From Candidatus Altimarinota bacterium (GTDB lineage: Bacteria > Patescibacteriota > Gracilibacteria > UBA4473): DNA of 64,000 nt. The stretch lies in assembly GCA_023143095.1 (NCBI GenBank), contig JAGLIF010000009.1, forward strand, positions 1 to 64,000, given 5' to 3'. The stretch's first letter is position 1; each line of letters starts with the position of its first letter. Both the position numbers and the translations under genes were made by a program. Shown piece after piece: positions 1 through 64,000 of the stretch. The notes beneath the pieces are model-generated. The model did no database searches. It saw only the letters and a program-made list of their open reading frames with translations, and had not been told where the DNA came from.

Positions 1-1
1 A

Positions 2-172
2 AGGATTTGTTTTTTCAATACAGATGTTGCCTTCGCAAGAATAAGTGTGGAGTGGAGTAAAACATTATCTTCTCAAACTCATGTCCCAACTCTCTATCAA
101 AAAAGTAAGACCTGGGAGTTTGAGGGTAAAACCGTGTTTGAGCGACACGAAAAACAAACAAAGGATAAATAA
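2..172 (+). CDS. Possible 3' end of a gene cut by the window edge
   Basis: One frame stays open from the first bases to a TAA at 170-172, giving 56 residues that end in a charged tail (ERHEKQTKDK). The composition is hydrophilic and mixed, unlike most chance frames here. No family is recognised. Against a gene: the first ~30 bases recur at 1283 in apparently non-coding DNA, so the segment may be repeat sequence, or that copy may be a scrap of this gene. A 13-nt inverted repeat (119-131 with 190-202) overlaps the stop codon region. Confidence 0.35.
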   Translation, partial: RICFFNTDVAFARISVEWSKTLSSQTHVPTLYQKSKTWEFEGKTVFERHEKQTKDK

Positions 173-202
173 CTTTCCTTAGCGAGTTTTTTTACCCTCA
201 AA
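119..202. repeat. 13-nt inverted repeat around the 172 stop codon
   Basis: TTTGAGGGTAAAA at 119-131 is matched by its exact complement TTTTACCCTCAAA at 190-202, with a 58-nt loop. T-rich sequence follows. It could fold at the 3' end of the possible gene ending at 172, but the loop is long for an intrinsic terminator. Confidence 0.45.
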
Positions 203-253
203 ACTTTTTGGTTCTTTTTAGTTATAAAAAGAATGAAATGAATCACTATAAAA

Positions 254-280
254 TGGATCCCTGCCTTCGCAGGAATGAGG
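254..280. repeat. REP-A hairpin copy
   Basis: This is a copy of the short palindromic repeat CTGCCTTCGCAGGAATGAGG. The GCCTTCGCAGG core folds as a small hairpin. It lies in the spacer just downstream of the coiled-coil gene that ends at 301 on the minus strand. Other copies are near 1378, 33121, 41555, 42414 and 49633. Confidence 0.75.
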
Positions 281-300
281 AAGAAGATTCCTCATTATTC

Positions 301-1137
301 TTATAATTCAGTAGATTTATTTATCTCCCTGACTTTATTCATCGCCTCATCCATCATTTTTTGAATTCCATCAAACCGTCTTTCATTAAGAACATTTATC
401 TTTTTTCTAATTTCTTTTCTTTCTTCTATAGTAGCCTTTCTTTCTTCTCTAGTGGCCTTTATATTTGCCTCACTTTCCGCTATTTTCTTATTATTTTCCG
501 CTATTTTTACCTCACTTTTCGCTATACTCGCCTCACTTTTTGCTGTTTCCTTCCTCAAAAAATCTAACATCCTTTTCTCCGCTTCAGGACTCAATCCTAC
601 TTCTGATTCAATTTCTTGAAACAAAGCATCCAAAGAAGCTTCCTCCTTCTCCAAAGCAGCCTCTCCTTCCTGTATTTCCTTTCGTTTTTTATTTATTTCT
701 GCAAAAGATCTATCCATTTTTTCAACATCAAGACCTATGTTTACAATATTTTCATCAACCTCTTCAAAATACCCTTCTTCCACCTTCATCTCTCCTGCTT
801 CTTTTCTGTCTTTAACTAAATTATCAAACTTGTTTCCCGTATTTTCATAGAGTTTTTTTAACTCTTCATATTCCAACTTTGCTTTTTCCTTATCTCCCAA
901 AGGTGCTTCTGGCTTTTCAGCTTGTTTTTTAGGCTTTGATAACTCCGTTTCTGCATTCGCAGGCAGAGTTGCTAACATACTAGAAACAGCAAGAGACACT
1001 GTAAGAACAGTTGCCAAAAGTGCCTTTTTTCCTTTTGTTATCTCTTTCTCTTCCGCATGAGAAACCTTGTCGATCTCTTGACCAACTGTTTCTGGAACAT
1101 CTGTTCCTATCCGAAATTCGCTTTTTTCATTACTCAT
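301..1137 (-). CDS. Exported or membrane-anchored coiled-coil protein, unknown function
   Basis: This 278-residue protein has a charged 38-residue N-terminus and a hydrophobic stretch at about 39-57. That stretch ends in an AxA-like site (ANA, 60-62), so it reads as a long signal peptide. Residues ~80-270 are almost entirely Lys/Glu-rich heptad-like sequence; repeated units such as 'IAxSE' near 200-220 predict a long coiled coil. No catalytic motif and no Cys are visible. It probably acts outside the membrane as a spacer or wall-associated rod, but this is inference. A promoter with TTGACA and TAAAAT lies 30-60 bp upstream. No family was recognised. Confidence 0.8.
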   Translation of the reverse strand: MSNEKSEFRIGTDVPETVGQEIDKVSHAEEKEITKGKKALLATVLTVSLAVSSMLATLPANAETELSKPKKQAEKPEAPLGDKEKAKLEYEELKKLYENTGNKFDNLVKDRKEAGEMKVEEGYFEEVDENIVNIGLDVEKMDRSFAEINKKRKEIQEGEAALEKEEASLDALFQEIESEVGLSPEAEKRMLDFLRKETAKSEASIAKSEVKIAENNKKIAESEANIKATREERKATIEERKEIRKKINVLNERRFDGIQKMMDEAMNKVREINKSTEL

Positions 1138-1167
1138 GTCTTATGAGTTCAAGATAAAACCGATTAT

Positions 1168-1195
1168 ATTTTACAGTATTTTAAACTTTTGTCAA
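1168..1195 (-). promoter_or_regulatory. Sigma-70-type promoter for the coiled-coil gene
   Basis: On the minus strand a perfect TTGACA (1190-1195) and TAAAAT (1168-1173) are separated by 16 bp. They lie about 30 bp before the ATG at 1137, predicting a leader of roughly 23 nt. Confidence 0.6.
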
Positions 1196-1282
1196 TAATT
1201 CAGCTAGACTAAACAACAAATACTGCTCCAAGTAAATTTAAAATACAATGAATCACCCACTTTTGTAAACTTTTTATGTAAA

Positions 1283-1313
1283 AGGATTTGTTTTTTCAAT
1301 ACAGATATTGCCT
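1283..1313 (+). repeat. Second copy of the first ~30 bases of the window
   Basis: AAGGATTTGTTTTTTCAATA plus the following CAGATRTTGCC occurs at positions 1-31 and again here with about one mismatch. It sits directly before a REP-B/REP-A pair. It is either a dispersed repeat or a scrap of the gene end at 2-172. Confidence 0.7.
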
Positions 1314-1342
1314 TTTCTCCACCACATAAAGACAAAATATCG

Positions 1343-1370
1343 TAGATCCTGAACCAAGTTCAGGACGACA
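1343..1370. repeat. REP-B hairpin (CCTGAAC/GTTCAGG type)
   Basis: The frame AGAT-stem-GACGACA surrounds a hairpin with arms CCTGAAC and GTTCAGG. It is preceded by a conserved A-rich lead (GACAAAATATCGT) and followed 8 bp later by a REP-A copy. Members of the family are also near 27049, 27111, 28662, 41589 and 41654. Confidence 0.75.
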
Positions 1371-1377
1371 TTCTTTA

Positions 1378-1403
1378 GGATCCCTGCCTTCGCAGGGATG
1401 AGG
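1378..1403. repeat. REP-A hairpin copy
   Basis: The palindrome CCCTGCCTTCGCAGGG is followed by ATGAGG. The outer bases are fully paired here, unlike the copy at 254. It forms a composite with the REP-B copy at 1343. The next 90 bp repeat short GGGATGAGG-like pieces. Confidence 0.75.
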
Positions 1404-1494
1404 GAGGTGGAGCAGGGATGAGGGTGGTGAAGCAGAGATGAGGAAGTGCTTCACTTTCGTAAAAATAAAGAGGAATAGTTCCTTGTCTCCCACT

Positions 1495-1522
1495 AAGTCC
1501 GGACTCTGCAGAGTCCGGACTT
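1495..1522. repeat. 28-bp perfect palindrome with T tail
   Basis: AAGTCCGGACTCTG is followed immediately by its exact complement and then TTTTG on the plus strand. The stem is GC-rich in an AT-rich setting and could act as an intrinsic terminator in either direction. No gene ends directly at it, so it may be another mobile hairpin. Confidence 0.7.
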
Positions 1523-1797
1523 TTGTAAACTTTCTCTAAAAAAGTTTTGACATTTGTCTTTTTATTTAGTAAGGTGCTCTGAACACTTCGCTTAGAAATT
1601 AAAAAAACAAGGGACAGCGTTCAAATCCAAACAAACAGATCTTTGACAATTCAATTCCCGTGGAGAGAAACGAGTAAATGAAATGAAAGTTCCCCCTTTC
1701 ATTTCCGAAAATAAAAATAAAACCAAAACAGAAGGTTCCTTTCTCCTTTGAGCGCATAAACGAGTTTTTTCAGGTTTATAATTTGAAAATATGGTTC

Positions 1798-1947
1798 TCA
1801 TCGGCTTTTCATTACTTCATTGTAATAATTCTGGATCACTTCATCGATTTCATTTTGTTCGGAACTCATTTTCTTTTGTTCTTCCTTCGTGTTTCTTTTT
1901 TTCTCGTAAAATCTGATCCGTTGGTCGATTCGAAAATGAGTTTTCAT
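1798..1947 (-). CDS. Small ORF, 49 residues, charged helical peptide
   Basis: This short frame starts with ATG and has a GGAGAG about 10 nt upstream, one of the few Shine-Dalgarno-like motifs in the window. The peptide is strongly hydrophilic (KKRNTKEEQKKM...) with a YYNEVMKSR end, consistent with a helix. Its TGA overlaps an ATG (ATGA) that opens a 69-codon frame running down to 1592. That second frame has an odd composition and is not called. No homologue is recognised. The plus strand of the same stretch holds only an oily mirror frame. Confidence 0.4.
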   Translation of the reverse strand: MKTHFRIDQRIRFYEKKRNTKEEQKKMSSEQNEIDEVIQNYYNEVMKSR

Positions 1948-2059
1948 TTACTCTTTTCTCTCCGCTTTGCGATGAGGTCTCTAAAGCATAAACTACTTTT
2001 CTAGATCCCCTCTCACAAAACGAAGAAGAAAAAGTGTCTTAATTTAAAAACCTTTGTCT

Positions 2060-2089
2060 AAAAGGACGACTCTTTAAGCCGCCCTTTTT
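2060..2089 (-). terminator. Minus-strand intrinsic terminator or attenuator
   Basis: Read on the minus strand, AAAAGGGCGGCT pairs with AGTCGTCCTTTT over 12 positions if two G-U pairs are allowed. The same positions would be A-C mismatches on the plus strand, which points to a minus-strand RNA. The stem ends in a U run. It lies between the promoter at 2126-2154 and the small ORF at 1947, so it would end a ~60-nt RNA or attenuate the ORF. Confidence 0.5.
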
Positions 2090-2125
2090 CTCAAATCGTT
2101 TTCGAGGTTTTACTTTTCAATCCGT

Positions 2126-2154
2126 AACTTATCATTTTTTAACTTTATTGTCAA
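2126..2154 (-). promoter_or_regulatory. Possible minus-strand promoter
   Basis: TTGACA (2149-2154) is followed after 15-17 bp by GATAAG or TAAGTT. The -10 match is only fair. A transcript from here would run into the hairpin at 2060-2089. Confidence 0.4.
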
Positions 2155-2164
2155 AAAAATCACA

Positions 2165-2361
2165 AAGTCACAACAAGGATTCCGTAGGTAAATCGGTTAT
2201 TTTTACCCAAGCAAGGCGAGAGTTTCGGGACTGGTTGTCCCTGAATTCTTCGCGGAAAACTTCTCTCTTTTCTAAAGACATCGAAGTTTTCCGCCTGAAT
2301 TCACCTTTATTCCATCTTCAGCTATTTTGAATCGACTTTCTTTTGTCGGTGTTTTTTTGTG
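2165..2361 (+). ncRNA. Structured non-coding stretch, possible RNA
   Basis: No convincing ORF is present. Several hairpins follow one another: GGTAAAtcggttaTTTTTACC near 2188, GGGACtggttGTCCC near 2228, and a long one at 2242-2303. The long one has a perfect 12-bp stem (GCGGAAAACTTC with GAAGTTTTCCGC) extended after a 3/2 bulge by TGAATTC/GAATTCA. A weak CGAC/GTCG hairpin with seven T lies near 2340 on the plus strand. GC is higher than in other spacers. Strand and identity are uncertain; no RNase P, tmRNA, 6S or SRP signature is visible. Confidence 0.35.
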
Positions 2362-2403
2362 CCTAGTTTTCATAATGATAAAAGAAACACTTTACAATGT
2401 CCT

Positions 2404-4932
2404 CTACTTTACGACAAATCCAACAATTTTGCCTGGCACAAAGATTTCTTTCACAATTTCCCCTGCTTCCAAATATTTCTGCACTCTCTCTATCCTTTTA
2501 GCATGAGCAATAACCACCTCTTTTTTAGTCTCCTTATCTATTTGAAAATCTCCTCGAACTTTTCCATTAATCTGTATCGCATAAGTCACATTATTCTCTA
2601 CCAATAAACTTTCATCATAGATAGGCCAATTTGCAAAAACCAAAGTCTCTTCATGTCCCAAATACTTATTCCAAATTTCTTCAGCCAAATGTGGCGCAAA
2701 TGGCGAAATCAAAAGCACCAAACTTTCAGCCTCTTTTTGCCCCATCTTTGAATTTTTCTGTAATTCATTAAAACACACCATTAGTTGAGAAATCGCAGTA
2801 TTAAACCGAAATTCATCAATATGATCTGAGACTATTTTGATCGTTTTATGAATTATCGGCAACAATGTTTTGTCTGTATTCTCATCAAATTTATTAGCTT
2901 GGAAAAATCTCCACACTCGATCCAAAAACTTTCTCATCCCTGCTACTGCTCCAGAATCCCAAGTCTTGCTCTGCTCAAATGGTCCCATAAACATTTCGTA
3001 CATTCGCAAAGTATCAGCTCCATATTCTCGAACAATCTCATCTGGATTCACTACATTCTTAAGTGATTTTGACATCTTTGCCACGATCCGAAAAACTTCT
3101 TCCTTTTTCTCCTTATGATAAAATTTACCATTTTTTTCTTCCACTTCATCAATGGGAATAAGCACCCCATCCTTGTTTTCATATGCAAAAGATAAAATCA
3201 ATCCCTGATTCACGAGTTTTTTAAAGGGTTCTTTTGTATGTACCAACCCTAAATCATAAAAAACCTTATGCCAAAATCGAGAATACAAAAGGTGCAATAC
3301 AGCATGTTCCGCTCCACCAACATACAAATCCACTGGTCCCCAAAACTCTTCCGCCTTTTTACTGCAAAATTCTTTCTTATTATGCGGATCCATAAACCGC
3401 AACCAATACCATGAACTCCCTGCCCAATTGGGCATCGTCGAAGTTTCTCGTTTCGCTGGCGCACCACATTTTGGACAAGTGGTATTTACCCAATCCGTAA
3501 CCTTTGACAAAGGAGACTCCCCTGTCTCTGAAGGCTCATAATTTGGCGTTTCTGGTAATTCCAATGGCAATTCCGATTCTGGCACTGGAACAACTCCACA
3601 TTTTTCACAATGCACCAAAGGAATCGGTTCACCCCAATATCGCTGTCGTGTAAAAATCCAATCTCGAAGTTTGTAATTTACCACTCGTTTCCCCCAACCT
3701 TTTTTTTCAAAATAATCCATTATCCGCTCCTTAGCCTCCATAATTTCCAAACCATTCAAAAATTCACTATTAATCATCTTTCCTTCCTCCTCCTGTACTT
3801 GTTCTGGTCGAACAATAGAAGAAACATCTCCATCCGAAGAAACTACTACCCTCTCAACTTCAATTGCAAATATTTGAGCAAATTCAAAATCACGCAAATC
3901 ATGACCTGGTACTCCAATCACCGCACCCGTTCCAACATTTGCTAAAACGAAATCCCCAACATACAAAGGAATCTTCTTATTATTCAAACGATTTAGAACA
4001 TATAATCCAGTAAATACACCCGTTTTTTTCCGTCCCTCTGACATTCTTTCTATATCTGACTTTGCCAAAGATTCTTTTATATACATTTCCACAGCTTCTT
4101 TATTTGGAAACTTATTCAAGTGATTTTTGATAAAACCTTGTTCTGGAGCCAAAACAAGAAATGTCGCCCCAAAATTCGTATCAGGTCGAGTTGTAAAACA
4201 AGTGATTGCCTCCTTTATTCCTTCTACAAAATAATCAATATTAATACCTGTTTTCTTCCCAATCCAATGTTTTTGCATAACCTTAATCTTATCTGGCCAC
4301 TCAGGAAGTTCATCCAAATCATTGAGCAATCGCTCCGCATAATCAGTAATCCGAAACATCCACTGCTTTAACTCTTTTTTCGAAACCATCTCCCCACATC
4401 TCTCATGTCTCCCTCTTTCTACTTCTTCATTGGCACACACCACCTTGCACTTTGAGCACCAATTCATATCCATAGATTTCTCATATGCCAATCCCTTTTT
4501 GTACAATTGTAAAAAAATCCACTGACTCCATTTAAAATATTGCGGATTAGTCGTATCTACCTCACGATTCCAATCATATGAAAACCCAAGACTTTGAATT
4601 TGTCGTCGAAAGTTTTTGATATTGTCATGCGTTGAAACAGATGGATGTACACCCGTCTTAATCGCGTAATTTTCCGCTGGCAACCCAAAAGCATCCCATC
4701 CCATGGGATGTAGTACCTCATATCCTTGTTGTCTCTTTTTCCGACAAATAATATCCGTCGCTGTATAACCTAACGGATGTCCTACATGCAATCCCGCCCC
4801 ACTCGGATATGGAAACATATCAAGCGCATAAAATTTCGGTTTTTCAGAAAAATTATCAGCCTTAAACGATTGATTATTCTCCCAATAAGCCTGCCATTTT
4901 TTCTCAACACTTTGATGATTGTATTTTACCAT
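2404..4932 (-). CDS. leuS: Leucine--tRNA ligase
   Basis: This class Ia synthetase charges tRNA-Leu and is essential for translation. The 842 residues match a bacterial LeuRS. The HIGH-type motif is HVGH at 49-52, after PYPSGAGL. Cys pairs typical of the zinc region follow (CSKCKVVC near 160). The CP1 editing domain carries TTRPDT and GTGAVIGVPGHD, so post-transfer editing should work. The KMSKS loop reads AKMSKSLKN near residue 625. The C-terminal anticodon-binding and tRNA-binding parts are present. The first Met is the natural start (MVKYNHQSVEKKW). A tRNA-Leu gene lies in this window at 14411. Confidence 0.98.
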   Translation of the reverse strand: MVKYNHQSVEKKWQAYWENNQSFKADNFSEKPKFYALDMFPYPSGAGLHVGHPLGYTATDIICRKKRQQGYEVLHPMGWDAFGLPAENYAIKTGVHPSVSTHDNIKNFRRQIQSLGFSYDWNREVDTTNPQYFKWSQWIFLQLYKKGLAYEKSMDMNWCSKCKVVCANEEVERGRHERCGEMVSKKELKQWMFRITDYAERLLNDLDELPEWPDKIKVMQKHWIGKKTGINIDYFVEGIKEAITCFTTRPDTNFGATFLVLAPEQGFIKNHLNKFPNKEAVEMYIKESLAKSDIERMSEGRKKTGVFTGLYVLNRLNNKKIPLYVGDFVLANVGTGAVIGVPGHDLRDFEFAQIFAIEVERVVVSSDGDVSSIVRPEQVQEEEGKMINSEFLNGLEIMEAKERIMDYFEKKGWGKRVVNYKLRDWIFTRQRYWGEPIPLVHCEKCGVVPVPESELPLELPETPNYEPSETGESPLSKVTDWVNTTCPKCGAPAKRETSTMPNWAGSSWYWLRFMDPHNKKEFCSKKAEEFWGPVDLYVGGAEHAVLHLLYSRFWHKVFYDLGLVHTKEPFKKLVNQGLILSFAYENKDGVLIPIDEVEEKNGKFYHKEKKEEVFRIVAKMSKSLKNVVNPDEIVREYGADTLRMYEMFMGPFEQSKTWDSGAVAGMRKFLDRVWRFFQANKFDENTDKTLLPIIHKTIKIVSDHIDEFRFNTAISQLMVCFNELQKNSKMGQKEAESLVLLISPFAPHLAEEIWNKYLGHEETLVFANWPIYDESLLVENNVTYAIQINGKVRGDFQIDKETKKEVVIAHAKRIERVQKYLEAGEIVKEIFVPGKIVGFVVK

Positions 4933-4987
4933 AAATTTAATCTAAAATATTTAACTAAATTTTAAGTTTCTTCCAAAAAAAATCAAA

Positions 4988-5239
4988 CTACTCCTTTTTT
5001 TGCTGTGCCATTTGCAACCGATTACACTTTACTTGTAATTCGGAAACTTCGCTCCCAAAAACCCCCTCTTTTTGCAATTTCTCCAAAACTGTTTCTACTT
5101 CCTCAAGTACCTTCATTTTTTGTATACCTGTTTCTATCTCTGCTCTATCAAATAAAGATCTTACTCTCAAAAGAACTTCATACTTTAATCTTTCTTTTTT
5201 AATTCTCCACCCCTCAGCAATAAATATATTTTTTTCCAC
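4988..5239 (-). CDS. Small charged protein of unknown function
   Basis: The frame also runs upstream over the end of the lipoprotein gene, but a GTG at 5239 gives an 83-residue protein that avoids the overlap and starts 25 bp after that gene's stop. The product is Lys/Glu-rich and probably helical (…EEVETVLEKLQKEGVFGSEVSEL…), ending QQKKE. No signal peptide, membrane helix or known motif is visible. It sits between the lipoprotein gene and leuS on the same strand and may be translated with them. The start is uncertain. Confidence 0.5.
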   Translation of the reverse strand: MEKNIFIAEGWRIKKERLKYEVLLRVRSLFDRAEIETGIQKMKVLEEVETVLEKLQKEGVFGSEVSELQVKCNRLQMAQQKKE

Positions 5240-5264
5240 TATGAAACAAAATTTAAGAAAATAT

Positions 5265-6596
5265 TTAAAATGTCTCAATCGTTTTAAGTATCGACCACAT
5301 CGCATCTCGAAATTCCACTGGTCCAGAAAACTCAAAAAATGACTTTTCAGATCTTGGAATCTGCAAGATAAGCCTATCCTCTTCCATCCTTTCTACTATT
5401 TCTTTCGGAGGTGTCTGATCTCCTAATATCCGAAGCCAAAAGCGAGCTCCTGTTTTCTTCGAAAAATCCTGATCAGAAAAACCAATCTCAGCAATAGATT
5501 CCTCATTTTGTCCAAAATTCCTAAACCAGAATCCATAAGGAACTTTCATTGAAAATTTATAATAAGTACTCTGATAAGAAAATGATTTTACATCAATTAA
5601 ATTTTTAAATTCCCCTACCACCACCTCCGTCGTAACTGATTGAGAACTTTCTTTTATATCTTCTTTCTTTTCTACAACAGGCTCATTTGTCTTTCCAAAA
5701 AACTTCTCCAAAAGTGATTCTGACTCTTCTTCACCATCTTCTTGCTCAGATTCTTTGCGATCCTGCTCTTTCTGCGCACTCAAAGCTTCTGCCGCCAAAG
5801 CCTCCTCATCCAATTTCTCTTTCTCTTTTTCCGCCAATTTTTTCAATTCTTCATCTTTTATTTTTTGAATATTATCCTCCCCTTCAACAAAAGAACTCAA
5901 CAATTTGAAAAAAGACTTCTTCTTCTCAAATTCTTCAAAAGTATGCGTAAAAATAAAAGTATATTTCTTTTTATACAAATTAGAAAATAAAATCAATTTT
6001 TCTCCTTCTCTACCTAAATTATCTTGCGTAATTTCCTTCGTTCCAGCCAAATTAGCTATCAATATATTTGGATCTGTTTTCTTATCTTCACTACTCAAAT
6101 CTTCAACACTGAAAGTCAGAAAAACTCTTCTCGCTGGGTCAATCCTATCCAAGAAATAAGCCATTCCATTCGGAGCAGTCGTATATTCCCAATCTTTTGG
6201 ATAAATAAATCTAAATTTTTTTGTTTCAAAAACTAAATCTTTTTCTTCTTCCTTTTTCTTTTCAATATCCTTCAAACGAATCTTTTCGACCCAAAAGACA
6301 GGACGCATTTTCTCTGTCCGAAAAACACCATCTACCTCCACTTCTCTTCCTTCAAAATCCTCCAATCGAACTACCTTTGAAGCCAAATAAGCCTGCAACT
6401 TCCCATCTTCTTCTAAACGATGTGTCGCTCTAGTTGATACAGATACCGAAAAAGGAAAAATCTCCCCACCAATCGTTTCTACCTTCTCTTCTGGCAATCT
6501 CTCAAATGGATCTTCTTTTTCTGGTAAAACACAAGCAGATAAAAGTATCCCTGCACAAAAGAAACCGATAAAATATTTTTTCGAAAAATTGAACAT
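5265..6596 (-). CDS. Lipoprotein of unknown function
   Basis: Starting at the second Met (MFNFSKKYF) gives a classic lipoprotein signal: a basic start, a hydrophobic core and the lipobox LLSAC, with the lipid-bearing Cys at residue 22. A longer start 14 codons upstream would spoil it. The 443-residue product has a β-rich segment that looks OB-like (DFEGREVEVDG…FWVEKIRLKDI, ~80-120). A longer β/α region follows, then an acidic Glu/Gln linker near 270-310 and a second globular part. It is probably anchored outside the membrane after Lgt action; lgt is at 18456. No enzyme motif was recognised. Confidence 0.8.
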   Translation of the reverse strand: MFNFSKKYFIGFFCAGILLSACVLPEKEDPFERLPEEKVETIGGEIFPFSVSVSTRATHRLEEDGKLQAYLASKVVRLEDFEGREVEVDGVFRTEKMRPVFWVEKIRLKDIEKKKEEEKDLVFETKKFRFIYPKDWEYTTAPNGMAYFLDRIDPARRVFLTFSVEDLSSEDKKTDPNILIANLAGTKEITQDNLGREGEKLILFSNLYKKKYTFIFTHTFEEFEKKKSFFKLLSSFVEGEDNIQKIKDEELKKLAEKEKEKLDEEALAAEALSAQKEQDRKESEQEDGEEESESLLEKFFGKTNEPVVEKKEDIKESSQSVTTEVVVGEFKNLIDVKSFSYQSTYYKFSMKVPYGFWFRNFGQNEESIAEIGFSDQDFSKKTGARFWLRILGDQTPPKEIVERMEEDRLILQIPRSEKSFFEFSGPVEFRDAMWSILKTIETF

Positions 6597-6650
6597 ATTT
6601 ATGTGAGGAGATTTTGAATTCTTTTTTAAAAAAATCAACTAAAATCTTGA

Positions 6651-6676
6651 TGAAACACTGATAAATAAACTTGTAT
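6651..6676 (-). repeat. Tail-motif repeat copy
   Basis: On the minus strand this reads GTTTATTTATCAGTGTTTCA, a copy of the dispersed ~20-bp motif TTTATCAGTGTTTCCTTAAA. It lies upstream of the lipoprotein gene. Confidence 0.6.
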
Positions 6677-6685
6677 TTTTTCACC

Positions 6686-7954
6686 CTAATCAACTTTCAA
6701 TAAAACTTTAGCCGTTTTAATTTTTGTTTTTTCAACCATATCAGTCACTTTTGAAATTTGTGCCGTAAGAGAAAGCGAAAATGCCCCAACACTAAAAATC
6801 AAAACAAATAACCAACACGGAGAATGTGGAAAACACATAAAAGCAATAACGAAAACCAAAAGTGAAATAGTGAAAAACACCTCAGACAAAATTCGACGAA
6901 TATGTGCCCTCTCAAATGTATCTTTTTCATGTGTCCACTTATAAACTTCTGTATTATAAGGAATCTGTATCGTTTGATCATTGACCTGCGACAAAGCATC
7001 AATAATAGAAAGAGAAACTGGTTCAAACCAAATAGCACGAAAAAAATTAAGTCCTGTACTCCTCCAAGCACCCCACTTCAAAATATTCGCTGGAGAAGTT
7101 TTTCCTGTATCAATTCTCTTCCCAACAAGATAGGCTAAGATCATTGCAAAAAAGGAAGAAGCTCCTATCAAAATTCCCATAGAAAGTACATCTTTAAGTA
7201 CTAAAATTAAAAATATAGGCCACAAAACCCACAAAATAGTTTCAAAAAATACGCGTCCCCACTCTGCCAAAAATAAGGATTTTGGAGTTTTATAAAACAC
7301 ATCTGAAATAAGCTTTTTTGGCGTATAATGCATGGGAAACTTTTCATCAGGAGTGAGATATAAAATCACCGAGGAAATCACCATAAATAAAATCCCCACA
7401 TAAATTACAATATTAAAACCAAAAAACTTTGTAATTACCGCTCCTGCAACTGGAGCAACAATTGCCGCAAACATCATAGCAATCTGTAACCAAGCTACTA
7501 CTTCTCCTTTATTTTTTTTATTAAGGTGATGAGCTAAAAAAATGTCATAACTTATATTCGACATGTTTTTCAAAACCCCTTGCAATAAAAAAATCGGTAT
7601 CAAAAGAAGCATAGATTGATAAAAATCTGCCTGCAAAAAAAATGGCAAAAATACATAAAAGACAATATTCCCGAAACCTCTACTAGAAATACCGTGTTTC
7701 AAACCAACCTTTTGAATAAGATATCCCACAAAAGGATTCGTCAAAACAAACCCCAGTTGAAACAAAAAGTAAAAAGCAAAAATTTGCCAAATCTCATAAT
7801 TAAGATTTTGGTACATATGAAAAATAAGAGACAATTTCACTAAATTTTGCCCCAAACATACAAAAAGTTGAAAAAGTCCTACCTCCAACATTTCCTTATC
7901 AATTTTTAAATTGAAAAGATGAAAAAATTCGGAGTTAATTGTTTTATGATGCAT
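6686..7954 (-). CDS. MFS-type membrane transporter
   Basis: This 422-residue protein has about 12 hydrophobic helices and an MFS-like plan: six helices, a cytoplasmic loop (YTPKKLISDVFYKTPKSLF near 215-235), and six more. Its first helices and the 'GVLKNMSNISYDI' segment resemble poorly characterised multidrug-like MFS members. The substrate cannot be read from the sequence. Its start lies 1 bp after the stop of the upstream 3D-domain gene, so the two should form one operon. Confidence 0.75.
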   Translation of the reverse strand: MHHKTINSEFFHLFNLKIDKEMLEVGLFQLFVCLGQNLVKLSLIFHMYQNLNYEIWQIFAFYFLFQLGFVLTNPFVGYLIQKVGLKHGISSRGFGNIVFYVFLPFFLQADFYQSMLLLIPIFLLQGVLKNMSNISYDIFLAHHLNKKNKGEVVAWLQIAMMFAAIVAPVAGAVITKFFGFNIVIYVGILFMVISSVILYLTPDEKFPMHYTPKKLISDVFYKTPKSLFLAEWGRVFFETILWVLWPIFLILVLKDVLSMGILIGASSFFAMILAYLVGKRIDTGKTSPANILKWGAWRSTGLNFFRAIWFEPVSLSIIDALSQVNDQTIQIPYNTEVYKWTHEKDTFERAHIRRILSEVFFTISLLVFVIAFMCFPHSPCWLFVLIFSVGAFSLSLTAQISKVTDMVEKTKIKTAKVLLKVD

Positions 7955-7955
7955 G

Positions 7956-9116
7956 TTATTTATTCATAGCAACTTTTTCTGTTACAAAGTCTCCAGCAAA
8001 ATAATGAAGTACTGATCGTTCTCTCTGATAAGATGCCACCAGATTCTTTTCTAATCTAAAACTTTCTTTTTCATCAAAGATCAATTCATTTAAACATTCT
8101 CTTGTTTGTGGTCCAACAATTCCAGCACCTACCGAAGATCTGTTTTTAATAAGTCCCTCCTCTAATTGAAAAAGAATCAATGCTTCTTTTGTAATTTTTC
8201 CAAAATATCCCGTCGGAACATGATTCATAAATTCTTTTTGAATCAACATCTCCTGCAATTTAAAAACATCTGCACTTCGTTTTCCTTTCGTTAAATCTTT
8301 TTCAAAATGAAATTCTGCCCATTTTTTAGCAATTTGTTCTTGCGTCTCCTTTTTATGCAATATATCTGACAATTTCATACGCGTTTGAGGTCCAAAAAAA
8401 CCAGCCCCCACATCAGATTCATCAGATAAAACAAAGTATTTTTTTTGAAAAGAAAAGATTGACTCTTCCAATTCCTCATCAAAAACACCATCAATCTCCT
8501 TTGAATAAAAGCCCAATTTATCGAGTGCTTTTTGCAAAGTAATCACCTCTTCTCCAGTTTTACCTACATATAAATTCTCCTCAAAAACTATTCTCTTGGG
8601 AAGATCTAAAATCTGAACTAAGGATAATACAGCACTAAAATTTACACCTATTTCTACAGACGAATTTTCAGGAAAAATTTCACCTTCCCAATGTTTAACC
8701 CCGAGTGCCAAAGCCCTAAGCAACCCTTCTTCTCCAAAACCCATCCAAAGATCAAGTCGATCATGTCGTGCTAACTCTCGTTCTCCTTTATTTACAATAG
8801 CGCCACCTCTATCATGCACAACACCACATCCAAATTCTTTTAAACAAATCTTCGTTCCAAAAGCATAATTTGATGGAGCAGCTATCATTCCTGGAAATAC
8901 TGGCGTCGAATCAGCACTAACAATTCCTTCTCCATTGAGACGAATTTCTGATTCATATCCTCCTGTCACATAAAAATTCTGATTAGGTAATGGAGAATAA
9001 TATCCAGTAATGGTAAAATTTCGTTTTTCCCCTGATTCTCGAGCAAAAACAACCTCACCAATCTGTGAAATACTCAGAACAGTTATTAGTACCAATACAT
9101 TTAGAAAACTTTTCAT
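7956..9116 (-). CDS. 3D-domain cell-wall protein with two peptidoglycan-binding repeats
   Basis: The 386-residue exported protein begins with a signal peptide (cut near VVFA, residue ~25). Residues ~35-145 form a 3D/double-psi-barrel domain of the kind found in Gram-positive lytic transglycosylases (RpfB/YuiC/MltA type). The conserved acid positions are visible in IVSADSTP, VVHDRGGAI and RLDLWMG. Two PG_binding_1-like units follow (~190-245 LQKALDKLGFY…; ~285-330 LQEMLIQKEF…). The likely job is cutting or turning over peptidoglycan outside the cell. A clear promoter precedes it, and an MFS gene follows by 1 bp. Confidence 0.85.
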   Translation of the reverse strand: MKSFLNVLVLITVLSISQIGEVVFARESGEKRNFTITGYYSPLPNQNFYVTGGYESEIRLNGEGIVSADSTPVFPGMIAAPSNYAFGTKICLKEFGCGVVHDRGGAIVNKGERELARHDRLDLWMGFGEEGLLRALALGVKHWEGEIFPENSSVEIGVNFSAVLSLVQILDLPKRIVFEENLYVGKTGEEVITLQKALDKLGFYSKEIDGVFDEELEESIFSFQKKYFVLSDESDVGAGFFGPQTRMKLSDILHKKETQEQIAKKWAEFHFEKDLTKGKRSADVFKLQEMLIQKEFMNHVPTGYFGKITKEALILFQLEEGLIKNRSSVGAGIVGPQTRECLNELIFDEKESFRLEKNLVASYQRERSVLHYFAGDFVTEKVAMNK

Positions 9117-9141
9117 TCAAAATAAAAAAGCAAATCGGAAG

Positions 9142-9170
9142 ATTATACCTTATTTATGGGATTTTTTCAA
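9142..9170 (-). promoter_or_regulatory. Promoter of the 3D-domain/MFS operon
   Basis: TTGAAA (9165-9170), a 17-bp spacer and a perfect TATAAT (9142-9147) sit about 25 bp before the ATG at 9116. Confidence 0.65.
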
Positions 9171-9197
9171 TGATTAGACATTGTCAAAAAACCTGTT

Positions 9198-10103
9198 TTA
9201 TTTTTTACTACTATTTGGTTTTACCTTTACTTCACTAGCTTTAATCATTAGCGAAAGAATTTCTCCTCTTCCTCCCGTTTTTATTCCATTTTCATTAAAG
9301 ATCATGTATGTTTTTTTATAATCGCCATCTAACTCTTCATAAATCACAGATAACAAAACTTCAATTTTATCTTTTTTCAATTTCTTATAAGACAAAGTCA
9401 TTTGCCTCATTTTATTCCCAAATTTTTTAAGAATTTCTAAAGTTGGAATACTTTCAAAAACATTTCTCCATTCAACTTCTTCAATAAAATCTTTCGATTC
9501 TGCTCTTTCATAAAAGAAAACACCTTTTTTAGAAATTTCCATTACTTTCTGCTCTTCTATCTGCTCTTCTAATTGATTAAAATACACTTCACTTTTTGTA
9601 AGTTGTCCAAATTTATCAAAAAACATTTCAAAACTACAAATATCATTAATTCCTTTAAAAATCACATACTTATAAAGTTCTTCTAAATCAGGATTTAGTT
9701 CTACATTTCTATCAATAAATTCTACCGTTTTTGAGTTTTTTATTTCCTTCAAAGCAGATAAGGGCAATTTATCTTTTATAAATCCTACAAAAGTATATTG
9801 CTTTTGTAATTCACTTTGAGAAAAGCCCCACCACAAATAAGAATAAAAAAACAAAACACCTACAAAAAAATAAATCATAAAAGTCACCAATTTCTGTATA
9901 TATTTTTTTATCTTTGATCGTCGTATCAATATCAAAATAGCCTTATCCCAAATCTCCTCAGTAACCCCTTGATTAAAAGCTCCTTCTTTTATTTCTTCTA
10001 TTCGATAATTCAAAAGTAAATACCCCTTTATATTTTTTGCCAAAACTCTAGGAGTTAATACTTTCGTTTCTACCATAGGCTTTGATACCTTTTTTTCTAT
10101 CAT
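9198..10103 (-). CDS. Single-pass membrane protein of unknown function
   Basis: The 301-residue protein has a ~65-residue basic cytoplasmic N-terminus. It includes a helical segment (LAKNIKGYLLLNYRIEEIKEGAFNQG) resembling small helical domains seen in CPR proteins. One transmembrane helix follows (~70-92, FMIYFFVGVLFFYSYLWWGF), then ~200 mostly hydrophilic external residues. No catalytic motif is recognised. Its TATAAT box ends 6 nt before the ATG, so the mRNA is probably leaderless. Confidence 0.75.
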   Translation of the reverse strand: MIEKKVSKPMVETKVLTPRVLAKNIKGYLLLNYRIEEIKEGAFNQGVTEEIWDKAILILIRRSKIKKYIQKLVTFMIYFFVGVLFFYSYLWWGFSQSELQKQYTFVGFIKDKLPLSALKEIKNSKTVEFIDRNVELNPDLEELYKYVIFKGINDICSFEMFFDKFGQLTKSEVYFNQLEEQIEEQKVMEISKKGVFFYERAESKDFIEEVEWRNVFESIPTLEILKKFGNKMRQMTLSYKKLKKDKIEVLLSVIYEELDGDYKKTYMIFNENGIKTGGRGEILSLMIKASEVKVKPNSSKK

Positions 10104-10109
10104 CTCGAG

Positions 10110-10138
10110 ATTATATCATATTTTCAAAGTTTTTTCAA
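10110..10138 (-). promoter_or_regulatory. Promoter implying a leaderless mRNA
   Basis: TTGAAA (10133-10138), a 17-bp spacer and TATAAT (10110-10115) end only 6 nt from the ATG at 10103. Transcription would start at or next to the A of the start codon. Confidence 0.65.
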
Positions 10139-10159
10139 TAAAATCATTATTTTTTTCTC

Positions 10160-10188
10160 ACGAGTTTATTAAATCAATATTTCCTTAA
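10160..10188 (+). repeat. Tail-motif repeat copy
   Basis: This copy reads CGAGTTTATTAAATCAATATTTCCTTAAA. It shares the extended form (ACGAGTTTATT-AATCA-TTTCC) with the copy at 28711 and, inverted, with 35457. Confidence 0.6.
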
Positions 10189-10218
10189 ATAAATATATAT
10201 AAAAACTGTATAAAAAAG

Positions 10219-10246
10219 TTGACCAATAAAGAACAAAAATTATACT
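10219..10246 (+). promoter_or_regulatory. Promoter of the SLH protein gene
   Basis: TTGACC (10219-10224), a 16-bp spacer and TATACT (10241-10246) precede the ATG at 10255 by 8 nt, again predicting a leaderless or near-leaderless mRNA. Confidence 0.65.
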
Positions 10247-10254
10247 CAAGATAA

Positions 10255-11250
10255 ATGAATATTATAGGAAAAATTTCATTTCTCTTTGGCTTAATGGTTC
10301 CTGTATCGTCTTTTGCTTTTTCTGATATTTCTGCACAAGATCCACAATTCCATATTTTTTCCCATCTCCAAGAAACTAAAATTATAAATGGTTATGGAGA
10401 CGGCAATTTTTACCCTGAACGCACTGTTACTCGTGCTGAAGCATTAATCATTGCTCTTCGTGCTGGAGATATTGTCATACAAAAAGAATTTTCTGGTAAA
10501 ACTTATTTTTCTGATATTGATCCAAACCAATGGTATGCTCCAGCAATCTCACGAGGAGTTGAAACAGGAATAATATTTAACAAAAACAAAACATTTAATC
10601 CTAATAACCCCGTTACAAAAGCTGAGTTTCTCGCTTTCTTATTCCGAAGTACAAAAGTAGACTTCACACACCACTTTGGAAATAGAAACATTGCCCTGGA
10701 TATACCTAATGAGGCTTGGTTTGTCCCTCATTTTTCTTATGCCAAAAAATATCAAATTGCTCAAATTCCAGCCGATAAATTTTATAGACCATTTAAAAAA
10801 CTCTCTCGTCGAGAAGTTGCTATGATGACATTCCGACAACTAAAAATATTTCATGGAACTCCTGCAACAAAACTACTAGCAGAACTTCAAGCAGAAATAC
10901 AACAATTTCTTACCCTTAGTCGAGAAAAAAAAATAAGTGAAGCTGAATTTCACCTACACAAAATATTGGATCTCAATGATAAATTAACAAGAACCAAAAA
11001 CAATTCAAATGCCGTTGCAGCAAGATTTATTTCTAGATCTATGAAGAACCTTTCTGAAAGCCTTCGATATTTTCGAAGAGAAAAAACACTTCTAGGCATC
11101 GAATACCTATATATAGCACTAAAACAAGCAAAAAAAGCAAATGAAAAATCTTCTGAAATCACTCCATTTGCCAAAGAATTGGTAAATCTAATAAACGAGA
11201 CACTCATTAGTTTTACCACTCCAACAGTACAACAATTATCCCAACGATAA
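10255..11250 (+). CDS. S-layer homology (SLH) domain protein
   Basis: A signal peptide (cut near SSFA, residue 21) is followed by three SLH repeats at about 23-75, 85-140 and 145-198. Each has the usual pattern of 'FSDI…W…', a central helix, and 'F.P…TRAE' (GYGDGNFYPERTVTRAEA is the best copy). SLH triplets bind secondary cell-wall polymers and hold proteins at the surface. The remaining 130 residues are helical and basic with no known motif. With the second SLH protein at 12441 it suggests a wall that carries an S-layer or SLH-tethered proteins. Confidence 0.9.
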   Translation: MNIIGKISFLFGLMVPVSSFAFSDISAQDPQFHIFSHLQETKIINGYGDGNFYPERTVTRAEALIIALRAGDIVIQKEFSGKTYFSDIDPNQWYAPAISRGVETGIIFNKNKTFNPNNPVTKAEFLAFLFRSTKVDFTHHFGNRNIALDIPNEAWFVPHFSYAKKYQIAQIPADKFYRPFKKLSRREVAMMTFRQLKIFHGTPATKLLAELQAEIQQFLTLSREKKISEAEFHLHKILDLNDKLTRTKNNSNAVAARFISRSMKNLSESLRYFRREKTLLGIEYLYIALKQAKKANEKSSEITPFAKELVNLINETLISFTTPTVQQLSQR

Positions 11251-11279
11251 ATTTTTACCAAAAACTATAAAGAATATAA

Positions 11280-11308
11280 TTGACTTTTATGTCAATATGC
11301 TTTAAAAT
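11280..11308 (+). promoter_or_regulatory. Promoter of the nrnA-like gene
   Basis: TTGACT (11280-11285), a 17-bp spacer and TAAAAT (11303-11308) lie 30 bp before the ATG at 11339. No Shine-Dalgarno motif lies between them. Confidence 0.55.
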
Positions 11309-11338
11309 TAAATCTTATCGATATTTTTACATAAAATA

Positions 11339-12319
11339 ATGCCTCCAAAACAAACTATTGATCACGAAAATTTAGAAAAACTAAAGCGTTACCTAAAAAC
11401 GAAACCAAAAATGATTATTCTCGCCCATAGTAGTCCCGATGGAGATACTTTGGGAGGCGCACTAGGAATATATTTTAGTCTCAAAAATACGGGACAAGAA
11501 GTTCAAGTCGCTTGTATAGATAAGATTCCTAAAAAATACCAATTTTTACCAGGTGTAGAAAAAATTCAAACAGATTTCGATGAAAATGATTTCGATACCG
11601 TTATTTTTGTAGACTGTGGAAATAAAAAAATGACAAAATTTCATGAAACAAAACCAAAAATTCATTCCAATAAAATGGTGAAGATCAATATTGATCATCA
11701 TCCTTCCAATGATTTTTTTGGAGAAATTAACTTTGTTTCCACTTTGTCATGTTCTTCAACAGAAATTATTTTCGAACTACTCAAGGCTCTAGAACTCAAC
11801 ATAACACCCCAAATAGCAACTTTACTTCTTTTAGGAATCTATACAGACACAGGTAATTTCATGCATCAAAACACAACGCCAAAAAGTTATCTCGCTGCAT
11901 CTCAACTCATAAAATTGGGAGGAAATGTCTCTCAAATTGCACGAAATGTTTTTCGCAATTATGAACTAAAAACCTTTAAGCTTTGGGCTAAAGTTTTACA
12001 AAACCTCCATGTAACAAGTGATGGAGCAGCTATTGTCGGTATAGAAAAAAAAGATTACCAATCCATTGGAGCCTCAAGGTCTGATCTCGAAGGAGTTATT
12101 GACTACATTAATTCCATGCCCGAAGCAAAATACTCTGTACTCTTATCGGAAGACGAAACTGGAAATGTAAAAGCGAGCCTACGAACTCGAAATGAAGATG
12201 TAGATGTTAAAGCTTTAGCGGAAAAATTTGGCGGAGGAGGTCATATCAAAGCCTCTGGATTTACCATCAAAGGTGGACGACTAGAAAAAGAAGTAAAGTG
12301 GAAAATTATTCAGGAATAA
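11339..12319 (+). CDS. nrnA: DHH/DHHA1 phosphoesterase, NrnA-like (nano-RNase / pAp phosphatase)
   Basis: This 326-residue protein has the full DHH set: AHSSPDGDTLGG (30-40), VDCGN near 96, the DHH motif in IDHHPSN near 118, and IYTDTGN near 172. The DHHA1 substrate-binding end follows, with the glycine-rich GGGGHIKASGF near 300. Family members use two metal ions to degrade 2-5-nt RNAs, and some also remove the 3' phosphate of pAp. Length fits the family (~310-340). A c-di-GMP link is possible, since NrnA also degrades pGpG and a diguanylate cyclase is encoded at 48163. That link is inference. Confidence 0.9.
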   Translation: MPPKQTIDHENLEKLKRYLKTKPKMIILAHSSPDGDTLGGALGIYFSLKNTGQEVQVACIDKIPKKYQFLPGVEKIQTDFDENDFDTVIFVDCGNKKMTKFHETKPKIHSNKMVKINIDHHPSNDFFGEINFVSTLSCSSTEIIFELLKALELNITPQIATLLLLGIYTDTGNFMHQNTTPKSYLAASQLIKLGGNVSQIARNVFRNYELKTFKLWAKVLQNLHVTSDGAAIVGIEKKDYQSIGASRSDLEGVIDYINSMPEAKYSVLLSEDETGNVKASLRTRNEDVDVKALAEKFGGGGHIKASGFTIKGGRLEKEVKWKIIQE

Positions 12320-12325
12320 TTTCTC

Positions 12326-12351
12326 GATGAAATACTGATAAATAAACTTTT
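12326..12351 (-). repeat. Tail-motif repeat copy after nrnA
   Basis: GATGAAATACTGATAAATAAAC is the inverse of the TTTATCAGTGTTTC motif and starts 7 bp after the stop of the phosphoesterase gene. Confidence 0.6.
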
Positions 12352-12440
12352 ATCATTGCTCCCCCGACTTCCCACTATCAAAAAAGCCAATTGTATTTTC
12401 ATTCGACTTTTCAGCAAAAATAACTTATAAAAAAAGAAGC

Positions 12441-13640
12441 ATGAAAAACCATTTTCGACTTTCAGTAATCATTCTTTCCAGTATTTATTTTTCAAGTATA
12501 TCTTTGCATGTTTATGCTGAAAATTTTCCCGATACAAATAATTCTATTTACAAAGAATCCGTCTATTTTCTACAAGGTAAAAATATTCTCCGTGGATATG
12601 ATGATGGCACTTTTCGTCCAGAAAATAAAATCAATCGAGCTGAATTTCTCAAAATTCTTATCAGCTCAAATTTTGCCGAAGAATTAGAACGAGGTGATTA
12701 TAAAAGAACTTGTTTTTCAGACATTCCGAATGCTTATGAGTGGTATGCACCTTACGCATGCCTTGCAAAGGGATACGGAATCATAAAAGGCTATGACGGA
12801 AATTTACTCAAACCCGCTCAAAATATAAATTTTGCAGAAGCTTCTAAAATCATAACTAATGTCTATAAAAATGGTGTAAAAGAAGATCCATCCCTTTGGT
12901 ACAAAAATTATATTAAATTCATGGCAGAGAATAAACTTATCCCACCACATCTCACCGAATTCGATCATGAAATCACCAGAGGGGAAATGGCTGAAATGAT
13001 TGCCCGAGTCATAAAGAAAGATGAAAGCAAACTAGAAGGGTATTTGGAGTTCCGAAAAACTAAATATGGAGAATCTACACTTCCAACTTGGGAAAGCCTT
13101 TCTGGAGAAAGTGCTTCCTCAAATAATACAGATACACTCGTTGTAGATATCCCCCACCCTGGTCCCTTTATCGAAGGACAGTACATTTCCAATTATAAAC
13201 AATGGATAAAGGCTAACTACAATCCAGGAGAAAACAACAATCAAATCACTGAAAATGAAAAATCATCTATAAAGAGTAATCTTACAACACTAATCAATCA
13301 AAAACGCTCTGCCGCACAAAAAAATACCTTCACCGAAAACTCTATACTCGAAACCACCGCTCAAACTTTTGCCGAACACCTAGTCGCAAATGCTTTTTAT
13401 TCCCATACAAACCTTTTTGGAAAAGATCCCTTTGATCGAGTAAAAGAAAACAACTATGAAGGCTTTGTAGCCGAAAGCATCGTCTGGCAAAGTGATGGAG
13501 CAAACGATGCAATAGATTGGTGGAAAAACTCTGCAATTCACTGGAATAACATCATGCAAGAAGATTTTATAAATGCTGGAATTGGCATTGCAAAAGAACC
13601 TGTTGGAGGATATATCATAGTTCTCCTAATAGGTGCGTAA
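12441..13640 (+). CDS. SLH protein fused to a CAP (SCP/PR1-like) domain
   Basis: The 399-residue protein has a signal peptide (cut near HVYA, residue 26) and three SLH-like repeats (~30-200; GYDDGTFRPENKINRAEF is the clearest). A low-complexity Ser/Thr linker follows. The C-terminal ~130 residues are a CAP domain: LINQKRSAAQ…, FAEHLVANAFYSHTNLFG, the Glu of 'AESIVW', and HWNNIMQEDFINAGIGIA. CAP proteins in bacteria are surface proteins of mostly unknown activity. The SLH part should tether this one to the wall. It ends just before the convergent alaX gene. Confidence 0.88.
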   Translation: MKNHFRLSVIILSSIYFSSISLHVYAENFPDTNNSIYKESVYFLQGKNILRGYDDGTFRPENKINRAEFLKILISSNFAEELERGDYKRTCFSDIPNAYEWYAPYACLAKGYGIIKGYDGNLLKPAQNINFAEASKIITNVYKNGVKEDPSLWYKNYIKFMAENKLIPPHLTEFDHEITRGEMAEMIARVIKKDESKLEGYLEFRKTKYGESTLPTWESLSGESASSNNTDTLVVDIPHPGPFIEGQYISNYKQWIKANYNPGENNNQITENEKSSIKSNLTTLINQKRSAAQKNTFTENSILETTAQTFAEHLVANAFYSHTNLFGKDPFDRVKENNYEGFVAESIVWQSDGANDAIDWWKNSAIHWNNIMQEDFINAGIGIAKEPVGGYIIVLLIGA

Positions 13641-13671
13641 AATCTGGATTGTACTCATTCCTACCCACATA

Positions 13672-14388
13672 CTACACCTCTTCCAACTTATAAGAAATCC
13701 TCAAACTACCTTTCTTATTCACCATTTTACGAATTTTAACCTTCCCAATCTCTACAGACGATTTCACATGCGTTCCACCACAACCACAAGAACTAAATCC
13801 TTCAAAGCTAACAGTTCGAGCACTTTTTCCTTCTGGTACCCAAATCCCACACTTTTTGGCTTCTTCTTCTGTAATCTCTTTTATTTTGACTTTTAAATCT
13901 TGTTCAACCAACTCATTTAAAACCTTTTCAACTTGTGAAACATATTCCATTGGATTTTCCAAATTCCCTTCATATTCTACATAACTCCCTTCAGGAAAGT
14001 GAAAACCTTTCGTAGGTTTAAGTCCTGGTATTTGTAACTTTGTCACCGCACAATCGAGTAAATGTCCTGCTGAATGCAAGCGTGCTAAAAGTTTTCGCCC
14101 TTCCCCATCCACTTTTAAATCAACACTTTCACCTATCACAAAACTTCCATTTTCGAATTCTCCATAATGAAAAACTTGACCATTCTGATCCATTCTAACC
14201 ACAGAAACGATGAAAGTACCTTGAGATGAAGTAATCCTTCCTGAATCCGACTTTTGCCCACCTCCTTGTGGATAAAAAATTGTTTCATCCAAAATAAGAT
14301 ACTTCCCAATCTCATTTTCTCCAACCTCTGCAACTTTTGCTAAACTTTCAAATATATATGTATCAAACAAATAATTAAGTTTTGTCAT
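13672..14388 (-). CDS. alaX: AlaX-type alanyl-tRNA editing protein
   Basis: The 238-residue stand-alone protein resembles the editing part of AlaRS, which hydrolyses Ser- or Gly-tRNA(Ala). FYPQGGGQKSDSG (38-50) and the zinc-site motifs HSAGH (H105, H109) and CGGTH (C203, H207) are all intact. Length fits medium AlaX (AlaX-M). The gene lies just downstream of tRNA-Leu on the same strand and convergent with the SLH-CAP gene. Confidence 0.9.
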   Translation of the reverse strand: MTKLNYLFDTYIFESLAKVAEVGENEIGKYLILDETIFYPQGGGQKSDSGRITSSQGTFIVSVVRMDQNGQVFHYGEFENGSFVIGESVDLKVDGEGRKLLARLHSAGHLLDCAVTKLQIPGLKPTKGFHFPEGSYVEYEGNLENPMEYVSQVEKVLNELVEQDLKVKIKEITEEEAKKCGIWVPEGKSARTVSFEGFSSCGCGGTHVKSSVEIGKVKIRKMVNKKGSLRISYKLEEV

Positions 14389-14410
14389 GAATTATAATTA
14401 AAAAATGTCA

Positions 14411-14495
14411 TGGTGCCGAGGGAGGGAATCGAACCCTCACTCCTTGCGGAACACGATTTTGAGTCGTGCGCGTCTACCAATTCCGCCACCCCGGC
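14411..14495 (-). tRNA. tRNA-Leu (anticodon CAA)
   Basis: On the minus strand the sequence begins GCCGGGGTGGCGGAATTGG and ends TCGATTCCCTCCCTCGGCA plus an encoded CCA. The acceptor stem pairs as GCCGGGG/CCCTCGGC-like, with minor imperfection. The anticodon stem CACGA/TCGTG carries the loop CTCAAAA, giving CAA. The long variable arm and 85-nt length are as expected for a class II leucine tRNA. Confidence 0.96.
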
Positions 14496-14589
14496 TTATC
14501 AAACTCTTTTTAAAAAAAGCTAAAAAATTCTAGAAACTTTTCCTGCTAACGCAACTTATTTTTCCAAATTTTGAATACCAATTCGAACT

Positions 14590-15504
14590 TTAAGAATTCA
14601 AACTGGTATCAACTACTTTCTTTTCTACTGGCAAATTACAAGCCTTCAATAAATTCTTGTCATATTCATCCAAAGTCAAAGTCCTGATTGGGAATGGTAT
14701 ATTAATACCTGCCGCATCAAAATCTATTTTTAATTGTTGTATTATCTCTGAACGAACATTATACCAACTCTCACTTGACTCAATCCAAAATCGTGCCTCC
14801 AAAAGAATCGCTGAATCTCCAAATTCCATCGCCAATACCTGTGGCGCTGGCTCTGAAAAAACCTCTTTATTTTTCTTAACAGAATTAAGTGTTAATTTTA
14901 TCGCATCAGCCAAAGGCGTTGAATAATGTACTCCAACCTGAAGCGAAATTCGACGAAAAGTATTCGAAGTGAAATTTTGAATAACATTTGTGAGTAGATC
15001 TGCATTAGGAACGATTAAACTTGTCCCATCAAACGCTTGAATTTGTGTTATCCGCACATTAATTTCTGTAATTTTCCCTAAACGACCATCAACTTTTATA
15101 ACATCACCAATTTTAAATTTTTTCTGAGTTAAAATTACCACCCCTGCAATAAAGTTGGATAATAAATCCTTAAAAGCAAAACCGAGTCCCACAGACATCG
15201 GTCCTACTACCCATCCAATATTTATATCAATTATAGTAAAAGCAATAGAAACACCGAGAAGTATCACAAAAAAATAAACAACTCGTTCTGTTAGTATCAC
15301 TATTTCTTGATGCACTTCGTACTTACTTTGTTTAATAATTCTATGTGCAATTATCTTTTTCAAAACTTTCGCTAAAATGAAAAAAATTAAAATTACCAAA
15401 AGAGCACTTCCCCATTTTCCAAGAGAAGCAAAGAAATCAACAAAACTATAGGTTTCCTCTACTACCTTATTTGCAGTTTGAGCAAAAGCTGTATTCCACA
15501 ACAT
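14590..15504 (-). CDS. MscS-family mechanosensitive channel
   Basis: The protein (304 residues from the chosen start) has three to four N-terminal helices. The pore helix carries the Gly/Ala pattern (VGLGFAFKDLLSNFIAGVVIL) typical of MscS TM3. The β-domain follows (FKIGDVIKVDGRLGKITEINVR), then IVPNADLLTNVIQNFT and an α/β cytoplasmic end. These channels open on osmotic downshock. The start is set at the second possible codon (ATG, 15504) because a promoter overlaps the upstream GTG at 15537. Confidence 0.9.
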   Translation of the reverse strand: MLWNTAFAQTANKVVEETYSFVDFFASLGKWGSALLVILIFFILAKVLKKIIAHRIIKQSKYEVHQEIVILTERVVYFFVILLGVSIAFTIIDINIGWVVGPMSVGLGFAFKDLLSNFIAGVVILTQKKFKIGDVIKVDGRLGKITEINVRITQIQAFDGTSLIVPNADLLTNVIQNFTSNTFRRISLQVGVHYSTPLADAIKLTLNSVKKNKEVFSEPAPQVLAMEFGDSAILLEARFWIESSESWYNVRSEIIQQLKIDFDAAGINIPFPIRTLTLDEYDKNLLKACNLPVEKKVVDTSLNS

Positions 15505-15527
15505 TTTTTTTATTAAAAAATCCGTAC

Positions 15528-15556
15528 ATTGTAACACAATTAAAACTTTTCTACAA
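15528..15556 (-). promoter_or_regulatory. Promoter of the mscS-like gene
   Basis: TTGTAG (15551-15556), a 17-bp spacer and TACAAT (15528-15533) overlap the GTG at 15537 and lie 23 bp before the ATG at 15504. This favours the shorter protein. Confidence 0.5.
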
Positions 15557-15573
15557 ATAACAGTTCTTGACTT

Positions 15574-17145
15574 TTAATATAAATATTTCGAAGATCTCTC
15601 TCCATAAGATAATATATCATTATCCAAAATATTCGGAATCTTAAGCAAACTTCGAGCCAAGAGTTTCGCTATTTGAAGATTAATAATTAACGATATATTT
15701 CGATCTACCACTCTACGACGAATCAAATAACCATCTGATATTTCTTCATGAGAAAATTTATTCGAAGTATTAATCACCAAAGAAACTTGCTTTTCTTCTA
15801 TGATATCTTCCACATTCGGATGCGTTTTGGATGAAATTTTATATACCTTTTCACATACAAAACCATTTTCATTTAAAAATTTAGAAGTGCCCTCTGTACC
15901 TACAAAAGAAAATCCTAATTGATGAAATTTCTTGGCAATTGGTAAAAAATCTACTTTATCTTTCAATTTTCCAAGTGTTACTAATATTTTTGAATGCTTT
16001 GACGGTAAAACAAATCCAACAGAAATAATACTTTTTAAGAAAGCTTCTTCCACACTATCGCCAAAACAAGCTACTTCACCAGTCGAACTCATTTCTACTC
16101 CCAAATTAGGATCTGCGTTCTTTAATCGACTAAAAGAAAATTGTGCAGCTTTAACTCCAACTGATTGTACATCCAAAAGATTTTTTTCTTGATTTTCCAA
16201 TTTTTCTCCCATCCAAATACGCGTTGCAATTTCAATAAAATTCTGTCCTAAAACCTTTGAAGCAAAAGGAAAACTCCGACTAGCTCGCAAGTTACATTCT
16301 ATTATTTTGATTTCATTTTCACGAGCTAAAAATTGAATATTAAACGGTCCAGAAATATGAAGTTTTTTCACTAATTTTTGAGCAATATTTCTCACGCGTC
16401 GAACCGTTTCCAAATACAAATTTTGCGGCGGCAAAACAATCGTTGCATCCCCAGAATGCACCCCCGCATTTTCAATGTGTTCAGCAATCGCTGAAACTAT
16501 AATTTCTCCATTTTGAGCTACTCCATCAAATTCTATCTCTTTTGCATTATCTTCAAATTTAGAAATTACAACAGATGTAGAAGCAACTCCAACCGCTGTT
16601 TTCAAGTAATCTTGAAGACTTTCTTCACTCGTTGCCACAGCCATAGCTGCACCAGAAAGAACAAAACTTGGTCTCACTAAAACCGGATACCCAACTTCTT
16701 TGGCAAAACAAAAAGCTTCTTTTAATTTATCAAATTTTTTCCATTTAGGCTGATCTATTTTTAGCTCATCACAAAGAACGGAAAATTTTCCTCGATCTTC
16801 ACACATATCAATTGAAAAAACAGAAGTCCCTAAAAGTTTTACACCATATTTATCTAACTCCATAGCCATGTTTTGAGCGATTTGTCCTCCAGTTGAAAAA
16901 ATAACCCCATCTGGTTTTTCTTTCTCATAAATATCTAAAACTTTTTCAAGTGTCAGTTCTTCAAAATACAAACGATCACATTCATCAAAATCTGTAGAAA
17001 CTGTTTCTGGATTAGAATTGATAAAAATCGTTTCGTGACCAAGTTTCTTTAAAGTTCTTAGTGTCTGAACTCCACACCAATCAAACTCAACCGAACTTCC
17101 AATACAATAAGGTCCTGAACCGATAATAAGAATCTTCTTTCTCAT
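15574..17145 (-). CDS. Half-length carbamoyl-phosphate synthase large chain (C-terminal half only)
   Basis: Bacterial CarB is ~1,070 residues with two ATP-grasp halves; this is 523. It begins with the motif opening the second half (IGSGPYCIGSSVEFDWC), continues through one ATP-grasp (VRPSFVLSGAAMAV near 157; IIECNLRASRSFPF near 300), and ends with an allosteric MGS-like domain (~385-523). The carboxyphosphate half is missing and no start of it lies upstream, where a divergent gene begins 87 bp away. It may pair with a separate N-terminal half elsewhere, act as a homodimer, or be a relative with another substrate. No carA is nearby. Confidence 0.8.
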   Translation of the reverse strand: MRKKILIIGSGPYCIGSSVEFDWCGVQTLRTLKKLGHETIFINSNPETVSTDFDECDRLYFEELTLEKVLDIYEKEKPDGVIFSTGGQIAQNMAMELDKYGVKLLGTSVFSIDMCEDRGKFSVLCDELKIDQPKWKKFDKLKEAFCFAKEVGYPVLVRPSFVLSGAAMAVATSEESLQDYLKTAVGVASTSVVISKFEDNAKEIEFDGVAQNGEIIVSAIAEHIENAGVHSGDATIVLPPQNLYLETVRRVRNIAQKLVKKLHISGPFNIQFLARENEIKIIECNLRASRSFPFASKVLGQNFIEIATRIWMGEKLENQEKNLLDVQSVGVKAAQFSFSRLKNADPNLGVEMSSTGEVACFGDSVEEAFLKSIISVGFVLPSKHSKILVTLGKLKDKVDFLPIAKKFHQLGFSFVGTEGTSKFLNENGFVCEKVYKISSKTHPNVEDIIEEKQVSLVINTSNKFSHEEISDGYLIRRRVVDRNISLIINLQIAKLLARSLLKIPNILDNDILSYGERSSKYLY

Positions 17146-17219
17146 GTCCGTAGAATTTTAACTAAAAAAAAATTTTCGAGAAGTTTTTTTTGTATATATA
17201 CATAATACTAACAAAAAGT

Positions 17220-17225
17220 TATAAT
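17220..17225 (+). promoter_or_regulatory. -10 box just before the TrmH-type gene
   Basis: A perfect TATAAT overlaps the first possible ATG (17224) and ends 7 nt before the second (17233). A -35 is weak (TATACA-like). The arrangement supports the second ATG and a leaderless mRNA. Confidence 0.5.
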
Positions 17226-17232
17226 GTTATTT

Positions 17233-18006
17233 ATGAAAATAACCTCTCGACAAAACACTTTAATCAAAGAAACGACAAAACTATCTCAATCCAAAAAATT
17301 TCGTGATAAAACACATTTAATGGTTTTAGATGGGATTCATTTATGTGAAGAATTTTCAAAACAACAAGGGACATTTAAATACCTTTTTGTCACATCAAGA
17401 TTTAAACAAAACCCTGAATTTAAAAAATTTTCAAATATTGAAAACATTCTTGAGATAGAGGAAAATCTGATGCAAAAAATCTCAACATCAAAAACACCTG
17501 TTGGTATACTTGGTGTAGTTGAAAAACCAATTACTCAAGAAATAAAATCCACACTATCTGAAAACTTCATTTTATTACTTGAAAATATACAAGATCCAGG
17601 AAATTTGGGTACTATTTTCAGAACCGCCGTAGCAGCTGGCATAGAGGCAATTTTTTGTGATAAAAACTGCAGTGATGTATTTTCTCCAAAAGTATTAAGA
17701 GCAAGTATGGGTGCCAATTTCTACACAAAAATATTTGAAAATGTTGATTTAGAAAAAATCCCAAGTTCCTTTGACGGTGATATTATTGGTACTATTTTAT
17801 CCGATTCTTCCGAAAGTATTTTTAAAACAAAATTCAACACTCGCACAGCTTTTCTCTTTGGAAACGAAGGAAACGGTATTTCTGACTCTCTCGAAAAAAT
17901 TTGTACAAAAAAAATAGTCATTCCAATGCAAAACAATTTCGAAAGCCTTAATGTAGCCATTGCCGTTGGTATTTGTCTCTTTGAAAAAGTAAGACAAAAA
18001 AACTAA
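17233..18006 (+). CDS. TrmH/SpoU-family RNA 2'-O-methyltransferase
   Basis: The 257-residue protein has a small N-terminal substrate-binding domain (KITSRQNTLIKETTKL…) and a SPOUT domain with the three SpoU motifs: ENIQDPGNLGTIFRTA near 120, LFGNEGNGIS near 205, and IPMQNNFESLNVAIAVG near 230. SPOUT enzymes form a trefoil knot and methylate ribose in tRNA or 23S rRNA using SAM. The layout resembles RlmB or TsnR-like enzymes; the target base cannot be told. The start is the second ATG because a TATAAT box overlaps the first. Confidence 0.9.
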   Translation: MKITSRQNTLIKETTKLSQSKKFRDKTHLMVLDGIHLCEEFSKQQGTFKYLFVTSRFKQNPEFKKFSNIENILEIEENLMQKISTSKTPVGILGVVEKPITQEIKSTLSENFILLLENIQDPGNLGTIFRTAVAAGIEAIFCDKNCSDVFSPKVLRASMGANFYTKIFENVDLEKIPSSFDGDIIGTILSDSSESIFKTKFNTRTAFLFGNEGNGISDSLEKICTKKIVIPMQNNFESLNVAIAVGICLFEKVRQKN

Positions 18007-18009
18007 AAA

Positions 18010-18399
18010 CTAGTACTGTTGCTTTAATTGTTCTCGTTTTACAGAATCAAGTCTTTTCCGATAATCAAGAAAAACTCGAATTACTGTCCAAACTAAAGCC
18101 ACAACAGATCCCACAAAAATCAAATAAAGCCAAATTCTTGTTGAAAATCCAGGAATAGACGCAAAACGAGATGCAACCAGAATAACGCCACCTATTCCAA
18201 AAAAAATAAATTTTCCGAACTTTTTCTTTATAGATTTTCTAAAATACTTATTACTACTAGCAATATTTTTTACAATTCCTGGTAAAAAACAAAGAAAAAC
18301 AAAATAACCTAACAATACATAACCAATCAAAAACGCTCCTCCTGGATTATTATAAAAAAAGTAATCCGAAGTCAAAAGTAATGAAAAATCCCAACTCAT
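18010..18399 (-). CDS. Small membrane protein, unknown function
   Basis: The 129-residue protein has about three transmembrane helices (near 20-42, 62-82, 90-112) and a basic hydrophilic tail (RKRLDSVKREQLKQQY). It is convergent with the TrmH-type gene, with 3 bp between stops, and 56 bp downstream of lgt on the same strand. No family was recognised. Confidence 0.65.
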   Translation of the reverse strand: MSWDFSLLLTSDYFFYNNPGGAFLIGYVLLGYFVFLCFLPGIVKNIASSNKYFRKSIKKKFGKFIFFGIGGVILVASRFASIPGFSTRIWLYLIFVGSVVALVWTVIRVFLDYRKRLDSVKREQLKQQY

Positions 18400-18455
18400 T
18401 TTTTAATATATTAAAAAGACATTGCTATTTTACAGAATTATTGAAAATTTGAAAA

Positions 18456-19205
18456 TTATTTTTTATCCTTCCAAAGAAATAGTGTTAATATTCCTAACAT
18501 AACCACATCAAAAACCTGCTCAATCCTCCAAAAATCAAAAAGCATGAATGTATTATCCCCTCTTACAAATTGAAGTAAAAAATCAGTACTAAAAAATAAT
18601 ATCCCAGCTTGAAAAGAGAGTTTTCCTGGAAATTTTTCTAATTTTTTTTCATATTTTTTGATTCCGTGAAAAATCCAAAAATGAGCTAAAAAAGCATAAA
18701 GAGAAACAGGATGAACTGGATTTAGAATTTCCACACCAAATGTCTCATACTGTACACCCCAAAAAAAATCTGTTTCTTTTCCATATATAGCACCTGTAAA
18801 GAACTGTGCCCAATCTACAATTAATACACCTAAGAAAATAGCTGGAACCGCCAAATCAAGCCATTGAAGAAAATTCTCTTTCTGCTTTCGTAAATCTAAA
18901 TACATCGCAAATAAAAATCCTACAAGCGCTCCAAAAAAATAAATCTCGCCTTCCCAAAAAGCAAAAAAAGAAAAAAGTCCGTATTGCGAAAGAATCTGTG
19001 GTTCAAAAAACAGGGCAGAAATCCTACCTAACACAACACCGCCAAGAACCCACCTCCAAAAATGATGCAAAAAGAACTCAACAGAAAAATCCTTTTGTAT
19101 AATACGCTTATAAAAGCGTAAAACAGCAATCAAAAAAGCAATTGATAAAAGTAATCCATAAATCTTTATAGCAAAAACCCCAAAATTAAGCTGTGAAAAA
19201 TTCAT
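18456..19205 (-). CDS. lgt: Prolipoprotein diacylglyceryl transferase
   Basis: Lgt moves a diacylglyceryl group from phosphatidylglycerol to the lipobox Cys, the first step in making lipoproteins. The 249-residue protein has about seven helices. The Lgt signature region is recognisable though drifted (WAQFFTGAIYGKETDFFWG, ~130-148), followed by HPVSLYAF near 165 and the conserved arginine in QFVRGDNTF near 218. The lipoproteins at 5265 and 41739 are likely substrates. No lspA is visible in this window. Confidence 0.88.
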   Translation of the reverse strand: MNFSQLNFGVFAIKIYGLLLSIAFLIAVLRFYKRIIQKDFSVEFFLHHFWRWVLGGVVLGRISALFFEPQILSQYGLFSFFAFWEGEIYFFGALVGFLFAMYLDLRKQKENFLQWLDLAVPAIFLGVLIVDWAQFFTGAIYGKETDFFWGVQYETFGVEILNPVHPVSLYAFLAHFWIFHGIKKYEKKLEKFPGKLSFQAGILFFSTDFLLQFVRGDNTFMLFDFWRIEQVFDVVMLGILTLFLWKDKK

Positions 19206-19261
19206 CGTTATTCATGATGCATGATGAACAAAAAATGATCAATAAAATTCTTAGTGTTTCC

Positions 19262-20431
19262 TTATGGAACCCAATGGAAAATAACTGGAAATTCTAAAGT
19301 ATAAATAAATAATAAAACAAATCCTACTACTATGTAAGAACATTTTTCAATTAATTTCATTTTCTTTGCCGCAAAAACAAATGAAAAAAACACTGATGCT
19401 ACTGCCGAAAACCCCGTAACATACCAAAACAACGCTGATTCAAAATAAAAAAGTGTTTTTTCCATATTGAAATTTAAAATATATTGCAAAAACATCCATA
19501 TCCAAAAAATTAAACAGAGGAAAAAAAGAAAAACAATTGTTAAATAAGAAACCATTCCAATTTTTTCAATTAAATGAATTTCCGACATTTTTTTCTTTAA
19601 TATTTCTGAATCAAATCCTGCAATTTTCAACTGCAAATCAAGCAAACCCTTTGAAATAACTTTCTCAAAACTCTGTCCCAAATCAATAAACTTTGCACGT
19701 CTCCGAGCAATTTCAACTTTAACTTCATCAGGAAGATTGCTACCTTTTAAAAAAATCTCATCACTCTCCATTTGTTTTAAAAGATTTTTTGTTAAATTTT
19801 TAAGATGTTCTATTGAATTTGAATGTTTCAATCGAGACAACAAATCAATTCTTTCTTCAATCTCTCTCTTTTTCGCTGGATCAATATAATCTTCATTTTC
19901 ATGCAACAATGGAATAAATTCACCCAAAATAGAATCTATTTTTTCCTGCATAAACGAAATTTCTTTTTTACGAGATTGCAACACTTGCTTAATTTCACTT
20001 TCCCGTGAAACAACCTTTTTATGTTTCTTTCCTATGTTTTTTTTAGCCTGTAGTATTTCCAATTGCAATGCTTTTTCTAATTCTTCATCAATCCCCTCCT
20101 CTTTTAAAAACTCCTTTTCTTTTGGGTCTACATTACTTGGAATCAAATACAAAAGATTAATTTTGTACTCCATTTTCAGCTTTTTAAAAGCCGAATAAAT
20201 ATCAGATGCCTCAATAGTTCCTTTCACTGTTTTCTCCACCTCATTTATACCCTCAAAATCAAAAATATCTACATTTTTTTTGTTGTCTGAATCCTTTTTC
20301 TCTTCCAATGTCAAAACAGACATATTAGACTCTCTCAGTTTTTTATGTGCCTCATTTTCATTCTCAGCTGACACATATCCTGAAATTTGCTTTCCTTCTG
20401 CAGTAACGGCTTGAAAATAAAATTTCTGCAT
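19262..20431 (-). CDS. Membrane protein with a GspF/PilC-like N-terminus
   Basis: The first ~45 residues (FYFQAVTAEGKQISGYVSAENENEAHKKL, broken here for length) match the small leading segment of type II secretion/type IV pilus inner-membrane proteins (Y.A.…G….G…A….EA…L). The rest is not a GspF helix bundle: ~100-290 is long helical, Lys/Glu-rich sequence, and three hydrophobic helices close the protein (~295-318, 333-356, 364-386). The function is unknown. The promoter's -10 lies 8 nt before the ATG. Confidence 0.7.
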   Translation of the reverse strand: MQKFYFQAVTAEGKQISGYVSAENENEAHKKLRESNMSVLTLEEKKDSDNKKNVDIFDFEGINEVEKTVKGTIEASDIYSAFKKLKMEYKINLLYLIPSNVDPKEKEFLKEEGIDEELEKALQLEILQAKKNIGKKHKKVVSRESEIKQVLQSRKKEISFMQEKIDSILGEFIPLLHENEDYIDPAKKREIEERIDLLSRLKHSNSIEHLKNLTKNLLKQMESDEIFLKGSNLPDEVKVEIARRRAKFIDLGQSFEKVISKGLLDLQLKIAGFDSEILKKKMSEIHLIEKIGMVSYLTIVFLFFLCLIFWIWMFLQYILNFNMEKTLFYFESALFWYVTGFSAVASVFFSFVFAAKKMKLIEKCSYIVVGFVLLFIYTLEFPVIFHWVP

Positions 20432-20439
20432 ATCCCTTC

Positions 20440-20468
20440 ATTATACACTAAAAGATGATTTTTCCCAA
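20440..20468 (-). promoter_or_regulatory. Promoter implying a leaderless mRNA
   Basis: TTGGGA (20463-20468), a 17-bp spacer and TATAAT (20440-20445) end 8 nt from the ATG at 20431. Confidence 0.6.
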
Positions 20469-20645
20469 GTTTAAAAAAACAAATTTTCAATTTCTCTAAA
20501 AAAACAACTTGTATCCCTCCACACATCGTTCATACAAAGACTAAAATCTATTTTTCATAATTTTTTTATACAAAATAAAAAACCTCTTTAAAAATTAACC
20601 TTTCAACGCTTAATTAGTCTAATTTTTGTTTTTCTCAGCGTTTTC

Positions 20646-22250
20646 CTAACTAAGTGTGGTTTTTATAAAATTACGGAAAAGTGGATGTGAATGAAATGGT
20701 CGACTCAAAAATTCAGGATGAAACTGTACAGCCACCATGAATTTATGCTTTGGAATCTCTACAATTTCAACCAATTTCCCATCAGGAGAGGTTCCCGAAA
20801 TAATGAACCCTTTTTTCTCAAAGCGTTCTCGATACTCATTATTAAACTCATAACGATGCCGATGTCTCTCCGATATTTCTGTTTTCCCATAAATTTCATA
20901 AACTCTCGTTCCCTCTTTTATCACACAAGGATAAGCACCCAATCGCATAGTCCCTCCTTTTTTTCGAATACCTCTTTGTCCTGGAATAAAATGAATTACA
21001 TGATTTTTAGAAAGACCTTCTTCATCAAATTCTTCGCTAGTTGCATTCTTAATATTCAAAACATTTCGTGCAAATTCAATAGCCATAATTTGACTTCCAA
21101 GACAAAGCCCCAAATATGAAACATTATTTTTTCGACAATATTCTGCTACTAAAATTTTTCCCTCAATACCTCGACTTCCAAATCCACCAGGGACAACTAT
21201 TCCTGCACAATTTTTCAATTTTTCCCACTCCTCAACATCATTTTCTTCTATTTTTTCCGTATCAATCCACTCAATCTTAACTTTCCTATCATAATAAAAT
21301 CCCGCTGACTTAGTCGCTTCTATTACACTCAAATAAGCATCATCTAGTTCGTTATATTTCCCTGCAAGTCCAATTACTATTTCCTCCTTCGCCTTTTTCA
21401 ACTTATCAACTCCATTTTTCCATTCATCTAAATCAAAAACAAGATTTTCCAAATTCAACTTTTTTGCTAAAAGATCTCCAAAATTATGCTTTTGAAACTT
21501 CAATGGTATCTCATAAATAGATTTAACCGTTTCTGCTGGTATCACACATTCCGGATTCACATCGCAAAAATACGCCACTTTTTCCAATAATTTCTTGGGA
21601 ATACGCACATCCGCTCGACAAAAAATAAAATCAGGATGAATCCCAAGTCGTCGTAACTCTCGAACCGAAAGCTGTGTGGGTTTTGTTTTTAATTCTTTTG
21701 AAGCAGCCAAATAAGGCAGTAATGTCGTATGAAGTGAAACACAATTTTTACCATATTTATTTTTCATCTGACGCAACACTTCCATAAACGGCTCTGCTTC
21801 AATATCTCCAACCGTTCCGCCTATTTCTACAACCAATACATCTAAATCCATTGATTCGGCCACCTCTTCCACCTTTTCCAAAAGTTTCCCTGTAATATGC
21901 GGCACAACCTGAATAGTTCCTCCAAGATATTTTCCTTCTCGTTCTTCTGCTAAAACTTCTGAATAAATTTTCCCAGAACTAATTGAACATCCAGAAGTCA
22001 ATGATATATTTGTAAAGCGTTCATAGTGCCCCAAATCTAAATCCGTTTCTCCTCCATCATCCAAAACAAAAACCTCTCCATGCTGAAAAGGTGACATCGT
22101 ACCAGGATCAACATTAAGATAAGGATCTAATTTTTGAATCGCAACTTTCACTCCTGCAGACTTCAAAATAGCAGCAGTAGAAGATGCCACGATTCCCTTT
22201 CCCAAACTACTACAAACACCCCCGGTAACAAATATAAATTTTCTTTGCAT
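20646..22250 (-). CDS. pyrG: CTP synthase
   Basis: PyrG makes CTP from UTP, ATP and glutamine. The 534-residue protein has the usual synthase domain: GGVCSSLGKGIVASS at the start, LDPYLNVDPGTMSPFQHGEV near 41, and ETDLDLGHYERF near 68. The C-terminal class I glutamine amidotransferase domain carries the nucleophile in GLCLGSQ near 380 and the His-Glu pair in QFHPEFLSRP near 515. It looks complete. It shares a pyrimidine theme with pyrK, pyrD and the half CarB, but the genes are not adjacent. Confidence 0.97.
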   Translation of the reverse strand: MQRKFIFVTGGVCSSLGKGIVASSTAAILKSAGVKVAIQKLDPYLNVDPGTMSPFQHGEVFVLDDGGETDLDLGHYERFTNISLTSGCSISSGKIYSEVLAEEREGKYLGGTIQVVPHITGKLLEKVEEVAESMDLDVLVVEIGGTVGDIEAEPFMEVLRQMKNKYGKNCVSLHTTLLPYLAASKELKTKPTQLSVRELRRLGIHPDFIFCRADVRIPKKLLEKVAYFCDVNPECVIPAETVKSIYEIPLKFQKHNFGDLLAKKLNLENLVFDLDEWKNGVDKLKKAKEEIVIGLAGKYNELDDAYLSVIEATKSAGFYYDRKVKIEWIDTEKIEENDVEEWEKLKNCAGIVVPGGFGSRGIEGKILVAEYCRKNNVSYLGLCLGSQIMAIEFARNVLNIKNATSEEFDEEGLSKNHVIHFIPGQRGIRKKGGTMRLGAYPCVIKEGTRVYEIYGKTEISERHRHRYEFNNEYRERFEKKGFIISGTSPDGKLVEIVEIPKHKFMVAVQFHPEFLSRPFHSHPLFRNFIKTTLS

Positions 22251-22350
22251 CTCGGAACTTCATTGTATACAGAAATTTTGGAAACACAAAGGAAATCTTT
22301 AAAGAAAAAGAGAGTCCTGCCTTTGCAGAAATAATGGCGGATAGATATAA

Positions 22351-22375
22351 TTTATTTATCAATCTTTCCTTAAAA
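22351..22375 (+). repeat. Tail-motif repeat copy after ruvB
   Basis: TTTATTTATCAATCTTTCCTTAAAA is a variant of TTTATCAGTGTTTCCTTAAA placed just after the ruvB stop. A degenerate REP-A piece (TCCTGCCTTTGCAG) is 35 bp away. Confidence 0.6.
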
Positions 22376-22377
22376 TT

Positions 22378-23433
22378 TCAGAATAACTTTGTGCCATTTT
22401 CTGGCTTCAAATTTTCCAATCCCAAATGAGAAAAAGCCAACTCAGTTGCCATTCGACCTCGTGGTGTTTTTTGTAAAAGCCCTTCTCGAATCAAAAACGG
22501 TTCGATCATATCCTCTATTGTATTTACATCCTCCCCTATTGCCGCAGAAATCGTCGAAAGGCCTACTGGACCACCTCCAAATTTCTCACACACAGCACGC
22601 AAAAGCTCTTGATCTGCAAAATCTAACCCCTTTTCATCTACTGATAAACTTTTCAATCCTTCTTCTACCACTTTTTCAGTAATCAGTCCTTCATGTAAAA
22701 TTTCTGCAAAATCTCGCATACGACGCAATAATCGATTCGCAATTCTTGGTGTACAACGACACGATTGTGATAATTTTTTTGCAGCAGCCTCTTCAATTTT
22801 TATATCTAATATATGTGAGGATCGTTCCAAAATCTGCTGAATCTCATCTAATTCATAATAACGCAGTTTTTCAGTATGCCCAAAACGATCTCTCAAAGGA
22901 GAAGAAAGACGAGACATTAAAGTTGTTGCACCAATTAATGTAAATCTCGGCACATTTAATCGCATTGTCCGAGCACTTGGTCCCTTCCCTACTACTAAAT
23001 CAATCGCAAAATCTTCCATAGCAGTATATAAAATTTCTTCTACTGGCATACGCAAACGATGAATTTCATCAATAAATAAAAAATCTCCATCTTTTAAATT
23101 GGACAATATTGAAGCCAAATCCCCTGGTTTTTCCAACGCTGGACCAGAAGTCACTCTCAACTGCCGAGTCATCTCTCCAGCTAAAATCATTGCCAATGTC
23201 GTTTTCCCTAAGCCTGGTGGACCATAGAAAATAGTATGATCAAGCGTTTCCCCTCTCTTTTTCGCTGCTTCCACAAAAACTTTTAAATTTTTCTTTACAT
23301 CCCCCTGTCCAACATAATGATCAAACTCTTTCGGTCTTAATTTATTCTCAAAAACCTCCGACTCAGCACTAACCTTTGAGGCTCCCACTACAGAACCTTT
23401 TGTTTTTTGAGAAAAATTTTCTTCTTCAATCAT
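22378..23433 (-). CDS. ruvB: Holliday junction branch-migration ATPase RuvB
   Basis: RuvB drives branch migration on Holliday junctions with RuvA. The 351-residue protein has the RuvB N-terminus (LRPKEFDHYVGQ), Walker A in GPPGLGKTTLA near 70, Walker B in LFIDEIHRL, the sensor GATT near 170, and the winged-helix end (VGLSTISAAIGEDVNTIED…LQKTPRGR). The C-terminal tail is slightly longer than usual. The ylxR-like gene precedes it by 39 bp and is probably co-transcribed. Confidence 0.97.
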   Translation of the reverse strand: MIEEENFSQKTKGSVVGASKVSAESEVFENKLRPKEFDHYVGQGDVKKNLKVFVEAAKKRGETLDHTIFYGPPGLGKTTLAMILAGEMTRQLRVTSGPALEKPGDLASILSNLKDGDFLFIDEIHRLRMPVEEILYTAMEDFAIDLVVGKGPSARTMRLNVPRFTLIGATTLMSRLSSPLRDRFGHTEKLRYYELDEIQQILERSSHILDIKIEEAAAKKLSQSCRCTPRIANRLLRRMRDFAEILHEGLITEKVVEEGLKSLSVDEKGLDFADQELLRAVCEKFGGGPVGLSTISAAIGEDVNTIEDMIEPFLIREGLLQKTPRGRMATELAFSHLGLENLKPENGTKLF

Positions 23434-23472
23434 GAAAGAATAACAAGTTTACAAACACATAATACCTAAAGA

Positions 23473-23739
23473 TCAGAAAGAGGAAAGTTTGAACTTCTGT
23501 TCCTCAATTACCTCTTTTTCAATAACAACCTTATTGATTTTAAGAAAGTGTTTTATTTTTTTCTCCAAAGATAAAAGCCTCTCTAAAGCTTTCTCTGATT
23601 TCTCTATGTAACCACCTCTTCCTGAATTTTTTTGTCTTTGGGAGCTATCAAACGCTAACTTTCCTTTTTGCACTGTAAAACGATAGAATTCTTTCGAATT
23701 TCCTTTTTTTCCAGTAACGAGGCAAGTTCGAATAGACAT
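23473..23739 (-). CDS. YlxR-like (DUF448) small RNA-binding protein
   Basis: The 88-residue protein starts with the family pattern RTCLVTGKKG (usually RTCVGCR.K), continues YRFTVQKGKLAFD and has the conserved GRGGYI near 42. YlxR proteins are small, basic and RNA- or nucleoid-associated, usually found beside nusA and infB. Here the gene sits between an S1-repeat protein gene and ruvB instead. The second Cys of the usual CxxC is absent. Confidence 0.8.
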   Translation of the reverse strand: MSIRTCLVTGKKGNSKEFYRFTVQKGKLAFDSSQRQKNSGRGGYIEKSEKALERLLSLEKKIKHFLKINKVVIEKEVIEEQKFKLSSF

Positions 23740-23767
23740 AATGATTTTTTAACATTTATTCATTTTT

Positions 23768-23801
23768 GAAAATCAGTTCCGAATACTCGGAACTGATTTT
23801 C
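23768..23801 (-). terminator. 14-bp perfect hairpin between the S1 gene and ylxR
   Basis: GAAAATCAGTTCCG (23768-23781) pairs perfectly with CGGAACTGATTTTC (23788-23801) around a 6-nt loop. Read on the minus strand it follows the S1 gene by 25 bp, and U-rich bases lie within the descending arm. It should end the S1 transcript. Confidence 0.7.
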
Positions 23802-23826
23802 TTAACTTCAAATACTTCTCAAAAAA

Positions 23827-24897
23827 TTAACTTTCAATTTTTTCCAATTCCAATCGATGAGAATCTATATTAATTTTCAAAATTTTCCCACTCAATGCAT
23901 CTCCATCCTTAATTTTTCCTACCAATTCCCCTCCTCTCTCTACACCAAATTGATTTAAAGTAAACAATCCTTGCACATCCTTATCTACTTCAATGAAAAC
24001 TCCATTGTCATTCCATCGAACAATTTTCCCTAATACTTCATCCCCTTCCGAATACTTCTCAATGCTTTTTAACCACGGATCTTCACTTAATTGTTTAATA
24101 GAAAAAGACAATTTTCCTCCATCCTTTCCAATGATTAATACTTCTACCTTATCCGAAACTTTGTAATTTCGTCCTGGATCAGAAACATGTCCCCATTCCA
24201 ATTCTGAAACATGAACCAATCCTTCCACTCCACCAAAAGCTACAAAAATTCCAAATTTAACAACACCAGAAACAACCCCTTCAACGATATCTCCTACCTG
24301 GATATTTTTCAAAGTATCCTGTGCCTGCATTTGATTCGCCAATTTCTCTGAAATAATAATCTTTCCTTCTTCTCTATTTACATTGATAACTTTTACCACA
24401 AATTCTTTTCCAATATGCACCTGTAATTTTTTCAAAATCTCTCCAGCTTCAGCACCTTCCACTCTAGGATAATTCAAAGGCATTAGTTGTGAAACTGGCA
24501 AGAATGACTTAAGTCCTTTGTATTGAGCCATAAGCCCTCCTTTGTTTGCCTCTTCAATTTTCACTTTAATTGCTCGTGATTCTTCTTTTATTACATTCAA
24601 TTCTGCCCAAGCTGTATCTTGTGAAGCTCGTCGTAAGGAAAGAATAACTAACCCTTGCTCATTTTCAGGATCAATAACCGTTGCTTCAACTTGTGTACCC
24701 ACTGCCAACTCATCTTCTGAAGCAAAACCACCAATTTCTCGTTTGGTGATAATAGCAACAACACCACCTTCCAATTCTAATAAGCATCGAGACTGGTTAC
24801 TATCAACAATAATTCCTTTTACTGATTGTCCACATTTAAAAGCCACTAAAGCTGAACTATCTTTAGCAAGCAAACTATCCATAATGTTTTTTGTCAT
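23827..24897 (-). CDS. rpsA: S1-domain RNA-binding protein (ribosomal protein S1-like)
   Basis: The 356-residue protein contains four S1 (OB-fold) repeats at ~18-85, 105-175, 195-265 and 278-348. The third is the most canonical (GDIVEGVVSGVVKFGIFVAF…GLVHVSEL). Four-repeat S1 proteins are the usual form in Gram-positive bacteria and CPR; they help mRNAs with weak Shine-Dalgarno sites bind the 30S subunit. That fits a genome in which such sites are rare. The symbol is given by family resemblance. Confidence 0.88.
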   Translation of the reverse strand: MTKNIMDSLLAKDSSALVAFKCGQSVKGIIVDSNQSRCLLELEGGVVAIITKREIGGFASEDELAVGTQVEATVIDPENEQGLVILSLRRASQDTAWAELNVIKEESRAIKVKIEEANKGGLMAQYKGLKSFLPVSQLMPLNYPRVEGAEAGEILKKLQVHIGKEFVVKVINVNREEGKIIISEKLANQMQAQDTLKNIQVGDIVEGVVSGVVKFGIFVAFGGVEGLVHVSELEWGHVSDPGRNYKVSDKVEVLIIGKDGGKLSFSIKQLSEDPWLKSIEKYSEGDEVLGKIVRWNDNGVFIEVDKDVQGLFTLNQFGVERGGELVGKIKDGDALSGKILKINIDSHRLELEKIES

Positions 24898-24960
24898 ACT
24901 ATTTTTTAATGCTATCTTAATTTTTTATTACAGCCTTTTAAACAAATCATGACCTGAAGC

Positions 24961-24993
24961 ACAAAAACAACCCACGAGTCAAAAAGCTCATGG
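24961..24993 (-). terminator. Intrinsic terminator of pyrK
   Basis: On the minus strand CCATGAG pairs with CTCGTGG over a short loop (one G-U) and is followed by GTTGTTTTTGT. It lies 50 bp after the pyrK stop. Confidence 0.65.
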
Positions 24994-25043
24994 ATTCTAT
25001 AAAAAAAATGAATATTGTCAATTTTATTCAAAAATTGATAATT

Positions 25044-25865
25044 TTACCAATTTTTCTTCTGTCCTTCCGGTCCACGATGAAACACTCCAAAATCTGGATA
25101 ATCCAAGGCTTTTTCAGCTCTAACCACTGGACCAGTCTGACACATTTTTTCCCCGCTTTCGGTTACACACTGTCCACAAACACCAAATCCGCATTTCATA
25201 TACCTCTCTATGGAAACTTCACAAGCAATTCCTTTTTTCACACATATCTGTGCGATAATTTTCATCATAATTTCTGGTCCACAAGTCTGTACTAAATCTA
25301 TTTTTTCTTTCTCCATGAGATTCTCCAAAATATGTGTTGTATAACCTTTAATTCCAGCACTTCCATCATCCGTTGCCACCAAAGTTTGAAAACCTGAATC
25401 TTTTGATTCTTTTTCCCAAATTAGGAAATCTTTATTCCGTGCACCAATGATCATAGAAACTTTCGCTCCAGCATCCTGATGTACTTTCCCTGTAAAATGA
25501 AGCGGTGCAGTCCCATATCCCCCACCAACTAAAACTATATTTTTGCTAATTTCATTTTTCTTCACTGTAAACCCATGCCCATAACTTCCCCGAAGTCCTA
25601 TTTTATCACCTTTTTGAAAAGCAAAAAGTTTCTCGGTAGCTGGTCCCACTTTACAAATCGTAAGCCAAATTTCTCCATCATAATCCCGAGCAATAGAAAA
25701 CGGCTTTTCATCAAACCCTGGAAGCCAAAGCATACAAAACTGTCCTGGAGCAGAATTGAGAGTTCCTTTGAAGACAAATGTTCGAATATTTTTTGCTTCT
25801 TCCCACATGTTGTGAATCGCAAACGCTTGTGGTTCAGTGTTTATTTGGTGATGTATATTTTTCAT
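25044..25865 (-). CDS. pyrK: Dihydroorotate dehydrogenase electron-transfer subunit
   Basis: PyrK passes electrons from the class 1B dihydroorotate dehydrogenase to NAD+ through FAD and a [2Fe-2S] cluster. The 273-residue protein shows a ferredoxin-reductase FAD part (PGQFCMLWLPG…KPFSIAR; GLRGSYGHGF), an NAD part (VGGGYGTAPLHF near 113) and the C-terminal cluster motif CGFGVCGQCV followed by a fourth Cys in MCQTGP. It sits upstream in coordinates of pyrD on the same strand; a transporter remnant separates them. Confidence 0.93.
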   Translation of the reverse strand: MKNIHHQINTEPQAFAIHNMWEEAKNIRTFVFKGTLNSAPGQFCMLWLPGFDEKPFSIARDYDGEIWLTICKVGPATEKLFAFQKGDKIGLRGSYGHGFTVKKNEISKNIVLVGGGYGTAPLHFTGKVHQDAGAKVSMIIGARNKDFLIWEKESKDSGFQTLVATDDGSAGIKGYTTHILENLMEKEKIDLVQTCGPEIMMKIIAQICVKKGIACEVSIERYMKCGFGVCGQCVTESGEKMCQTGPVVRAEKALDYPDFGVFHRGPEGQKKNW

Positions 25866-25875
25866 TATTTGAAGT

Positions 25876-26060
25876 TTAAGTATTTTTCACTGGTTTCAAA
25901 ATCAAAAGAATCCCAATTACAATTGGAATAAATCCAAAAGCCTGCCACCAGGTCGGTACTTCATGAAGAATAAAATAAGCAAATATCAAAGTAAAAAGAG
26001 GATTAATCGATAACATTGCAGTAGCTTTTGAAATACAAATACGATGAAGTCCTTTGCATA
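25876..26060 (-). pseudogene. Remnant of an EamA/DMT-family transporter (last ~60 codons)
   Basis: The 195-bp gap between pyrD and pyrK holds no intact gene. On the minus strand it reads in one frame to a TAA at 25876-25878: KGLHRICISKATAMLSINP, then LFTLIFAYFILHEVPTWWQ, then AFGFIPIVIGILLILKP. This is the typical final 'kGL…isaska…npvf…ayl.lgE.ptwwq..G' stretch of EamA transporters. The other ~230 residues are missing; the homology breaks exactly at the pyrD stop. It is therefore a deletion scar left when most of the transporter gene was removed between pyrD and pyrK. Confidence 0.75.
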
Positions 26061-26987
26061 CTATTTTTTATGAAAAACCCCAACAATCTCTGACAAATTT
26101 TTAATTCCTTCCTTATCAAGCCAATTAGACATTTCATTTATTGCTTCCTTCCAAAACTCATCTCCTCGATAATAAATTGCAGTACCAACTCCACACAAAC
26201 TTCCACCAGCCATCATGATTTCTAGTGCATCTTTCCCAGAAGTAATTCCTCCCGTCGCAATAATCGGAATCTTCACAACTTGAGCAATATCGTACACAGC
26301 TTTTACTGCAATTGGAAAAATAGCAGGGCCAGAAACCCCTCCTACCTTATTGGCTAAAATAGGAGTTTTTAAATCAATATTCCAACGCATTCCTGGTCCA
26401 ATCGTATTAATCGCTGTAATCCCATCCGCACCAGCCGCTTCTACTGATTTGGCAATCTGACCAATATTTGAAACATTCGGGGAAAGTTTCACTATTATTG
26501 GTAATTTCGTTGCCTCTCTAACCAGCTTTGTTACAGCAGAAGCTGTTACAGTCTCACAAGCAAAAGGCTTTCCAAACTCATCCTCTACATTTGGACACGA
26601 AATATTCACTTCAATCATATCAGGTTTTACAGACATTTCCTCAATCGCTTGAGCCATATCTCGAAATTCTTCAGCTTTCCCTCCCACAATATTCGCAATG
26701 AGTGGGGCTTTTCTAGTCGGCAGATACTCACCTAATTCTTCCACCGCCTTTTCTATTCCCCCATCAGAAAGACCTACTGCATTCATAAAATAACTCTCAG
26801 TTCCAAACATCGTTGGATTTTTATGTCCTGGATGTGGATTTTTCCAAAGAGATTTGGTCGTTACTCCTCCAGCCCCCAATTCAATCACCCTTTGAAAACT
26901 TTTCCCAGTTACACCCAAGACCCCGCTAGCCAAAATAAAAGGATTTGGAAACTTTACACCACAGAATTCAATTTCAAGATTTACCAT
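26061..26987 (-). CDS. pyrD: Dihydroorotate dehydrogenase, class 1B catalytic subunit
   Basis: PyrD oxidises dihydroorotate to orotate with FMN. From the ATG at 26987 (MVNLEIEFCGVKFPNPF) the protein has 308 residues, as usual; the longer frame would add an oily 12-residue extension. Visible signatures are ASGVLG near 20, EVNISCPNV near 130 with the catalytic Cys of class 1, substrate Asn residues, and IATGGITSGKDALEIM and AGGSLCGVGTA near the FMN phosphate site. Partnership with PyrK makes it class 1B (NAD+-linked). Confidence 0.94.
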   Translation of the reverse strand: MVNLEIEFCGVKFPNPFILASGVLGVTGKSFQRVIELGAGGVTTKSLWKNPHPGHKNPTMFGTESYFMNAVGLSDGGIEKAVEELGEYLPTRKAPLIANIVGGKAEEFRDMAQAIEEMSVKPDMIEVNISCPNVEDEFGKPFACETVTASAVTKLVREATKLPIIVKLSPNVSNIGQIAKSVEAAGADGITAINTIGPGMRWNIDLKTPILANKVGGVSGPAIFPIAVKAVYDIAQVVKIPIIATGGITSGKDALEIMMAGGSLCGVGTAIYYRGDEFWKEAINEMSNWLDKEGIKNLSEIVGVFHKK

Positions 26988-27048
26988 CAGTAGAAATGTA
27001 AAGGAAATAATGAAAAAAAACAAAAATAATCAAAATAATTTAAATAAT

Positions 27049-27139
27049 TGTCTTCCCGTTCTTAAAACGGGATCTCTAACTTTTCTTTATCATACAAAGA
27101 CAAAAAATCATAGATCCTGAAACAAGTTCAGAAAAACAT
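27049..27139. repeat. Two REP-B hairpins in tandem
   Basis: The first (27049-27076, inverted) has arms CCCGTT/AACGGG and the second (27111-27139) CCTGAAC/GTTCAG, both within the same conserved flanks. The second is followed by AAATCAAATGAA, which also follows the copy at 41654. They fill the spacer between the EnvC-like gene end and the pyrD start. Confidence 0.7.
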
Positions 27140-27200
27140 TGTTTTAAAATCAAATGAACCACACTCCTATGCAAACATGAAGATAATTTTTCCTCGAATA

Positions 27201-28583
27201 CTATTTCCCCAAATACCGCATTGGATCGAGAAACTGTCCATCTCGAAAAACTTCAAAATGCAGATGTGGACCACTCGTAAAATACCCTGCGCCTTTCGTC
27301 CCTGCTGTTCCCCCTGTCTTAGCAATCAATTCACCTTGTTTCACCACTTGATCTTCGTTAACCAAAATATCGGAAACATGCCCATAAACCGTATAAAAAC
27401 CGTTTTTGTGCTGAAGAATAAAGTAGGAATATCCATAATTATGAAACTCTACTTTTTTTACAATTCCATCCGCTGGAGCTAAAATATCCGTCCCCTGTGG
27501 AGACAAAAAATCAACTCCATCATGTTCCCGTCCCATCTTCTCCTTATAAACTGGATCACGAAAAGAAGCTGTAATATTAAGTGGAATATTAAGCGGAGAA
27601 TCAAAAAACACATATTGTTCTGCTTGAATTTTTTTTTGCTGCTGTTCAAAAGCCTCTGGATTTTCATATTTTTCTTTCAACTGATCCTGCGTCCGTTTAA
27701 GTGTCAATCGTAGATTTTGTAAATAAATAGTGGATTGAGTTCTCTGTCTTTTCGTGTTACTTAATTCTCTTAAATTGTTCTCCTCCTCTCCATCCAAACC
27801 TTGAAGTAAATGCGCTTTTTTATCTGCTAAAATTTGAAGAGTATGTTTTTCCTGAGCAATATCACTTTTCAATCGATAAAGTTTACCATAAAAAAGTGCC
27901 GCCTGTTTTTCTTTTGCTTCCAAACCTTTTTTCAACTGATTTAGTTGTTGCAATTTTTCCTCTTTTTGTAGTATTAGAAGAGATTCTTTTCGTCGTTCTT
28001 CCAAAATTTCCGAAACTGTTTTATCAGAAAACAACCATTTTAAAATAGAAATATCACCACCTGATCCAAAAGACTCAGACTGAACAAATATTTTACTCAT
28101 AAATCTTTCGTACATTGACTGTTTTATCCTCATTTCCGCTTTTAAATCAGATTTTTCATAAGTAATATTATCTAAATCTTTTTTCCATTTTTTTTCTTGT
28201 TCTTCAAATTTTTCTAATTTTTCAGCATTTAATCCTACTTGACTGTCCAACAAAAAAAGCTGATTTGTTAAAGACGCTTTTTCTCCCTGAATCGTTTTTA
28301 GTTTTTCTTCTCGCTCTGCAATTTCTATTTTAAAATCATCCAATTCCGATTCTTCTAAAAAAATTTCTTCCCGAATAAGTTCTAAATCTTCTTCTTCAGG
28401 ATTTTCCACTATTTCTATATCTGGAATAGATAAAACCTCTTCTTTTCCCTTTTCCTCCTCAGGAGATACCAAAGGTGCTTGTCCTGACCCAAAGAAACTA
28501 TCGAGCAATGAATTTAAATCATCTCCCAAACTAGCAAACCCAAGACAGGGAAGGAAGAGACAAAAAATAAAAAACTTTCGCAT
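27201..28583 (-). CDS. EnvC-like murein hydrolase activator / M23 peptidase
   Basis: The 460-residue exported protein has a signal peptide (cut near GFAS, residue ~18) and a long coiled coil (~65-310). A C-terminal M23/LytM domain (~335-460) follows. The zinc-binding pattern looks intact: the first His-x3-Asp in REHDGVDF and the HxH in GPHLHFEV, with YGHVS between. It could therefore be an active endopeptidase rather than only an activator. It should work at the wall during division. The -10 box lies 7 nt before its ATG. Confidence 0.9.
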   Translation of the reverse strand: MRKFFIFCLFLPCLGFASLGDDLNSLLDSFFGSGQAPLVSPEEEKGKEEVLSIPDIEIVENPEEEDLELIREEIFLEESELDDFKIEIAEREEKLKTIQGEKASLTNQLFLLDSQVGLNAEKLEKFEEQEKKWKKDLDNITYEKSDLKAEMRIKQSMYERFMSKIFVQSESFGSGGDISILKWLFSDKTVSEILEERRKESLLILQKEEKLQQLNQLKKGLEAKEKQAALFYGKLYRLKSDIAQEKHTLQILADKKAHLLQGLDGEEENNLRELSNTKRQRTQSTIYLQNLRLTLKRTQDQLKEKYENPEAFEQQQKKIQAEQYVFFDSPLNIPLNITASFRDPVYKEKMGREHDGVDFLSPQGTDILAPADGIVKKVEFHNYGYSYFILQHKNGFYTVYGHVSDILVNEDQVVKQGELIAKTGGTAGTKGAGYFTSGPHLHFEVFRDGQFLDPMRYLGK

Positions 28584-28590
28584 TAAATCT

Positions 28591-28619
28591 ATTTTAGAAA
28601 ACAGTTAGCAAATAAGCAA
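28591..28619 (-). promoter_or_regulatory. Promoter of the EnvC-like gene
   Basis: TTGCTT (28614-28619), a 17-bp spacer and TAAAAT (28591-28596) leave 7 nt to the ATG at 28583. Confidence 0.5.
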
Positions 28620-28661
28620 AATTTCATAAGAAAACAGATCAATTGAACAAAAAAAATATCG

Positions 28662-28689
28662 TAGATCCCGTTTCAAGAACGGGAAGACA
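28662..28689. repeat. REP-B hairpin (CCCGTT/AACGGG type)
   Basis: TAGATCCCGTTTCAAGAACG continues GGAAGACA. The flanks match the copy at 1343 while the stem differs in paired positions. The A-rich lead AAAAATATCG also matches. Confidence 0.75.
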
Positions 28690-28710
28690 ATCATTTTGTC
28701 TGGAAAGACA

Positions 28711-28813
28711 AGTTTATTGAATCAGTGTTTCCTTAAAAAAGAAAATTGGAATATAGTAAAAAAATTGAACAAAATCTTATAAAACTCCTCCCAAAACCTC
28801 TCTGGGGACAAAT
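28711..28813 (+). pseudogene. Internally deleted remnant of nth with its 5' flank
   Basis: From 28711 the sequence carries the tail motif (ATCAGTGTTTCCTTAAAA) and then GAAATTGGAATATAG-like bases that match the DNA just before the intact nth start at 33161-33204. At the start codon it jumps to a match with nth codons near 33682-33735 (TTGAACAAGATCTTATGAAA, CTCTTCCCAAAACCTCTCTG). About 475 bp are missing, apparently by deletion between short A-rich repeats. The fragment has no open frame of its own. Confidence 0.85.
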
Positions 28814-28831
28814 GCTCTTCCTTTTATTTTT

Positions 28832-29392
28832 TTACTCTAGTACATACTCTATAAAAATTTCCATAGCAAAAAACTGTTTCTCCATATAAATATCATTCTC
28901 AGCTACTATCGTGACTTGTTCTCCTACTTTAATATCCTGCAGATTGATTTCTTGTTTAACAAACATATCTGGCATTGCCAATAATTTATTTTCAGATTCA
29001 CTTGTCGCATCCTTAATATTTTTACTATAATTTTCCAATTCTTCATGCATTTTTTCTTGATCCTTTAATACCAATCTGTAAATTTTTGTACTCTCATTTA
29101 CTTCAACTATTCTTTCATTTAATTCAGAAGAATCTAAAGAACTTGGTTCTATTCTCAAAATAAGCTTTTGACCATTGATTTCTTTAATTCTTCCACTTAC
29201 TTTTTTGGATTGAAACTCTTTTTTTGGTAAATCCGTACTAATATCAACAACAGGTGAAATTAAACCTTCTGAACCATTACTTATGCTGTTATCTCTTATT
29301 TCTCGATTTAATATAACTTTATCACCATATAAACCAATAACTACAAAAACAACAACTACAACAAAACCTATAACTAAAATTTTTTTATTCAT
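28832..29392 (-). CDS. Membrane-anchored small β-rich protein, unknown function
   Basis: The 186-residue protein has an N-terminal hydrophobic anchor or signal (4-24, ILVIGFVVVVVFVVIGLYG). The external part has two β-rich motifs (VSGRIKEINGQKLILRI at ~63 and IKVGEQVTIVAEN at ~155) that resemble DUF5666/OB-like pieces. It follows the giant adhesin gene by 12 bp, so the two should be co-transcribed. A role in handling or anchoring the adhesin is only a guess. Confidence 0.7.
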   Translation of the reverse strand: MNKKILVIGFVVVVVFVVIGLYGDKVILNREIRDNSISNGSEGLISPVVDISTDLPKKEFQSKKVSGRIKEINGQKLILRIEPSSLDSSELNERIVEVNESTKIYRLVLKDQEKMHEELENYSKNIKDATSESENKLLAMPDMFVKQEINLQDIKVGEQVTIVAENDIYMEKQFFAMEIFIEYVLE

Positions 29393-29404
29393 TTATATAA
29401 AAAA

Positions 29405-32400
29405 TCAATCATAAATCAAAATATTACTCCTTACACTTGGATGACTCATAAAAACAAATTCATAAGGATCACTAAAAGCTGAACCATGTCCTGATTGTCC
29501 TTCACAATAATCATGTTTATAATTAAACATATATACCCAACTCCATGGACTAAACATCGTATATCTGCTAGAAGTACCTGTAATCCAACTATAATCACCA
29601 CCGTCTTGTCTTGTCCAACCATAAATCCCAGCATGTCTATTATTTGAGAGAGCGGTTTGTTCCATATATATTTCCGCAGGAATTATACGAACCTGATCAC
29701 TTCCATCTGTTTCATGTTGAAGTAATAATCTCATTTTACATCCATCTGCATCTCCACATTCATCTCTTAAGTTTACCTGAACACACTGCCATGTTGTAGT
29801 ATTTGAATTATATACTTCAATTTTTTTAACATTACTCAACGCACCAGCCGTAACACAATTTTCCCCATCCTCATCACAATACTCAGTCGCTCCGATTTTT
29901 CCTTCCACATCAAGTTTTAGTTCACTACTTGGCTCCGTTGTTCCGATTCCGACATTGCCAGTATCATTAATAAACAGATCTGGCTCAACCAACAAAGGAT
30001 GTCCTGTGTAAAAAGCGATAGGATACCCCTTCGTAGAATCATTTCCATAAAGCATCGTTGAAATTGCACCAATCTTATCCATTTCCCTTAACATCATACT
30101 AAAATTTCCTTGATTTTTAAGCGTTAGTTCTAACTTTGAATAACCAGATGGAGATGTAGTTGTATCATTAATTATATTTATCATTGCAGCACCAGAATCT
30201 TCAATAACCAGTTTTACTTTGGGATCTGTTGTTCCAATTCCGACATTGCCATTCTCAACGATGAAATCCTCATCGACAAGCACTCCATTCCCCCCAGTAA
30301 ACACAGCCGACCAAGCATCACTTGATTCACCTCCATCTACATGTAACTTCGCCTCTGGCTCTGGTGTTCCAATCCCGATTCTTCCAATAGAACCAATAAA
30401 AAAAGCATTCCCTTTTTGTCTGTTAGCATTCATTACTACCATATCACGATCACCACTAAGAGATAAATTAAAAATAGCTTGAGCATCTGTCCAATCTACT
30501 ATTCCATCACCATTAATATCAGCTATGGCATATTCTTCCTTCGTAATATTTCCACCATTCAAAAAGGTACTAATAGCAGTAGCATCACCAGGAGTTATGC
30601 TTCCATCTTGATTTACATCACCACTTCCTCCATCAAAATACACACCTCCATCTACATGTAACTTCGCTTCTGGATCACTTGTTCCGATACCAACACTGTC
30701 AGTTGTGTAAAGTTTTTCAACACTTATATCTCCATAACCTTCAACAATATTAATATCACCTGGAAATTTTACAGTTCCAAAACATTGTTCATTATCCACA
30801 TTGGTATCAAATCTAATAATAAATACCACTCCATCACTTATTATCACACTGGAATTAAGAGTATTTACAGGCTTATCTTTTACCCAATTGACCCATATAT
30901 TTTCCGTTTTATAATAAAAAATTGATTTTATCTCAGCTGTACTAGCTCCATCACTTATATCACAATTTACAACATTTTCTTTTGTTAACATATCAACAAT
31001 TGATTGTCCATCAGTTTCAGGTCCCTCATATTGGATACCCCATGTACCATTATCTCTTATGTAACCTGATATTAAATTACTAGGATTATAAATAATCCCA
31101 TCTACATGCAACTTCGCCTCTGGATCACTTGTTCCGATACCAACATTACCAGAATTTTGAAATATTATATCATTACTATAAGTATCATCTCCAATTAATG
31201 TTTTAGCATTATCATATCCGATAAGTTTATAAGTAGCACCACCATTATTTCCAGCACTATAAAATTTTCCTGTAGGAATCACTAATTGATTATCACTCAA
31301 CGAATTCAAATTTATGTCTGTACCTATCGAAACACTTCCGTTCCCCCAAATTCTTAAAACTTCTTCTCCAACTGTACCAAGTATCATCCTATCATATGCA
31401 GGACCAGAATAATAGTTATCCACATATTTTATAAATCCTTGTGGAACTCCATTGTTAGAAAAACTAATTTGATTAATCTGAGCAGATGAAGAATCAATAG
31501 TTATTACATCATAATCCAAAGCTCCTCTATGTCCTGGCTTTATTTTTAAACCTCCTTTAATATCTAAAGCTCTTTGAGGATCTACTACACCAATTCCCAC
31601 TCTTTGTCCGCTAGTTACAAGTACATCTTGACTTTCAACAACATATCGTTCACTGCCGTAATAAGAAGCATTATAATAATATTGATCATAACAAACAGAA
31701 CCAATATTATCTTCGGTTGAGAAACTATATAAACATTCTCCTTTAGCTTCCCTGCTAATATCACAAGCACACCTAGGTCCCACATAATTAGTTCTATTAG
31801 GACCAACTGGATAGTACATATTGTCCTTTACATGTAACACCCCTTGTGGTTCCGTCGTCCCAATGCCGACATTACCATTTTCGCGATAAATATTGTCACC
31901 AACATTTGAAGTCCAAAGAGAATTACTACCACTTGTACTACCTGTACCATTGGGAACAACCGTGTAAACTGAACACAGCGGAAAATCATATCCATGCGGA
32001 TCTACTTTAAGCACCCACTTGCTATGAGACACACTATACATGACATCGTTGGAATATTGACCATCACAACTTTGATAAATAAATCCATTTTGTGCTGGAA
32101 CAGGAATCAATGAATTACCAATATTGGCAATTCGCTCAAGAGGAGTTATACTACTATTATCATTGTCGACGGCTGTCCATCCTTCAGTAAAACTACCTAT
32201 ATTGTCAGGAATAACTGTGTAGACTAGACACAGCGGAAAATCATATCCATGCGGATCTACTTTAAGCACCCACTTTTTATGAGACACACTATACATAACA
32301 TCACTGGAATATTGACCATCACAACTTTGATAAATAAATCCATTTGATGCTGGAACAGAAATCAATGAATTATCAATATTGGCAATTCGCTCAAGAGGAG

Positions 32401-32992
32401 TTATACTACTATTATCATTGTCGACGGCTGTCCATCCAACATTTGTAAAATTAATTTCGCTTAATTCCTCTGTTGCTATGCAATTTTCCCCATCTTCATT
32501 ACAATATTCCAAAGCACCAATCTTACCTTCCACATCAAGTTTTAAATCTGTACTTATCTCTGCCGTCCCAATACCGACATTTCCACCACTATAATTTATT
32601 CCTCCTGTTATATAATTCCACTGTGAAGAACCCCCTCCACCACCTCCAGCGGTAGTTTGTAATGTCCCATCAGGAAACATAATTCCATCCACTCCCGAGA
32701 TACCTCCAATATGTAATTTTGCCTCTGGTTCAGTTATCCCAATTCCAACACGATTATCTAAAGCATTGTCTGGAGTATTATTATCATTTGTAAAAATCCC
32801 TCTCAAGACATCCAAAATTGTATTAAATTCGGTAATACTAACCGTTCCACCTTCTTCTTTAGAAGAAATTTTATCTCCGTTCCCTACACTATTTCGAAAA
32901 TCAACTCCAGAAGTACTTGCCGTCACAAAAGAAATATTTAAAAAAAATAACGCTATAATTGCAAATTTGAAACTAACTTTTTTTAAAATCAT
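29405..32992 (-). CDS. Giant surface protein with VGIGT repeats and a dockerin-like domain
   Basis: From the ATG at 32992 (MILKKVSFKFAIIALFF…) the protein has a signal peptide and 1,195 residues; the longer frame spoils the signal. About nine 'VGIGTTEPEAKLHVDG'-type units are spread along it, as in phage-tail-fibre-like and CPR surface proteins. An 85-residue block (starting GWTAVDNDNSSITPLERI) is tandemly duplicated. Near residues 790-845 two calcium-loop motifs (DVNQDGSITPGDA, DINGDGIVDWTDA) make a type I dockerin-like domain. The last ~130 residues are Cys/Trp-rich. It is probably an adhesin; its partner is unknown. Confidence 0.85.
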   Translation of the reverse strand: MILKKVSFKFAIIALFFLNISFVTASTSGVDFRNSVGNGDKISSKEEGGTVSITEFNTILDVLRGIFTNDNNTPDNALDNRVGIGITEPEAKLHIGGISGVDGIMFPDGTLQTTAGGGGGGSSQWNYITGGINYSGGNVGIGTAEISTDLKLDVEGKIGALEYCNEDGENCIATEELSEINFTNVGWTAVDNDNSSITPLERIANIDNSLISVPASNGFIYQSCDGQYSSDVMYSVSHKKWVLKVDPHGYDFPLCLVYTVIPDNIGSFTEGWTAVDNDNSSITPLERIANIGNSLIPVPAQNGFIYQSCDGQYSNDVMYSVSHSKWVLKVDPHGYDFPLCSVYTVVPNGTGSTSGSNSLWTSNVGDNIYRENGNVGIGTTEPQGVLHVKDNMYYPVGPNRTNYVGPRCACDISREAKGECLYSFSTEDNIGSVCYDQYYYNASYYGSERYVVESQDVLVTSGQRVGIGVVDPQRALDIKGGLKIKPGHRGALDYDVITIDSSSAQINQISFSNNGVPQGFIKYVDNYYSGPAYDRMILGTVGEEVLRIWGNGSVSIGTDINLNSLSDNQLVIPTGKFYSAGNNGGATYKLIGYDNAKTLIGDDTYSNDIIFQNSGNVGIGTSDPEAKLHVDGIIYNPSNLISGYIRDNGTWGIQYEGPETDGQSIVDMLTKENVVNCDISDGASTAEIKSIFYYKTENIWVNWVKDKPVNTLNSSVIISDGVVFIIRFDTNVDNEQCFGTVKFPGDINIVEGYGDISVEKLYTTDSVGIGTSDPEAKLHVDGGVYFDGGSGDVNQDGSITPGDATAISTFLNGGNITKEEYAIADINGDGIVDWTDAQAIFNLSLSGDRDMVVMNANRQKGNAFFIGSIGRIGIGTPEPEAKLHVDGGESSDAWSAVFTGGNGVLVDEDFIVENGNVGIGTTDPKVKLVIEDSGAAMINIINDTTTSPSGYSKLELTLKNQGNFSMMLREMDKIGAISTMLYGNDSTKGYPIAFYTGHPLLVEPDLFINDTGNVGIGTTEPSSELKLDVEGKIGATEYCDEDGENCVTAGALSNVKKIEVYNSNTTTWQCVQVNLRDECGDADGCKMRLLLQHETDGSDQVRIIPAEIYMEQTALSNNRHAGIYGWTRQDGGDYSWITGTSSRYTMFSPWSWVYMFNYKHDYCEGQSGHGSAFSDPYEFVFMSHPSVRSNILIYD
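30458..30628 (-). other. Dockerin-like calcium-binding segment inside the adhesin
   Basis: Two EF-loop-like motifs, DVNQDGSITPGD and DINGDGIVDWTD, are spaced about 35 residues apart and each is followed by a helix (ATAISTFL, AQAIFNLSL). This is the type I dockerin pattern. It sits between two VGIGT repeats rather than at the C-terminus, which is unusual. Confidence 0.7.
31961..32437 (-). repeat. Tandem 255-bp (85-codon) duplication inside the adhesin gene
   Basis: The unit at about 32214-32437 and its copy at about 31961-32182 are nearly identical at DNA level (for example GCGGAAAATCATATCCATGC in both). The few base changes include several that alter residues (DNSLISVPAS versus GNSLIPVPAQ). 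The duplication is in frame and recent. Confidence 0.9.
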
Positions 32993-32996
32993 GGAG

Positions 32997-33118
32997 AAAA
33001 GTTTATTTTTTTTAATTATTATCAATGAATAAAAACAAAAAAACAAGCTGTTTCTCTTCTCTTTTTTAATGAAACTAAAAATACAATCTTAACCCCCATA
33101 TTCGCAAGGATAAGGTAA
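32997..33118 (-). promoter_or_regulatory. 5' flank of the adhesin gene, shared with 34641-34770
   Basis: This ~120-bp stretch, from the ATG upstream through TTTTTAATTATTATCAATG to CCATATTCGCAAGGATAAG, is homologous along its length to the DNA upstream of the truncated paralogue. It probably contains the adhesin promoter; no clean -35/-10 pair stands out. Confidence 0.6.
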
Positions 33119-33120
33119 GA

Positions 33121-33180
33121 ATGGATTACTGCCTTCGCAGGAATGAGGACAGAAGAATTTATCAGTGTTTCCTTAAAAAA
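33121..33180 (+). repeat. REP-A copy joined to a tail-motif copy
   Basis: ATGGATTACTGCCTTCGCAG plus GAATGAGG is followed after 11 bp by TTTATCAGTGTTTCCTTAAA, the consensus form of the tail motif. This is the composite upstream of nth. Confidence 0.75.
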
Positions 33181-33204
33181 GGAAATTGGAATATAGTAAA
33201 AAAA

Positions 33205-33852
33205 ATGAAAGTTATCAGTCCCGCAATTTTTTACCAAACAATAGGAAATCATTACAAAAATGAAATCTGTCATCTCAATTGGGACAAAAATCGAACATGG
33301 ACACTCCTATTTGCTGTTATTTTGAGTGCACAATGCACAGACAAAAAAGTAAATGAAGTAACCACTCATCTTTTCCTAGATTTTCCTGATTTAGAACATT
33401 TCATCATCAAACCAATTGAAGAACTCGAACAAGCAATCAAACCCACAGGATTTTATCACAACAAATCAAAAAGTTTGAAAAAATGTGCAAAACAATTGTT
33501 ATTAACTTTTGAAGGTAAAGTTCCTGATACAATGGAAAATCTTATTTCGCTCTCTGGAGTAGGACGCAAAACCGCCAATGTTATTTTGTGGAATATTTTT
33601 GGAAAAAACGAAGGATTCGTCGTCGATACACATATCAGCAGGATTTCACAACGAGTTGGTCTTTCAAAAAACAAAACACCTGAAAAAATTGAACAAGATC
33701 TTATGAAACTCTTCCCAAAACCTCTCTGGGGACCAATTTCTCATATGCTCATCCAATTTGGAAGAGATTTTTGTAAAGCCCCTATTCCTATTTGTTCAAA
33801 ATGCTTTTTAAAAAAGATATGTCCAAAAATTGGAGTTAGAAAATGGAAATAG
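33205..33852 (+). CDS. nth: Endonuclease III
   Basis: Nth removes oxidised pyrimidines and nicks the abasic site. From the ATG at 33205 it has 215 residues, as in the family; the upstream in-frame ATG lies in repeat DNA. The helix-hairpin-helix with the catalytic Lys reads LSGVGRKTANVIL, the catalytic Asp is in VVDTHISR, and the C-terminal [4Fe-4S] motif is exact: C-x6-C-x2-C-x5-C (CKAPIPICSKCFLKKIC). A deleted copy of this locus lies at 28711-28813. Confidence 0.96.
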   Translation: MKVISPAIFYQTIGNHYKNEICHLNWDKNRTWTLLFAVILSAQCTDKKVNEVTTHLFLDFPDLEHFIIKPIEELEQAIKPTGFYHNKSKSLKKCAKQLLLTFEGKVPDTMENLISLSGVGRKTANVILWNIFGKNEGFVVDTHISRISQRVGLSKNKTPEKIEQDLMKLFPKPLWGPISHMLIQFGRDFCKAPIPICSKCFLKKICPKIGVRKWK

Positions 33853-33988
33853 TATTAAATAAACTCGTATTTCTCCTTCTCCATTCCTATTTTCTTCTAC
33901 CCTCATTCCCAATAATTAAATGCAATAGATAACTTTTTTAATATCCTCGAAATCAATTTCTATTCTTTAAAAATTCAGAATTTAGCTA

Positions 33989-34647
33989 TTATCTCAGAAC
34001 ATAAGCTCGAATAGAACCACTCCCTGCCCAAGGATTTGAAACAATTTTTAATGTTGCTCCTGCAGGAACATAAAGATACCCTCCACAAGACTTACTATAT
34101 TTTGGATTAGCATTACTATCACTGAAAATCAGCACTCCATCAATATACATCTTCAAAGAACATCCATTAGTATTTCCGGAATCTTGCCCCCCTGTGGCAG
34201 ATACATGCACTGGATAAGAATTATTATTTACCCATGAATATGTTTCTGCCGAAGTACTTACCAACTTGTACCAAGCAGCTGAGGCTGGAACACCTCCTCC
34301 TCCCAAGCTCTCAGCCTCCACACAATTACTTCCATTTTCATCGCAATATTTAGTAGCCCCGATTTTTCCTTCTACTTCAAGTTTTAATCCATTACTCGGA
34401 TTCGTCGTCCCAATACCAACCTTGCCGTCATTTTTCACAAACACACCTTCATTTCCACCATCTCCACTCAGCCAATTTCCGTTTAATTTAATATTTTGTG
34501 TCACAGTATGATTCCCAAGATTATCTGCTCCTCCAGTATTATTAGTAAGAGAATAATTACCAACTGCCACATTCCTTGTTCCATTAGTATTATCTTCAAG
34601 AGCTCTATTACCAAGTGCTGTATTATACCATCCTATGGAGAAAGATT
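33989..34647 (-). pseudogene. 5'-truncated paralogue of the giant adhesin
   Basis: The frame encodes YNTALGNRALEDNTNG…NVAVGNYSL, one VGIGTTNPSNGLKLEVEG unit, a KYCDENGSNCVEAESL segment like the adhesin's, and a ~95-residue β-rich end. It has no ATG: the first possible starts are an internal GTG (34570) or an ATA. Aligning its upstream DNA with that of the adhesin shows homology up to the bases CTCCAT, the first two bases of the adhesin's start codon; then the sequence jumps into internal repeat coding DNA. The signal peptide is lost, so it is probably not exported. The frame itself remains open. Confidence 0.7.
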
Positions 34648-34770
34648 TATATTCTTTTAATTATTATCAATGTGTGAAGACTAAAAGCAAGTTGTTTCAC
34701 TTGTATTTTACCAGTAAAATCTTACAGAATAAAAAACAATCTTAATCCTCATATTCGCAAGAATAAAGTC
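34641..34770 (-). repeat. Second copy of the adhesin 5' flank
   Basis: This shares TTTTAATTATTATCAATG, AAACAATCTTAATC and CATATTCGCAAGAATAA with 32997-33118, in the same order and orientation. Confidence 0.7.
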
Positions 34771-34823
34771 TAAGAAAAAGAATTCGAACTTGGAAAACTT
34801 AAAGTTCGAACTCAAAAACAACA

Positions 34824-34846
34824 AGTTTGTTTATCAATGTTTCCTC
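34824..34846 (+). repeat. Tail-motif repeat copy at the end of maf
   Basis: AAGTTTGTTTATCAATGTTT continues CCTC. It overlaps the last codons of maf on the opposite strand. Confidence 0.55.
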
Positions 34847-35448
34847 TCCAAAATCTTCAGGGGCATTTTTCCTGTAATTTCACGAATCATTTCCCCCATC
34901 AGCATTACTGGAACACCAATGATATTCTGAAAATCCCCTTCAATTTTTTCAAGTAAAAAAATACCTGTTCCCAAAATAGAATATGCCCCGCACTTTCCTT
35001 TCCAATCATCAAACTCCAAATAACTTCGGATCTGACAATTAGTCGTATCAGAACGAAACATAATAGCTGTTTCTTCCATAGCTACTTTCTCAAAATACTT
35101 TCCCTTAAACACTCCAACACACGCAATTCCAGAAATAATCTTCTGTGGTTTTCCTACAAAACTCTGTAGCATCTCAAAAGCGCGTTTCTTGGTTTTTGGT
35201 TTTCCTATAATTTTTCCCTCAAATTCAACCATAGAATCAAAACCTATTACACAGAAATCTCCATTTTGAACAATTTTTTTATACACAGATAAAGCCTTTT
35301 CCAAAGCAAAATCCTTGATATTCTCGATATTTGATTTATTCACATCTTCAACTTCCTCAAAATCAGGATCTGCCATTTGAAAAACAATTCCTAGTCGTTC
35401 AAACAAAAACTTTCTATTTTCAGAAGTCGTCGCTAAAATAATTTTCAT
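34834..35448 (-). CDS. maf: Maf-like nucleotide pyrophosphatase
   Basis: Maf proteins hydrolyse non-canonical or selected NTPs (dTTP, UTP, m5UTP and others). The 204-residue protein from the chosen ATG begins MKIILATTSENRKFLFERL, the family's 'lASsSprR.ellL' start. It has the conserved KA in FALEKAL near 58, DSMVEF near 85 (usually aDTvV) and the Gly-Ala-Tyr-Ser segment (CGAYSILGTG near 160). The Asp at DTVV is replaced in part (FDSMVEF), so specificity may differ. Start choice drops an AT-rich extension that overlaps the next gene. Confidence 0.85.
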   Translation of the reverse strand: MKIILATTSENRKFLFERLGIVFQMADPDFEEVEDVNKSNIENIKDFALEKALSVYKKIVQNGDFCVIGFDSMVEFEGKIIGKPKTKKRAFEMLQSFVGKPQKIISGIACVGVFKGKYFEKVAMEETAIMFRSDTTNCQIRSYLEFDDWKGKCGAYSILGTGIFLLEKIEGDFQNIIGVPVMLMGEMIREITGKMPLKILERKH

Positions 35449-35497
35449 TGGTAGAAACATTGATTTAATAAACTCGTAACAAAAAAATCTTATTCTT

Positions 35498-36235
35498 TTA
35501 ATCTCTCTCATCTAAATCAATCTCAATACCTCCTTCATCATCAAAACTTTTTTCAATTTCAATATTTTGTTCCTCAAATCGTGGTTTTTGCTTAAAAGAT
35601 TGCTCTTTTTTTCTCTCCTTTTTTAAAGGTTTAGAAGTAAACTCCTCTCTCTCTGGTTGCCCATTAGATTTCACATGTGTTTGTACCAATTGAGAAATCA
35701 AATCTTTTAAGGCTGACTCCTCAGTGAAATTTTTCTCATCCAACCTCTGTTCTCGAAACCTTTCTATTCTTCGTGCAACCCAATTGGGAGCATTTACTTT
35801 TTCAATTCGAATCAAATCACCTCCAATTTTCTGAAAAACTAAAGTTCCAAAATTAAGAAAAAAGGAATTTACTCCTATTTTTTCGACAGTCACAGTATCA
35901 AGTTGCGAAAAATCCAACCGTTGAAACCGTCTTTCAAAAACCCTTGGCCAATCAATAAAAAGAAGACTCTCTGTCGTCATCAAAATAGCATTGATATACC
36001 AAAAAAAGAATGCAGAAAAAACTTTAAATACCAAAAATGCTACTACAAACCACCAAATAGGAATCCCATTGATGTAAGGTACAAAAAACCAAACAAGAAA
36101 AGTTAAACTTCCCCAAAGGATTAAACAAAAAAGAACTCTTTTAAAAAGAAATAAAAAAGGATGACGAAAAACTTTTTTTATTTTTTCCTCCTCTTCTAAA
36201 AAACTTGCAAAAACTATACGATGAAAAATATTCAT
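35498..36235 (-). CDS. Membrane protein with a bacterial PH-like domain
   Basis: The 245-residue protein has two transmembrane helices (~30-55 and 62-88). A ~90-residue β-rich region follows (TTESLLFIDWPRVFERRFQRLDF; VTVEKIGVNSFFLNFGTLVFQ, split here), which matches the bPH2/DUF304 pattern. The C-terminal ~80 residues are charged and low-complexity, ending in Asp/Glu. The role is unknown. The maf gene starts 50 bp downstream on the same strand. Confidence 0.75.
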   Translation of the reverse strand: MNIFHRIVFASFLEEEEKIKKVFRHPFLFLFKRVLFCLILWGSLTFLVWFFVPYINGIPIWWFVVAFLVFKVFSAFFFWYINAILMTTESLLFIDWPRVFERRFQRLDFSQLDTVTVEKIGVNSFFLNFGTLVFQKIGGDLIRIEKVNAPNWVARRIERFREQRLDEKNFTEESALKDLISQLVQTHVKSNGQPEREEFTSKPLKKERKKEQSFKQKPRFEEQNIEIEKSFDDEGGIEIDLDERD

Positions 36236-36359
36236 TCTGTCTTGATTATATCTTAAAAAAACTTTAATAAAAAACAATAATGGAGAAACTACAAATTAAT
36301 TTCGTACAAAAATATCTTTTTCCTTTATATTTTTTTTCCGTACACTCCCACCACAAATC

Positions 36360-36995
36360 ATGATCAAAGAAGAAAATCAGAGTTGGAAAAGTTTTTTTAT
36401 AGAACTAAGTCTCCTGATCGCAGTCGTCCTTTTTGTTCGTTTCTACATTTTTCAGATTTTTCGAATTTCTGGACCTTCTATGTGTCCCACTCTCAACTGG
36501 ATAAATAATGAATGCGAAAACGGCAAAGGAGAATTTGTTTTTGTAAATGAACTTTTCTATCATTTTCAACCTCCCAACAGGGGGGATATTATTATTTTTA
36601 AACCACCAGGAGGAAAAGTTTATTTCATCAAACGAATCATGGGAATTCCTGGTGACAAAATTGAAATAAAAAATGGGAAAGTCTATCTTTCTAACACCGA
36701 AGTTTCTAATTTTCTTCTACCTGAATCGTTCCTTTCTGGAACCAACAAAAGTCGAACTGCAGTCTTTGGCATTGATACCTTTGAAGTTCCAGAAGATCAC
36801 TATCTAGTCTTTGGAGACAATCGAGCCAAAAGTTCCGATTCTCGACAGTGTTTTTCCAGTTTAAAATGCAACGATGAAAATTCTCCTTATCTTCCTCGAG
36901 AAAATATTCGTGGAAAAGCAGAATTTATTATCTGGCCTTTTTGGAGATTTCGTTGGATTGAAAATGAATTTGACGAACTTTTCGGTAAAAAGTAG
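36360..36995 (+). CDS. lepB: Signal peptidase I
   Basis: LepB cuts signal peptides from secreted proteins. The 211-residue protein has one N-terminal helix (~14-34). The catalytic Ser is in SGPSMCPTL (S40) and the catalytic Lys in FIKRIMGIPGDKIEI (K91). Box E follows: GDNRAKSSDSR near 150. Length and order are normal. It is followed at 40 bp by two genes for exported proteins on the same strand, and many other exported proteins in the window are likely substrates. Confidence 0.95.
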   Translation: MIKEENQSWKSFFIELSLLIAVVLFVRFYIFQIFRISGPSMCPTLNWINNECENGKGEFVFVNELFYHFQPPNRGDIIIFKPPGGKVYFIKRIMGIPGDKIEIKNGKVYLSNTEVSNFLLPESFLSGTNKSRTAVFGIDTFEVPEDHYLVFGDNRAKSSDSRQCFSSLKCNDENSPYLPRENIRGKAEFIIWPFWRFRWIENEFDELFGKK

Positions 36996-37035
36996 TATAT
37001 TTTTAAACAATTAACTTTTAATTTTTAAAAAAAGA

Positions 37036-38079
37036 ATGAATAAAAAACAAGCTATTTTCTGTTATACAATAGGATTATTATTTAGTTTTTCTCAAGTTTT
37101 TGCAACAGAAATTACTGATTTAACAGTCATTCCAAATGGGAGTCAACTCACCATTGATTGGTCAGCTCTCTCGCAGGAAATCATGGACAATACAAACGGA
37201 TATGCAATTCAATGGAGCACAGAACAAAATGATGTTCGAATTGATAAATTTGCCCAACAATTTTCAAGTCAAAACAGTTTAACCTTAAGAAAAGCTTCTT
37301 TTGAAATAAATAAAGATTATTATTTTAGAGTTTATTCTTATGTTCTAGATGGACGCAATCGTGTTTTAGGAAACGGATCTAAAATTTTAAAATGGCAGAT
37401 GGACTTCCAAGATAATATCGAAACTTCTCAAATCGAACCAAATGACCCTGTTATTTCAACAGTTGTTAGTACTACCTCCAGTGAAGACGAAGTTTTAGCA
37501 ACCTTTGGAGCATTGCGAATTAGTAAATTCGATACCTTTGTCGATTTTGCTTGGTCCAAACCTTCAAACTTAACTTCCAACGATTATGATGGATTTGCTT
37601 TTGAAGTTTCAAAACACAGTGATCTAAAAGACCCTATTATCGAATTTAAAGTTAATAAAACACGATTTAGAACACGATTAAAAGGACTTGAACCAAATAC
37701 TCAATACCACGCACGAGGTTATTTTTACAAAGACAGAGGAGGTGAAGCTCAATTATTTGGAGGTGAAGAAATTAAGGCTTTTAAAACCATAATCGCAATT
37801 GATAGAGATGGAAGAACTAGATCTTCACGAAATATTAAACGAATTGAAAAATACGCTTATTTCGCTGTTTCTGTTGATGGCAATGAAACAAGCGAAACTC
37901 CAACTATAAACACTACAACAAGTCTTACAACAACTACAAGAAATACTACTGTCACAACACCTACCACAATGACAGATATAAGAAAGAGAATTGTGACACT
38001 CAAAGCAGAAATTAAAATTCTACAAAAAGAGTTAAGAACTTTGCTCAAAAAACTTCGTGACATGTATAAAAATAATTAA
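37036..38079 (+). CDS. Secreted protein with fibronectin III-like domains
   Basis: The 347-residue protein has a signal peptide (cut near VFAT, residue 23). Two β-sandwich regions (~25-115 and ~155-255) have FN3-like wording: 'GYAIQWSTEQ…' and 'DGFAFEVSKHSD…LKGLEPNTQYHARGYFYKD'. A Thr-rich linker follows (near 290-315), then a C-terminal coiled coil of ~30 residues (RIVTLKAEIKILQKELRTL). It is probably a surface adhesion or scaffold protein. The next gene starts 11 bp after its stop. Confidence 0.78.
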   Translation: MNKKQAIFCYTIGLLFSFSQVFATEITDLTVIPNGSQLTIDWSALSQEIMDNTNGYAIQWSTEQNDVRIDKFAQQFSSQNSLTLRKASFEINKDYYFRVYSYVLDGRNRVLGNGSKILKWQMDFQDNIETSQIEPNDPVISTVVSTTSSEDEVLATFGALRISKFDTFVDFAWSKPSNLTSNDYDGFAFEVSKHSDLKDPIIEFKVNKTRFRTRLKGLEPNTQYHARGYFYKDRGGEAQLFGGEEIKAFKTIIAIDRDGRTRSSRNIKRIEKYAYFAVSVDGNETSETPTINTTTSLTTTTRNTTVTTPTTMTDIRKRIVTLKAEIKILQKELRTLLKKLRDMYKNN

Positions 38080-38089
38080 TCATTCAAAA

Positions 38090-38893
38090 ATGACAAAACA
38101 AGAAACCAAGTTTATACAGAAAAAGAATCTTTTAATTAATTTTTATATCAAAGTTTCTTTAATTTTCCTATCTGCTATTTTTCTAAATACCGTAACCTTC
38201 GCTGCACAAGAAGAATGTATAGAACTCACCCAGTCAGCTGTAAGTCCAGATGGCGTTTGTACACAGTTTGAAACTTCATGCGAAATCCCAAGCAACTGGA
38301 AAGTAGTTCCTTCTTGTAATCTAATCAAAGAAACATCATTTGGAACAAGCCTTGAAGATCGCATGAATAACAGATTTTATGGAAAAAATTATGTAAAAAA
38401 AAATAAATCAACAGAAAAAGATAATATTCGAACCAGTGGAAAATTTCGACGACAAGGCAGTGGATATTTGACTCGTACTGGTCGTTACCGACAAACAAGA
38501 CTTAATGAGAGTCAAGGTAAAAGCTATCTCTCACGAAAGACCTTTACAAAAAAAAACTATAGCAAAGAAACGCGTGAGAAAATCAAAAGTCTTAATATCC
38601 AAAAAGGCGGTTTTCAACATGAAGGAGATTTAACTAAAGAAGAACGAAAAACTCGTCGAGCTTATCGTGCACCAATTGAAAGTGCTACTCAAATGAATCG
38701 AAGCGGTTATCTTTCTAGTAAACAAAAATTTTCCACAGAAATGGAAACAAGAAGCAACTCTGCTCGTGTTGGAAGTAAAAGAATTTGGAAAAATCTAAAA
38801 CAAATTTCTCAAACAAAGAAAAAAAGAGTTTATAAAGGAATAACTCTACGAAAACTTTGGAGAGGAGAACGACTAGAAGGAATTTTGGAATAA
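38090..38893 (+). CDS. Secreted basic protein, unknown function
   Basis: From the ATG at 38090 the protein has 267 residues. It has a long basic start, a hydrophobic core (~20-40) ending VTFAAQ, and a short Cys-containing domain (ECIELTQSAVSPDGVC…FETSCEIPSNWKVVPSC; four Cys, likely two disulfides). The rest (~100-267) is very basic and Arg/Lys/Ser-rich, with recurring 'SGYLTRTGRYRQTR'-like units. It could bind nucleic acid or anionic wall polymers; this is inference. A strong terminator follows. Confidence 0.72.
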   Translation: MTKQETKFIQKKNLLINFYIKVSLIFLSAIFLNTVTFAAQEECIELTQSAVSPDGVCTQFETSCEIPSNWKVVPSCNLIKETSFGTSLEDRMNNRFYGKNYVKKNKSTEKDNIRTSGKFRRQGSGYLTRTGRYRQTRLNESQGKSYLSRKTFTKKNYSKETREKIKSLNIQKGGFQHEGDLTKEERKTRRAYRAPIESATQMNRSGYLSSKQKFSTEMETRSNSARVGSKRIWKNLKQISQTKKKRVYKGITLRKLWRGERLEGILE

Positions 38894-38900
38894 ATAAAAT

Positions 38901-38938
38901 AAAAACAGTTTGAAAAAAATTTCTCAGACTGTTTTTTT
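38901..38938 (+). terminator. Intrinsic terminator after the secreted-protein operon
   Basis: AAAAACAGT-TTGA pairs with TCA-GACTGTTTTT, closing a loop of A/T bases, and is followed by a run of seven T. It starts 8 bp after the stop of the 38090 gene. Confidence 0.85.
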
Positions 38939-38954
38939 GTATGAAAAGGATTTC

Positions 38955-38977
38955 TTGTCTTTATCTGTGTTTCCTTA
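38955..38977 (+). repeat. Tail-motif repeat copy
   Basis: GTCTTTATCTGTGTTTCCTT sits exactly at the stop codon end of the transporter-HEAT gene. Confidence 0.55.
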
Positions 38978-41407
38978 TCAAACACCAACTGATTCCATCA
39001 ATAAGATACCATCATATTTCTCTGCCAATCGATAAAGCCATTTAAGAGACTCTTTTGATTTATCAGAAAGTCGAGACAAATGACTCTTTTCTCGTACATT
39101 TTCTGCCAACAAAATATCCATCACCTTATGAGAAACTTTAAATTGAATCTCCTTTTTCAATTTATCACGAACATCCTTCCCTGCTCTCTTCATCATATAA
39201 AAAAGCTTTTGTGCAGCATCTCTATCCCCTCCAAATAAAATTTCTAAAATATCTGGAAAAACAGACTCATTCCCAATTTTTGCCAAAGCAACTAATGAAT
39301 GTAATTTCAAATCAAATAATTCTGATTCAAGATAAGGATAAAGTTTATATTCTAACGATTGATCCTTTACTTCTCCAATAGCATAAATACCAGCAATTTT
39401 CTCTTCTTTTGTCTCCTTCAGCAACAAATCATTAATAACCTGTCGCAGGAGTTTTTTCTCTCCAAACTTCCAAAGAGAAATCACAGCATGTCCACGCAAT
39501 CGCGGATTTTTTTCATATAAAAATTGTTTCAAATAATACACTATTTCTGGATCATCGAAAAGCTCAACTGAACTTCGAAGACATACTGATTTCAACTCTT
39601 CATCATGTTGTTTAATCATTTCCAGAAAAAATGGAACCACTTGATGTATAGGAAGATGCGCAAAGATATTCATAATAACCAATTTTTTCAAATGAGCATC
39701 ATCAGTTTCTTTAAAGATTTTTTGAAGTAATCGCAATAAATGATGCTGAGAAAAAACATGTTCTTTCCAGTAATTTCGTAAAGAATCCATTTTCAAAAGA
39801 GAATCAAGACTTTGTATTTTTATTTCATTAGACTCCGACTCATCTGCTAAAATTTCTAAATAAGTATGAATAATCTGTGGATCATTAATTTTTGAAATCA
39901 TAACAGTAATTTTTTCACGAATCACCGCATGATTTTTTTTATTAAGCAATTCCTTTGCTAAAACTAAAACAGATTCTTTTCCATGCCCTTTCTGAGCCAA
40001 AACCTCAACCGCATCCAATTTAGCAGAAATATTCTGATCTGATTGCAGATTTTGCGTAGAAAGATTCGTAAACTTTCGCCGCATCCCAAAAGTCAAAATT
40101 CCTAATAGAAAAGCAAGTCCCACCATGAGTAATGCCGTAGCTTGCTGAAACCAAAATAATTGAAAAAATATCACCAATAACACTCCAAAAATAACCCCTA
40201 ATGGTTTTACAAAACCTTCTAAGAAATGACGAAGAATCTCTCGACTATGAGAAAATACCGAATAAAAAGTTAGATGATATGCCGACTCAAAAAGAGAATG
40301 TCCACCATGTTGAAAACCTCGTACAAAATTCATATTAGTTCCTCCTCCCAAAAAAGTTGCTGCCAACCCCAAAAATCCACCAAAATACAAAAGCATGGAG
40401 TTGATAATCCCTACTTTTTCCAAAATTCTTGAAGCCAAGAAAAGCTGTACAACCAAAGAGATAAGTCCAAAGATGAGACTCAACAAACCCAAATCATGAG
40501 CAAGTGTCTCGTGAACAAAAATTTTACTCACAGTTTGTTCTGCACTTTCTGCTATTTTATGTCCAACCGTTATCACCTTTTCAACTGAATCATGAAAAAG
40601 ATTCGTCTGTAAATCACTCGCATCAAAATGCTGTTCTTTATGTGTTGTATGACTTTCTACTGATTTCAAAAATTCAAAATCCGCTACCGCAAAAAGTGCA
40701 GATTGGAAAAAAACAACCGTTGTAAGAAATGCTAAAAAAGGAATCTTTTTCACTGCCAAAATCCCCTCTCTCACACCATGCGAGGCAGATTCTTCTTCCT
40801 GACAAAGATCTGGAATTTCCGCCAATGCTTTAGGAGAACGCCAGATCAAAAAAGCCATGATTCCTAGTGGAATCAACCAAAAAGCTAATAAATCTTTAGT
40901 AGGAAAAATTTCTAATAATCCCAAAAAGACACTCGCCGCAATCACCGTCCCAATTGTAATCCCCGACTCAATAATCGGCATAATCTTCTGAGCAGCTTTA
41001 GGCGAAAAAAGTGATTCATTTTTTCGTAAAATCGCAATATTGAGCTGTGCAAAAAACAAATCTTTAGCAATAATCGCCGAGAGGAAGTAAAACCAAATAT
41101 TTTCACGAAATACAAATGCCAAAAGAGCAAAAAGAATCGTTCCACCTATAGTTCCCAATAAGAAATGATTTAATTCTGTCCGCAAAAACAAAAAGTTAGC
41201 AACCGCACTTCCAAATAAAAGAATAACTGCATCTGCAAAAAGCAAATAAAGCAGATTTTGAACACCAAATATTTCTATAAAAATCGCAGTAATAATCGTC
41301 CAAGAAAAGATAAACCCTAATTGGAATAAAAACCGCAACTGCCAAAGAAATTTTACGCTCGGCTTTTCATGTTCTGCAATCCCAAGTTTTTTAAATAGTT
41401 GAAACAT
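38978..41407 (-). CDS. NTT/MFS-like membrane transporter fused to HEAT-like repeats
   Basis: The 809-residue protein has ~10-12 hydrophobic helices over residues 20-450. A soluble ~340-residue region of repeated helix pairs follows (…HAVIREKITVMISKINDPQIIHTYLEIL…, …RLRGHAVISLWKFGE…, …KLHSLVALAKIGNES…), typical of HEAT/armadillo-type repeats. The membrane part resembles nucleotide-transporter (ATP/ADP translocase-like) or MFS proteins; similar fusions occur in several environmental bacteria. A nucleotide-uptake role would suit a dependent lifestyle but cannot be shown here. The C-terminal repeats should be cytoplasmic and regulatory or scaffolding. Confidence 0.72.
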   Translation of the reverse strand: MFQLFKKLGIAEHEKPSVKFLWQLRFLFQLGFIFSWTIITAIFIEIFGVQNLLYLLFADAVILLFGSAVANFLFLRTELNHFLLGTIGGTILFALLAFVFRENIWFYFLSAIIAKDLFFAQLNIAILRKNESLFSPKAAQKIMPIIESGITIGTVIAASVFLGLLEIFPTKDLLAFWLIPLGIMAFLIWRSPKALAEIPDLCQEEESASHGVREGILAVKKIPFLAFLTTVVFFQSALFAVADFEFLKSVESHTTHKEQHFDASDLQTNLFHDSVEKVITVGHKIAESAEQTVSKIFVHETLAHDLGLLSLIFGLISLVVQLFLASRILEKVGIINSMLLYFGGFLGLAATFLGGGTNMNFVRGFQHGGHSLFESAYHLTFYSVFSHSREILRHFLEGFVKPLGVIFGVLLVIFFQLFWFQQATALLMVGLAFLLGILTFGMRRKFTNLSTQNLQSDQNISAKLDAVEVLAQKGHGKESVLVLAKELLNKKNHAVIREKITVMISKINDPQIIHTYLEILADESESNEIKIQSLDSLLKMDSLRNYWKEHVFSQHHLLRLLQKIFKETDDAHLKKLVIMNIFAHLPIHQVVPFFLEMIKQHDEELKSVCLRSSVELFDDPEIVYYLKQFLYEKNPRLRGHAVISLWKFGEKKLLRQVINDLLLKETKEEKIAGIYAIGEVKDQSLEYKLYPYLESELFDLKLHSLVALAKIGNESVFPDILEILFGGDRDAAQKLFYMMKRAGKDVRDKLKKEIQFKVSHKVMDILLAENVREKSHLSRLSDKSKESLKWLYRLAEKYDGILLMESVGV

Positions 41408-41554
41408 TTTTTATTTTTATATAGATTTTAATATAGATTCTTTTAATTATAACATATTTTATATAAAAATCAAACACTTCTCCTTCCTTTATCCCTGCCC
41501 CCTTTCCCTCATCCTTACTCTCTTTTCCTCATTCATACACATTCCCGCTCCACT

Positions 41555-41680
41555 CCCTCATTCCTGCGAAGGCAGGAATCCATGTGATTGTCTTCCCGGA
41601 CTCCGATCCGGGATCTACCATGTTGCCACCCTTCCTCATTACAAAAAAAACAAAGATCCTGAAACAAGTTCAGGACGACA
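41555..41680. repeat. Composite of REP-A and two REP-B hairpins
   Basis: Inverted REP-A (41555-41583) is followed by a REP-B with arms CCCGGA/TCCGGG (41589-41618) and a REP-B with arms CCTGAAAC/GTTCAGG (41654-41680). The 330-bp spacer 41408-41738 contains nothing else recognisable apart from a short pyrimidine-rich stretch of CCTC/CATTCC pieces before the repeats. Confidence 0.75.
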
Positions 41681-41738
41681 ATAGAATCGTTCAAGACAAC
41701 ATTATTTAAAAATCAAATGAATACTTCTTTTGTACATC

Positions 41739-42341
41739 TCACTCCACATTATCCTTCAAAAATTGCATTAATACATCTGATCGAATCGCATAACTCCGAT
41801 TCTTCCTCTTATCCGCTCCAATAATCATCCCATAAATCATTCCCTCTTCATCAAAAAGAATACTCCCAGAATCTCCATATTCCACCGTTCCAGAAATAGA
41901 AATAAGATTCTTTTTTGTCCAATTTTCCACTTTAAACTCCTCCCCCACCCCCAATACTTTTGTTTCTTTCTTTTTCTGACCATCAAATAAATAAACAGTC
42001 TGTCCCACCGCTGGTGGGGAAAAAGAAAAATTTCCCAAATCATAGAAAAAATTATCAATACGAAAAACCAAAATATCGTTTTCAAAATCTCGTACCAAAA
42101 CTTCAATTTTTTCACCTTTCCAAAAAAGCTTTTCTGACTTTTGAAACAAATGATCTGGAGATATAAACAAATCATTCCCTACCGGAACCGCCCTTCCCAC
42201 TGGCACCTGATTTTCATTTTCCAACACTAAAAACGATGGAATTGTGGTATTTTTGTGCAAAACTTCTTCCCATGATTGTTCCACAACTTTTCCACACCCA
42301 AACAAAAACAGACTCAAAATCCCCATCAAAAATAATCTCAT
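41739..42341 (-). CDS. Trypsin-fold serine protease-like lipoprotein
   Basis: The 200-residue protein starts MRLFLMGILSLFLFGCGK, a lipoprotein signal with the lipobox LFGC. The body is a small chymotrypsin-like fold. A His is at the expected place (FISPDHLF, usually TAAHV), an Asp in ENDILVFRID (usually DlAllkv) and the Ser in YGDSGSILFDEEGMIYGM, the typical GDSGGP-type loop. It could be an active surface protease. No PDZ domain is present. Seven codons of upstream frame were dropped to fit the signal. Confidence 0.78.
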   Translation of the reverse strand: MRLFLMGILSLFLFGCGKVVEQSWEEVLHKNTTIPSFLVLENENQVPVGRAVPVGNDLFISPDHLFQKSEKLFWKGEKIEVLVRDFENDILVFRIDNFFYDLGNFSFSPPAVGQTVYLFDGQKKKETKVLGVGEEFKVENWTKKNLISISGTVEYGDSGSILFDEEGMIYGMIIGADKRKNRSYAIRSDVLMQFLKDNVE

Positions 42342-42413
42342 TTTCACTGCTAAAAAATCCATAAAAGCGTACCGAAACTTCCTAAAAAAACAATCTTTTA
42401 ATTAATTTCCACT

Positions 42414-42470
42414 CCCTCATTCCTGCGAAGGCAGGAACCCATTCTTATTTATCAGAGGTTCCTTAAACAG
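42414..42470. repeat. REP-A copy joined to a tail-motif copy
   Basis: Inverted REP-A (CTCATTCCTGCGAAGGCAGG) is followed by ATTTATCAGAGGTTCCTTAA, directly after the stop of the baseplate-J-like gene. Confidence 0.7.
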
Positions 42471-42471
42471 A

Positions 42472-44127
42472 TTAATACTTTATTTTTAAATCAATTTGTT
42501 CAAAAATAACAGGTAAGCTTTTCGCCCAAAACGGAGAAACTCTTATCTCCAATACTTCTTCTATTTCGGGATGATTTATCAAAATATTCCGCACCTGAGT
42601 AATCTCTTCCCCCACAATTTCTTTTTTCAAACCTCGATACCATCTCTGTGCTAAATCATTTTTAGCTTCAAAATCCAAAGTCTCCATACCCATCAGTGAA
42701 ACAGATAATTTCAACCATTTTTCTTCTTCAAAATTTTCTGATTCCAACACCCGATATTTAATTGAACTTTCATCAACCTTAATCAATTTTTTCCGATGAT
42801 CTTGTGTTGTTTGAATTTTTTGTGTTAAAACATCCAAAATAGAATCCTGATCAAACACTATTCCTGAAATAGTTGCTTTCCCTGATATTTCAAATGTTTG
42901 TTGTTCTTTTCCAATCAAACTCTCATCAGTAACAAATTCCGTTAATTCTGTTTTGAGCAATTCTGGACTATCTAATAAAATATATGTTTTTCCTTCCCGA
43001 TTTCCACGATTGAGAAGTTCTTTTTGCAAATTTTCAATTCCATTTACTCGAAAACCTTGATGAAGTATTGGCTTTACTAGCTCAAAATCATCTTCCCCTA
43101 TAAAATAATGCGTCAAAGTCGAACCGCCAAACAAAGGTCCCTGATTTGTTTTCGCATAATACAGTTCCCGACTTTGCTTCCGAAGCCCTGGAAAAAAAAG
43201 TTCATCTCCAGCCACAATATTCCCTCTTCCTCCAATAGGTTTTCCCTCCTCAATATATTCATCCGCAATAACCTCTGTGACCAATCTCCCTGCTTTACCA
43301 TCTTTTTTAGGAGGTACTATGATATTTTTTTGCGTTCGAAAAATAATCCCATCAACAGTTGACAATCTCGATGGAACAAAAAACTTTGGTTCACTCGTTT
43401 CATTAAAAATCGTCACATTCCCTCTTGCATTCGTAATATCATATTCTTTCCGAGTTGATGGAAAAGTTTTTTTCCCTGCAACCTCTGTTTCTACGAAAAT
43501 ACCAGGAACCTGCGGCAAGTTCTTGTTTTCTTCTGAAATATCAGATCCTGACAAAGATATTAAAACATTTTGAGTTATTGGAATTACCGAAATTCTTGGT
43601 TTTATAGTGATAGTCGCTTGAGGCGAAATCCAAAAAAACAAAGCTATAAGTAAGAAAATAACCGCTAAGAAAAGAAAAAAGAAAAAACTTCTAGTCGATT
43701 TTTCATCCTTCAGATTTTGAATCTTATGTGTTGAGAAACTAGGTGCTGACCCAGTAATCTTGGGTTTAAACTCAATTTTTTTAGAAGTAAAAATATTTTT
43801 TTCTGCCACTATATTTTTAGAAAAATCTTTTACCATCTTTGTCTCAAGTGATATCACATCTTTTGGCACCTTTTCCAAAACTTCAAACTTTAGAGCTTTC
43901 AAAGTTTGGGAAAAATACTTTTTTTTCGTTATAAAAAAAATCTTCATAGACCGACTTTTGACTATGATTTGTATTTTTTTGAGAAAAGAACTTTCCGTAA
44001 TTAAGGGAAAGTCACGCGACACCAACAAATAAACTGTTTTACTTTCTTTTTCAAGTACTGCCAAAATATCCTTCGATAAGTCACCATTTTTTAATTGTAA
44101 TTTTAATATTTTTTTTTGATTCGACAT
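42472..44127 (-). CDS. Single-pass membrane protein of the CPR 'baseplate J-like' type
   Basis: The 551-residue protein has a ~150-residue cytoplasmic N-terminus (an α/β part near 1-90, then a basic linker) and one transmembrane helix (~150-170, FFFFLFLAVIFLLIALFFW). About 380 external β-rich residues follow: ISPQATITIKPR…, ANDAR-like 'NARGNVTIFNETSE', and 'GDELFFPGLRKQSRELYYAK'. Proteins of this length and plan, often labelled baseplate J/gp47-like, are widespread in Patescibacteria; their role is not known. The call rests on overall resemblance. Confidence 0.65.
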   Translation of the reverse strand: MSNQKKILKLQLKNGDLSKDILAVLEKESKTVYLLVSRDFPLITESSFLKKIQIIVKSRSMKIFFITKKKYFSQTLKALKFEVLEKVPKDVISLETKMVKDFSKNIVAEKNIFTSKKIEFKPKITGSAPSFSTHKIQNLKDEKSTRSFFFFLFLAVIFLLIALFFWISPQATITIKPRISVIPITQNVLISLSGSDISEENKNLPQVPGIFVETEVAGKKTFPSTRKEYDITNARGNVTIFNETSEPKFFVPSRLSTVDGIIFRTQKNIIVPPKKDGKAGRLVTEVIADEYIEEGKPIGGRGNIVAGDELFFPGLRKQSRELYYAKTNQGPLFGGSTLTHYFIGEDDFELVKPILHQGFRVNGIENLQKELLNRGNREGKTYILLDSPELLKTELTEFVTDESLIGKEQQTFEISGKATISGIVFDQDSILDVLTQKIQTTQDHRKKLIKVDESSIKYRVLESENFEEEKWLKLSVSLMGMETLDFEAKNDLAQRWYRGLKKEIVGEEITQVRNILINHPEIEEVLEIRVSPFWAKSLPVIFEQIDLKIKY

Positions 44128-44298
44128 CGAATAACAGAATACCTGTTTTCTTTAAGGAAACAATTATAAAAACAAAAATAATAAAACTTGATTTTACTCA
44201 AAATGATTATAAAATCCTTTGGCTTTTTTCCTTTTCATATCCTGTCGTAGAAGAGTAACTACACTATGACTCTCAAAAAAACAGGGTCATCAACAATA

Positions 44299-44373
44299 TG
44301 GGGATTCGCCAAGTGGTAAGGCACCGGATTTTGGTTCCGGCATTCGGGGGTTCAAATCCCTCATCCCCAGCCA
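44299..44373 (+). tRNA. tRNA-Gln (anticodon UUG)
   Basis: The 75-nt gene begins TGGGGATTCGCCAAGTGG and ends ATCCCCAG plus an encoded CCA. The acceptor TGGGGAT/ATCCCCA pairs fully. The anticodon stem CCGGA/TCCGG carries the loop TTTTGGT, giving TTG. The T arm is GGGGGTTCAAATCCC. The last 19 bp are repeated at 44524-44542. Confidence 0.96.
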
Positions 44374-44414
44374 TTAAAAATAAGTATGAGGCTTGTCCTC
44401 GTAATTATTTTTAA
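44374..44414 (+). terminator. Hairpin directly after tRNA-Gln
   Basis: TTAAAAATAA (44374-44383) and GAGG pair with CCTC and TTATTTTTAA (44405-44414). The long AT stem with T-rich descending arm would end the tRNA transcript. Confidence 0.65.
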
Positions 44415-44523
44415 TATTTGGATTATAGGATTTGAACCCAAGCCCAGGGTTCAATAATAAAGCCCAAATCTTTGATTTGGTGCTGTTTGAACCAACCGAA
44501 CTCCGAAGGAGTGATGGGACGGT

Positions 44524-44542
44524 AATCCCTCATCCCCAGCCA
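44524..44542 (+). repeat. 19-bp duplicate of the tRNA-Gln 3' end
   Basis: AATCCCTCATCCCCAGCCA is identical to 44355-44373, including the CCA. The two copies are 169 bp apart. The 150 bp between them hold small hairpins (GAACCC/GGGTTC near 44434; CCAAATC/GATTTGG near 44463; ACTCC/GGAGT near 44500) and no ORF. This is the usual footprint of an element that integrated at a tRNA 3' end, or of a partly deleted second tRNA. Confidence 0.75.
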
Positions 44543-44582
44543 AAAAATTTCGATAACCACTTGTGGGTTAGCGAGATTTTTT
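44542..44582 (+). terminator. Strong hairpin after the tRNA-Gln 3' duplicate
   Basis: AAAAATTTCG-TAACC pairs with GGTTA-CGAGATTTTT around the loop CACTTGT, ending in six T. It is probably the original tRNA terminator, now displaced 169 bp from the tRNA. The remaining ~200 bp up to 44794 show no feature I can support. Confidence 0.7.
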
Positions 44583-44794
44583 ATTTGTGATGAAAGTATT
44601 TAAACTCCCATTTTGGAATTCATATTTCGAACATGATTGGTCTCTTTTAACTTATATAAAAAATATGATACACCCCGTCCAGCATGAAAATGGTTAAGAT
44701 TGCCACAATAGGGTTTACATAATTATTTAACATGTTATCGTGTGCTTACAAAAAGATGATCTTATTAAACTAAAATCATACTAAAAGACTTAAA

Positions 44795-45517
44795 ATGGAA
44801 CAAAACGCAACAATAATTAACTTAGGTGGAATACATGACTTAATCGATGAAATAATCCAAAGGAATCCTGATGTTTTAAATGATGAAGTCGGATATAGAT
44901 CGCATCTTCATATGACTACTGAAATTGTTCAAGAAATGACTACAAATGCCATCAGCAATAATCCGTGGCTAGAAAAGTTGTTACGAGTTGAGGAGGTTGT
45001 TGCAGCAGCTGAATTACATGATGTAGGGAGACCTTTGATGGGACAATATCCAGACAAAGGTCAATTTCTCCATGAACTGGTTGGGGCTGAGTGGATTCGT
45101 CACAATGGAATAGAAAAAAATATTGCTAATACGCATGAGGCTATCAATCGAATTGCCGAAATGGTAGGACAACACGGATTTCTTTATGAAAGATGGATAT
45201 TATCAGATGATGAAAATTTTAAAAAAGCATTTAACATTTCTGATCCAAAATTACTCTTGCCTAGTTCATGGCAAGCAGCTTTTGTTACTTGTGCAGATGA
45301 TTTAAATAATGGGGGAAAAAGAATTGAAAGTTTAGAAGCAAAATATGATGCACAAGCGACTCGATATAAGGAAGCTCCTAATTACAAAGATTCGTACACA
45401 GTTAGCTCAATAGATGAGGGAAAGACAAGAGTTATCGCTCTTTATAAAAATGTTTCAGCATTGATTAATGGCAACTTAACTCAAGAACAGGCTACAACAA
45501 TATATAAATTTTTATAA
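44795..45517 (+). CDS. HD-domain metal-dependent phosphohydrolase
   Basis: The 240-residue soluble protein carries the HD pattern: a His in YRSHLHMTTEIVQEM (~30), the HD pair in AAELHDVGR (~76-77) and an Asp in VTCADDLNNGG (~170). HD proteins cleave phosphate esters of nucleotides or other small molecules. The substrate cannot be read here. No (p)ppGpp or cNMP-specific extras are seen. It is followed by a 58-bp element also found behind the next gene. The spacer and gene order near a tRNA suggest an acquired segment. Confidence 0.8.
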   Translation: MEQNATIINLGGIHDLIDEIIQRNPDVLNDEVGYRSHLHMTTEIVQEMTTNAISNNPWLEKLLRVEEVVAAAELHDVGRPLMGQYPDKGQFLHELVGAEWIRHNGIEKNIANTHEAINRIAEMVGQHGFLYERWILSDDENFKKAFNISDPKLLLPSSWQAAFVTCADDLNNGGKRIESLEAKYDAQATRYKEAPNYKDSYTVSSIDEGKTRVIALYKNVSALINGNLTQEQATTIYKFL

Positions 45518-45524
45518 ACAAAAT

Positions 45525-45582
45525 AAGTTCTAAACTAGTTAATCTCGTACAGCCAATTGAATAAAGTTTTTTAGAGATTTTT
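45525..45582 (+). repeat. 58-bp element, copy 1, behind the HD gene
   Basis: AAGTTCTAAACTAGTTAATC… through …AAAGTTTTTTAGAGATTTTT starts 7 bp after the HD gene stop. It matches 46315-46372 with about four differences. It contains the palindrome AACTAGTT and no strong GC stem. Confidence 0.85.
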
Positions 45583-45649
45583 TTGATAATTTGGGGACAC
45601 CTATTAAAAGCATTATAAATTTCTTAAAAAGTATGATATAAAAAAAATA

Positions 45650-46300
45650 ATGACAGAAATAACTCATATTTTTTTCGACAATGATGGTATCTTAGTTGAT
45701 ACAGAAGGCTTGTTTTTTGAGGCTAATTGTCAGGTGTTATCTGAAATGGGAATTACTAATTACACACTAAATGATTTTCAACACCACACTCAACTATCTA
45801 ATGCTGGTTCATCTGGATATCTCAAAAGTAAAGGGTTCGATGATAAAGATATTAAAGTTTTTAAAATTAAACGAAATCAGATTTGGAAAGAACTAGTTTT
45901 ATCAAGAGATATTCTCATTAAAGGTGTGAAACCAACACTAGAAAAATTAAAACAACTTTACACTCTAACAATGGTTACAAGTACAGGTCGATCTTACTAC
46001 GAATTTGCTCATAAAAAGTATGAAGTATTACCTCTTTTTGACCTAATTTTGTGTGCTGATGATTGTAAAGTGATTAAGCCAGATCCAGAAGCCTATCTTA
46101 TCGCTATGGAAAGGATGAATGTCTCTGCTAGTCAGTCGATAATCGTTGAAGATACACCTAGAGGAATTGTCGCAGGAAAAGCTGCAGGGGTTAAAGTTGT
46201 GGCAATCAAAAATCCGTTCTGTGAAGGGCTCGATATATCAAATGCAGATTACATTCTTAATTCAATTGAAGACCTTCCAACTCTGTTGAAAAATCTTTAA
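45650..46300 (+). CDS. HAD-superfamily phosphatase (β-phosphoglucomutase-like)
   Basis: The 216-residue protein has all four HAD motifs: the nucleophile and acid in FFDNDGILVDTE (D9, D11), the Ser/Thr of VTSTGRS near 106, Lys in VIKPDPEAY near 140, and the acidic pair in VEDTPRGIVAG near 164. The helical cap lies at ~16-85. It groups with phosphoglycolate phosphatase and β-PGM-like enzymes that act on small phosphorylated metabolites. A 58-bp element follows both it and the HD gene. Confidence 0.88.
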   Translation: MTEITHIFFDNDGILVDTEGLFFEANCQVLSEMGITNYTLNDFQHHTQLSNAGSSGYLKSKGFDDKDIKVFKIKRNQIWKELVLSRDILIKGVKPTLEKLKQLYTLTMVTSTGRSYYEFAHKKYEVLPLFDLILCADDCKVIKPDPEAYLIAMERMNVSASQSIIVEDTPRGIVAGKAAGVKVVAIKNPFCEGLDISNADYILNSIEDLPTLLKNL

Positions 46301-46314
46301 TTGTGACCTAAAAA

Positions 46315-46372
46315 AAGTTCTAAACTAGTTAATCTTGTACAGCCAAGTAAATAAAGTTTTTTAGAGATTTTT
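46315..46372 (+). repeat. 58-bp element, copy 2, behind the HAD gene
   Basis: This near-identical copy of 45525-45582 begins 14 bp after the HAD gene stop. Differences are clustered (CTCG/CTTG; CAATTGAAT/CAAGTAAAT). Confidence 0.85.
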
Positions 46373-46463
46373 CAAAGTTAGACTCATTTAGAGCGTTTTA
46401 ATGATTTATTTGCAAAAAATGAAAAATACTGTATTTTGCAAATTAGTTTAACCAATATTTGAC

Positions 46464-48179
46464 ATGAATTCAAATCTGCTTGAGAAATACTTTCCTTCAA
46501 ACGAACCCATTGAAGAACTTGATTTTAAAAGTACACGACATCCAGAAAATACTGCGAATGCTTGGGAAGCACTAGTAACCGGACAGGCAAAAGATGGCGG
46601 TTTGTATGTTCCTGATATTTCAAAAATAAACACTTTTGAAACTGAATTTTTTCAGCACTCAGATAATCCTGAAGAACCTTCCTTTTATGACTTAACTATG
46701 TCTCAGACATCCGCTCTTCTTTTGAGACAATTTATCCCTTCTGAAGGAAAAAACGGACTTTCAAATGAAAGTCTTCAAGCAATGATGGATATCTCTCATA
46801 ATTTCGATATCCCACTAGAAAAACTTAATGCCAACACATTAATTGCTTGGTTAAGTGAATCTGAAACAGCAAGTTTCAAAGATTTTGCTGCTCGAGCTAT
46901 TTCTCAATTAATGGAATATTATTGTGAAAAAGAGCAAACTCCCAAAAACATCGTAGTTGCTACATCTGGAGACACTGGAGTCGCCATTGCTGATGCATTT
47001 GGTAATTCCAAATGGATAACAGTAACCGTACTCTATCCAAATGGAAAAGTAAGCCCAGTCCAAGAAGCACAAATGATTAATGCCGCAAAAAAATATCCCA
47101 ATGTTCAATGTCTACCAATTGACGGAGATTTTGATAAAACACAAGCTTTTTCAAAATCTATGCAATTCATGAAAGATTTAGACACAAGTCAATCAGATGC
47201 AATTCAAAAATTGCAAACAACAATGCAAGAACAACTTAATATATCTATTGCAGATAATATCATTAGTGATTTAAGTGAACAATTACAAGAATTAGAACTG
47301 GCAAGTGCCAATTCAATCAATATTTGGCGACTTCTTCCTCAAATGACACAATATTTTGCGAGTTATAGCAAAGCTGTTAATGAGAATGAAATTCAGCCAG
47401 GAGAAAAAATTATTTTTGCTATTCCTACTGGAAATGTTGGTCACCTTATGGCTGGAATGTATGCCAAACAACTTGGTTTACCAGTTAAAAAATTCATAGT
47501 GGGAACTAATAGTAATGATATCGTAACTTGTACCATACGAGATTTTGAACTCAATCATCAAAATTTAACAAGAAATGCAAAAAATGAAAATGAAGCGATG
47601 GCTACCGAATCACCATCCATGGATATTGCTGACCCAAGTAATTTAGAACGCCTATTAAACCTGATTCAAGATCTAGCAGATCCTGAAACCACACTAGATT
47701 TAGAACAACTTAAAAAAGATACAAAAGCACTTAACCCAGGACAAGCAGGCATACCTCTTTCAAAATATGGTGTTACAGAAAAAATGAAAGAATATATAAA
47801 CAACCTTTTCTATGCTTCAAGTGTTTCTGATGAAGAAAGCATCTCCGTAATGAATCATTACAAAGAAGTTGTACAACTAGAACCACATGGAGCAACAGCT
47901 GTTAAGGCTGTTGAAGACGCTCAAAAAAACGGTAATATTGAAACAAATGATAAAGTCATTGTATTTGAAACAGCCCATAGAGACAAGTTCCCTAGCGCAC
48001 TAAAAAAAGCCAAAATCAAAGTCGAAAAAACACACCACATTCTCAAAGACTTAAACACCAATGAACCAAAAAATCCCGAACCAATCGTAGAAACTGTAGC
48101 AAAAGTAGTATCCCATGTTAAAACAATCGCTGACACTTCAATTGAAAATCGATCTAATCTTATTATTCAGCATAATTAA
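46464..48179 (+). CDS. thrC: Threonine synthase
   Basis: ThrC turns O-phosphohomoserine into threonine with PLP. The 571-residue protein fits the longer class of the family. It has DGGLYVP near 45, the PLP Lys in TASFKDFAARA (K139), and the glycine/serine phosphate loop SGDTGVAIADAF near 168. The C-terminal half has SINIWRLLPQ, PTGNVGHLMAGMYAKQLGLP and SPSMDIADPSNLERLL. No homoserine dehydrogenase or kinase is nearby. It overlaps the convergent diguanylate cyclase gene by 17 bp. Confidence 0.95.
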   Translation: MNSNLLEKYFPSNEPIEELDFKSTRHPENTANAWEALVTGQAKDGGLYVPDISKINTFETEFFQHSDNPEEPSFYDLTMSQTSALLLRQFIPSEGKNGLSNESLQAMMDISHNFDIPLEKLNANTLIAWLSESETASFKDFAARAISQLMEYYCEKEQTPKNIVVATSGDTGVAIADAFGNSKWITVTVLYPNGKVSPVQEAQMINAAKKYPNVQCLPIDGDFDKTQAFSKSMQFMKDLDTSQSDAIQKLQTTMQEQLNISIADNIISDLSEQLQELELASANSINIWRLLPQMTQYFASYSKAVNENEIQPGEKIIFAIPTGNVGHLMAGMYAKQLGLPVKKFIVGTNSNDIVTCTIRDFELNHQNLTRNAKNENEAMATESPSMDIADPSNLERLLNLIQDLADPETTLDLEQLKKDTKALNPGQAGIPLSKYGVTEKMKEYINNLFYASSVSDEESISVMNHYKEVVQLEPHGATAVKAVEDAQKNGNIETNDKVIVFETAHRDKFPSALKKAKIKVEKTHHILKDLNTNEPKNPEPIVETVAKVVSHVKTIADTSIENRSNLIIQHN

Positions 48180-48834
48180 TTTGATTCCGTCCATTTCCTT
48201 TGGAGGAATAAAGAGCTTTATCTGCTTTGCAAAGGAGATTCTTCTCTGTCTCGCCTTTCTTAAGTTCGGCAACACCAAGACTTGCCGTTACTTTTATGGT
48301 TTTATTTCCAAAATTCACCATATTTTGTTCAATATTTTTTCTTAACCGTTCAGCAAAATTTTTAGACTCTTCACCTGAAGTATTAGGCAGAACAATAATA
48401 AACTCTTCACCTCCATAGCGTACTGCCAAATCAGTTTTTCGAATACTCTTTTTTATTGTTTCCGAAATAGACTTGAGAACTTCATCTCCAGCTAAATGTC
48501 CATGGGTATCATTTATTTTTTTAAAATGATCTAAATCTAACTCTATAAGAGATAAAGATTGTCCGTATCTCTCAAATTTAGCAATTTCATCATCTAAAAA
48601 ATACCTCATTTTTTCTCGATTAGCAAGCCCCGTTAGAGGATCATTTTCACTTTTTTTCGTTAGTACTTTTACAATATCTTCATGTTCATCAGCTGTCCAT
48701 CTAGTATTTTCAAGTAATTCTTGAACTCTATTTTGTGTCTTTTCTAACTGTTGCTCAAGAGCAAGAATTTTTTTCTTTTGATCAGCTATTTCTGCCATAT
48801 CTTTTTCTTCTAAATCATCTGATAATTTTGACAT
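48163..48834 (-). CDS. Diguanylate cyclase (GGDEF) with an N-terminal coiled coil
   Basis: The 223-residue soluble protein has a ~50-residue coiled coil and a complete GGDEF domain: DPLTGLANREKMRYFL, ELDLDHFKKINDTHGH, and the active loop RYGGEEFIIVL. The inhibitory I-site RxxD (RKTD) lies exactly five residues before GGEEF, so product feedback should work. No sensor domain, membrane helix or phosphodiesterase is visible. The coiled coil may drive dimerisation. No c-di-GMP receptor was recognised in this window. Confidence 0.93.
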   Translation of the reverse strand: MSKLSDDLEEKDMAEIADQKKKILALEQQLEKTQNRVQELLENTRWTADEHEDIVKVLTKKSENDPLTGLANREKMRYFLDDEIAKFERYGQSLSLIELDLDHFKKINDTHGHLAGDEVLKSISETIKKSIRKTDLAVRYGGEEFIIVLPNTSGEESKNFAERLRKNIEQNMVNFGNKTIKVTASLGVAELKKGETEKNLLCKADKALYSSKGNGRNQINYAE

Positions 48835-48965
48835 TTTGTTCGCTTGTTTAAATAAATTAATAGCTGATTCTACATTGTTTTTAGCTTAAAGTCAAACTTC
48901 ATTGTATTGCAAAATCAGATTTATATTTTTTCATACAAAATCGGTTTCTTGTTTTATCCTTTTTG

Positions 48966-48988
48966 TTTTTATCAATGCTTCCTTTAGA
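48966..48988 (+). repeat. Tail-motif repeat copy
   Basis: TTTTTATCAATGCTTCCTTT lies just upstream of the promoter of the uracil-DNA glycosylase gene. Confidence 0.5.
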
Positions 48989-48991
48989 AAA

Positions 48992-49019
48992 TTGACAATA
49001 CATACTGCGAATATATATT
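48992..49019 (+). promoter_or_regulatory. Promoter of the uracil-DNA glycosylase gene
   Basis: A perfect TTGACA (48992-48997), a 16-bp spacer and TATATT (49014-49019) end 9 nt before the ATG at 49029, predicting a very short or no leader. Confidence 0.65.
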
Positions 49020-49028
49020 CATAAAGAC

Positions 49029-49607
49029 ATGAAACAAATAAATCCAAAACTTAAAATAATCAAAGATGAAGTTTTAAGTTGCACAAAATGTCCCCTTTAT
49101 AAATCACGAACATATCCAGTTATTGGACAAGGAAATCATCAGGCAAGTCTTGTATTGATAGGAGAAGCCCCAGGATTTTATGAAGATAAAACAGGGAGAC
49201 CCTTTTGTGGACAAGCAGGGAAAGTGTTAGATGAGTTATTACAATCTAATGAAATAAAGAGAGAAGATATTTACATTTGCAACATTTTAAAATGCCGACC
49301 ACCAAATAATCGTAATCCTCTCCCAGATGAAATAAATGCTTGTACTTCTTATTTGATAAGACAAATTGAAACCATTCAACCCAAGGCAATCGGTTGCTTG
49401 GGAAATTTTGCTACTCGTTTTATTATGAATTTATTTGGTTTATCAAATCAATGTAATGGAATTAGTAAAATTCATGGCAAAGTATTTGAAGTAAATAACG
49501 AAAAACAGAAAATGAAAATTATTCCTTTGTATCACCCTTCTGTAGCAAGTTATAATCAAAATATGATAGAAACACTAAAAAATGATTTTAAGAAAACATT
49601 GATTTAA
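49029..49607 (+). CDS. Uracil-DNA glycosylase, family 4
   Basis: Family 4 UDGs remove uracil from DNA and carry a [4Fe-4S] cluster. The 192-residue protein has the four expected Cys (C18, C21, C89, C105; CTKC and KCRPPNNRNP…NAC). Motif A is GEAPGFYEDKTGRPFCGQAG (44-63) and motif B is YHPSVASYNQ near 173. Length is normal. With nth it gives this genome two cluster-bearing base-excision glycosylases. Confidence 0.95.
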   Translation: MKQINPKLKIIKDEVLSCTKCPLYKSRTYPVIGQGNHQASLVLIGEAPGFYEDKTGRPFCGQAGKVLDELLQSNEIKREDIYICNILKCRPPNNRNPLPDEINACTSYLIRQIETIQPKAIGCLGNFATRFIMNLFGLSNQCNGISKIHGKVFEVNNEKQKMKIIPLYHPSVASYNQNMIETLKNDFKKTLI

Positions 49608-49632
49608 AAAACTCATTATTACTCTTTTCCTC

Positions 49633-49665
49633 CTCCCTCATTCCTGCAAAAGCAGGAATCCATGT
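49633..49665. repeat. REP-A copy (diverged)
   Basis: CTCATTCCTGCAAAAGCAGG continues AATCC, an inverted REP-A in which both stem sides have changed together (GCAAAAGC in place of GCGAAGGC). Confidence 0.7.
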
Positions 49666-49724
49666 ATTTTGTCTTCATGAATTTATTTCAAGATATACGA
49701 TATTTTATTTTTCTTACATAGTTC

Positions 49725-49750
49725 TATGTACTTATTATAATAAGTACATA
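49725..49750. repeat. 26-bp perfect AT-rich palindrome
   Basis: TATGTACTTATTA is followed immediately by its exact complement. It lies between the convergent UDG and redox-fusion genes. The same arms occur in the 40-bp palindrome at 56294-56333. Confidence 0.9.
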
Positions 49751-49793
49751 ATTAAAAACAAAAGGTGATTTAATAAACTAGTAAATAAACGAT

Positions 49794-50855
49794 TTATATA
49801 AAACCTCCTAATAAAATAATCCCCATCGCCAACATAATAATTCCAGCAATAAGATGAAGTATTCGTAAATTTTTTGCTCGTTTTTGTTCTGCTTTTTCTA
49901 CATTCATTCCATAATATGTTCCAATAGTAATTCCCAACATAGGAAACACAAAAATTAAATTGTATAAAAGCAGTAAATACACAGCAGTAAAATAGGTTTC
50001 TCTTTGTCCAAGCATGCTCACAATCACAATGTATGGACCACTTGTACAAGGAAGTAAAAACAGACTTACAAAAAATCCTATTAAAAAAGCTCCAAATGGA
50101 CCTGTAATCGATTGAATAAGCTTTTTAAGTCTAGGACGCCAAGAAAGAGGAACTTCCATGAGAAATCCTTTCCCATACCAAAAAAAATCTTTGAGATTTA
50201 AAATCCCAAAAAGAAGAGCTACTCCTCCAATAATTTGTGTAAAAATAATTGAAAATTCAATACTAGCAACTATAGAATACAACCCCAATCCCATCAAAAA
50301 GTAGGAAATAAAAATAGACAACGAAAACATAATTCCTGAAAACAACGCACGCTTTCTTTCTCCAGAAGCAAGAATTGTTGCCATCAAAATTAACAAGACA
50401 GCAAATGCACACGGATTGATAGCATCTACAATCGCCGCCCCTACTAATAAAGAAATAGTAAGTTTTCTTGCTGAATATTCTTTTTTATTTGGGATACTAT
50501 TTTCAACTTCTTTTTTGGAAGCAGAATGCTCCAAATAACCAATAATTTGATCACTTCCGACAAAGCATTGATTTTCAGCATACAAAAAAGGAACTCCTCG
50601 TTTATAAAAATCAATATTATGACTATCACAAACCTGATTAAACTCAGTAGCATTTTCACTATTCTGATAAACTTCTTTTTTTGTAATCGGAAGTTTTATA
50701 TTATTTTCCTCAATGTATTTTGAAACAATTGAACAATGTGGACATCCATTGCCATAATACAAAACAGCTTCTTCTGAGGATTGAGCAAACGATGTTAAAA
50801 AAGAAAAAAACAAAAAAGTAAAAACAAGAAAAAAACGCTTTACCAATCTACACAT
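49794..50855 (-). CDS. Glutaredoxin-like domain fused to a CcdA/DsbD-type membrane domain
   Basis: The 353-residue protein has a signal peptide (cut near SFAQ, residue 25). A ~85-residue thioredoxin-fold domain follows with the redox pair CPHC (YYGNGCPHCSIV) and the cis-Pro in RGVPFLYAE. Then come about six helices with the two CcdA/DsbD Cys (INPCAFAVLL and FLLPCTSGPY). In the family electrons move from cytoplasmic thioredoxin through the membrane Cys pair to an outside domain; here both parts are in one chain. It could keep exported Cys proteins reduced. Confidence 0.88.
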   Translation of the reverse strand: MCRLVKRFFLVFTFLFFSFLTSFAQSSEEAVLYYGNGCPHCSIVSKYIEENNIKLPITKKEVYQNSENATEFNQVCDSHNIDFYKRGVPFLYAENQCFVGSDQIIGYLEHSASKKEVENSIPNKKEYSARKLTISLLVGAAIVDAINPCAFAVLLILMATILASGERKRALFSGIMFSLSIFISYFLMGLGLYSIVASIEFSIIFTQIIGGVALLFGILNLKDFFWYGKGFLMEVPLSWRPRLKKLIQSITGPFGAFLIGFFVSLFLLPCTSGPYIVIVSMLGQRETYFTAVYLLLLYNLIFVFPMLGITIGTYYGMNVEKAEQKRAKNLRILHLIAGIIMLAMGIILLGGFI

Positions 50856-50946
50856 ATAGAAAATAAATTATATTTTAAATTTGTTTTGAGTATAAATCAG
50901 CAATTACTGATTTACAAACTTTCCATTACTATTTTTCAATGTTTAC

Positions 50947-53490
50947 TCACTCAAACACAATCTTTCCACTTTTTATATCAACTTTAATTTTGAGTAATTT
51001 TTCATTTCCCCTCTCTAAAAGTTTTAACGCAAGTGGATTGAGTAATTCACGCTCAATTGCTCGTTTGAGCGGACGAGCTCCAAACTCAGGATCAAATCCA
51101 ATATTAGAAAGATACTCTTTTGTTTTATCAGTAAGAGTTAAATGAATGTTTTGGTTTTCTTTCAATCGCTTACTAATAGATGCAATATGTAAATCGAGAA
51201 TAGCATCTATATCCGCTTTTCTAAGCGTGTGAAAAGCAACCATTTCATCAAGCCGATTCAAAAACTCTGGACGGAAAAAATTTAAAAGTTTTTCTCGAAT
51301 TTGTTTTTCACTTGGAAGTTCATTCTCCTTAACTTCTTCTGAAAGCAAGTTTGAAGTAAAGATAATAATTGTATTTTTAAAATTCACTTTTCGTCCTTTA
51401 CTATCTGTAGCATGTCCATCATCTAAAATTTGAAGAAATATATTAAATACATCTCGATGTGCTTTTTCTATTTCATCAAACAACAATACGCTATAGGGTC
51501 TTCGTCGAACTTTTTCTGTTAATTGTCCACCTTCATCATGCCCAATGTATCCAGGGGGAGCTCCAATGAGTTTAGCAACAGAGTGAGATTCCATATATTC
51601 GGACATATCAAACCGTAATAAAGACTCTTCAGTATTAAAAAGTGTTTCGGCAAGTATTTTTGCGAGTTCTGTTTTTCCAACTCCAGTAGGACCCAAAAAT
51701 AGAAATGATCCAATCGGTCTATTTTCAGCAGACAATCCTGCACGATTGCGTCGAATAGCATTTGAAACTGCTTGTACAGCTTTTTCTTGACCAATAATAC
51801 GCTCTTTGAGCGTTGTTTCTAAATACGCTAAGCGTTTAGATTCTTTTTCTGTAAGTTTTATCACTGGAATCCCTGTCCATCGAGCAATAATTTCAGCAAT
51901 ATCGTCTTCATTAATTTGTTCTCGAAGTAGGGTTTTATTTTTTGGCTTTTGCTTAAGATCACTAATTTCTTTTTCTATACTTGGTATTTTTCCATGTCGA
52001 AATTCAGCTGCTTTCGCATAATCAGCACTCTTTTCAGCATTTTTTGCTTCAAATCGAAATTTTTCAAGCTGTTCCTTTAACCTTGTAATTTTATCAACTG
52101 ATTCTTTTTCTAGATTCCATTGAGCCTGATTTCTTTTTAACGCTTCTTTCAAATCAGCAATTTTTTTCTCAGTCTTACTAAGTTTTTCTTTTTTGGTATT
52201 TTCTTTTTTCAGAGATACTCGTTCAATTTCGAGAGTCAATAATTCCCGTTTTATATTCGAAATACTTTCCGGTTCAGACTCAATCTCAAGCTTAAGCTTA
52301 CTCATAGCTTCATCCATAAGATCAATAGCCTTATCTGGAAGTTTACGATCTGGCAGATACCGAACAGAAAGATTTATCGCAGATATAAGCGCATCATCCG
52401 TAATACGAACACCATGGTGAAGCTCATATTTTTCACGAATTCCACGCAAAATAGCTAACGCTTCTTCAAAACTAGGTTCTTCCACAGAAATCGGTTGAAA
52501 ACGACGCTCAAGAGCAGCGTCTTTTTCAATATATTTCCTATATTCATTCATCGTCGTAGCTCCTACGCAATGTAATGTCCCCCGAGCAAGTGCTGGTTTG
52601 AGAATATTTCCTGCATCCATAGATCCTTCTGCAGCTCCCGCCCCTACGATAGTATGGAGTTCATCAATAAAAAGTATTATTTTCCCTTCCGCTTTCTCAA
52701 GCGCCTTAAGAACATTTTTGAGCCTATCCTCAAATTCTCCTCGATATTTAGCACCTGCAACAAGAGATGCTAAATCCAATGACAATACTCGTTTATTTTT
52801 AAGTGACATTGGAACTTCTCCTTGATATATTTTCACAGCTAAACCTTCTGCAATTGCTGTTTTCCCAACCCCAGGATCACCAACCAAAACTGGATTATTT
52901 TTCGTTCGTCGCGATAGTATTTGGATTGTTCGACGAATTTCATCGTCTCGTCCAATAATTGGATCTATTTTTCCTTTTTGAGCCAATGCAGTATAATCAA
53001 TAGTATATTTTTCAAGTGCTTTAAGCTTTTCGTGTCCATCTGGAGAATCTATTTTCTCCCCTCCTCTGAGATCAAGAATAGCTTTTTTGACTAAATCCCC
53101 CTTAACGCCGAATGTTTCAAGATCATTCTTTGCTGTAGAATTTGTTTCAAACACAGCAAGAAAAAGATGATCTATTGAAAGATAGTCATCTTTAAATTCT
53201 TTTTGCCATTTTTCACTTCCCCTAATTATATCTGAAAATTCTCTAGAAGGCGTTCTTTGACCCCCTTCTACTTTTGGAAAAGTTGATACTTTTTTCTCAA
53301 AATGAGCCAAAAGATTCGCTGAATCCACTCCCAATTTAGAAAAAATTTGATGGATAAATGAATCTGAATCTTTTAAGATGGCTAATAGCCAATGATCGAT
53401 TTCAATATTTGAAGCAACTAAATCATCTGCCAATTTTTGCGTATCGGCAATCGATTGTGCAGCGGGTGTGGTCCATTGATCAAAATTCAT
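50947..53490 (-). CDS. clpB: ClpB disaggregase
   Basis: ClpB works with DnaK to pull proteins out of aggregates. The 847-residue protein has the Clp N-domain, AAA+ domain 1 ([13 protein letters not shown] near 203; [13 protein letters not shown]), the coiled-coil middle domain (~400-520) and AAA+ domain 2 ([12 protein letters not shown] near 600; [10 protein letters not shown]). The C-terminal domain follows. No ClpP-binding IGL loop is evident, which fits ClpB rather than ClpC. A short 7-bp hairpin (50894-50913) follows the stop. Confidence 0.97.
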
Positions 53491-53716
53491 AAGAAAATAG
53501 GATTATTGGCAGTCCTAACTATAGACTGCTAATGTTTTACTGTCAATACATATTTTTAACTTTTGGATAAATTTTTTTTGAAGAGTAAAACATGGAAGTT
53601 CTAGGATAAAAAATGTTTGGGTATAGAATAAGCAACTACTATCATTTCACTTGAGGAAATATGGGATTTATGGTAAAATTACAAGAATAATTTATCAAAA
53701 TCTCACTTCTTCGATT

Positions 53717-55090
53717 ATGGCAAACTTTAATAGACCAAGACGAGAACCATCTCGACAAAACACACAACAAAGCCTAGAAAATTTTGCTTTAGAATTAAAG
53801 CCAAATTTGATAATAGAAAATAATGAAAAAGCAACTATCACAATTAGAAATAAATGGTTCAGAATTTTTAAAATGAAAGATGGTGGAATTCGTTATCAAA
53901 CAAGTCTCAATCATAAAATAAAAAATTTAGATTTCTATGGTATTGATGATCTTGCTAAAAAACTATCGAGACCTTTTACTGACACTTTTGGATTAAACCG
54001 TCCAAATTTCAGAAAACAAGTCGAAAAAATATATATGGAACTTTCCCTAGTCTGTACCCCATATAGTCCAAAAATGGAAACTAAGAATACTGTTTTCTAC
54101 AATATAAAAGACCATGAAAATGCGACATTAACACTTGGTGGGCATGTTATAACAATACAAAAACTCGAAAAAGGCATTCGGCATTCTATTGATGGAGGAA
54201 CTCCAAAAATACTCTATTTCAATAATGTTAAAGATTTAAATCTCAAAATAGGAAAATGGCTAGATCATGAGATTGGAACCCGTCGATTACACGCACCAAC
54301 TCAAATGAGAGCTATTTATAGAAAATTAAATCTCACAGAGTGTAGCGGAAGAAAAGAAAGTGCTGAGTACAAAGAAGCTATACAAAAAACTGAGAAAAAA
54401 ACTCTTCTTGGAATAGATTATGGAACATATCAACTCGAAAAAAACAAGCTTCCAGAAACCTATCTGCTAGTAAGAAACAATAATTCAGGTTGCTATTATT
54501 GTCTTTCGTTAGTACAAGAAATGTTTGATTTAATTTATGGAAAAGATTCAGCAAAACGCGCTGGACTTTACTCAAGCAACCTCGCGGAAAATCTTCAAGT
54601 TTATGATTTAAAAAATGTAAAAAATGAAAGATATAATCCTGTAAAACATACCAATCTAAAAAAAGGAACCATTCTCAGGTTTTCAAAAGAACTATCTATA
54701 ACCCACATAGGAATTTCATTAGGAGAAAATAAAATAGCACACATCATTGGAGATATTTTGTATATAGACAAACTTTCTAATATTTCAGAAGGATGGAGTC
54801 CAAAAGAAATTCTTATTCCCAACAATTCTTTTAGACAAAAACCTCTCGAAATAAAAACATACAAAAAAGTATTTAAAAAAAACCGATCAATTGAATCCAT
54901 TAGTCCTTTTTTGAAAAAAAACATTCCAAAACTAAAACATTACAATTCAGCCGCCATTGAAGAAATCATATACCAACTCAATAAAGATAAATTCAAAATG
55001 ATATTGAGTGACAACTACAATCAAGATACTCTGATCGTACTCAAAGCTGATACAAAACTGAATCTTCCAAAAGAGTGGATTTTAACTTAA
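53717..55090 (+). CDS. Possible NlpC/P60-like protein with a duplicated N-terminal domain
   Basis: From the ATG at 53717 the protein has 457 residues and no signal peptide. Residues ~30-115 and ~125-215 are a diverged repeat: 'NEKATITIRNKWFRIFKMKDGGIRY' aligns with 'HENATLTLGGHVITIQKLEKGIRH', and both end in '(I/M)YRKLNL'-like helices. The third part (~250-400) has wording of NlpC/P60 peptidases: a Cys before a helix (YYCLSLVQEMFDLIYG, compare DCSGLVQY), then KKGTILRF and THIGISLGENKIAHI (compare GDLVFF…HVGIYLG). The catalytic assignment is inference. Confidence 0.6.
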   Translation: MANFNRPRREPSRQNTQQSLENFALELKPNLIIENNEKATITIRNKWFRIFKMKDGGIRYQTSLNHKIKNLDFYGIDDLAKKLSRPFTDTFGLNRPNFRKQVEKIYMELSLVCTPYSPKMETKNTVFYNIKDHENATLTLGGHVITIQKLEKGIRHSIDGGTPKILYFNNVKDLNLKIGKWLDHEIGTRRLHAPTQMRAIYRKLNLTECSGRKESAEYKEAIQKTEKKTLLGIDYGTYQLEKNKLPETYLLVRNNNSGCYYCLSLVQEMFDLIYGKDSAKRAGLYSSNLAENLQVYDLKNVKNERYNPVKHTNLKKGTILRFSKELSITHIGISLGENKIAHIIGDILYIDKLSNISEGWSPKEILIPNNSFRQKPLEIKTYKKVFKKNRSIESISPFLKKNIPKLKHYNSAAIEEIIYQLNKDKFKMILSDNYNQDTLIVLKADTKLNLPKEWILT

Positions 55091-55153
55091 TCCCCCTTCA
55101 TTCAATTCAAATTTTGATAGAAAATGTTTTTGATTTCTTCTTTTTCTCTTTTT

Positions 55154-55177
55154 GTTTTTATCAGCGTTTCCTTAAAC
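55154..55177 (+). repeat. Tail-motif repeat copy
   Basis: TTTTTATCAGCGTTTCCTTA ends at the stop of the following minus-strand gene. Confidence 0.55.
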
Positions 55178-56020
55178 ACCAACAACTCCTTTTTTCGAAG
55201 CCGTAACATTAAACATTTCTTTTAGAAGTTCATTAGTAAATATTCTTTTGAAAGATGCTTTTTGATCTGTTTCTCCACTATCGCTTCTTTTTGAAATATC
55301 ATGTTGTAGTTCCAATAAATCTTCAAAGGCTTTTGGATTTTTTTGAATTGAATCCAAAATACACTCCGAAATCCCCTCTCTCATTTTTTCTGGATACTCA
55401 GCATATTTTAATTTTAAATCAAAAGAAAGACTATCCACTATTTCCCACACAATGAAATCATTTAAATCCATACAAAATTTATTACTTTTATCGAATACAC
55501 TTATATCTCTCCAAAAATCAGTAAGCGTATTCCTTATATCATTTGAATTAAGAAATTCATCTTTTTGTTGTTTTGTTTGTTCATGCCGATAAAAATTTTT
55601 ATCAATAACCTTCTTCAAATCTTTAAATTCAACAAATTCTAAATTCAAACCTAATTTCCATATAAGAAAAAAACAATCTTCTTTCTCCATTCCAATATCA
55701 ATAGCCGCATTAACAACACTTAAAATATTATTAAATAATATAGAGTCAGTACCAATAGAAAAAAAATCTTTTCCTTTCTCTTTCTCCTCTTTATACCTTT
55801 TCCTATATATCTTCATTACATTCTGAAACGACAATGTGGTAAATGGATAATACGCTTCTACCCATTCTACAACAGGGTCTGTTTCATACTCACTATTCGT
55901 AATATCCCCTACAGAATCTGCAACAATTTTAACATTTTCATTTATTTGATCATCTTTAACTGGAAGTGTATCTGCACCAACTTCAAGTTCACCAACAGAT
56001 ATTTTTTCTTTAATTGACAT
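55172..56020 (-). CDS. Acidic soluble protein, unknown function
   Basis: The 282-residue protein has no signal peptide or membrane helix. It is helix-rich and acidic with scattered Trp/Phe (VVEWVEAYYPFTTLSFQNV near 48; FLIWKLGLNLEFVEF near 120). The N-terminal ~45 residues look disordered. No motif or family was recognised. It is transcribed away from the exporter operon, with the 40-bp palindrome between them. Confidence 0.65.
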   Translation of the reverse strand: MSIKEKISVGELEVGADTLPVKDDQINENVKIVADSVGDITNSEYETDPVVEWVEAYYPFTTLSFQNVMKIYRKRYKEEKEKGKDFFSIGTDSILFNNILSVVNAAIDIGMEKEDCFFLIWKLGLNLEFVEFKDLKKVIDKNFYRHEQTKQQKDEFLNSNDIRNTLTDFWRDISVFDKSNKFCMDLNDFIVWEIVDSLSFDLKLKYAEYPEKMREGISECILDSIQKNPKAFEDLLELQHDISKRSDSGETDQKASFKRIFTNELLKEMFNVTASKKGVVGV

Positions 56021-56293
56021 TTTTCTAATTATTTAAAAAATTTTACTTTTTAGTTATAGTACAACCCATTGACTTTATCAAGTTTATATTTTAATTGCAT
56101 ATCCCTATCCTGTCTTTTATCTTATAATTACCCAACTGATATACTCAATTCAAAATTTAAAAAAACACCAATAAATTTACTAAAAATAATCAAAAATATA
56201 ATCTTTATTATAAAAATCACGCTTTTTTATATGGAGAGAGAAGTTGTAATAAAGTAGCAGAAGAAGATTTGTTGAACACAAACATTGATCAAG

Positions 56294-56333
56294 TTATGTA
56301 CTTATTATAATCATGATTATAATAAGTACATAA
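56294..56333. repeat. 40-bp perfect AT-rich palindrome
   Basis: TTATGTACTTATTATAATCA is followed immediately by its exact complement. The outer arms are the same as those of the palindrome at 49725, with a longer centre (TAATCATGATTA). It sits in the 522-bp divergent spacer upstream of the exporter operon; the rest of that spacer shows only a tail-motif piece near 56377 and a -10 box. Confidence 0.9.
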
Positions 56334-56501
56334 AGAACCTCTAATAAAAAATAATCAATTTTATAGAAATAAAGTTATTTATCAGACCTTCTTTAACCTT
56401 AATCAAGAAAACGATTACTTGACTTTTGTGCTTTTTTTAGGTAAAATAATATTTAAAAAAAACTTCAATAACAATTTTGAAAGAAATATAAATAATATGC
56501 G

Positions 56502-56529
56502 TATAATAATAAGGAAAAGTTTATTCCTT
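56502..56529 (+). promoter_or_regulatory. -10 box and small hairpin before the exporter operon
   Basis: TATAAT (56502-56507) has only a distant TTGAAA (19-bp spacer). A 6-bp hairpin AAGGAA/TTCCTT (56511-56529) begins just after it, in or at the start of the leader, and may be an operator. Confidence 0.4.
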
Positions 56530-56542
56530 TCACAAATAGTCA

Positions 56543-58450
56543 ATGAATAAAAACGAATCTGTAATTGAGCAAAGTAAAAAATCTCGTTGGTATCGAAATT
56601 GGTTTTCAATAAGTTCTGTTATTGCCATCAGTGGGTTAGGATTATATTTTTTTCAAAAAGAAGACACTCCCAATACAGATAAACAACCATCCGCACTCTA
56701 TACCGTAAAAAAAGGAAATATTCAAATCTCGGTAGAAGGAGAAGGAAAAATCATGAATCCGAACATCGTAAATCTTTCTTTTTTTATCAACGGAACACTC
56801 GACGAAATATTGGTAGAAGAAGGACAAAAGGTAACAACTGGAGATATTTTAGCAAAATTGGATAAACGAGATTACGAATTTAATCTCAAAGACTCCCAAA
56901 GCCAAGTTAGAATTGTACAAGCAAATATTAAAGCAAAAAAATCAGAAATTACCGATGACGATATTCGAATAGCAAAAAATGACATTCTCATCAGTCAACA
57001 AAACCTAAGAAATGCAGAAAATGATTATCAACAAACACTTGATCAAGCTCTTGTTTTAGGCTCACTTAAACTAGAAACAACACTTTCAGAAATACGAAAA
57101 GCTTTGGAAAATATAGACGACATCTTGGGCGTAGATAAAAATCGTTCAAAATATTCCAATGTAGCAACCACCTTCAATAATTCTATATTAAAAAATAGGG
57201 CTATAAATGCCTATAAAGATTCAAAAAGAGAATGGGATACTCTTTGGTATGACTATTACAAAAAATCCCCATTAGAGAAAACTGATATTTCAAGTTTTTT
57301 GTGGCAAACAAAAAACCTAGCAATTAATGTACAAAACACACTAGAAACAACCCTGCGTTTATTTTCTACAAGCACTTCCAATAATGCCGCAAGCGTCTCT
57401 AACATCAATGAAGCGGAAAATATGATAAAAAATGTACTTAGTACAATCAACGGAGAAATAAACGATTTGACCTCCTCACGACAAAAAATAGAAAATGCTT
57501 ATCTAGCACAACAAAATGGCTTAAATAATATGGAAAACTCACTAAAAACTAGTCAAATAAAATTAGAAAATACATCTTTGAATTTAGATCAAAAAAATAC
57601 ATCTAAAGAAGCAAGTCTTTCTGTTCTCTATGCTCAATTGGAACAATCACTGATAAAAGTAGAAAAAACAAAATATAATCTAGATCTTACCACACTAAAA
57701 GCACCAATCGATGGTGAAATCATCGTAGTAAACGGAAATCCTGGAGAAGCTGTAAAAGTAGATTCTACAAGTAGTGAAAATGCCCTTATTCGTATTTTAA
57801 GTGATGCAAATTTTACAACCGAAATTTATGTAGAAGAAGTGGAAATCGCTAATCTTAAAGTAGGTCAAAAAGCCATTATTACAATGGATGCCATAGAAGA
57901 CCTAATACTGGAAGGGAATATATCTTATATCGCCAGCGTCGCAACAATCGACAATAATAACATTACAACTTATCTCGTACGAGTTGATATCCCAAACACA
58001 AAAGAAGCTTCCATAAAAGAAGGTATGTCTACCTACACCGAATTCATTCTTCAAAAGGCAGAAGATGTCCTAATAATTCCAAACAGTGCTATACGAAAAG
58101 GACAAGTCCAATTGGAAAATGGTCAATTTATCTCTGTAAAAACAGGTATAACCGATGGTATTACAACCGAAATTAAGAATGGTTTAATCGTCGGACAAAA
58201 AATATTTCAAATCCCTCAAACACAACAAGAAGGAACAACTAATTCAACTACTCCGAAAACAGAGAAAGATGTGACAGAAGATCGAATGCAATTAATTGAA
58301 TCAATGTTAAAAAAACAAGATATTCTTCCAGAAGGATGGGAAAAAATGTCTACAGAAGAAAAACAAGAATCACTTCAAACTCTCAGAGAATCTGGTGTAT
58401 TCCAAGGACTTAACGGCTCTTCGGAAAGAGGTATGGGAGGAGGTCGTTAA
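56543..58450 (+). CDS. MacA-like periplasmic-adaptor (HlyD family) protein
   Basis: The 635-residue protein has a membrane anchor (~24-40). A first biotinyl-lipoyl half (VKKGNIQISVEGEGKI…VEEGQKVTTGDILAKLDKRDYEF) is followed by a very long helical hairpin (~105-385). The second lipoyl half (LDLTTLKAPIDGEIIVVNGNPGEAV) and β-barrel/membrane-proximal domains come next, then a C-terminal helical tail ending GGGR. The hairpin (~280 residues) is much longer than in E. coli MacA. In a monoderm cell such adaptors may reach through the wall. It is first in an operon with the ATPase and permease. Confidence 0.9.
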   Translation: MNKNESVIEQSKKSRWYRNWFSISSVIAISGLGLYFFQKEDTPNTDKQPSALYTVKKGNIQISVEGEGKIMNPNIVNLSFFINGTLDEILVEEGQKVTTGDILAKLDKRDYEFNLKDSQSQVRIVQANIKAKKSEITDDDIRIAKNDILISQQNLRNAENDYQQTLDQALVLGSLKLETTLSEIRKALENIDDILGVDKNRSKYSNVATTFNNSILKNRAINAYKDSKREWDTLWYDYYKKSPLEKTDISSFLWQTKNLAINVQNTLETTLRLFSTSTSNNAASVSNINEAENMIKNVLSTINGEINDLTSSRQKIENAYLAQQNGLNNMENSLKTSQIKLENTSLNLDQKNTSKEASLSVLYAQLEQSLIKVEKTKYNLDLTTLKAPIDGEIIVVNGNPGEAVKVDSTSSENALIRILSDANFTTEIYVEEVEIANLKVGQKAIITMDAIEDLILEGNISYIASVATIDNNNITTYLVRVDIPNTKEASIKEGMSTYTEFILQKAEDVLIIPNSAIRKGQVQLENGQFISVKTGITDGITTEIKNGLIVGQKIFQIPQTQQEGTTNSTTPKTEKDVTEDRMQLIESMLKKQDILPEGWEKMSTEEKQESLQTLRESGVFQGLNGSSERGMGGGR

Positions 58451-58508
58451 AAAAAATCTAGAAAATAAATTCTATAAAAAAATCCAAAAAAAAATTCCTG
58501 TTATCAAA

Positions 58509-59186
58509 ATGGTCGACATCCATAAGTCCTACTATTTGACAAATGGAGAAGAAATCCCTGTACTCAATGGTATAAACATTGAAATCATGCCACATGAATT
58601 TGTAGCCATTATGGGTGAATCTGGTGGCGGAAAATCAACCTTGATGAATATTATTGGTTGTCTTCATGCTCCCTGTAGTGGCAAATATTTGTTAGAAGAC
58701 GAAGAAATCAGTATAGCAAAAGACGATTATACACTCTCCTTTATCCGAAATCAAAAAATGGGATTTATCTTTCAACAATTTAATCTACTTTCTAAACTTA
58801 CCGCATTAAAGAATGTTGCACTTCCTGGCGTATATGCTGGACAATCGCGTCATAAACGGGAAACACGAGCAAAAATCCTCTTAGAATCCGTAGGTCTTGG
58901 TGATCGAATATATCACACCCCAACAGAACTTTCTGGAGGACAACAACAACGAGTTTCCATTGCCCGATCACTCATGAATGATCCTGAAATCATTTTAGCA
59001 GATGAACCAACAGGTGCTTTAGATTCTGAAACAGGAAAGGAAATACTAAAACTATTTTCTCGGTTTAAAAAACGCGAAAAAACAGTTATTGTCATTACCC
59101 ATGATCCAGAAGTAGCTAAATATGCTAACCGAATTATTTATATGAAAGACGGAGTTATTTTTAAGAATAATCATAAACTAGCATGA
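58509..59186 (+). CDS. MacB/LolD-type ABC transporter ATPase
   Basis: The ATPase has Walker A in GESGGGKST, the Q-loop in FIFQQFNLL, the signature LSGGQQQRVSIARSL, Walker B in IILADEPTGALD and the H-loop in VITHD. The chosen ATG at 58509 leaves 225 residues and a 58-bp gap. Family alignment suggests the chain may begin a few codons earlier at a non-ATG codon (…PVIKMVDIHKSY); the frame is open back into the adaptor gene. Its TGA overlaps the permease ATG (ATGA), so the two are translationally coupled. Confidence 0.92.
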   Translation: MVDIHKSYYLTNGEEIPVLNGINIEIMPHEFVAIMGESGGGKSTLMNIIGCLHAPCSGKYLLEDEEISIAKDDYTLSFIRNQKMGFIFQQFNLLSKLTALKNVALPGVYAGQSRHKRETRAKILLESVGLGDRIYHTPTELSGGQQQRVSIARSLMNDPEIILADEPTGALDSETGKEILKLFSRFKKREKTVIVITHDPEVAKYANRIIYMKDGVIFKNNHKLA

Positions 59187-60370
59187 ACGGAGAACTCCTA
59201 CATATGGCCTTTCAAGCCTTACTTTCTAATAAAACTCGAAGTATACTTTCCATGCTCGGAATTATTATCGGTGTATCAACCGTCATTGCTGTCGTTGGAA
59301 TTGGTCTAGGTGCACAAAAAAAAGTAGAAGATCAATTTAAAAACTTAAGTGTCACTACCCTCATAGTTTTCCCCTCAAGAGGTGGTGCAGGAAGTTCAAA
59401 ACTAGAATCCGATGATTTGCAAGAAGTATTGAATCAATCGACTCTTATTCAATCTGGTACATCCATGTATCGAGGAAATGGTAATATTGCAACATCACGA
59501 GAATCTGGAAGCTATAGTATCATGGGAAGTTCAACAAATTTTTTCGAATTTTCAAATCTTACCTTTCAAGCAGGACGATCCTTTCTTTTGGAAGAATCAA
59601 AAGGAAGAGTTGTAATTTTAGGTCATTCCGTAGCCACTGAACTTTTTGGAGAAAATTTTGATCCTCAAGCCTTAATAGGACAATCCGTAACCGTCTCAGC
59701 AAAAAAAATGAGTGTCATTGGTATATTGGAAGCCAATGGACGAAGTGCTGGATTTCTATCTTATGACGACTCTGTTTTTATTCCTTATAATACCGCTGAG
59801 AAAACTATTCTTGGTTCTAAAGGATCAAGCACTTTGTTTTTTAATGCCTATACCATAGAAGAGTTAACGATGGCACAAGCAGAAGTAACTCAAATTTTAC
59901 GAAAAGTACATCGACTTCGCGATTCTCAAGAAGATGATTTCAGAGTTAGAGATGCTGGTTCCATGGTTGCTTCAGCACAAGAATCTAGTGAAACCCTCAC
60001 TATTCTTTTAACTGCTGTATCAGCAATTGTATTACTTGTTTCTGGAATTGGAATCATGAATGTTATGTTTGTAACAGTCGCCGAACGAACCAAAGAAATT
60101 GGAGTCCTCAAAGCCATCGGTGCAAAACAAAAAGATATTCTCACTCAATTTTTAATGGAAGCTATTATTCTTTCCATGATTGGAGGAATTATTGGTATTT
60201 TACTAGGCAATGGAGCTATTCCTTTTTTGGAAAGTTATTCCGCCGTATATTCTATAAAATCAATGATATTAGGCTTTTCTTTCTCTGTACTAGTTGGAAT
60301 ATTTTTTGGATTTTATCCAGCTCTCAAAGCTTCTCGATTAGATCCAGTAGAGGCACTGAGAAGTGAATAA
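59183..60370 (+). CDS. MacB-type ABC transporter permease
   Basis: The 395-residue protein has the MacB layout: a first helix (~19-42, LGIIIGVSTVIAVVGIGLG), a ~220-residue external core domain (MacB_PCD), and an FtsX domain with three helices ending PALKASRLDPVEALRSE, the family's hallmark C-terminus. In MacB itself ATPase and permease are one chain; here they are split. The usual cargoes are peptides, toxins or lipoprotein-like substrates driven by mechanotransmission. Confidence 0.93.
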   Translation: MNGELLHMAFQALLSNKTRSILSMLGIIIGVSTVIAVVGIGLGAQKKVEDQFKNLSVTTLIVFPSRGGAGSSKLESDDLQEVLNQSTLIQSGTSMYRGNGNIATSRESGSYSIMGSSTNFFEFSNLTFQAGRSFLLEESKGRVVILGHSVATELFGENFDPQALIGQSVTVSAKKMSVIGILEANGRSAGFLSYDDSVFIPYNTAEKTILGSKGSSTLFFNAYTIEELTMAQAEVTQILRKVHRLRDSQEDDFRVRDAGSMVASAQESSETLTILLTAVSAIVLLVSGIGIMNVMFVTVAERTKEIGVLKAIGAKQKDILTQFLMEAIILSMIGGIIGILLGNGAIPFLESYSAVYSIKSMILGFSFSVLVGIFFGFYPALKASRLDPVEALRSE

Positions 60371-60387
60371 ATTTCATTTTTCAAACC

Positions 60388-63300
60388 CTATCGAATCCAA
60401 CCTATCACCGCATTACTGACCTTTCTCGTTTCTGGAGGCAGAGAATATTCATCCTCCTCAAAACGTGCATTATACGAAGGAATATTTAATACTTTATTAC
60501 CAACAACTAAAGTACTACTTCCTCCTGGATCAAATCCCATAGCTTTAATCATACCAAATTTCTTCAGAATATTTGCCATATCTGTATGAGTAGCCCCAAC
60601 CGATTCACGAATTCTTCCGTTAATAGCCAGCACCAAAAGATTCTCATTATTATCAATACCTATTGCAATTTTTGGTCCTCTCATGTCAAGATAATCAATC
60701 CTTGAAGCCTGTGTATTTATAGAATTATCTGTATTCCAGCCCTCTTCTTCCATGTTGATACAAACTTTTCCCTTATCCAAAAGTAAAGGTCCTGCTTCAA
60801 TAGCATGTAAAATATTCTCATCAAATTCATTCAATTTAATATTCAACCCTTTTTCTAAAACTGCCCACGATTTTGGAAACATTTTTTTCGGAATTGCAAA
60901 AGTTAATCCAATAGGTGACATTTTTATTTTTTCATTTTTCTTTGACTGTATAATTCTCTTTATAACATTACCAGCCACTTTGATAATCACACGCCCTTTC
61001 CCATTTATAAACTTTTTTTTGTAATTAAGGTTATAAAAACATAAACCATCACCATTCCTTTCTAGATTCAAGATATGGGAAGAGAAATTTAGTGTAATCC
61101 CATCAGCAGTAATAGAAACTCCTTTATTGCAATTAACACGCTTAATATCTAGTGTCCCATCTTCATATATCAGAAAAGCTGGCTTGTTAAATAATGGAGC
61201 AGAATAAACCTTTCCATTCGTAATTACGAGCCCCAAAGGAGTTCCAATATATCTCCTTGGCAAACTAAGCTTCCCTATTAATTCAGAATTAAGTAAATAT
61301 CCACCGTTCCATGCTACTTGAGAATTGTGAATATGTGTTTTATTAAAATTATCGACAAACTCTGAAACACTCTTGGCTTTATGACTTGATAATAATCTAA
61401 AATCCAATTTTTTAGTATTAATTACTGCCATAGCACCGTTATACGGCATTCCATCATCATAAACACCACTCACAAATTCACTTTTAACATATTCTTTTTT
61501 CTTATTCCTAATACGATTTTTTAAATGACTTAATATAAATTTAACTGGTGATCCACTAATTTCTTGATCCCTCTTAATGCTTTCCAATACCTTGTCTTCC
61601 CCTAATTCTGAACATAACTCTTTATAAAGTTTACTATTTAGAATGCCATCAAAATCTTTTGCCGTTTGGATTGGAACAGGATAACTAATAGTCACTCTCA
61701 CACCAGCTGGTACAAATTGTACATATCCAGCATTAGCAGGAATTCCCATCATTTTTTGTATTATCACTTTTTCTGCCTTTCCAATATGAAATCTATCTAT
61801 ATCAACAAAATCAGTCATCACAGTAGCATAAGGCCTTGTCGTAACAAGGATTCCTCCACCTTCTTTTATAGACTTCAATTTTTTTACTGCCTTCGTTCCA
61901 ATTTGAATAAAATGTATTCCCACACAAACCTGTTTAGTTTCAACAATTTCACATACTCCATATTTGAACAATATCTTAATATCAGAGCATGTTGTTTTAG
62001 ATACAAACTCTCTTATGCTACCTGATGTAATATGATTAAGCAGTGGAAATTTATGACAAAAAACATAAATTTTTTGTAATTTCTTAGCATTTTTTTTCAG
62101 TACTTTTTCACTAAGATTCTCATCAAATTTTAATCCAAGTCTAGCCTTTACGGATCTAACAACAATAACCTCTAACTCATTAATCAATTCCTTATGTGGA
62201 AATAAAGCAATTGGAATATTTGATTTTAGTTTTTCAATTAACCTATCACGATTATCAATCTTCAATTTCACACTATGAGATAATTCAAAAATCGCCTGAC
62301 CCCAATCCCAAGAAGAATATGGTACGGCATTCTCAACTGCTGTTGCTCTTGGTTTAAATATTTTAATAAAAATCAAATTCACTAAACCCATTATTTCTTG
62401 AATCGTGAATTCCTGATACAAATAATTTTTACGACTTCTATGCCTATAAGAGAAAGAATGATCGTGTTGAATTTTTGTTTTTCCTTCCCAACACTTAAAA
62501 ATATTATCAATTCTTAAATAAAAATCATGAAATTTAACGGTATCAACTTTTCTATCTCGCGAATAATTCTTCATTAATTTCCAAGCAAATGTGTAGACCT
62601 TTCCGCGTATTCGATTTTCTTCAACACGAAAAAAACTAGGATCAATTAATGATTTTATATAATGCATGTAAAGCAATTTTCCATATCCAGGCAAATAATT
62701 CCTGTTATCCATATTAAGAATATCTTTAATGTTTTTATTAGTATTAAAACATAACTTTTTATATTCTTTAATCTCCTTTTTTACTACATTCAAAAACTCT
62801 TTATTAGGTCTTAACTGTAAATACAATTTATAAAATATATTTTCAAAATCTCTTACCATTGCTTCAGTACTATATCGTTTTTTGATAACATTATTATTAT
62901 GCTTAATATCCTTTCTGAATTTTAAAGAATCAATCAAATAAATTGATATTTTTTTAACTAAATCACGAGTAATATTTTTATCGAAATCAAAAACCCTTAA
63001 TCTCATATCTTCTGATAAATCTTCTCCAATAACCTCAGCATACACAAGCTTCGGATCATATCTTTTACAAAAAATCAATTTTCCTGCAGCTGGAGCTTCA
63101 ATAATTGGAAGTCCTCTACTTTCGATACAGCTAGGCAACAAAATTAAAGAGGCAACACTATACAGCTCTGGCATAGCCACAGGAAATTCGTACAAATCAA
63201 TAAATTGTTTGTTATGAAATTCTGAAAACAAAAATGCCAAATATATTCGATTTTTATAACTCGGATCAATAGATTTTAAGAAAGCATTAAATTGTTTTAA

Positions 63301-64000
63301 CAATTTTTTAAAATAGCTCTTTTGTCCAAGAGGAAGAGGACCGGCAACAACAATAGTAAGTTTTTGAGATTTATTCCTATTAAATTTTTCTTGAAATTCT
63401 TTTCTATTGAAAAGTTTCTCAATCAATTCAAAATTTAAATGTATATTTTTTCTGGGCATTATTCTTGTTGGTTGTAACAAGATCATATTATCCTCCGTAA
63501 AATCACTAACCACTTTTGATTTTGCTCCTACAAGAACCGGCCTTGGCGAATCAAAATCTAAAATCCCATTATTAAGTACTTGATTTACATCATAAACATT
63601 AAGCAATTCTCCATATCTACTAAGAACAACTTTAATCTGTTCAAGAATTTCATTTCTACTAATTCTTATTTTTTTTAAAGAATCAATATCAATAGATGTC
63701 CCTATTTCAGTAATATTTGCTGGATTATGTCCATCATTCTTCATAACATGATCCGACTGCGATTTGTTGATATTCAAAGACAGCCACGAGCGCGACTCCC
63801 AAGGGAATAGAACATTAATCTGTGAAAAAAACTCTCCAATTTTACTATTTGTAAAAAAAAAATCTCGTGGACCAGGTTTAATCCCTTCTCGAATAATATC
63901 ACTTTTTCTTTTACCACCTTCCCAATAAAAATCGTGGCAATTATTAATCACAGGAATTCCCAAATGTTCCGATAATATAACTACAGCTAAAGACAATGCT
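60388..64000 (-). CDS. Glycosyltransferase fused to a phosphodiester glycosidase (NAGPA) domain, 5' end outside window
   Basis: The frame is open to the right edge, so the N-terminus is missing; over 1,200 residues are visible. Residues ~1-390 are a GT-B glycosyltransferase of the GT4 kind (PVINNCHDFYWEG; LQPTRIMPRKNI; the sugar-nucleotide loop in CIESRGLPIIEAPAAGK). About 400-830 is of unknown type, with an α/β stretch (GGGILVTTRPYATVMTDF…). The last ~370 are a NAGPA/DUF2233 domain: IAIGIDNNENLLVLAINGR, ESVGATHTDMANILKKFG and GFDPGGSSTLVV. It may build and trim a surface glycan. The visible part shows no membrane helix. Confidence 0.82.
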   Translation of the reverse strand, partial: ALSLAVVILSEHLGIPVINNCHDFYWEGGKRKSDIIREGIKPGPRDFFFTNSKIGEFFSQINVLFPWESRSWLSLNINKSQSDHVMKNDGHNPANITEIGTSIDIDSLKKIRISRNEILEQIKVVLSRYGELLNVYDVNQVLNNGILDFDSPRPVLVGAKSKVVSDFTEDNMILLQPTRIMPRKNIHLNFELIEKLFNRKEFQEKFNRNKSQKLTIVVAGPLPLGQKSYFKKLLKQFNAFLKSIDPSYKNRIYLAFLFSEFHNKQFIDLYEFPVAMPELYSVASLILLPSCIESRGLPIIEAPAAGKLIFCKRYDPKLVYAEVIGEDLSEDMRLRVFDFDKNITRDLVKKISIYLIDSLKFRKDIKHNNNVIKKRYSTEAMVRDFENIFYKLYLQLRPNKEFLNVVKKEIKEYKKLCFNTNKNIKDILNMDNRNYLPGYGKLLYMHYIKSLIDPSFFRVEENRIRGKVYTFAWKLMKNYSRDRKVDTVKFHDFYLRIDNIFKCWEGKTKIQHDHSFSYRHRSRKNYLYQEFTIQEIMGLVNLIFIKIFKPRATAVENAVPYSSWDWGQAIFELSHSVKLKIDNRDRLIEKLKSNIPIALFPHKELINELEVIVVRSVKARLGLKFDENLSEKVLKKNAKKLQKIYVFCHKFPLLNHITSGSIREFVSKTTCSDIKILFKYGVCEIVETKQVCVGIHFIQIGTKAVKKLKSIKEGGGILVTTRPYATVMTDFVDIDRFHIGKAEKVIIQKMMGIPANAGYVQFVPAGVRVTISYPVPIQTAKDFDGILNSKLYKELCSELGEDKVLESIKRDQEISGSPVKFILSHLKNRIRNKKKEYVKSEFVSGVYDDGMPYNGAMAVINTKKLDFRLLSSHKAKSVSEFVDNFNKTHIHNSQVAWNGGYLLNSELIGKLSLPRRYIGTPLGLVITNGKVYSAPLFNKPAFLIYEDGTLDIKRVNCNKGVSITADGITLNFSSHILNLERNGDGLCFYNLNYKKKFINGKGRVIIKVAGNVIKRIIQSKKNEKIKMSPIGLTFAIPKKMFPKSWAVLEKGLNIKLNEFDENILHAIEAGPLLLDKGKVCINMEEEGWNTDNSINTQASRIDYLDMRGPKIAIGIDNNENLLVLAINGRIRESVGATHTDMANILKKFGMIKAMGFDPGGSSTLVVGNKVLNIPSYNARFEEDEYSLPPETRKVSNAVIGWIR

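Follow-up and report, generated by a model that had tools for sequence, protein, structure and literature searches.

We found that the two perfect palindromes at positions 49725–49750 and 56294–56333 of the 64,000-nucleotide stretch of Candidatus Altimarinota DNA analysed here (the window) are real, that they are neither a pair nor a generic repeat, and that they most likely represent solo operators, the regulator being MazE-like and lacking a recognised toxin. The explanation that we favour, and regard as likely, derives them from a one-gene autoregulatory cassette, made up of a 58-aa AbrB/MazE-fold protein and a 12-bp-periodic array, of whose operator they would be dispersed copies.

Direct reading and the inverted-repeat listing (I19 for the short palindrome) both confirmed the palindromes as originally predicted, but not their description as AT-only: they are AT-rich and contain 4 and 6 G/C bases. 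Both are unstranded and loopless, with ungapped arms of 13 bp in the 26-bp palindrome and 20 bp in the 40-bp one, and TATGTACTTATTATAA is common to both as an exact match. The short core (49726–49749) reads ATG-TACTTA-TTATAA-TAAGTA-CAT and has one box, and the long core (56296–56331) reads ATG-TACTTA-TTATAA-TCATGA-TTATAA-TAAGTA-CAT and has two. The short palindrome is thus the long one minus exactly one 12-bp unit; the "extra centre" ascribed to the longer one is indeed extra sequence, but it is not arbitrary, being one TTATAA box plus one hexamer. By our own estimate, with one-third GC assumed, about 0.004 such palindromes with 13 pairs are expected per window, and <1e-6 with 20. The window palindromes are not chance occurrences, and the copies elsewhere in the genome settle the matter.

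The half-site ATGTACTTATTATAA has 27 exact occurrences on both strands of the whole genome (1.2 Mb, 97% complete). Allowing up to 2 mismatches gave 57 matches, compared to 10 for the reversed control pattern, which we read as 26 elements, 15 of them perfect palindromes; copies that diverge by more than 2 mismatches in the half-site may be missing from this number. The 24 further copies have unrelated genes beside them and are spread over nine other contigs and the rest of this one. One window copy does lie upstream of the exporter operon, and its counterpart closes the interval at the opposite end, but given these further copies it is highly improbable that the two act as matched sites that delimit or co-regulate an interval with the redox-fusion gene, clpB and the exporter side. 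The original view of a pair enclosing a gene set and controlling the exporter is unsupported, and the interval has no special status of its own.

The elements share the plan ATG-X-box-X-box-X-CAT. The box is TTATAA in 45 of 53 cases and TTTAAA in 8 of 53, while the X hexamers are TACTTA/TAAGTA, TAATGA/TCATTA or TCATGA. Across the 26 copies just two X units, TACTGA and TAGGTA, fall outside this module alphabet. The elements have one, two or three boxes and measure 24 bp (only the copy at 49726), 36 bp (23 copies) or 48 bp (two copies), and the unit is therefore 12 bp. The suggestion of an ancestral hairpin that lost its centre was accordingly half right: copies differ by whole units. Twelve copies, including that at 56296, are the same 36-mer letter for letter, so that the long window core is identical to 11 others, and this common form carries TATAAT, the −10 consensus, on both strands. 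A tandem duplication of ∼416 bp contains two identical 36-bp palindromes (L033:3989-4440). The motif TTATAAT...ATTATAA had brought a Fur/PerR-type box to mind, an idea that we abandoned in view of the AbrB/MazE-like gene at the palindrome edge. A Dif/Xer site or a CRISPR-like repeat was judged unlikely, the copies being many, dispersed and variable in their units.

All 26 elements are intergenic. The 24 classified gaps with copies comprise 12 co-directional, 7 convergent and 5 divergent gaps, as compared to 51, 7 and 25 among the 83 other gaps, an excess of copies in convergent gaps (p = 0.014); promoters are therefore not favoured. Convergent excess without concentration at promoters is not predicted by a simple repressor regulon. 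The short window palindrome lies, as first noted, between convergent gene ends and resembles a solo operator. The long one is upstream of the exporter operon, 212 bp ahead of the exporter gene (ATG at 56543) and 276 bp away from the divergently oriented one, and is at the start of neither. A good sigma-70-like putative promoter for the exporter operon, TTGACT-17-TAAAAT, was read by eye at 56419–56447 on the + strand, about 85 bp downstream of the long palindrome and without overlap, and direct control of the exporter by this palindrome is therefore unproven.

The convergent excess (7/24 against 7/83) would fit transcription terminators or mRNA 3′-end hairpins serving both strands between convergent genes, and the RNA hairpins are strong (−18 and −10.7 kcal/mol, z −5.8 and −4.3). 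The stem, however, is almost all A-U and is followed by no T run (the downstream sequences are AGAACC and ATTAAAAAC), in keeping with the earlier remark that a terminator's GC stem is lacking. In addition, co-directional or divergent gaps hold 17 of the 24 copies that were classified, and termination leaves the 12-bp unit, the hexamer swaps and the gene at the palindrome edge unexplained. We regard this reading as very unlikely and reject termination as the main function; a GC-rich stem with a T run is not what these elements have.

When the sequences flanking the 26 elements were sorted, reading away from the palindromes, a shared stretch emerged on one side. At least nine copies adjoin a gene for a 58-aa AbrB/MazE-fold regulator on that one side, one intact and at least eight decayed by stops and frameshifts (L023, L026, L027, L030, L031, L035, L036 and L042); the remnants are flush with the palindrome and all have the same direction. 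L032 may be a further remnant. The single intact gene in this genome (G000 contig C10:62647-62820, L039/L047; 58 codons, protein MTRNKVGSENVRKITRVGSMSYSITIPVEYMRKLKWREKQKVVVTKRGKKLVIEDWEA) has an ATG that overlaps the palindrome edge (ACATG) and a TATAAT 6 nt before it, and is a lone gene flanked by hisS-like and hisI-like genes (named by eye) that lie on the opposite strand. Comparison of flank similarity found no clear regulator-gene remnant beside either window palindrome; a possible last trace is the weak similarity of 49751–49771 (+ strand, ATTAAAAACAAAAGGTGATTT) to remnant L030 (only z 4.4).

The regulator matches PF04014 (MazE_antitoxin) at 25.5 bits, above the cut-off of 24.7, and Pfam MazE_antitoxin was found in 33 of 34 aligned family members. 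Its predicted monomer model (pLDDT 88.7) has the AbrB/MazE order E-E-H-E-E, that is beta-beta-alpha-beta-beta. The nearest solved folds are MazE, AbrB and SpoVT, with MazE the best (probability 1.00, TM 0.65, E 0.07); weak E-values are expected for only 58 residues. By the domain test the regulator is assigned to the AbrB/MazE swapped-hairpin DNA-binding proteins, and we predict that it forms a dimer and binds DNA. The original prediction had offered binding sites for a dimeric regulator as one of two ideas; this is the better one, the best candidate being the 58-aa protein, whose gene begins at the edge of one copy and which would bind these sites.

The remnants share a mean identity of 74% to one another in aligned columns (∼26% divergence) and the palindromes 90%, with almost all differences between palindromes being swaps between allowed hexamers. 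Decay at the rate of the remnants would leave many disallowed letters in the palindromes, of which only the two units are seen, so selection or homogenisation is probably still at work on the palindromes. The remnants may have diverged in part before copying, and gene conversion is another process that could keep the palindromes similar. As the palindromes are almost free of random substitutions, many of them are probably still bound or otherwise selected.

A family profile search identified related regulators in 30 of 380 genomes sampled from the phylum and 9 of 353 from the class, and in no viral contigs, phages or plasmids. Several members per genome are common, up to nine in the Falkowbacteria genome of L070. 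Palindromic arrays precede many of these genes; their sequence differs but the 12-bp step is constant, as in L078 (TACGTAATTAATTACGTTATTAACTACGTA), L080 (AAATAGCTATTTAAATAACTATTT), L074 (AAGTACGTATTCGAATACATAAACGAATACGTACTT), L145 (GAGCATGCTCCGGAGCAAGCTCCGGAGC) and genome G138 (TACGTAATTAATTACGTA). We compared 61 family members with 118 control stretches and 109 upstream regions of other genes. The best period is 12 in 38/61 members against 7/118 and 7/109 controls, at least 13 of 18 positions match at lag 12 in 32/61 members against 0/118 and 0/109, and palindromicity of at least 10/12 occurs in 30/61 against 0/118 and 4/109. About half or more of the relatives thus appear to have their own 12-bp-periodic array before the start codon, and ∼40% lack a clear array by the periodicity test. 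TATAAT or TACAAT lies inside or just before many arrays, which is partly expected because the boxes are AT-rich. These features are the marks of an autoregulatory operator, to which the regulator would bind. The nine paralogous regulators L142–L150 belong to G697 (Falkowbacteria bin.303), and the 12-bp arrays of the four that were read (L143, L145, L146 and L147) all differ; one is GC-rich, with GAGCATGCTCCG repeated. At L084:1492-1824 two regulator domains are fused head to tail (110 aa) behind the array AAGTATATACTAGGTATATACTTAGTATATACTT.

The exact palindrome core was found in none of 60 relatives searched, only in its own genome, so that the sequence of the palindrome is lineage-specific but its architecture is not. 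A degenerate 30-mer had 6 matches in the public genome collection and 1 in the viral collection. Two of these look related: the Falkowbacteria record (L070) has a near-identical palindrome together with its nine family regulators, and the Parcubacteria record (L067) a similar palindrome. Together with the genome size and completeness, these two records suggest that the window's genome belongs to the Patescibacteria (CPR). The other genome matches are low-complexity TAATTATT-type arrays, and the viral match (L073) is a TAATGATTATAA repeat with no regulator gene seen beside it. The L067 palindrome (3790-3827), near-identical in sequence, marks the beginning of a serine-recombinase-like gene, and the search found no family regulator in that Parcubacteria genome.

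Operator copies without a gene also occur in relatives. Five identical 23-mers lie on five contigs of G138 and only one of them is at the gene; no regulator remnant was seen by eye at the four bare copies. G003 also has extra array copies, as does G586 with one mismatch, the G586 copy perhaps by chance because it is inside an ORF. The perfect symmetry of the solo operator at L157:1501-1522 (G138) extends into its flanks (CCTCAAATA...TATTTGAGG), which differ from the flanks of other copies, as if they had been copied across the hairpin. As for the original proviso that many similar palindromes genome-wide would indicate a generic repeat, such palindromes are indeed many, but their likely cognate gene and phylum-wide architecture set them apart.

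The cassette may operate as follows. The array ends at the start codon of the regulator and contains TATAAT; regulator dimers would bind successive palindromic boxes, spaced by 12 bp, side by side, and once bound would silence the promoter that is overlapped or adjoined by the array. In other genomes, related regulators would follow the same scheme with arrays of differing sequence, often before a same-strand gene. In this genome the cassette would have been copied many times near REP elements that possibly carried it, after which most gene copies decayed and the palindromes stayed almost free of random substitutions.

REP-like motifs are within 160 bp of 21 of the 26 copies, and one type (REP-A) is at a near-fixed distance in eight copies, including that at 49726, where a degenerate REP-A element (49670–49707, unstranded, TGTCTTC..GATATACGATATTTTA) lies at a distance of 19 and an unstranded REP-B hairpin (49640–49659, ATTCCTGCAAAAGCAGGAAT) adjoins the palindrome. 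REP-like hairpins are also present at window position 1495–1522 and in the flanks of most copies, and the genome has at least four other REP-like hairpin families (GTCCGGAC, GCAGGAAT, CGTAGATC and AGTTCGAACT types). One Y1_Tnp gene over the cut-off (C7:5006-5374) encodes a putative RAYT-type transposase, and it is plausible but unproven that REP elements and this enzyme were the vehicle of palindrome spread. These data, along with the intergenic placement, the convergent-gap excess and the decayed flanks, would also fit a non-autonomous REP/BIME-like mobile repeat, spread by the single Y1 transposase, that has no present function and carries the regulator gene as a passenger. We consider this unlikely. 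The palindromes keep a strict module alphabet while their flanks decay, a passenger gene does not explain why the same architecture, with different sequences, precedes the regulator in many genomes, and the four bare G138 copies have no visible remnant of such a passenger. Nor do the palindromes look like REPs, which are imperfect, GC-containing hairpins with a conserved tetranucleotide tag: they are perfect or near-perfect, AT-rich and loopless, and the neighbouring REP-A hairpins fit that description better.

The cassette reading supplies a testable rule, in which the 12-bp array before the start codon often reveals the probable DNA site of a 58-aa MazE-like protein; we found no description of this phylum-wide rule in the open-licence literature, nor any paper there that links palindromic repeats in these phyla to AbrB-family proteins or orphan antitoxins. 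It also offers natural protein-operator pairs of differing sequence for the study of specificity change in the AbrB/MazE fold. Same-strand ORFs of at least 90 aa begin within 150 bp downstream of 43 of the 61 members. The 20 such neighbours scanned with Pfam are diverse, including HsdM, EcoRI-type and type III methylases, a Schlafen-type helicase, a DUF3800 protein, RlmH, a TypA-like GTPase, an ABC transporter, MurB, TspO and a glycosyltransferase, and the family offers candidate regulators of restriction-modification and other operons in small-genome bacteria with little-known regulation. The dispersed, mutation-resistant copies raise the question of the role of the regulator at ∼25 mostly non-promoter sites. 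Tentatively, and with some doubt, we propose that toxin-less MazE-like one-gene regulators with their own 12-bp operators (up to nine paralogues per genome) form a phylum-wide, portable self-repressing promoter cassette, whose operator, without the gene, can spread through a genome and be maintained by selection at the ends of genes as chromosome-wide protein-bound sites with a non-promoter role.

Among the closest known systems is MazE of E. coli, which has the same fold and Pfam family and whose mazEF operon is autoregulated via a repeated palindromic operator, the "alternating palindrome", overlapping the promoter (PMC4803016). As in type II toxin-antitoxin systems, a putative palindromic autoregulatory operator lies at the promoter here, judged by sequence architecture. 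In contrast to mazEF and to type II operons in general, no gene for MazF or another known toxin is beside the scanned regulators: the intact gene stands alone, and none of the 20 scanned downstream neighbours belongs to a known toxin family, though diverged toxins may escape such a scan. The arrays here are also 12-bp-periodic with 2–3 boxes, their sequence is member-specific, and the operator is dispersed over the genome. The YefM-YoeB operator likewise has short palindromes, L and S, 12 bp apart centre to centre, one over the −10 region, a spacing needed for cooperative binding (PMC4803016); YefM, however, is of a different protein family, recognises the hexamer TGTACA and has a toxin partner. 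The REP/RAYT (TnpA-REP) systems share short intergenic multicopy palindromes, a Y1 transposase gene and REP-like hairpins beside most copies, but here there are 26 copies rather than >100, the palindromes are perfect and AT-rich with a 12-bp unit, and the associated gene encodes a DNA-binding regulator, not a transposase. In several relatives the regulator gene is 1–90 bp before a DNA methylase gene (HsdM, EcoRI-type or type III), an arrangement reminiscent of the controller (C) proteins of restriction-modification systems. C proteins are helix-turn-helix proteins, whereas the regulators described here have the AbrB/MazE fold and, in other relatives, stand before genes for RlmH, TypA, MurB or a glycosyltransferase.
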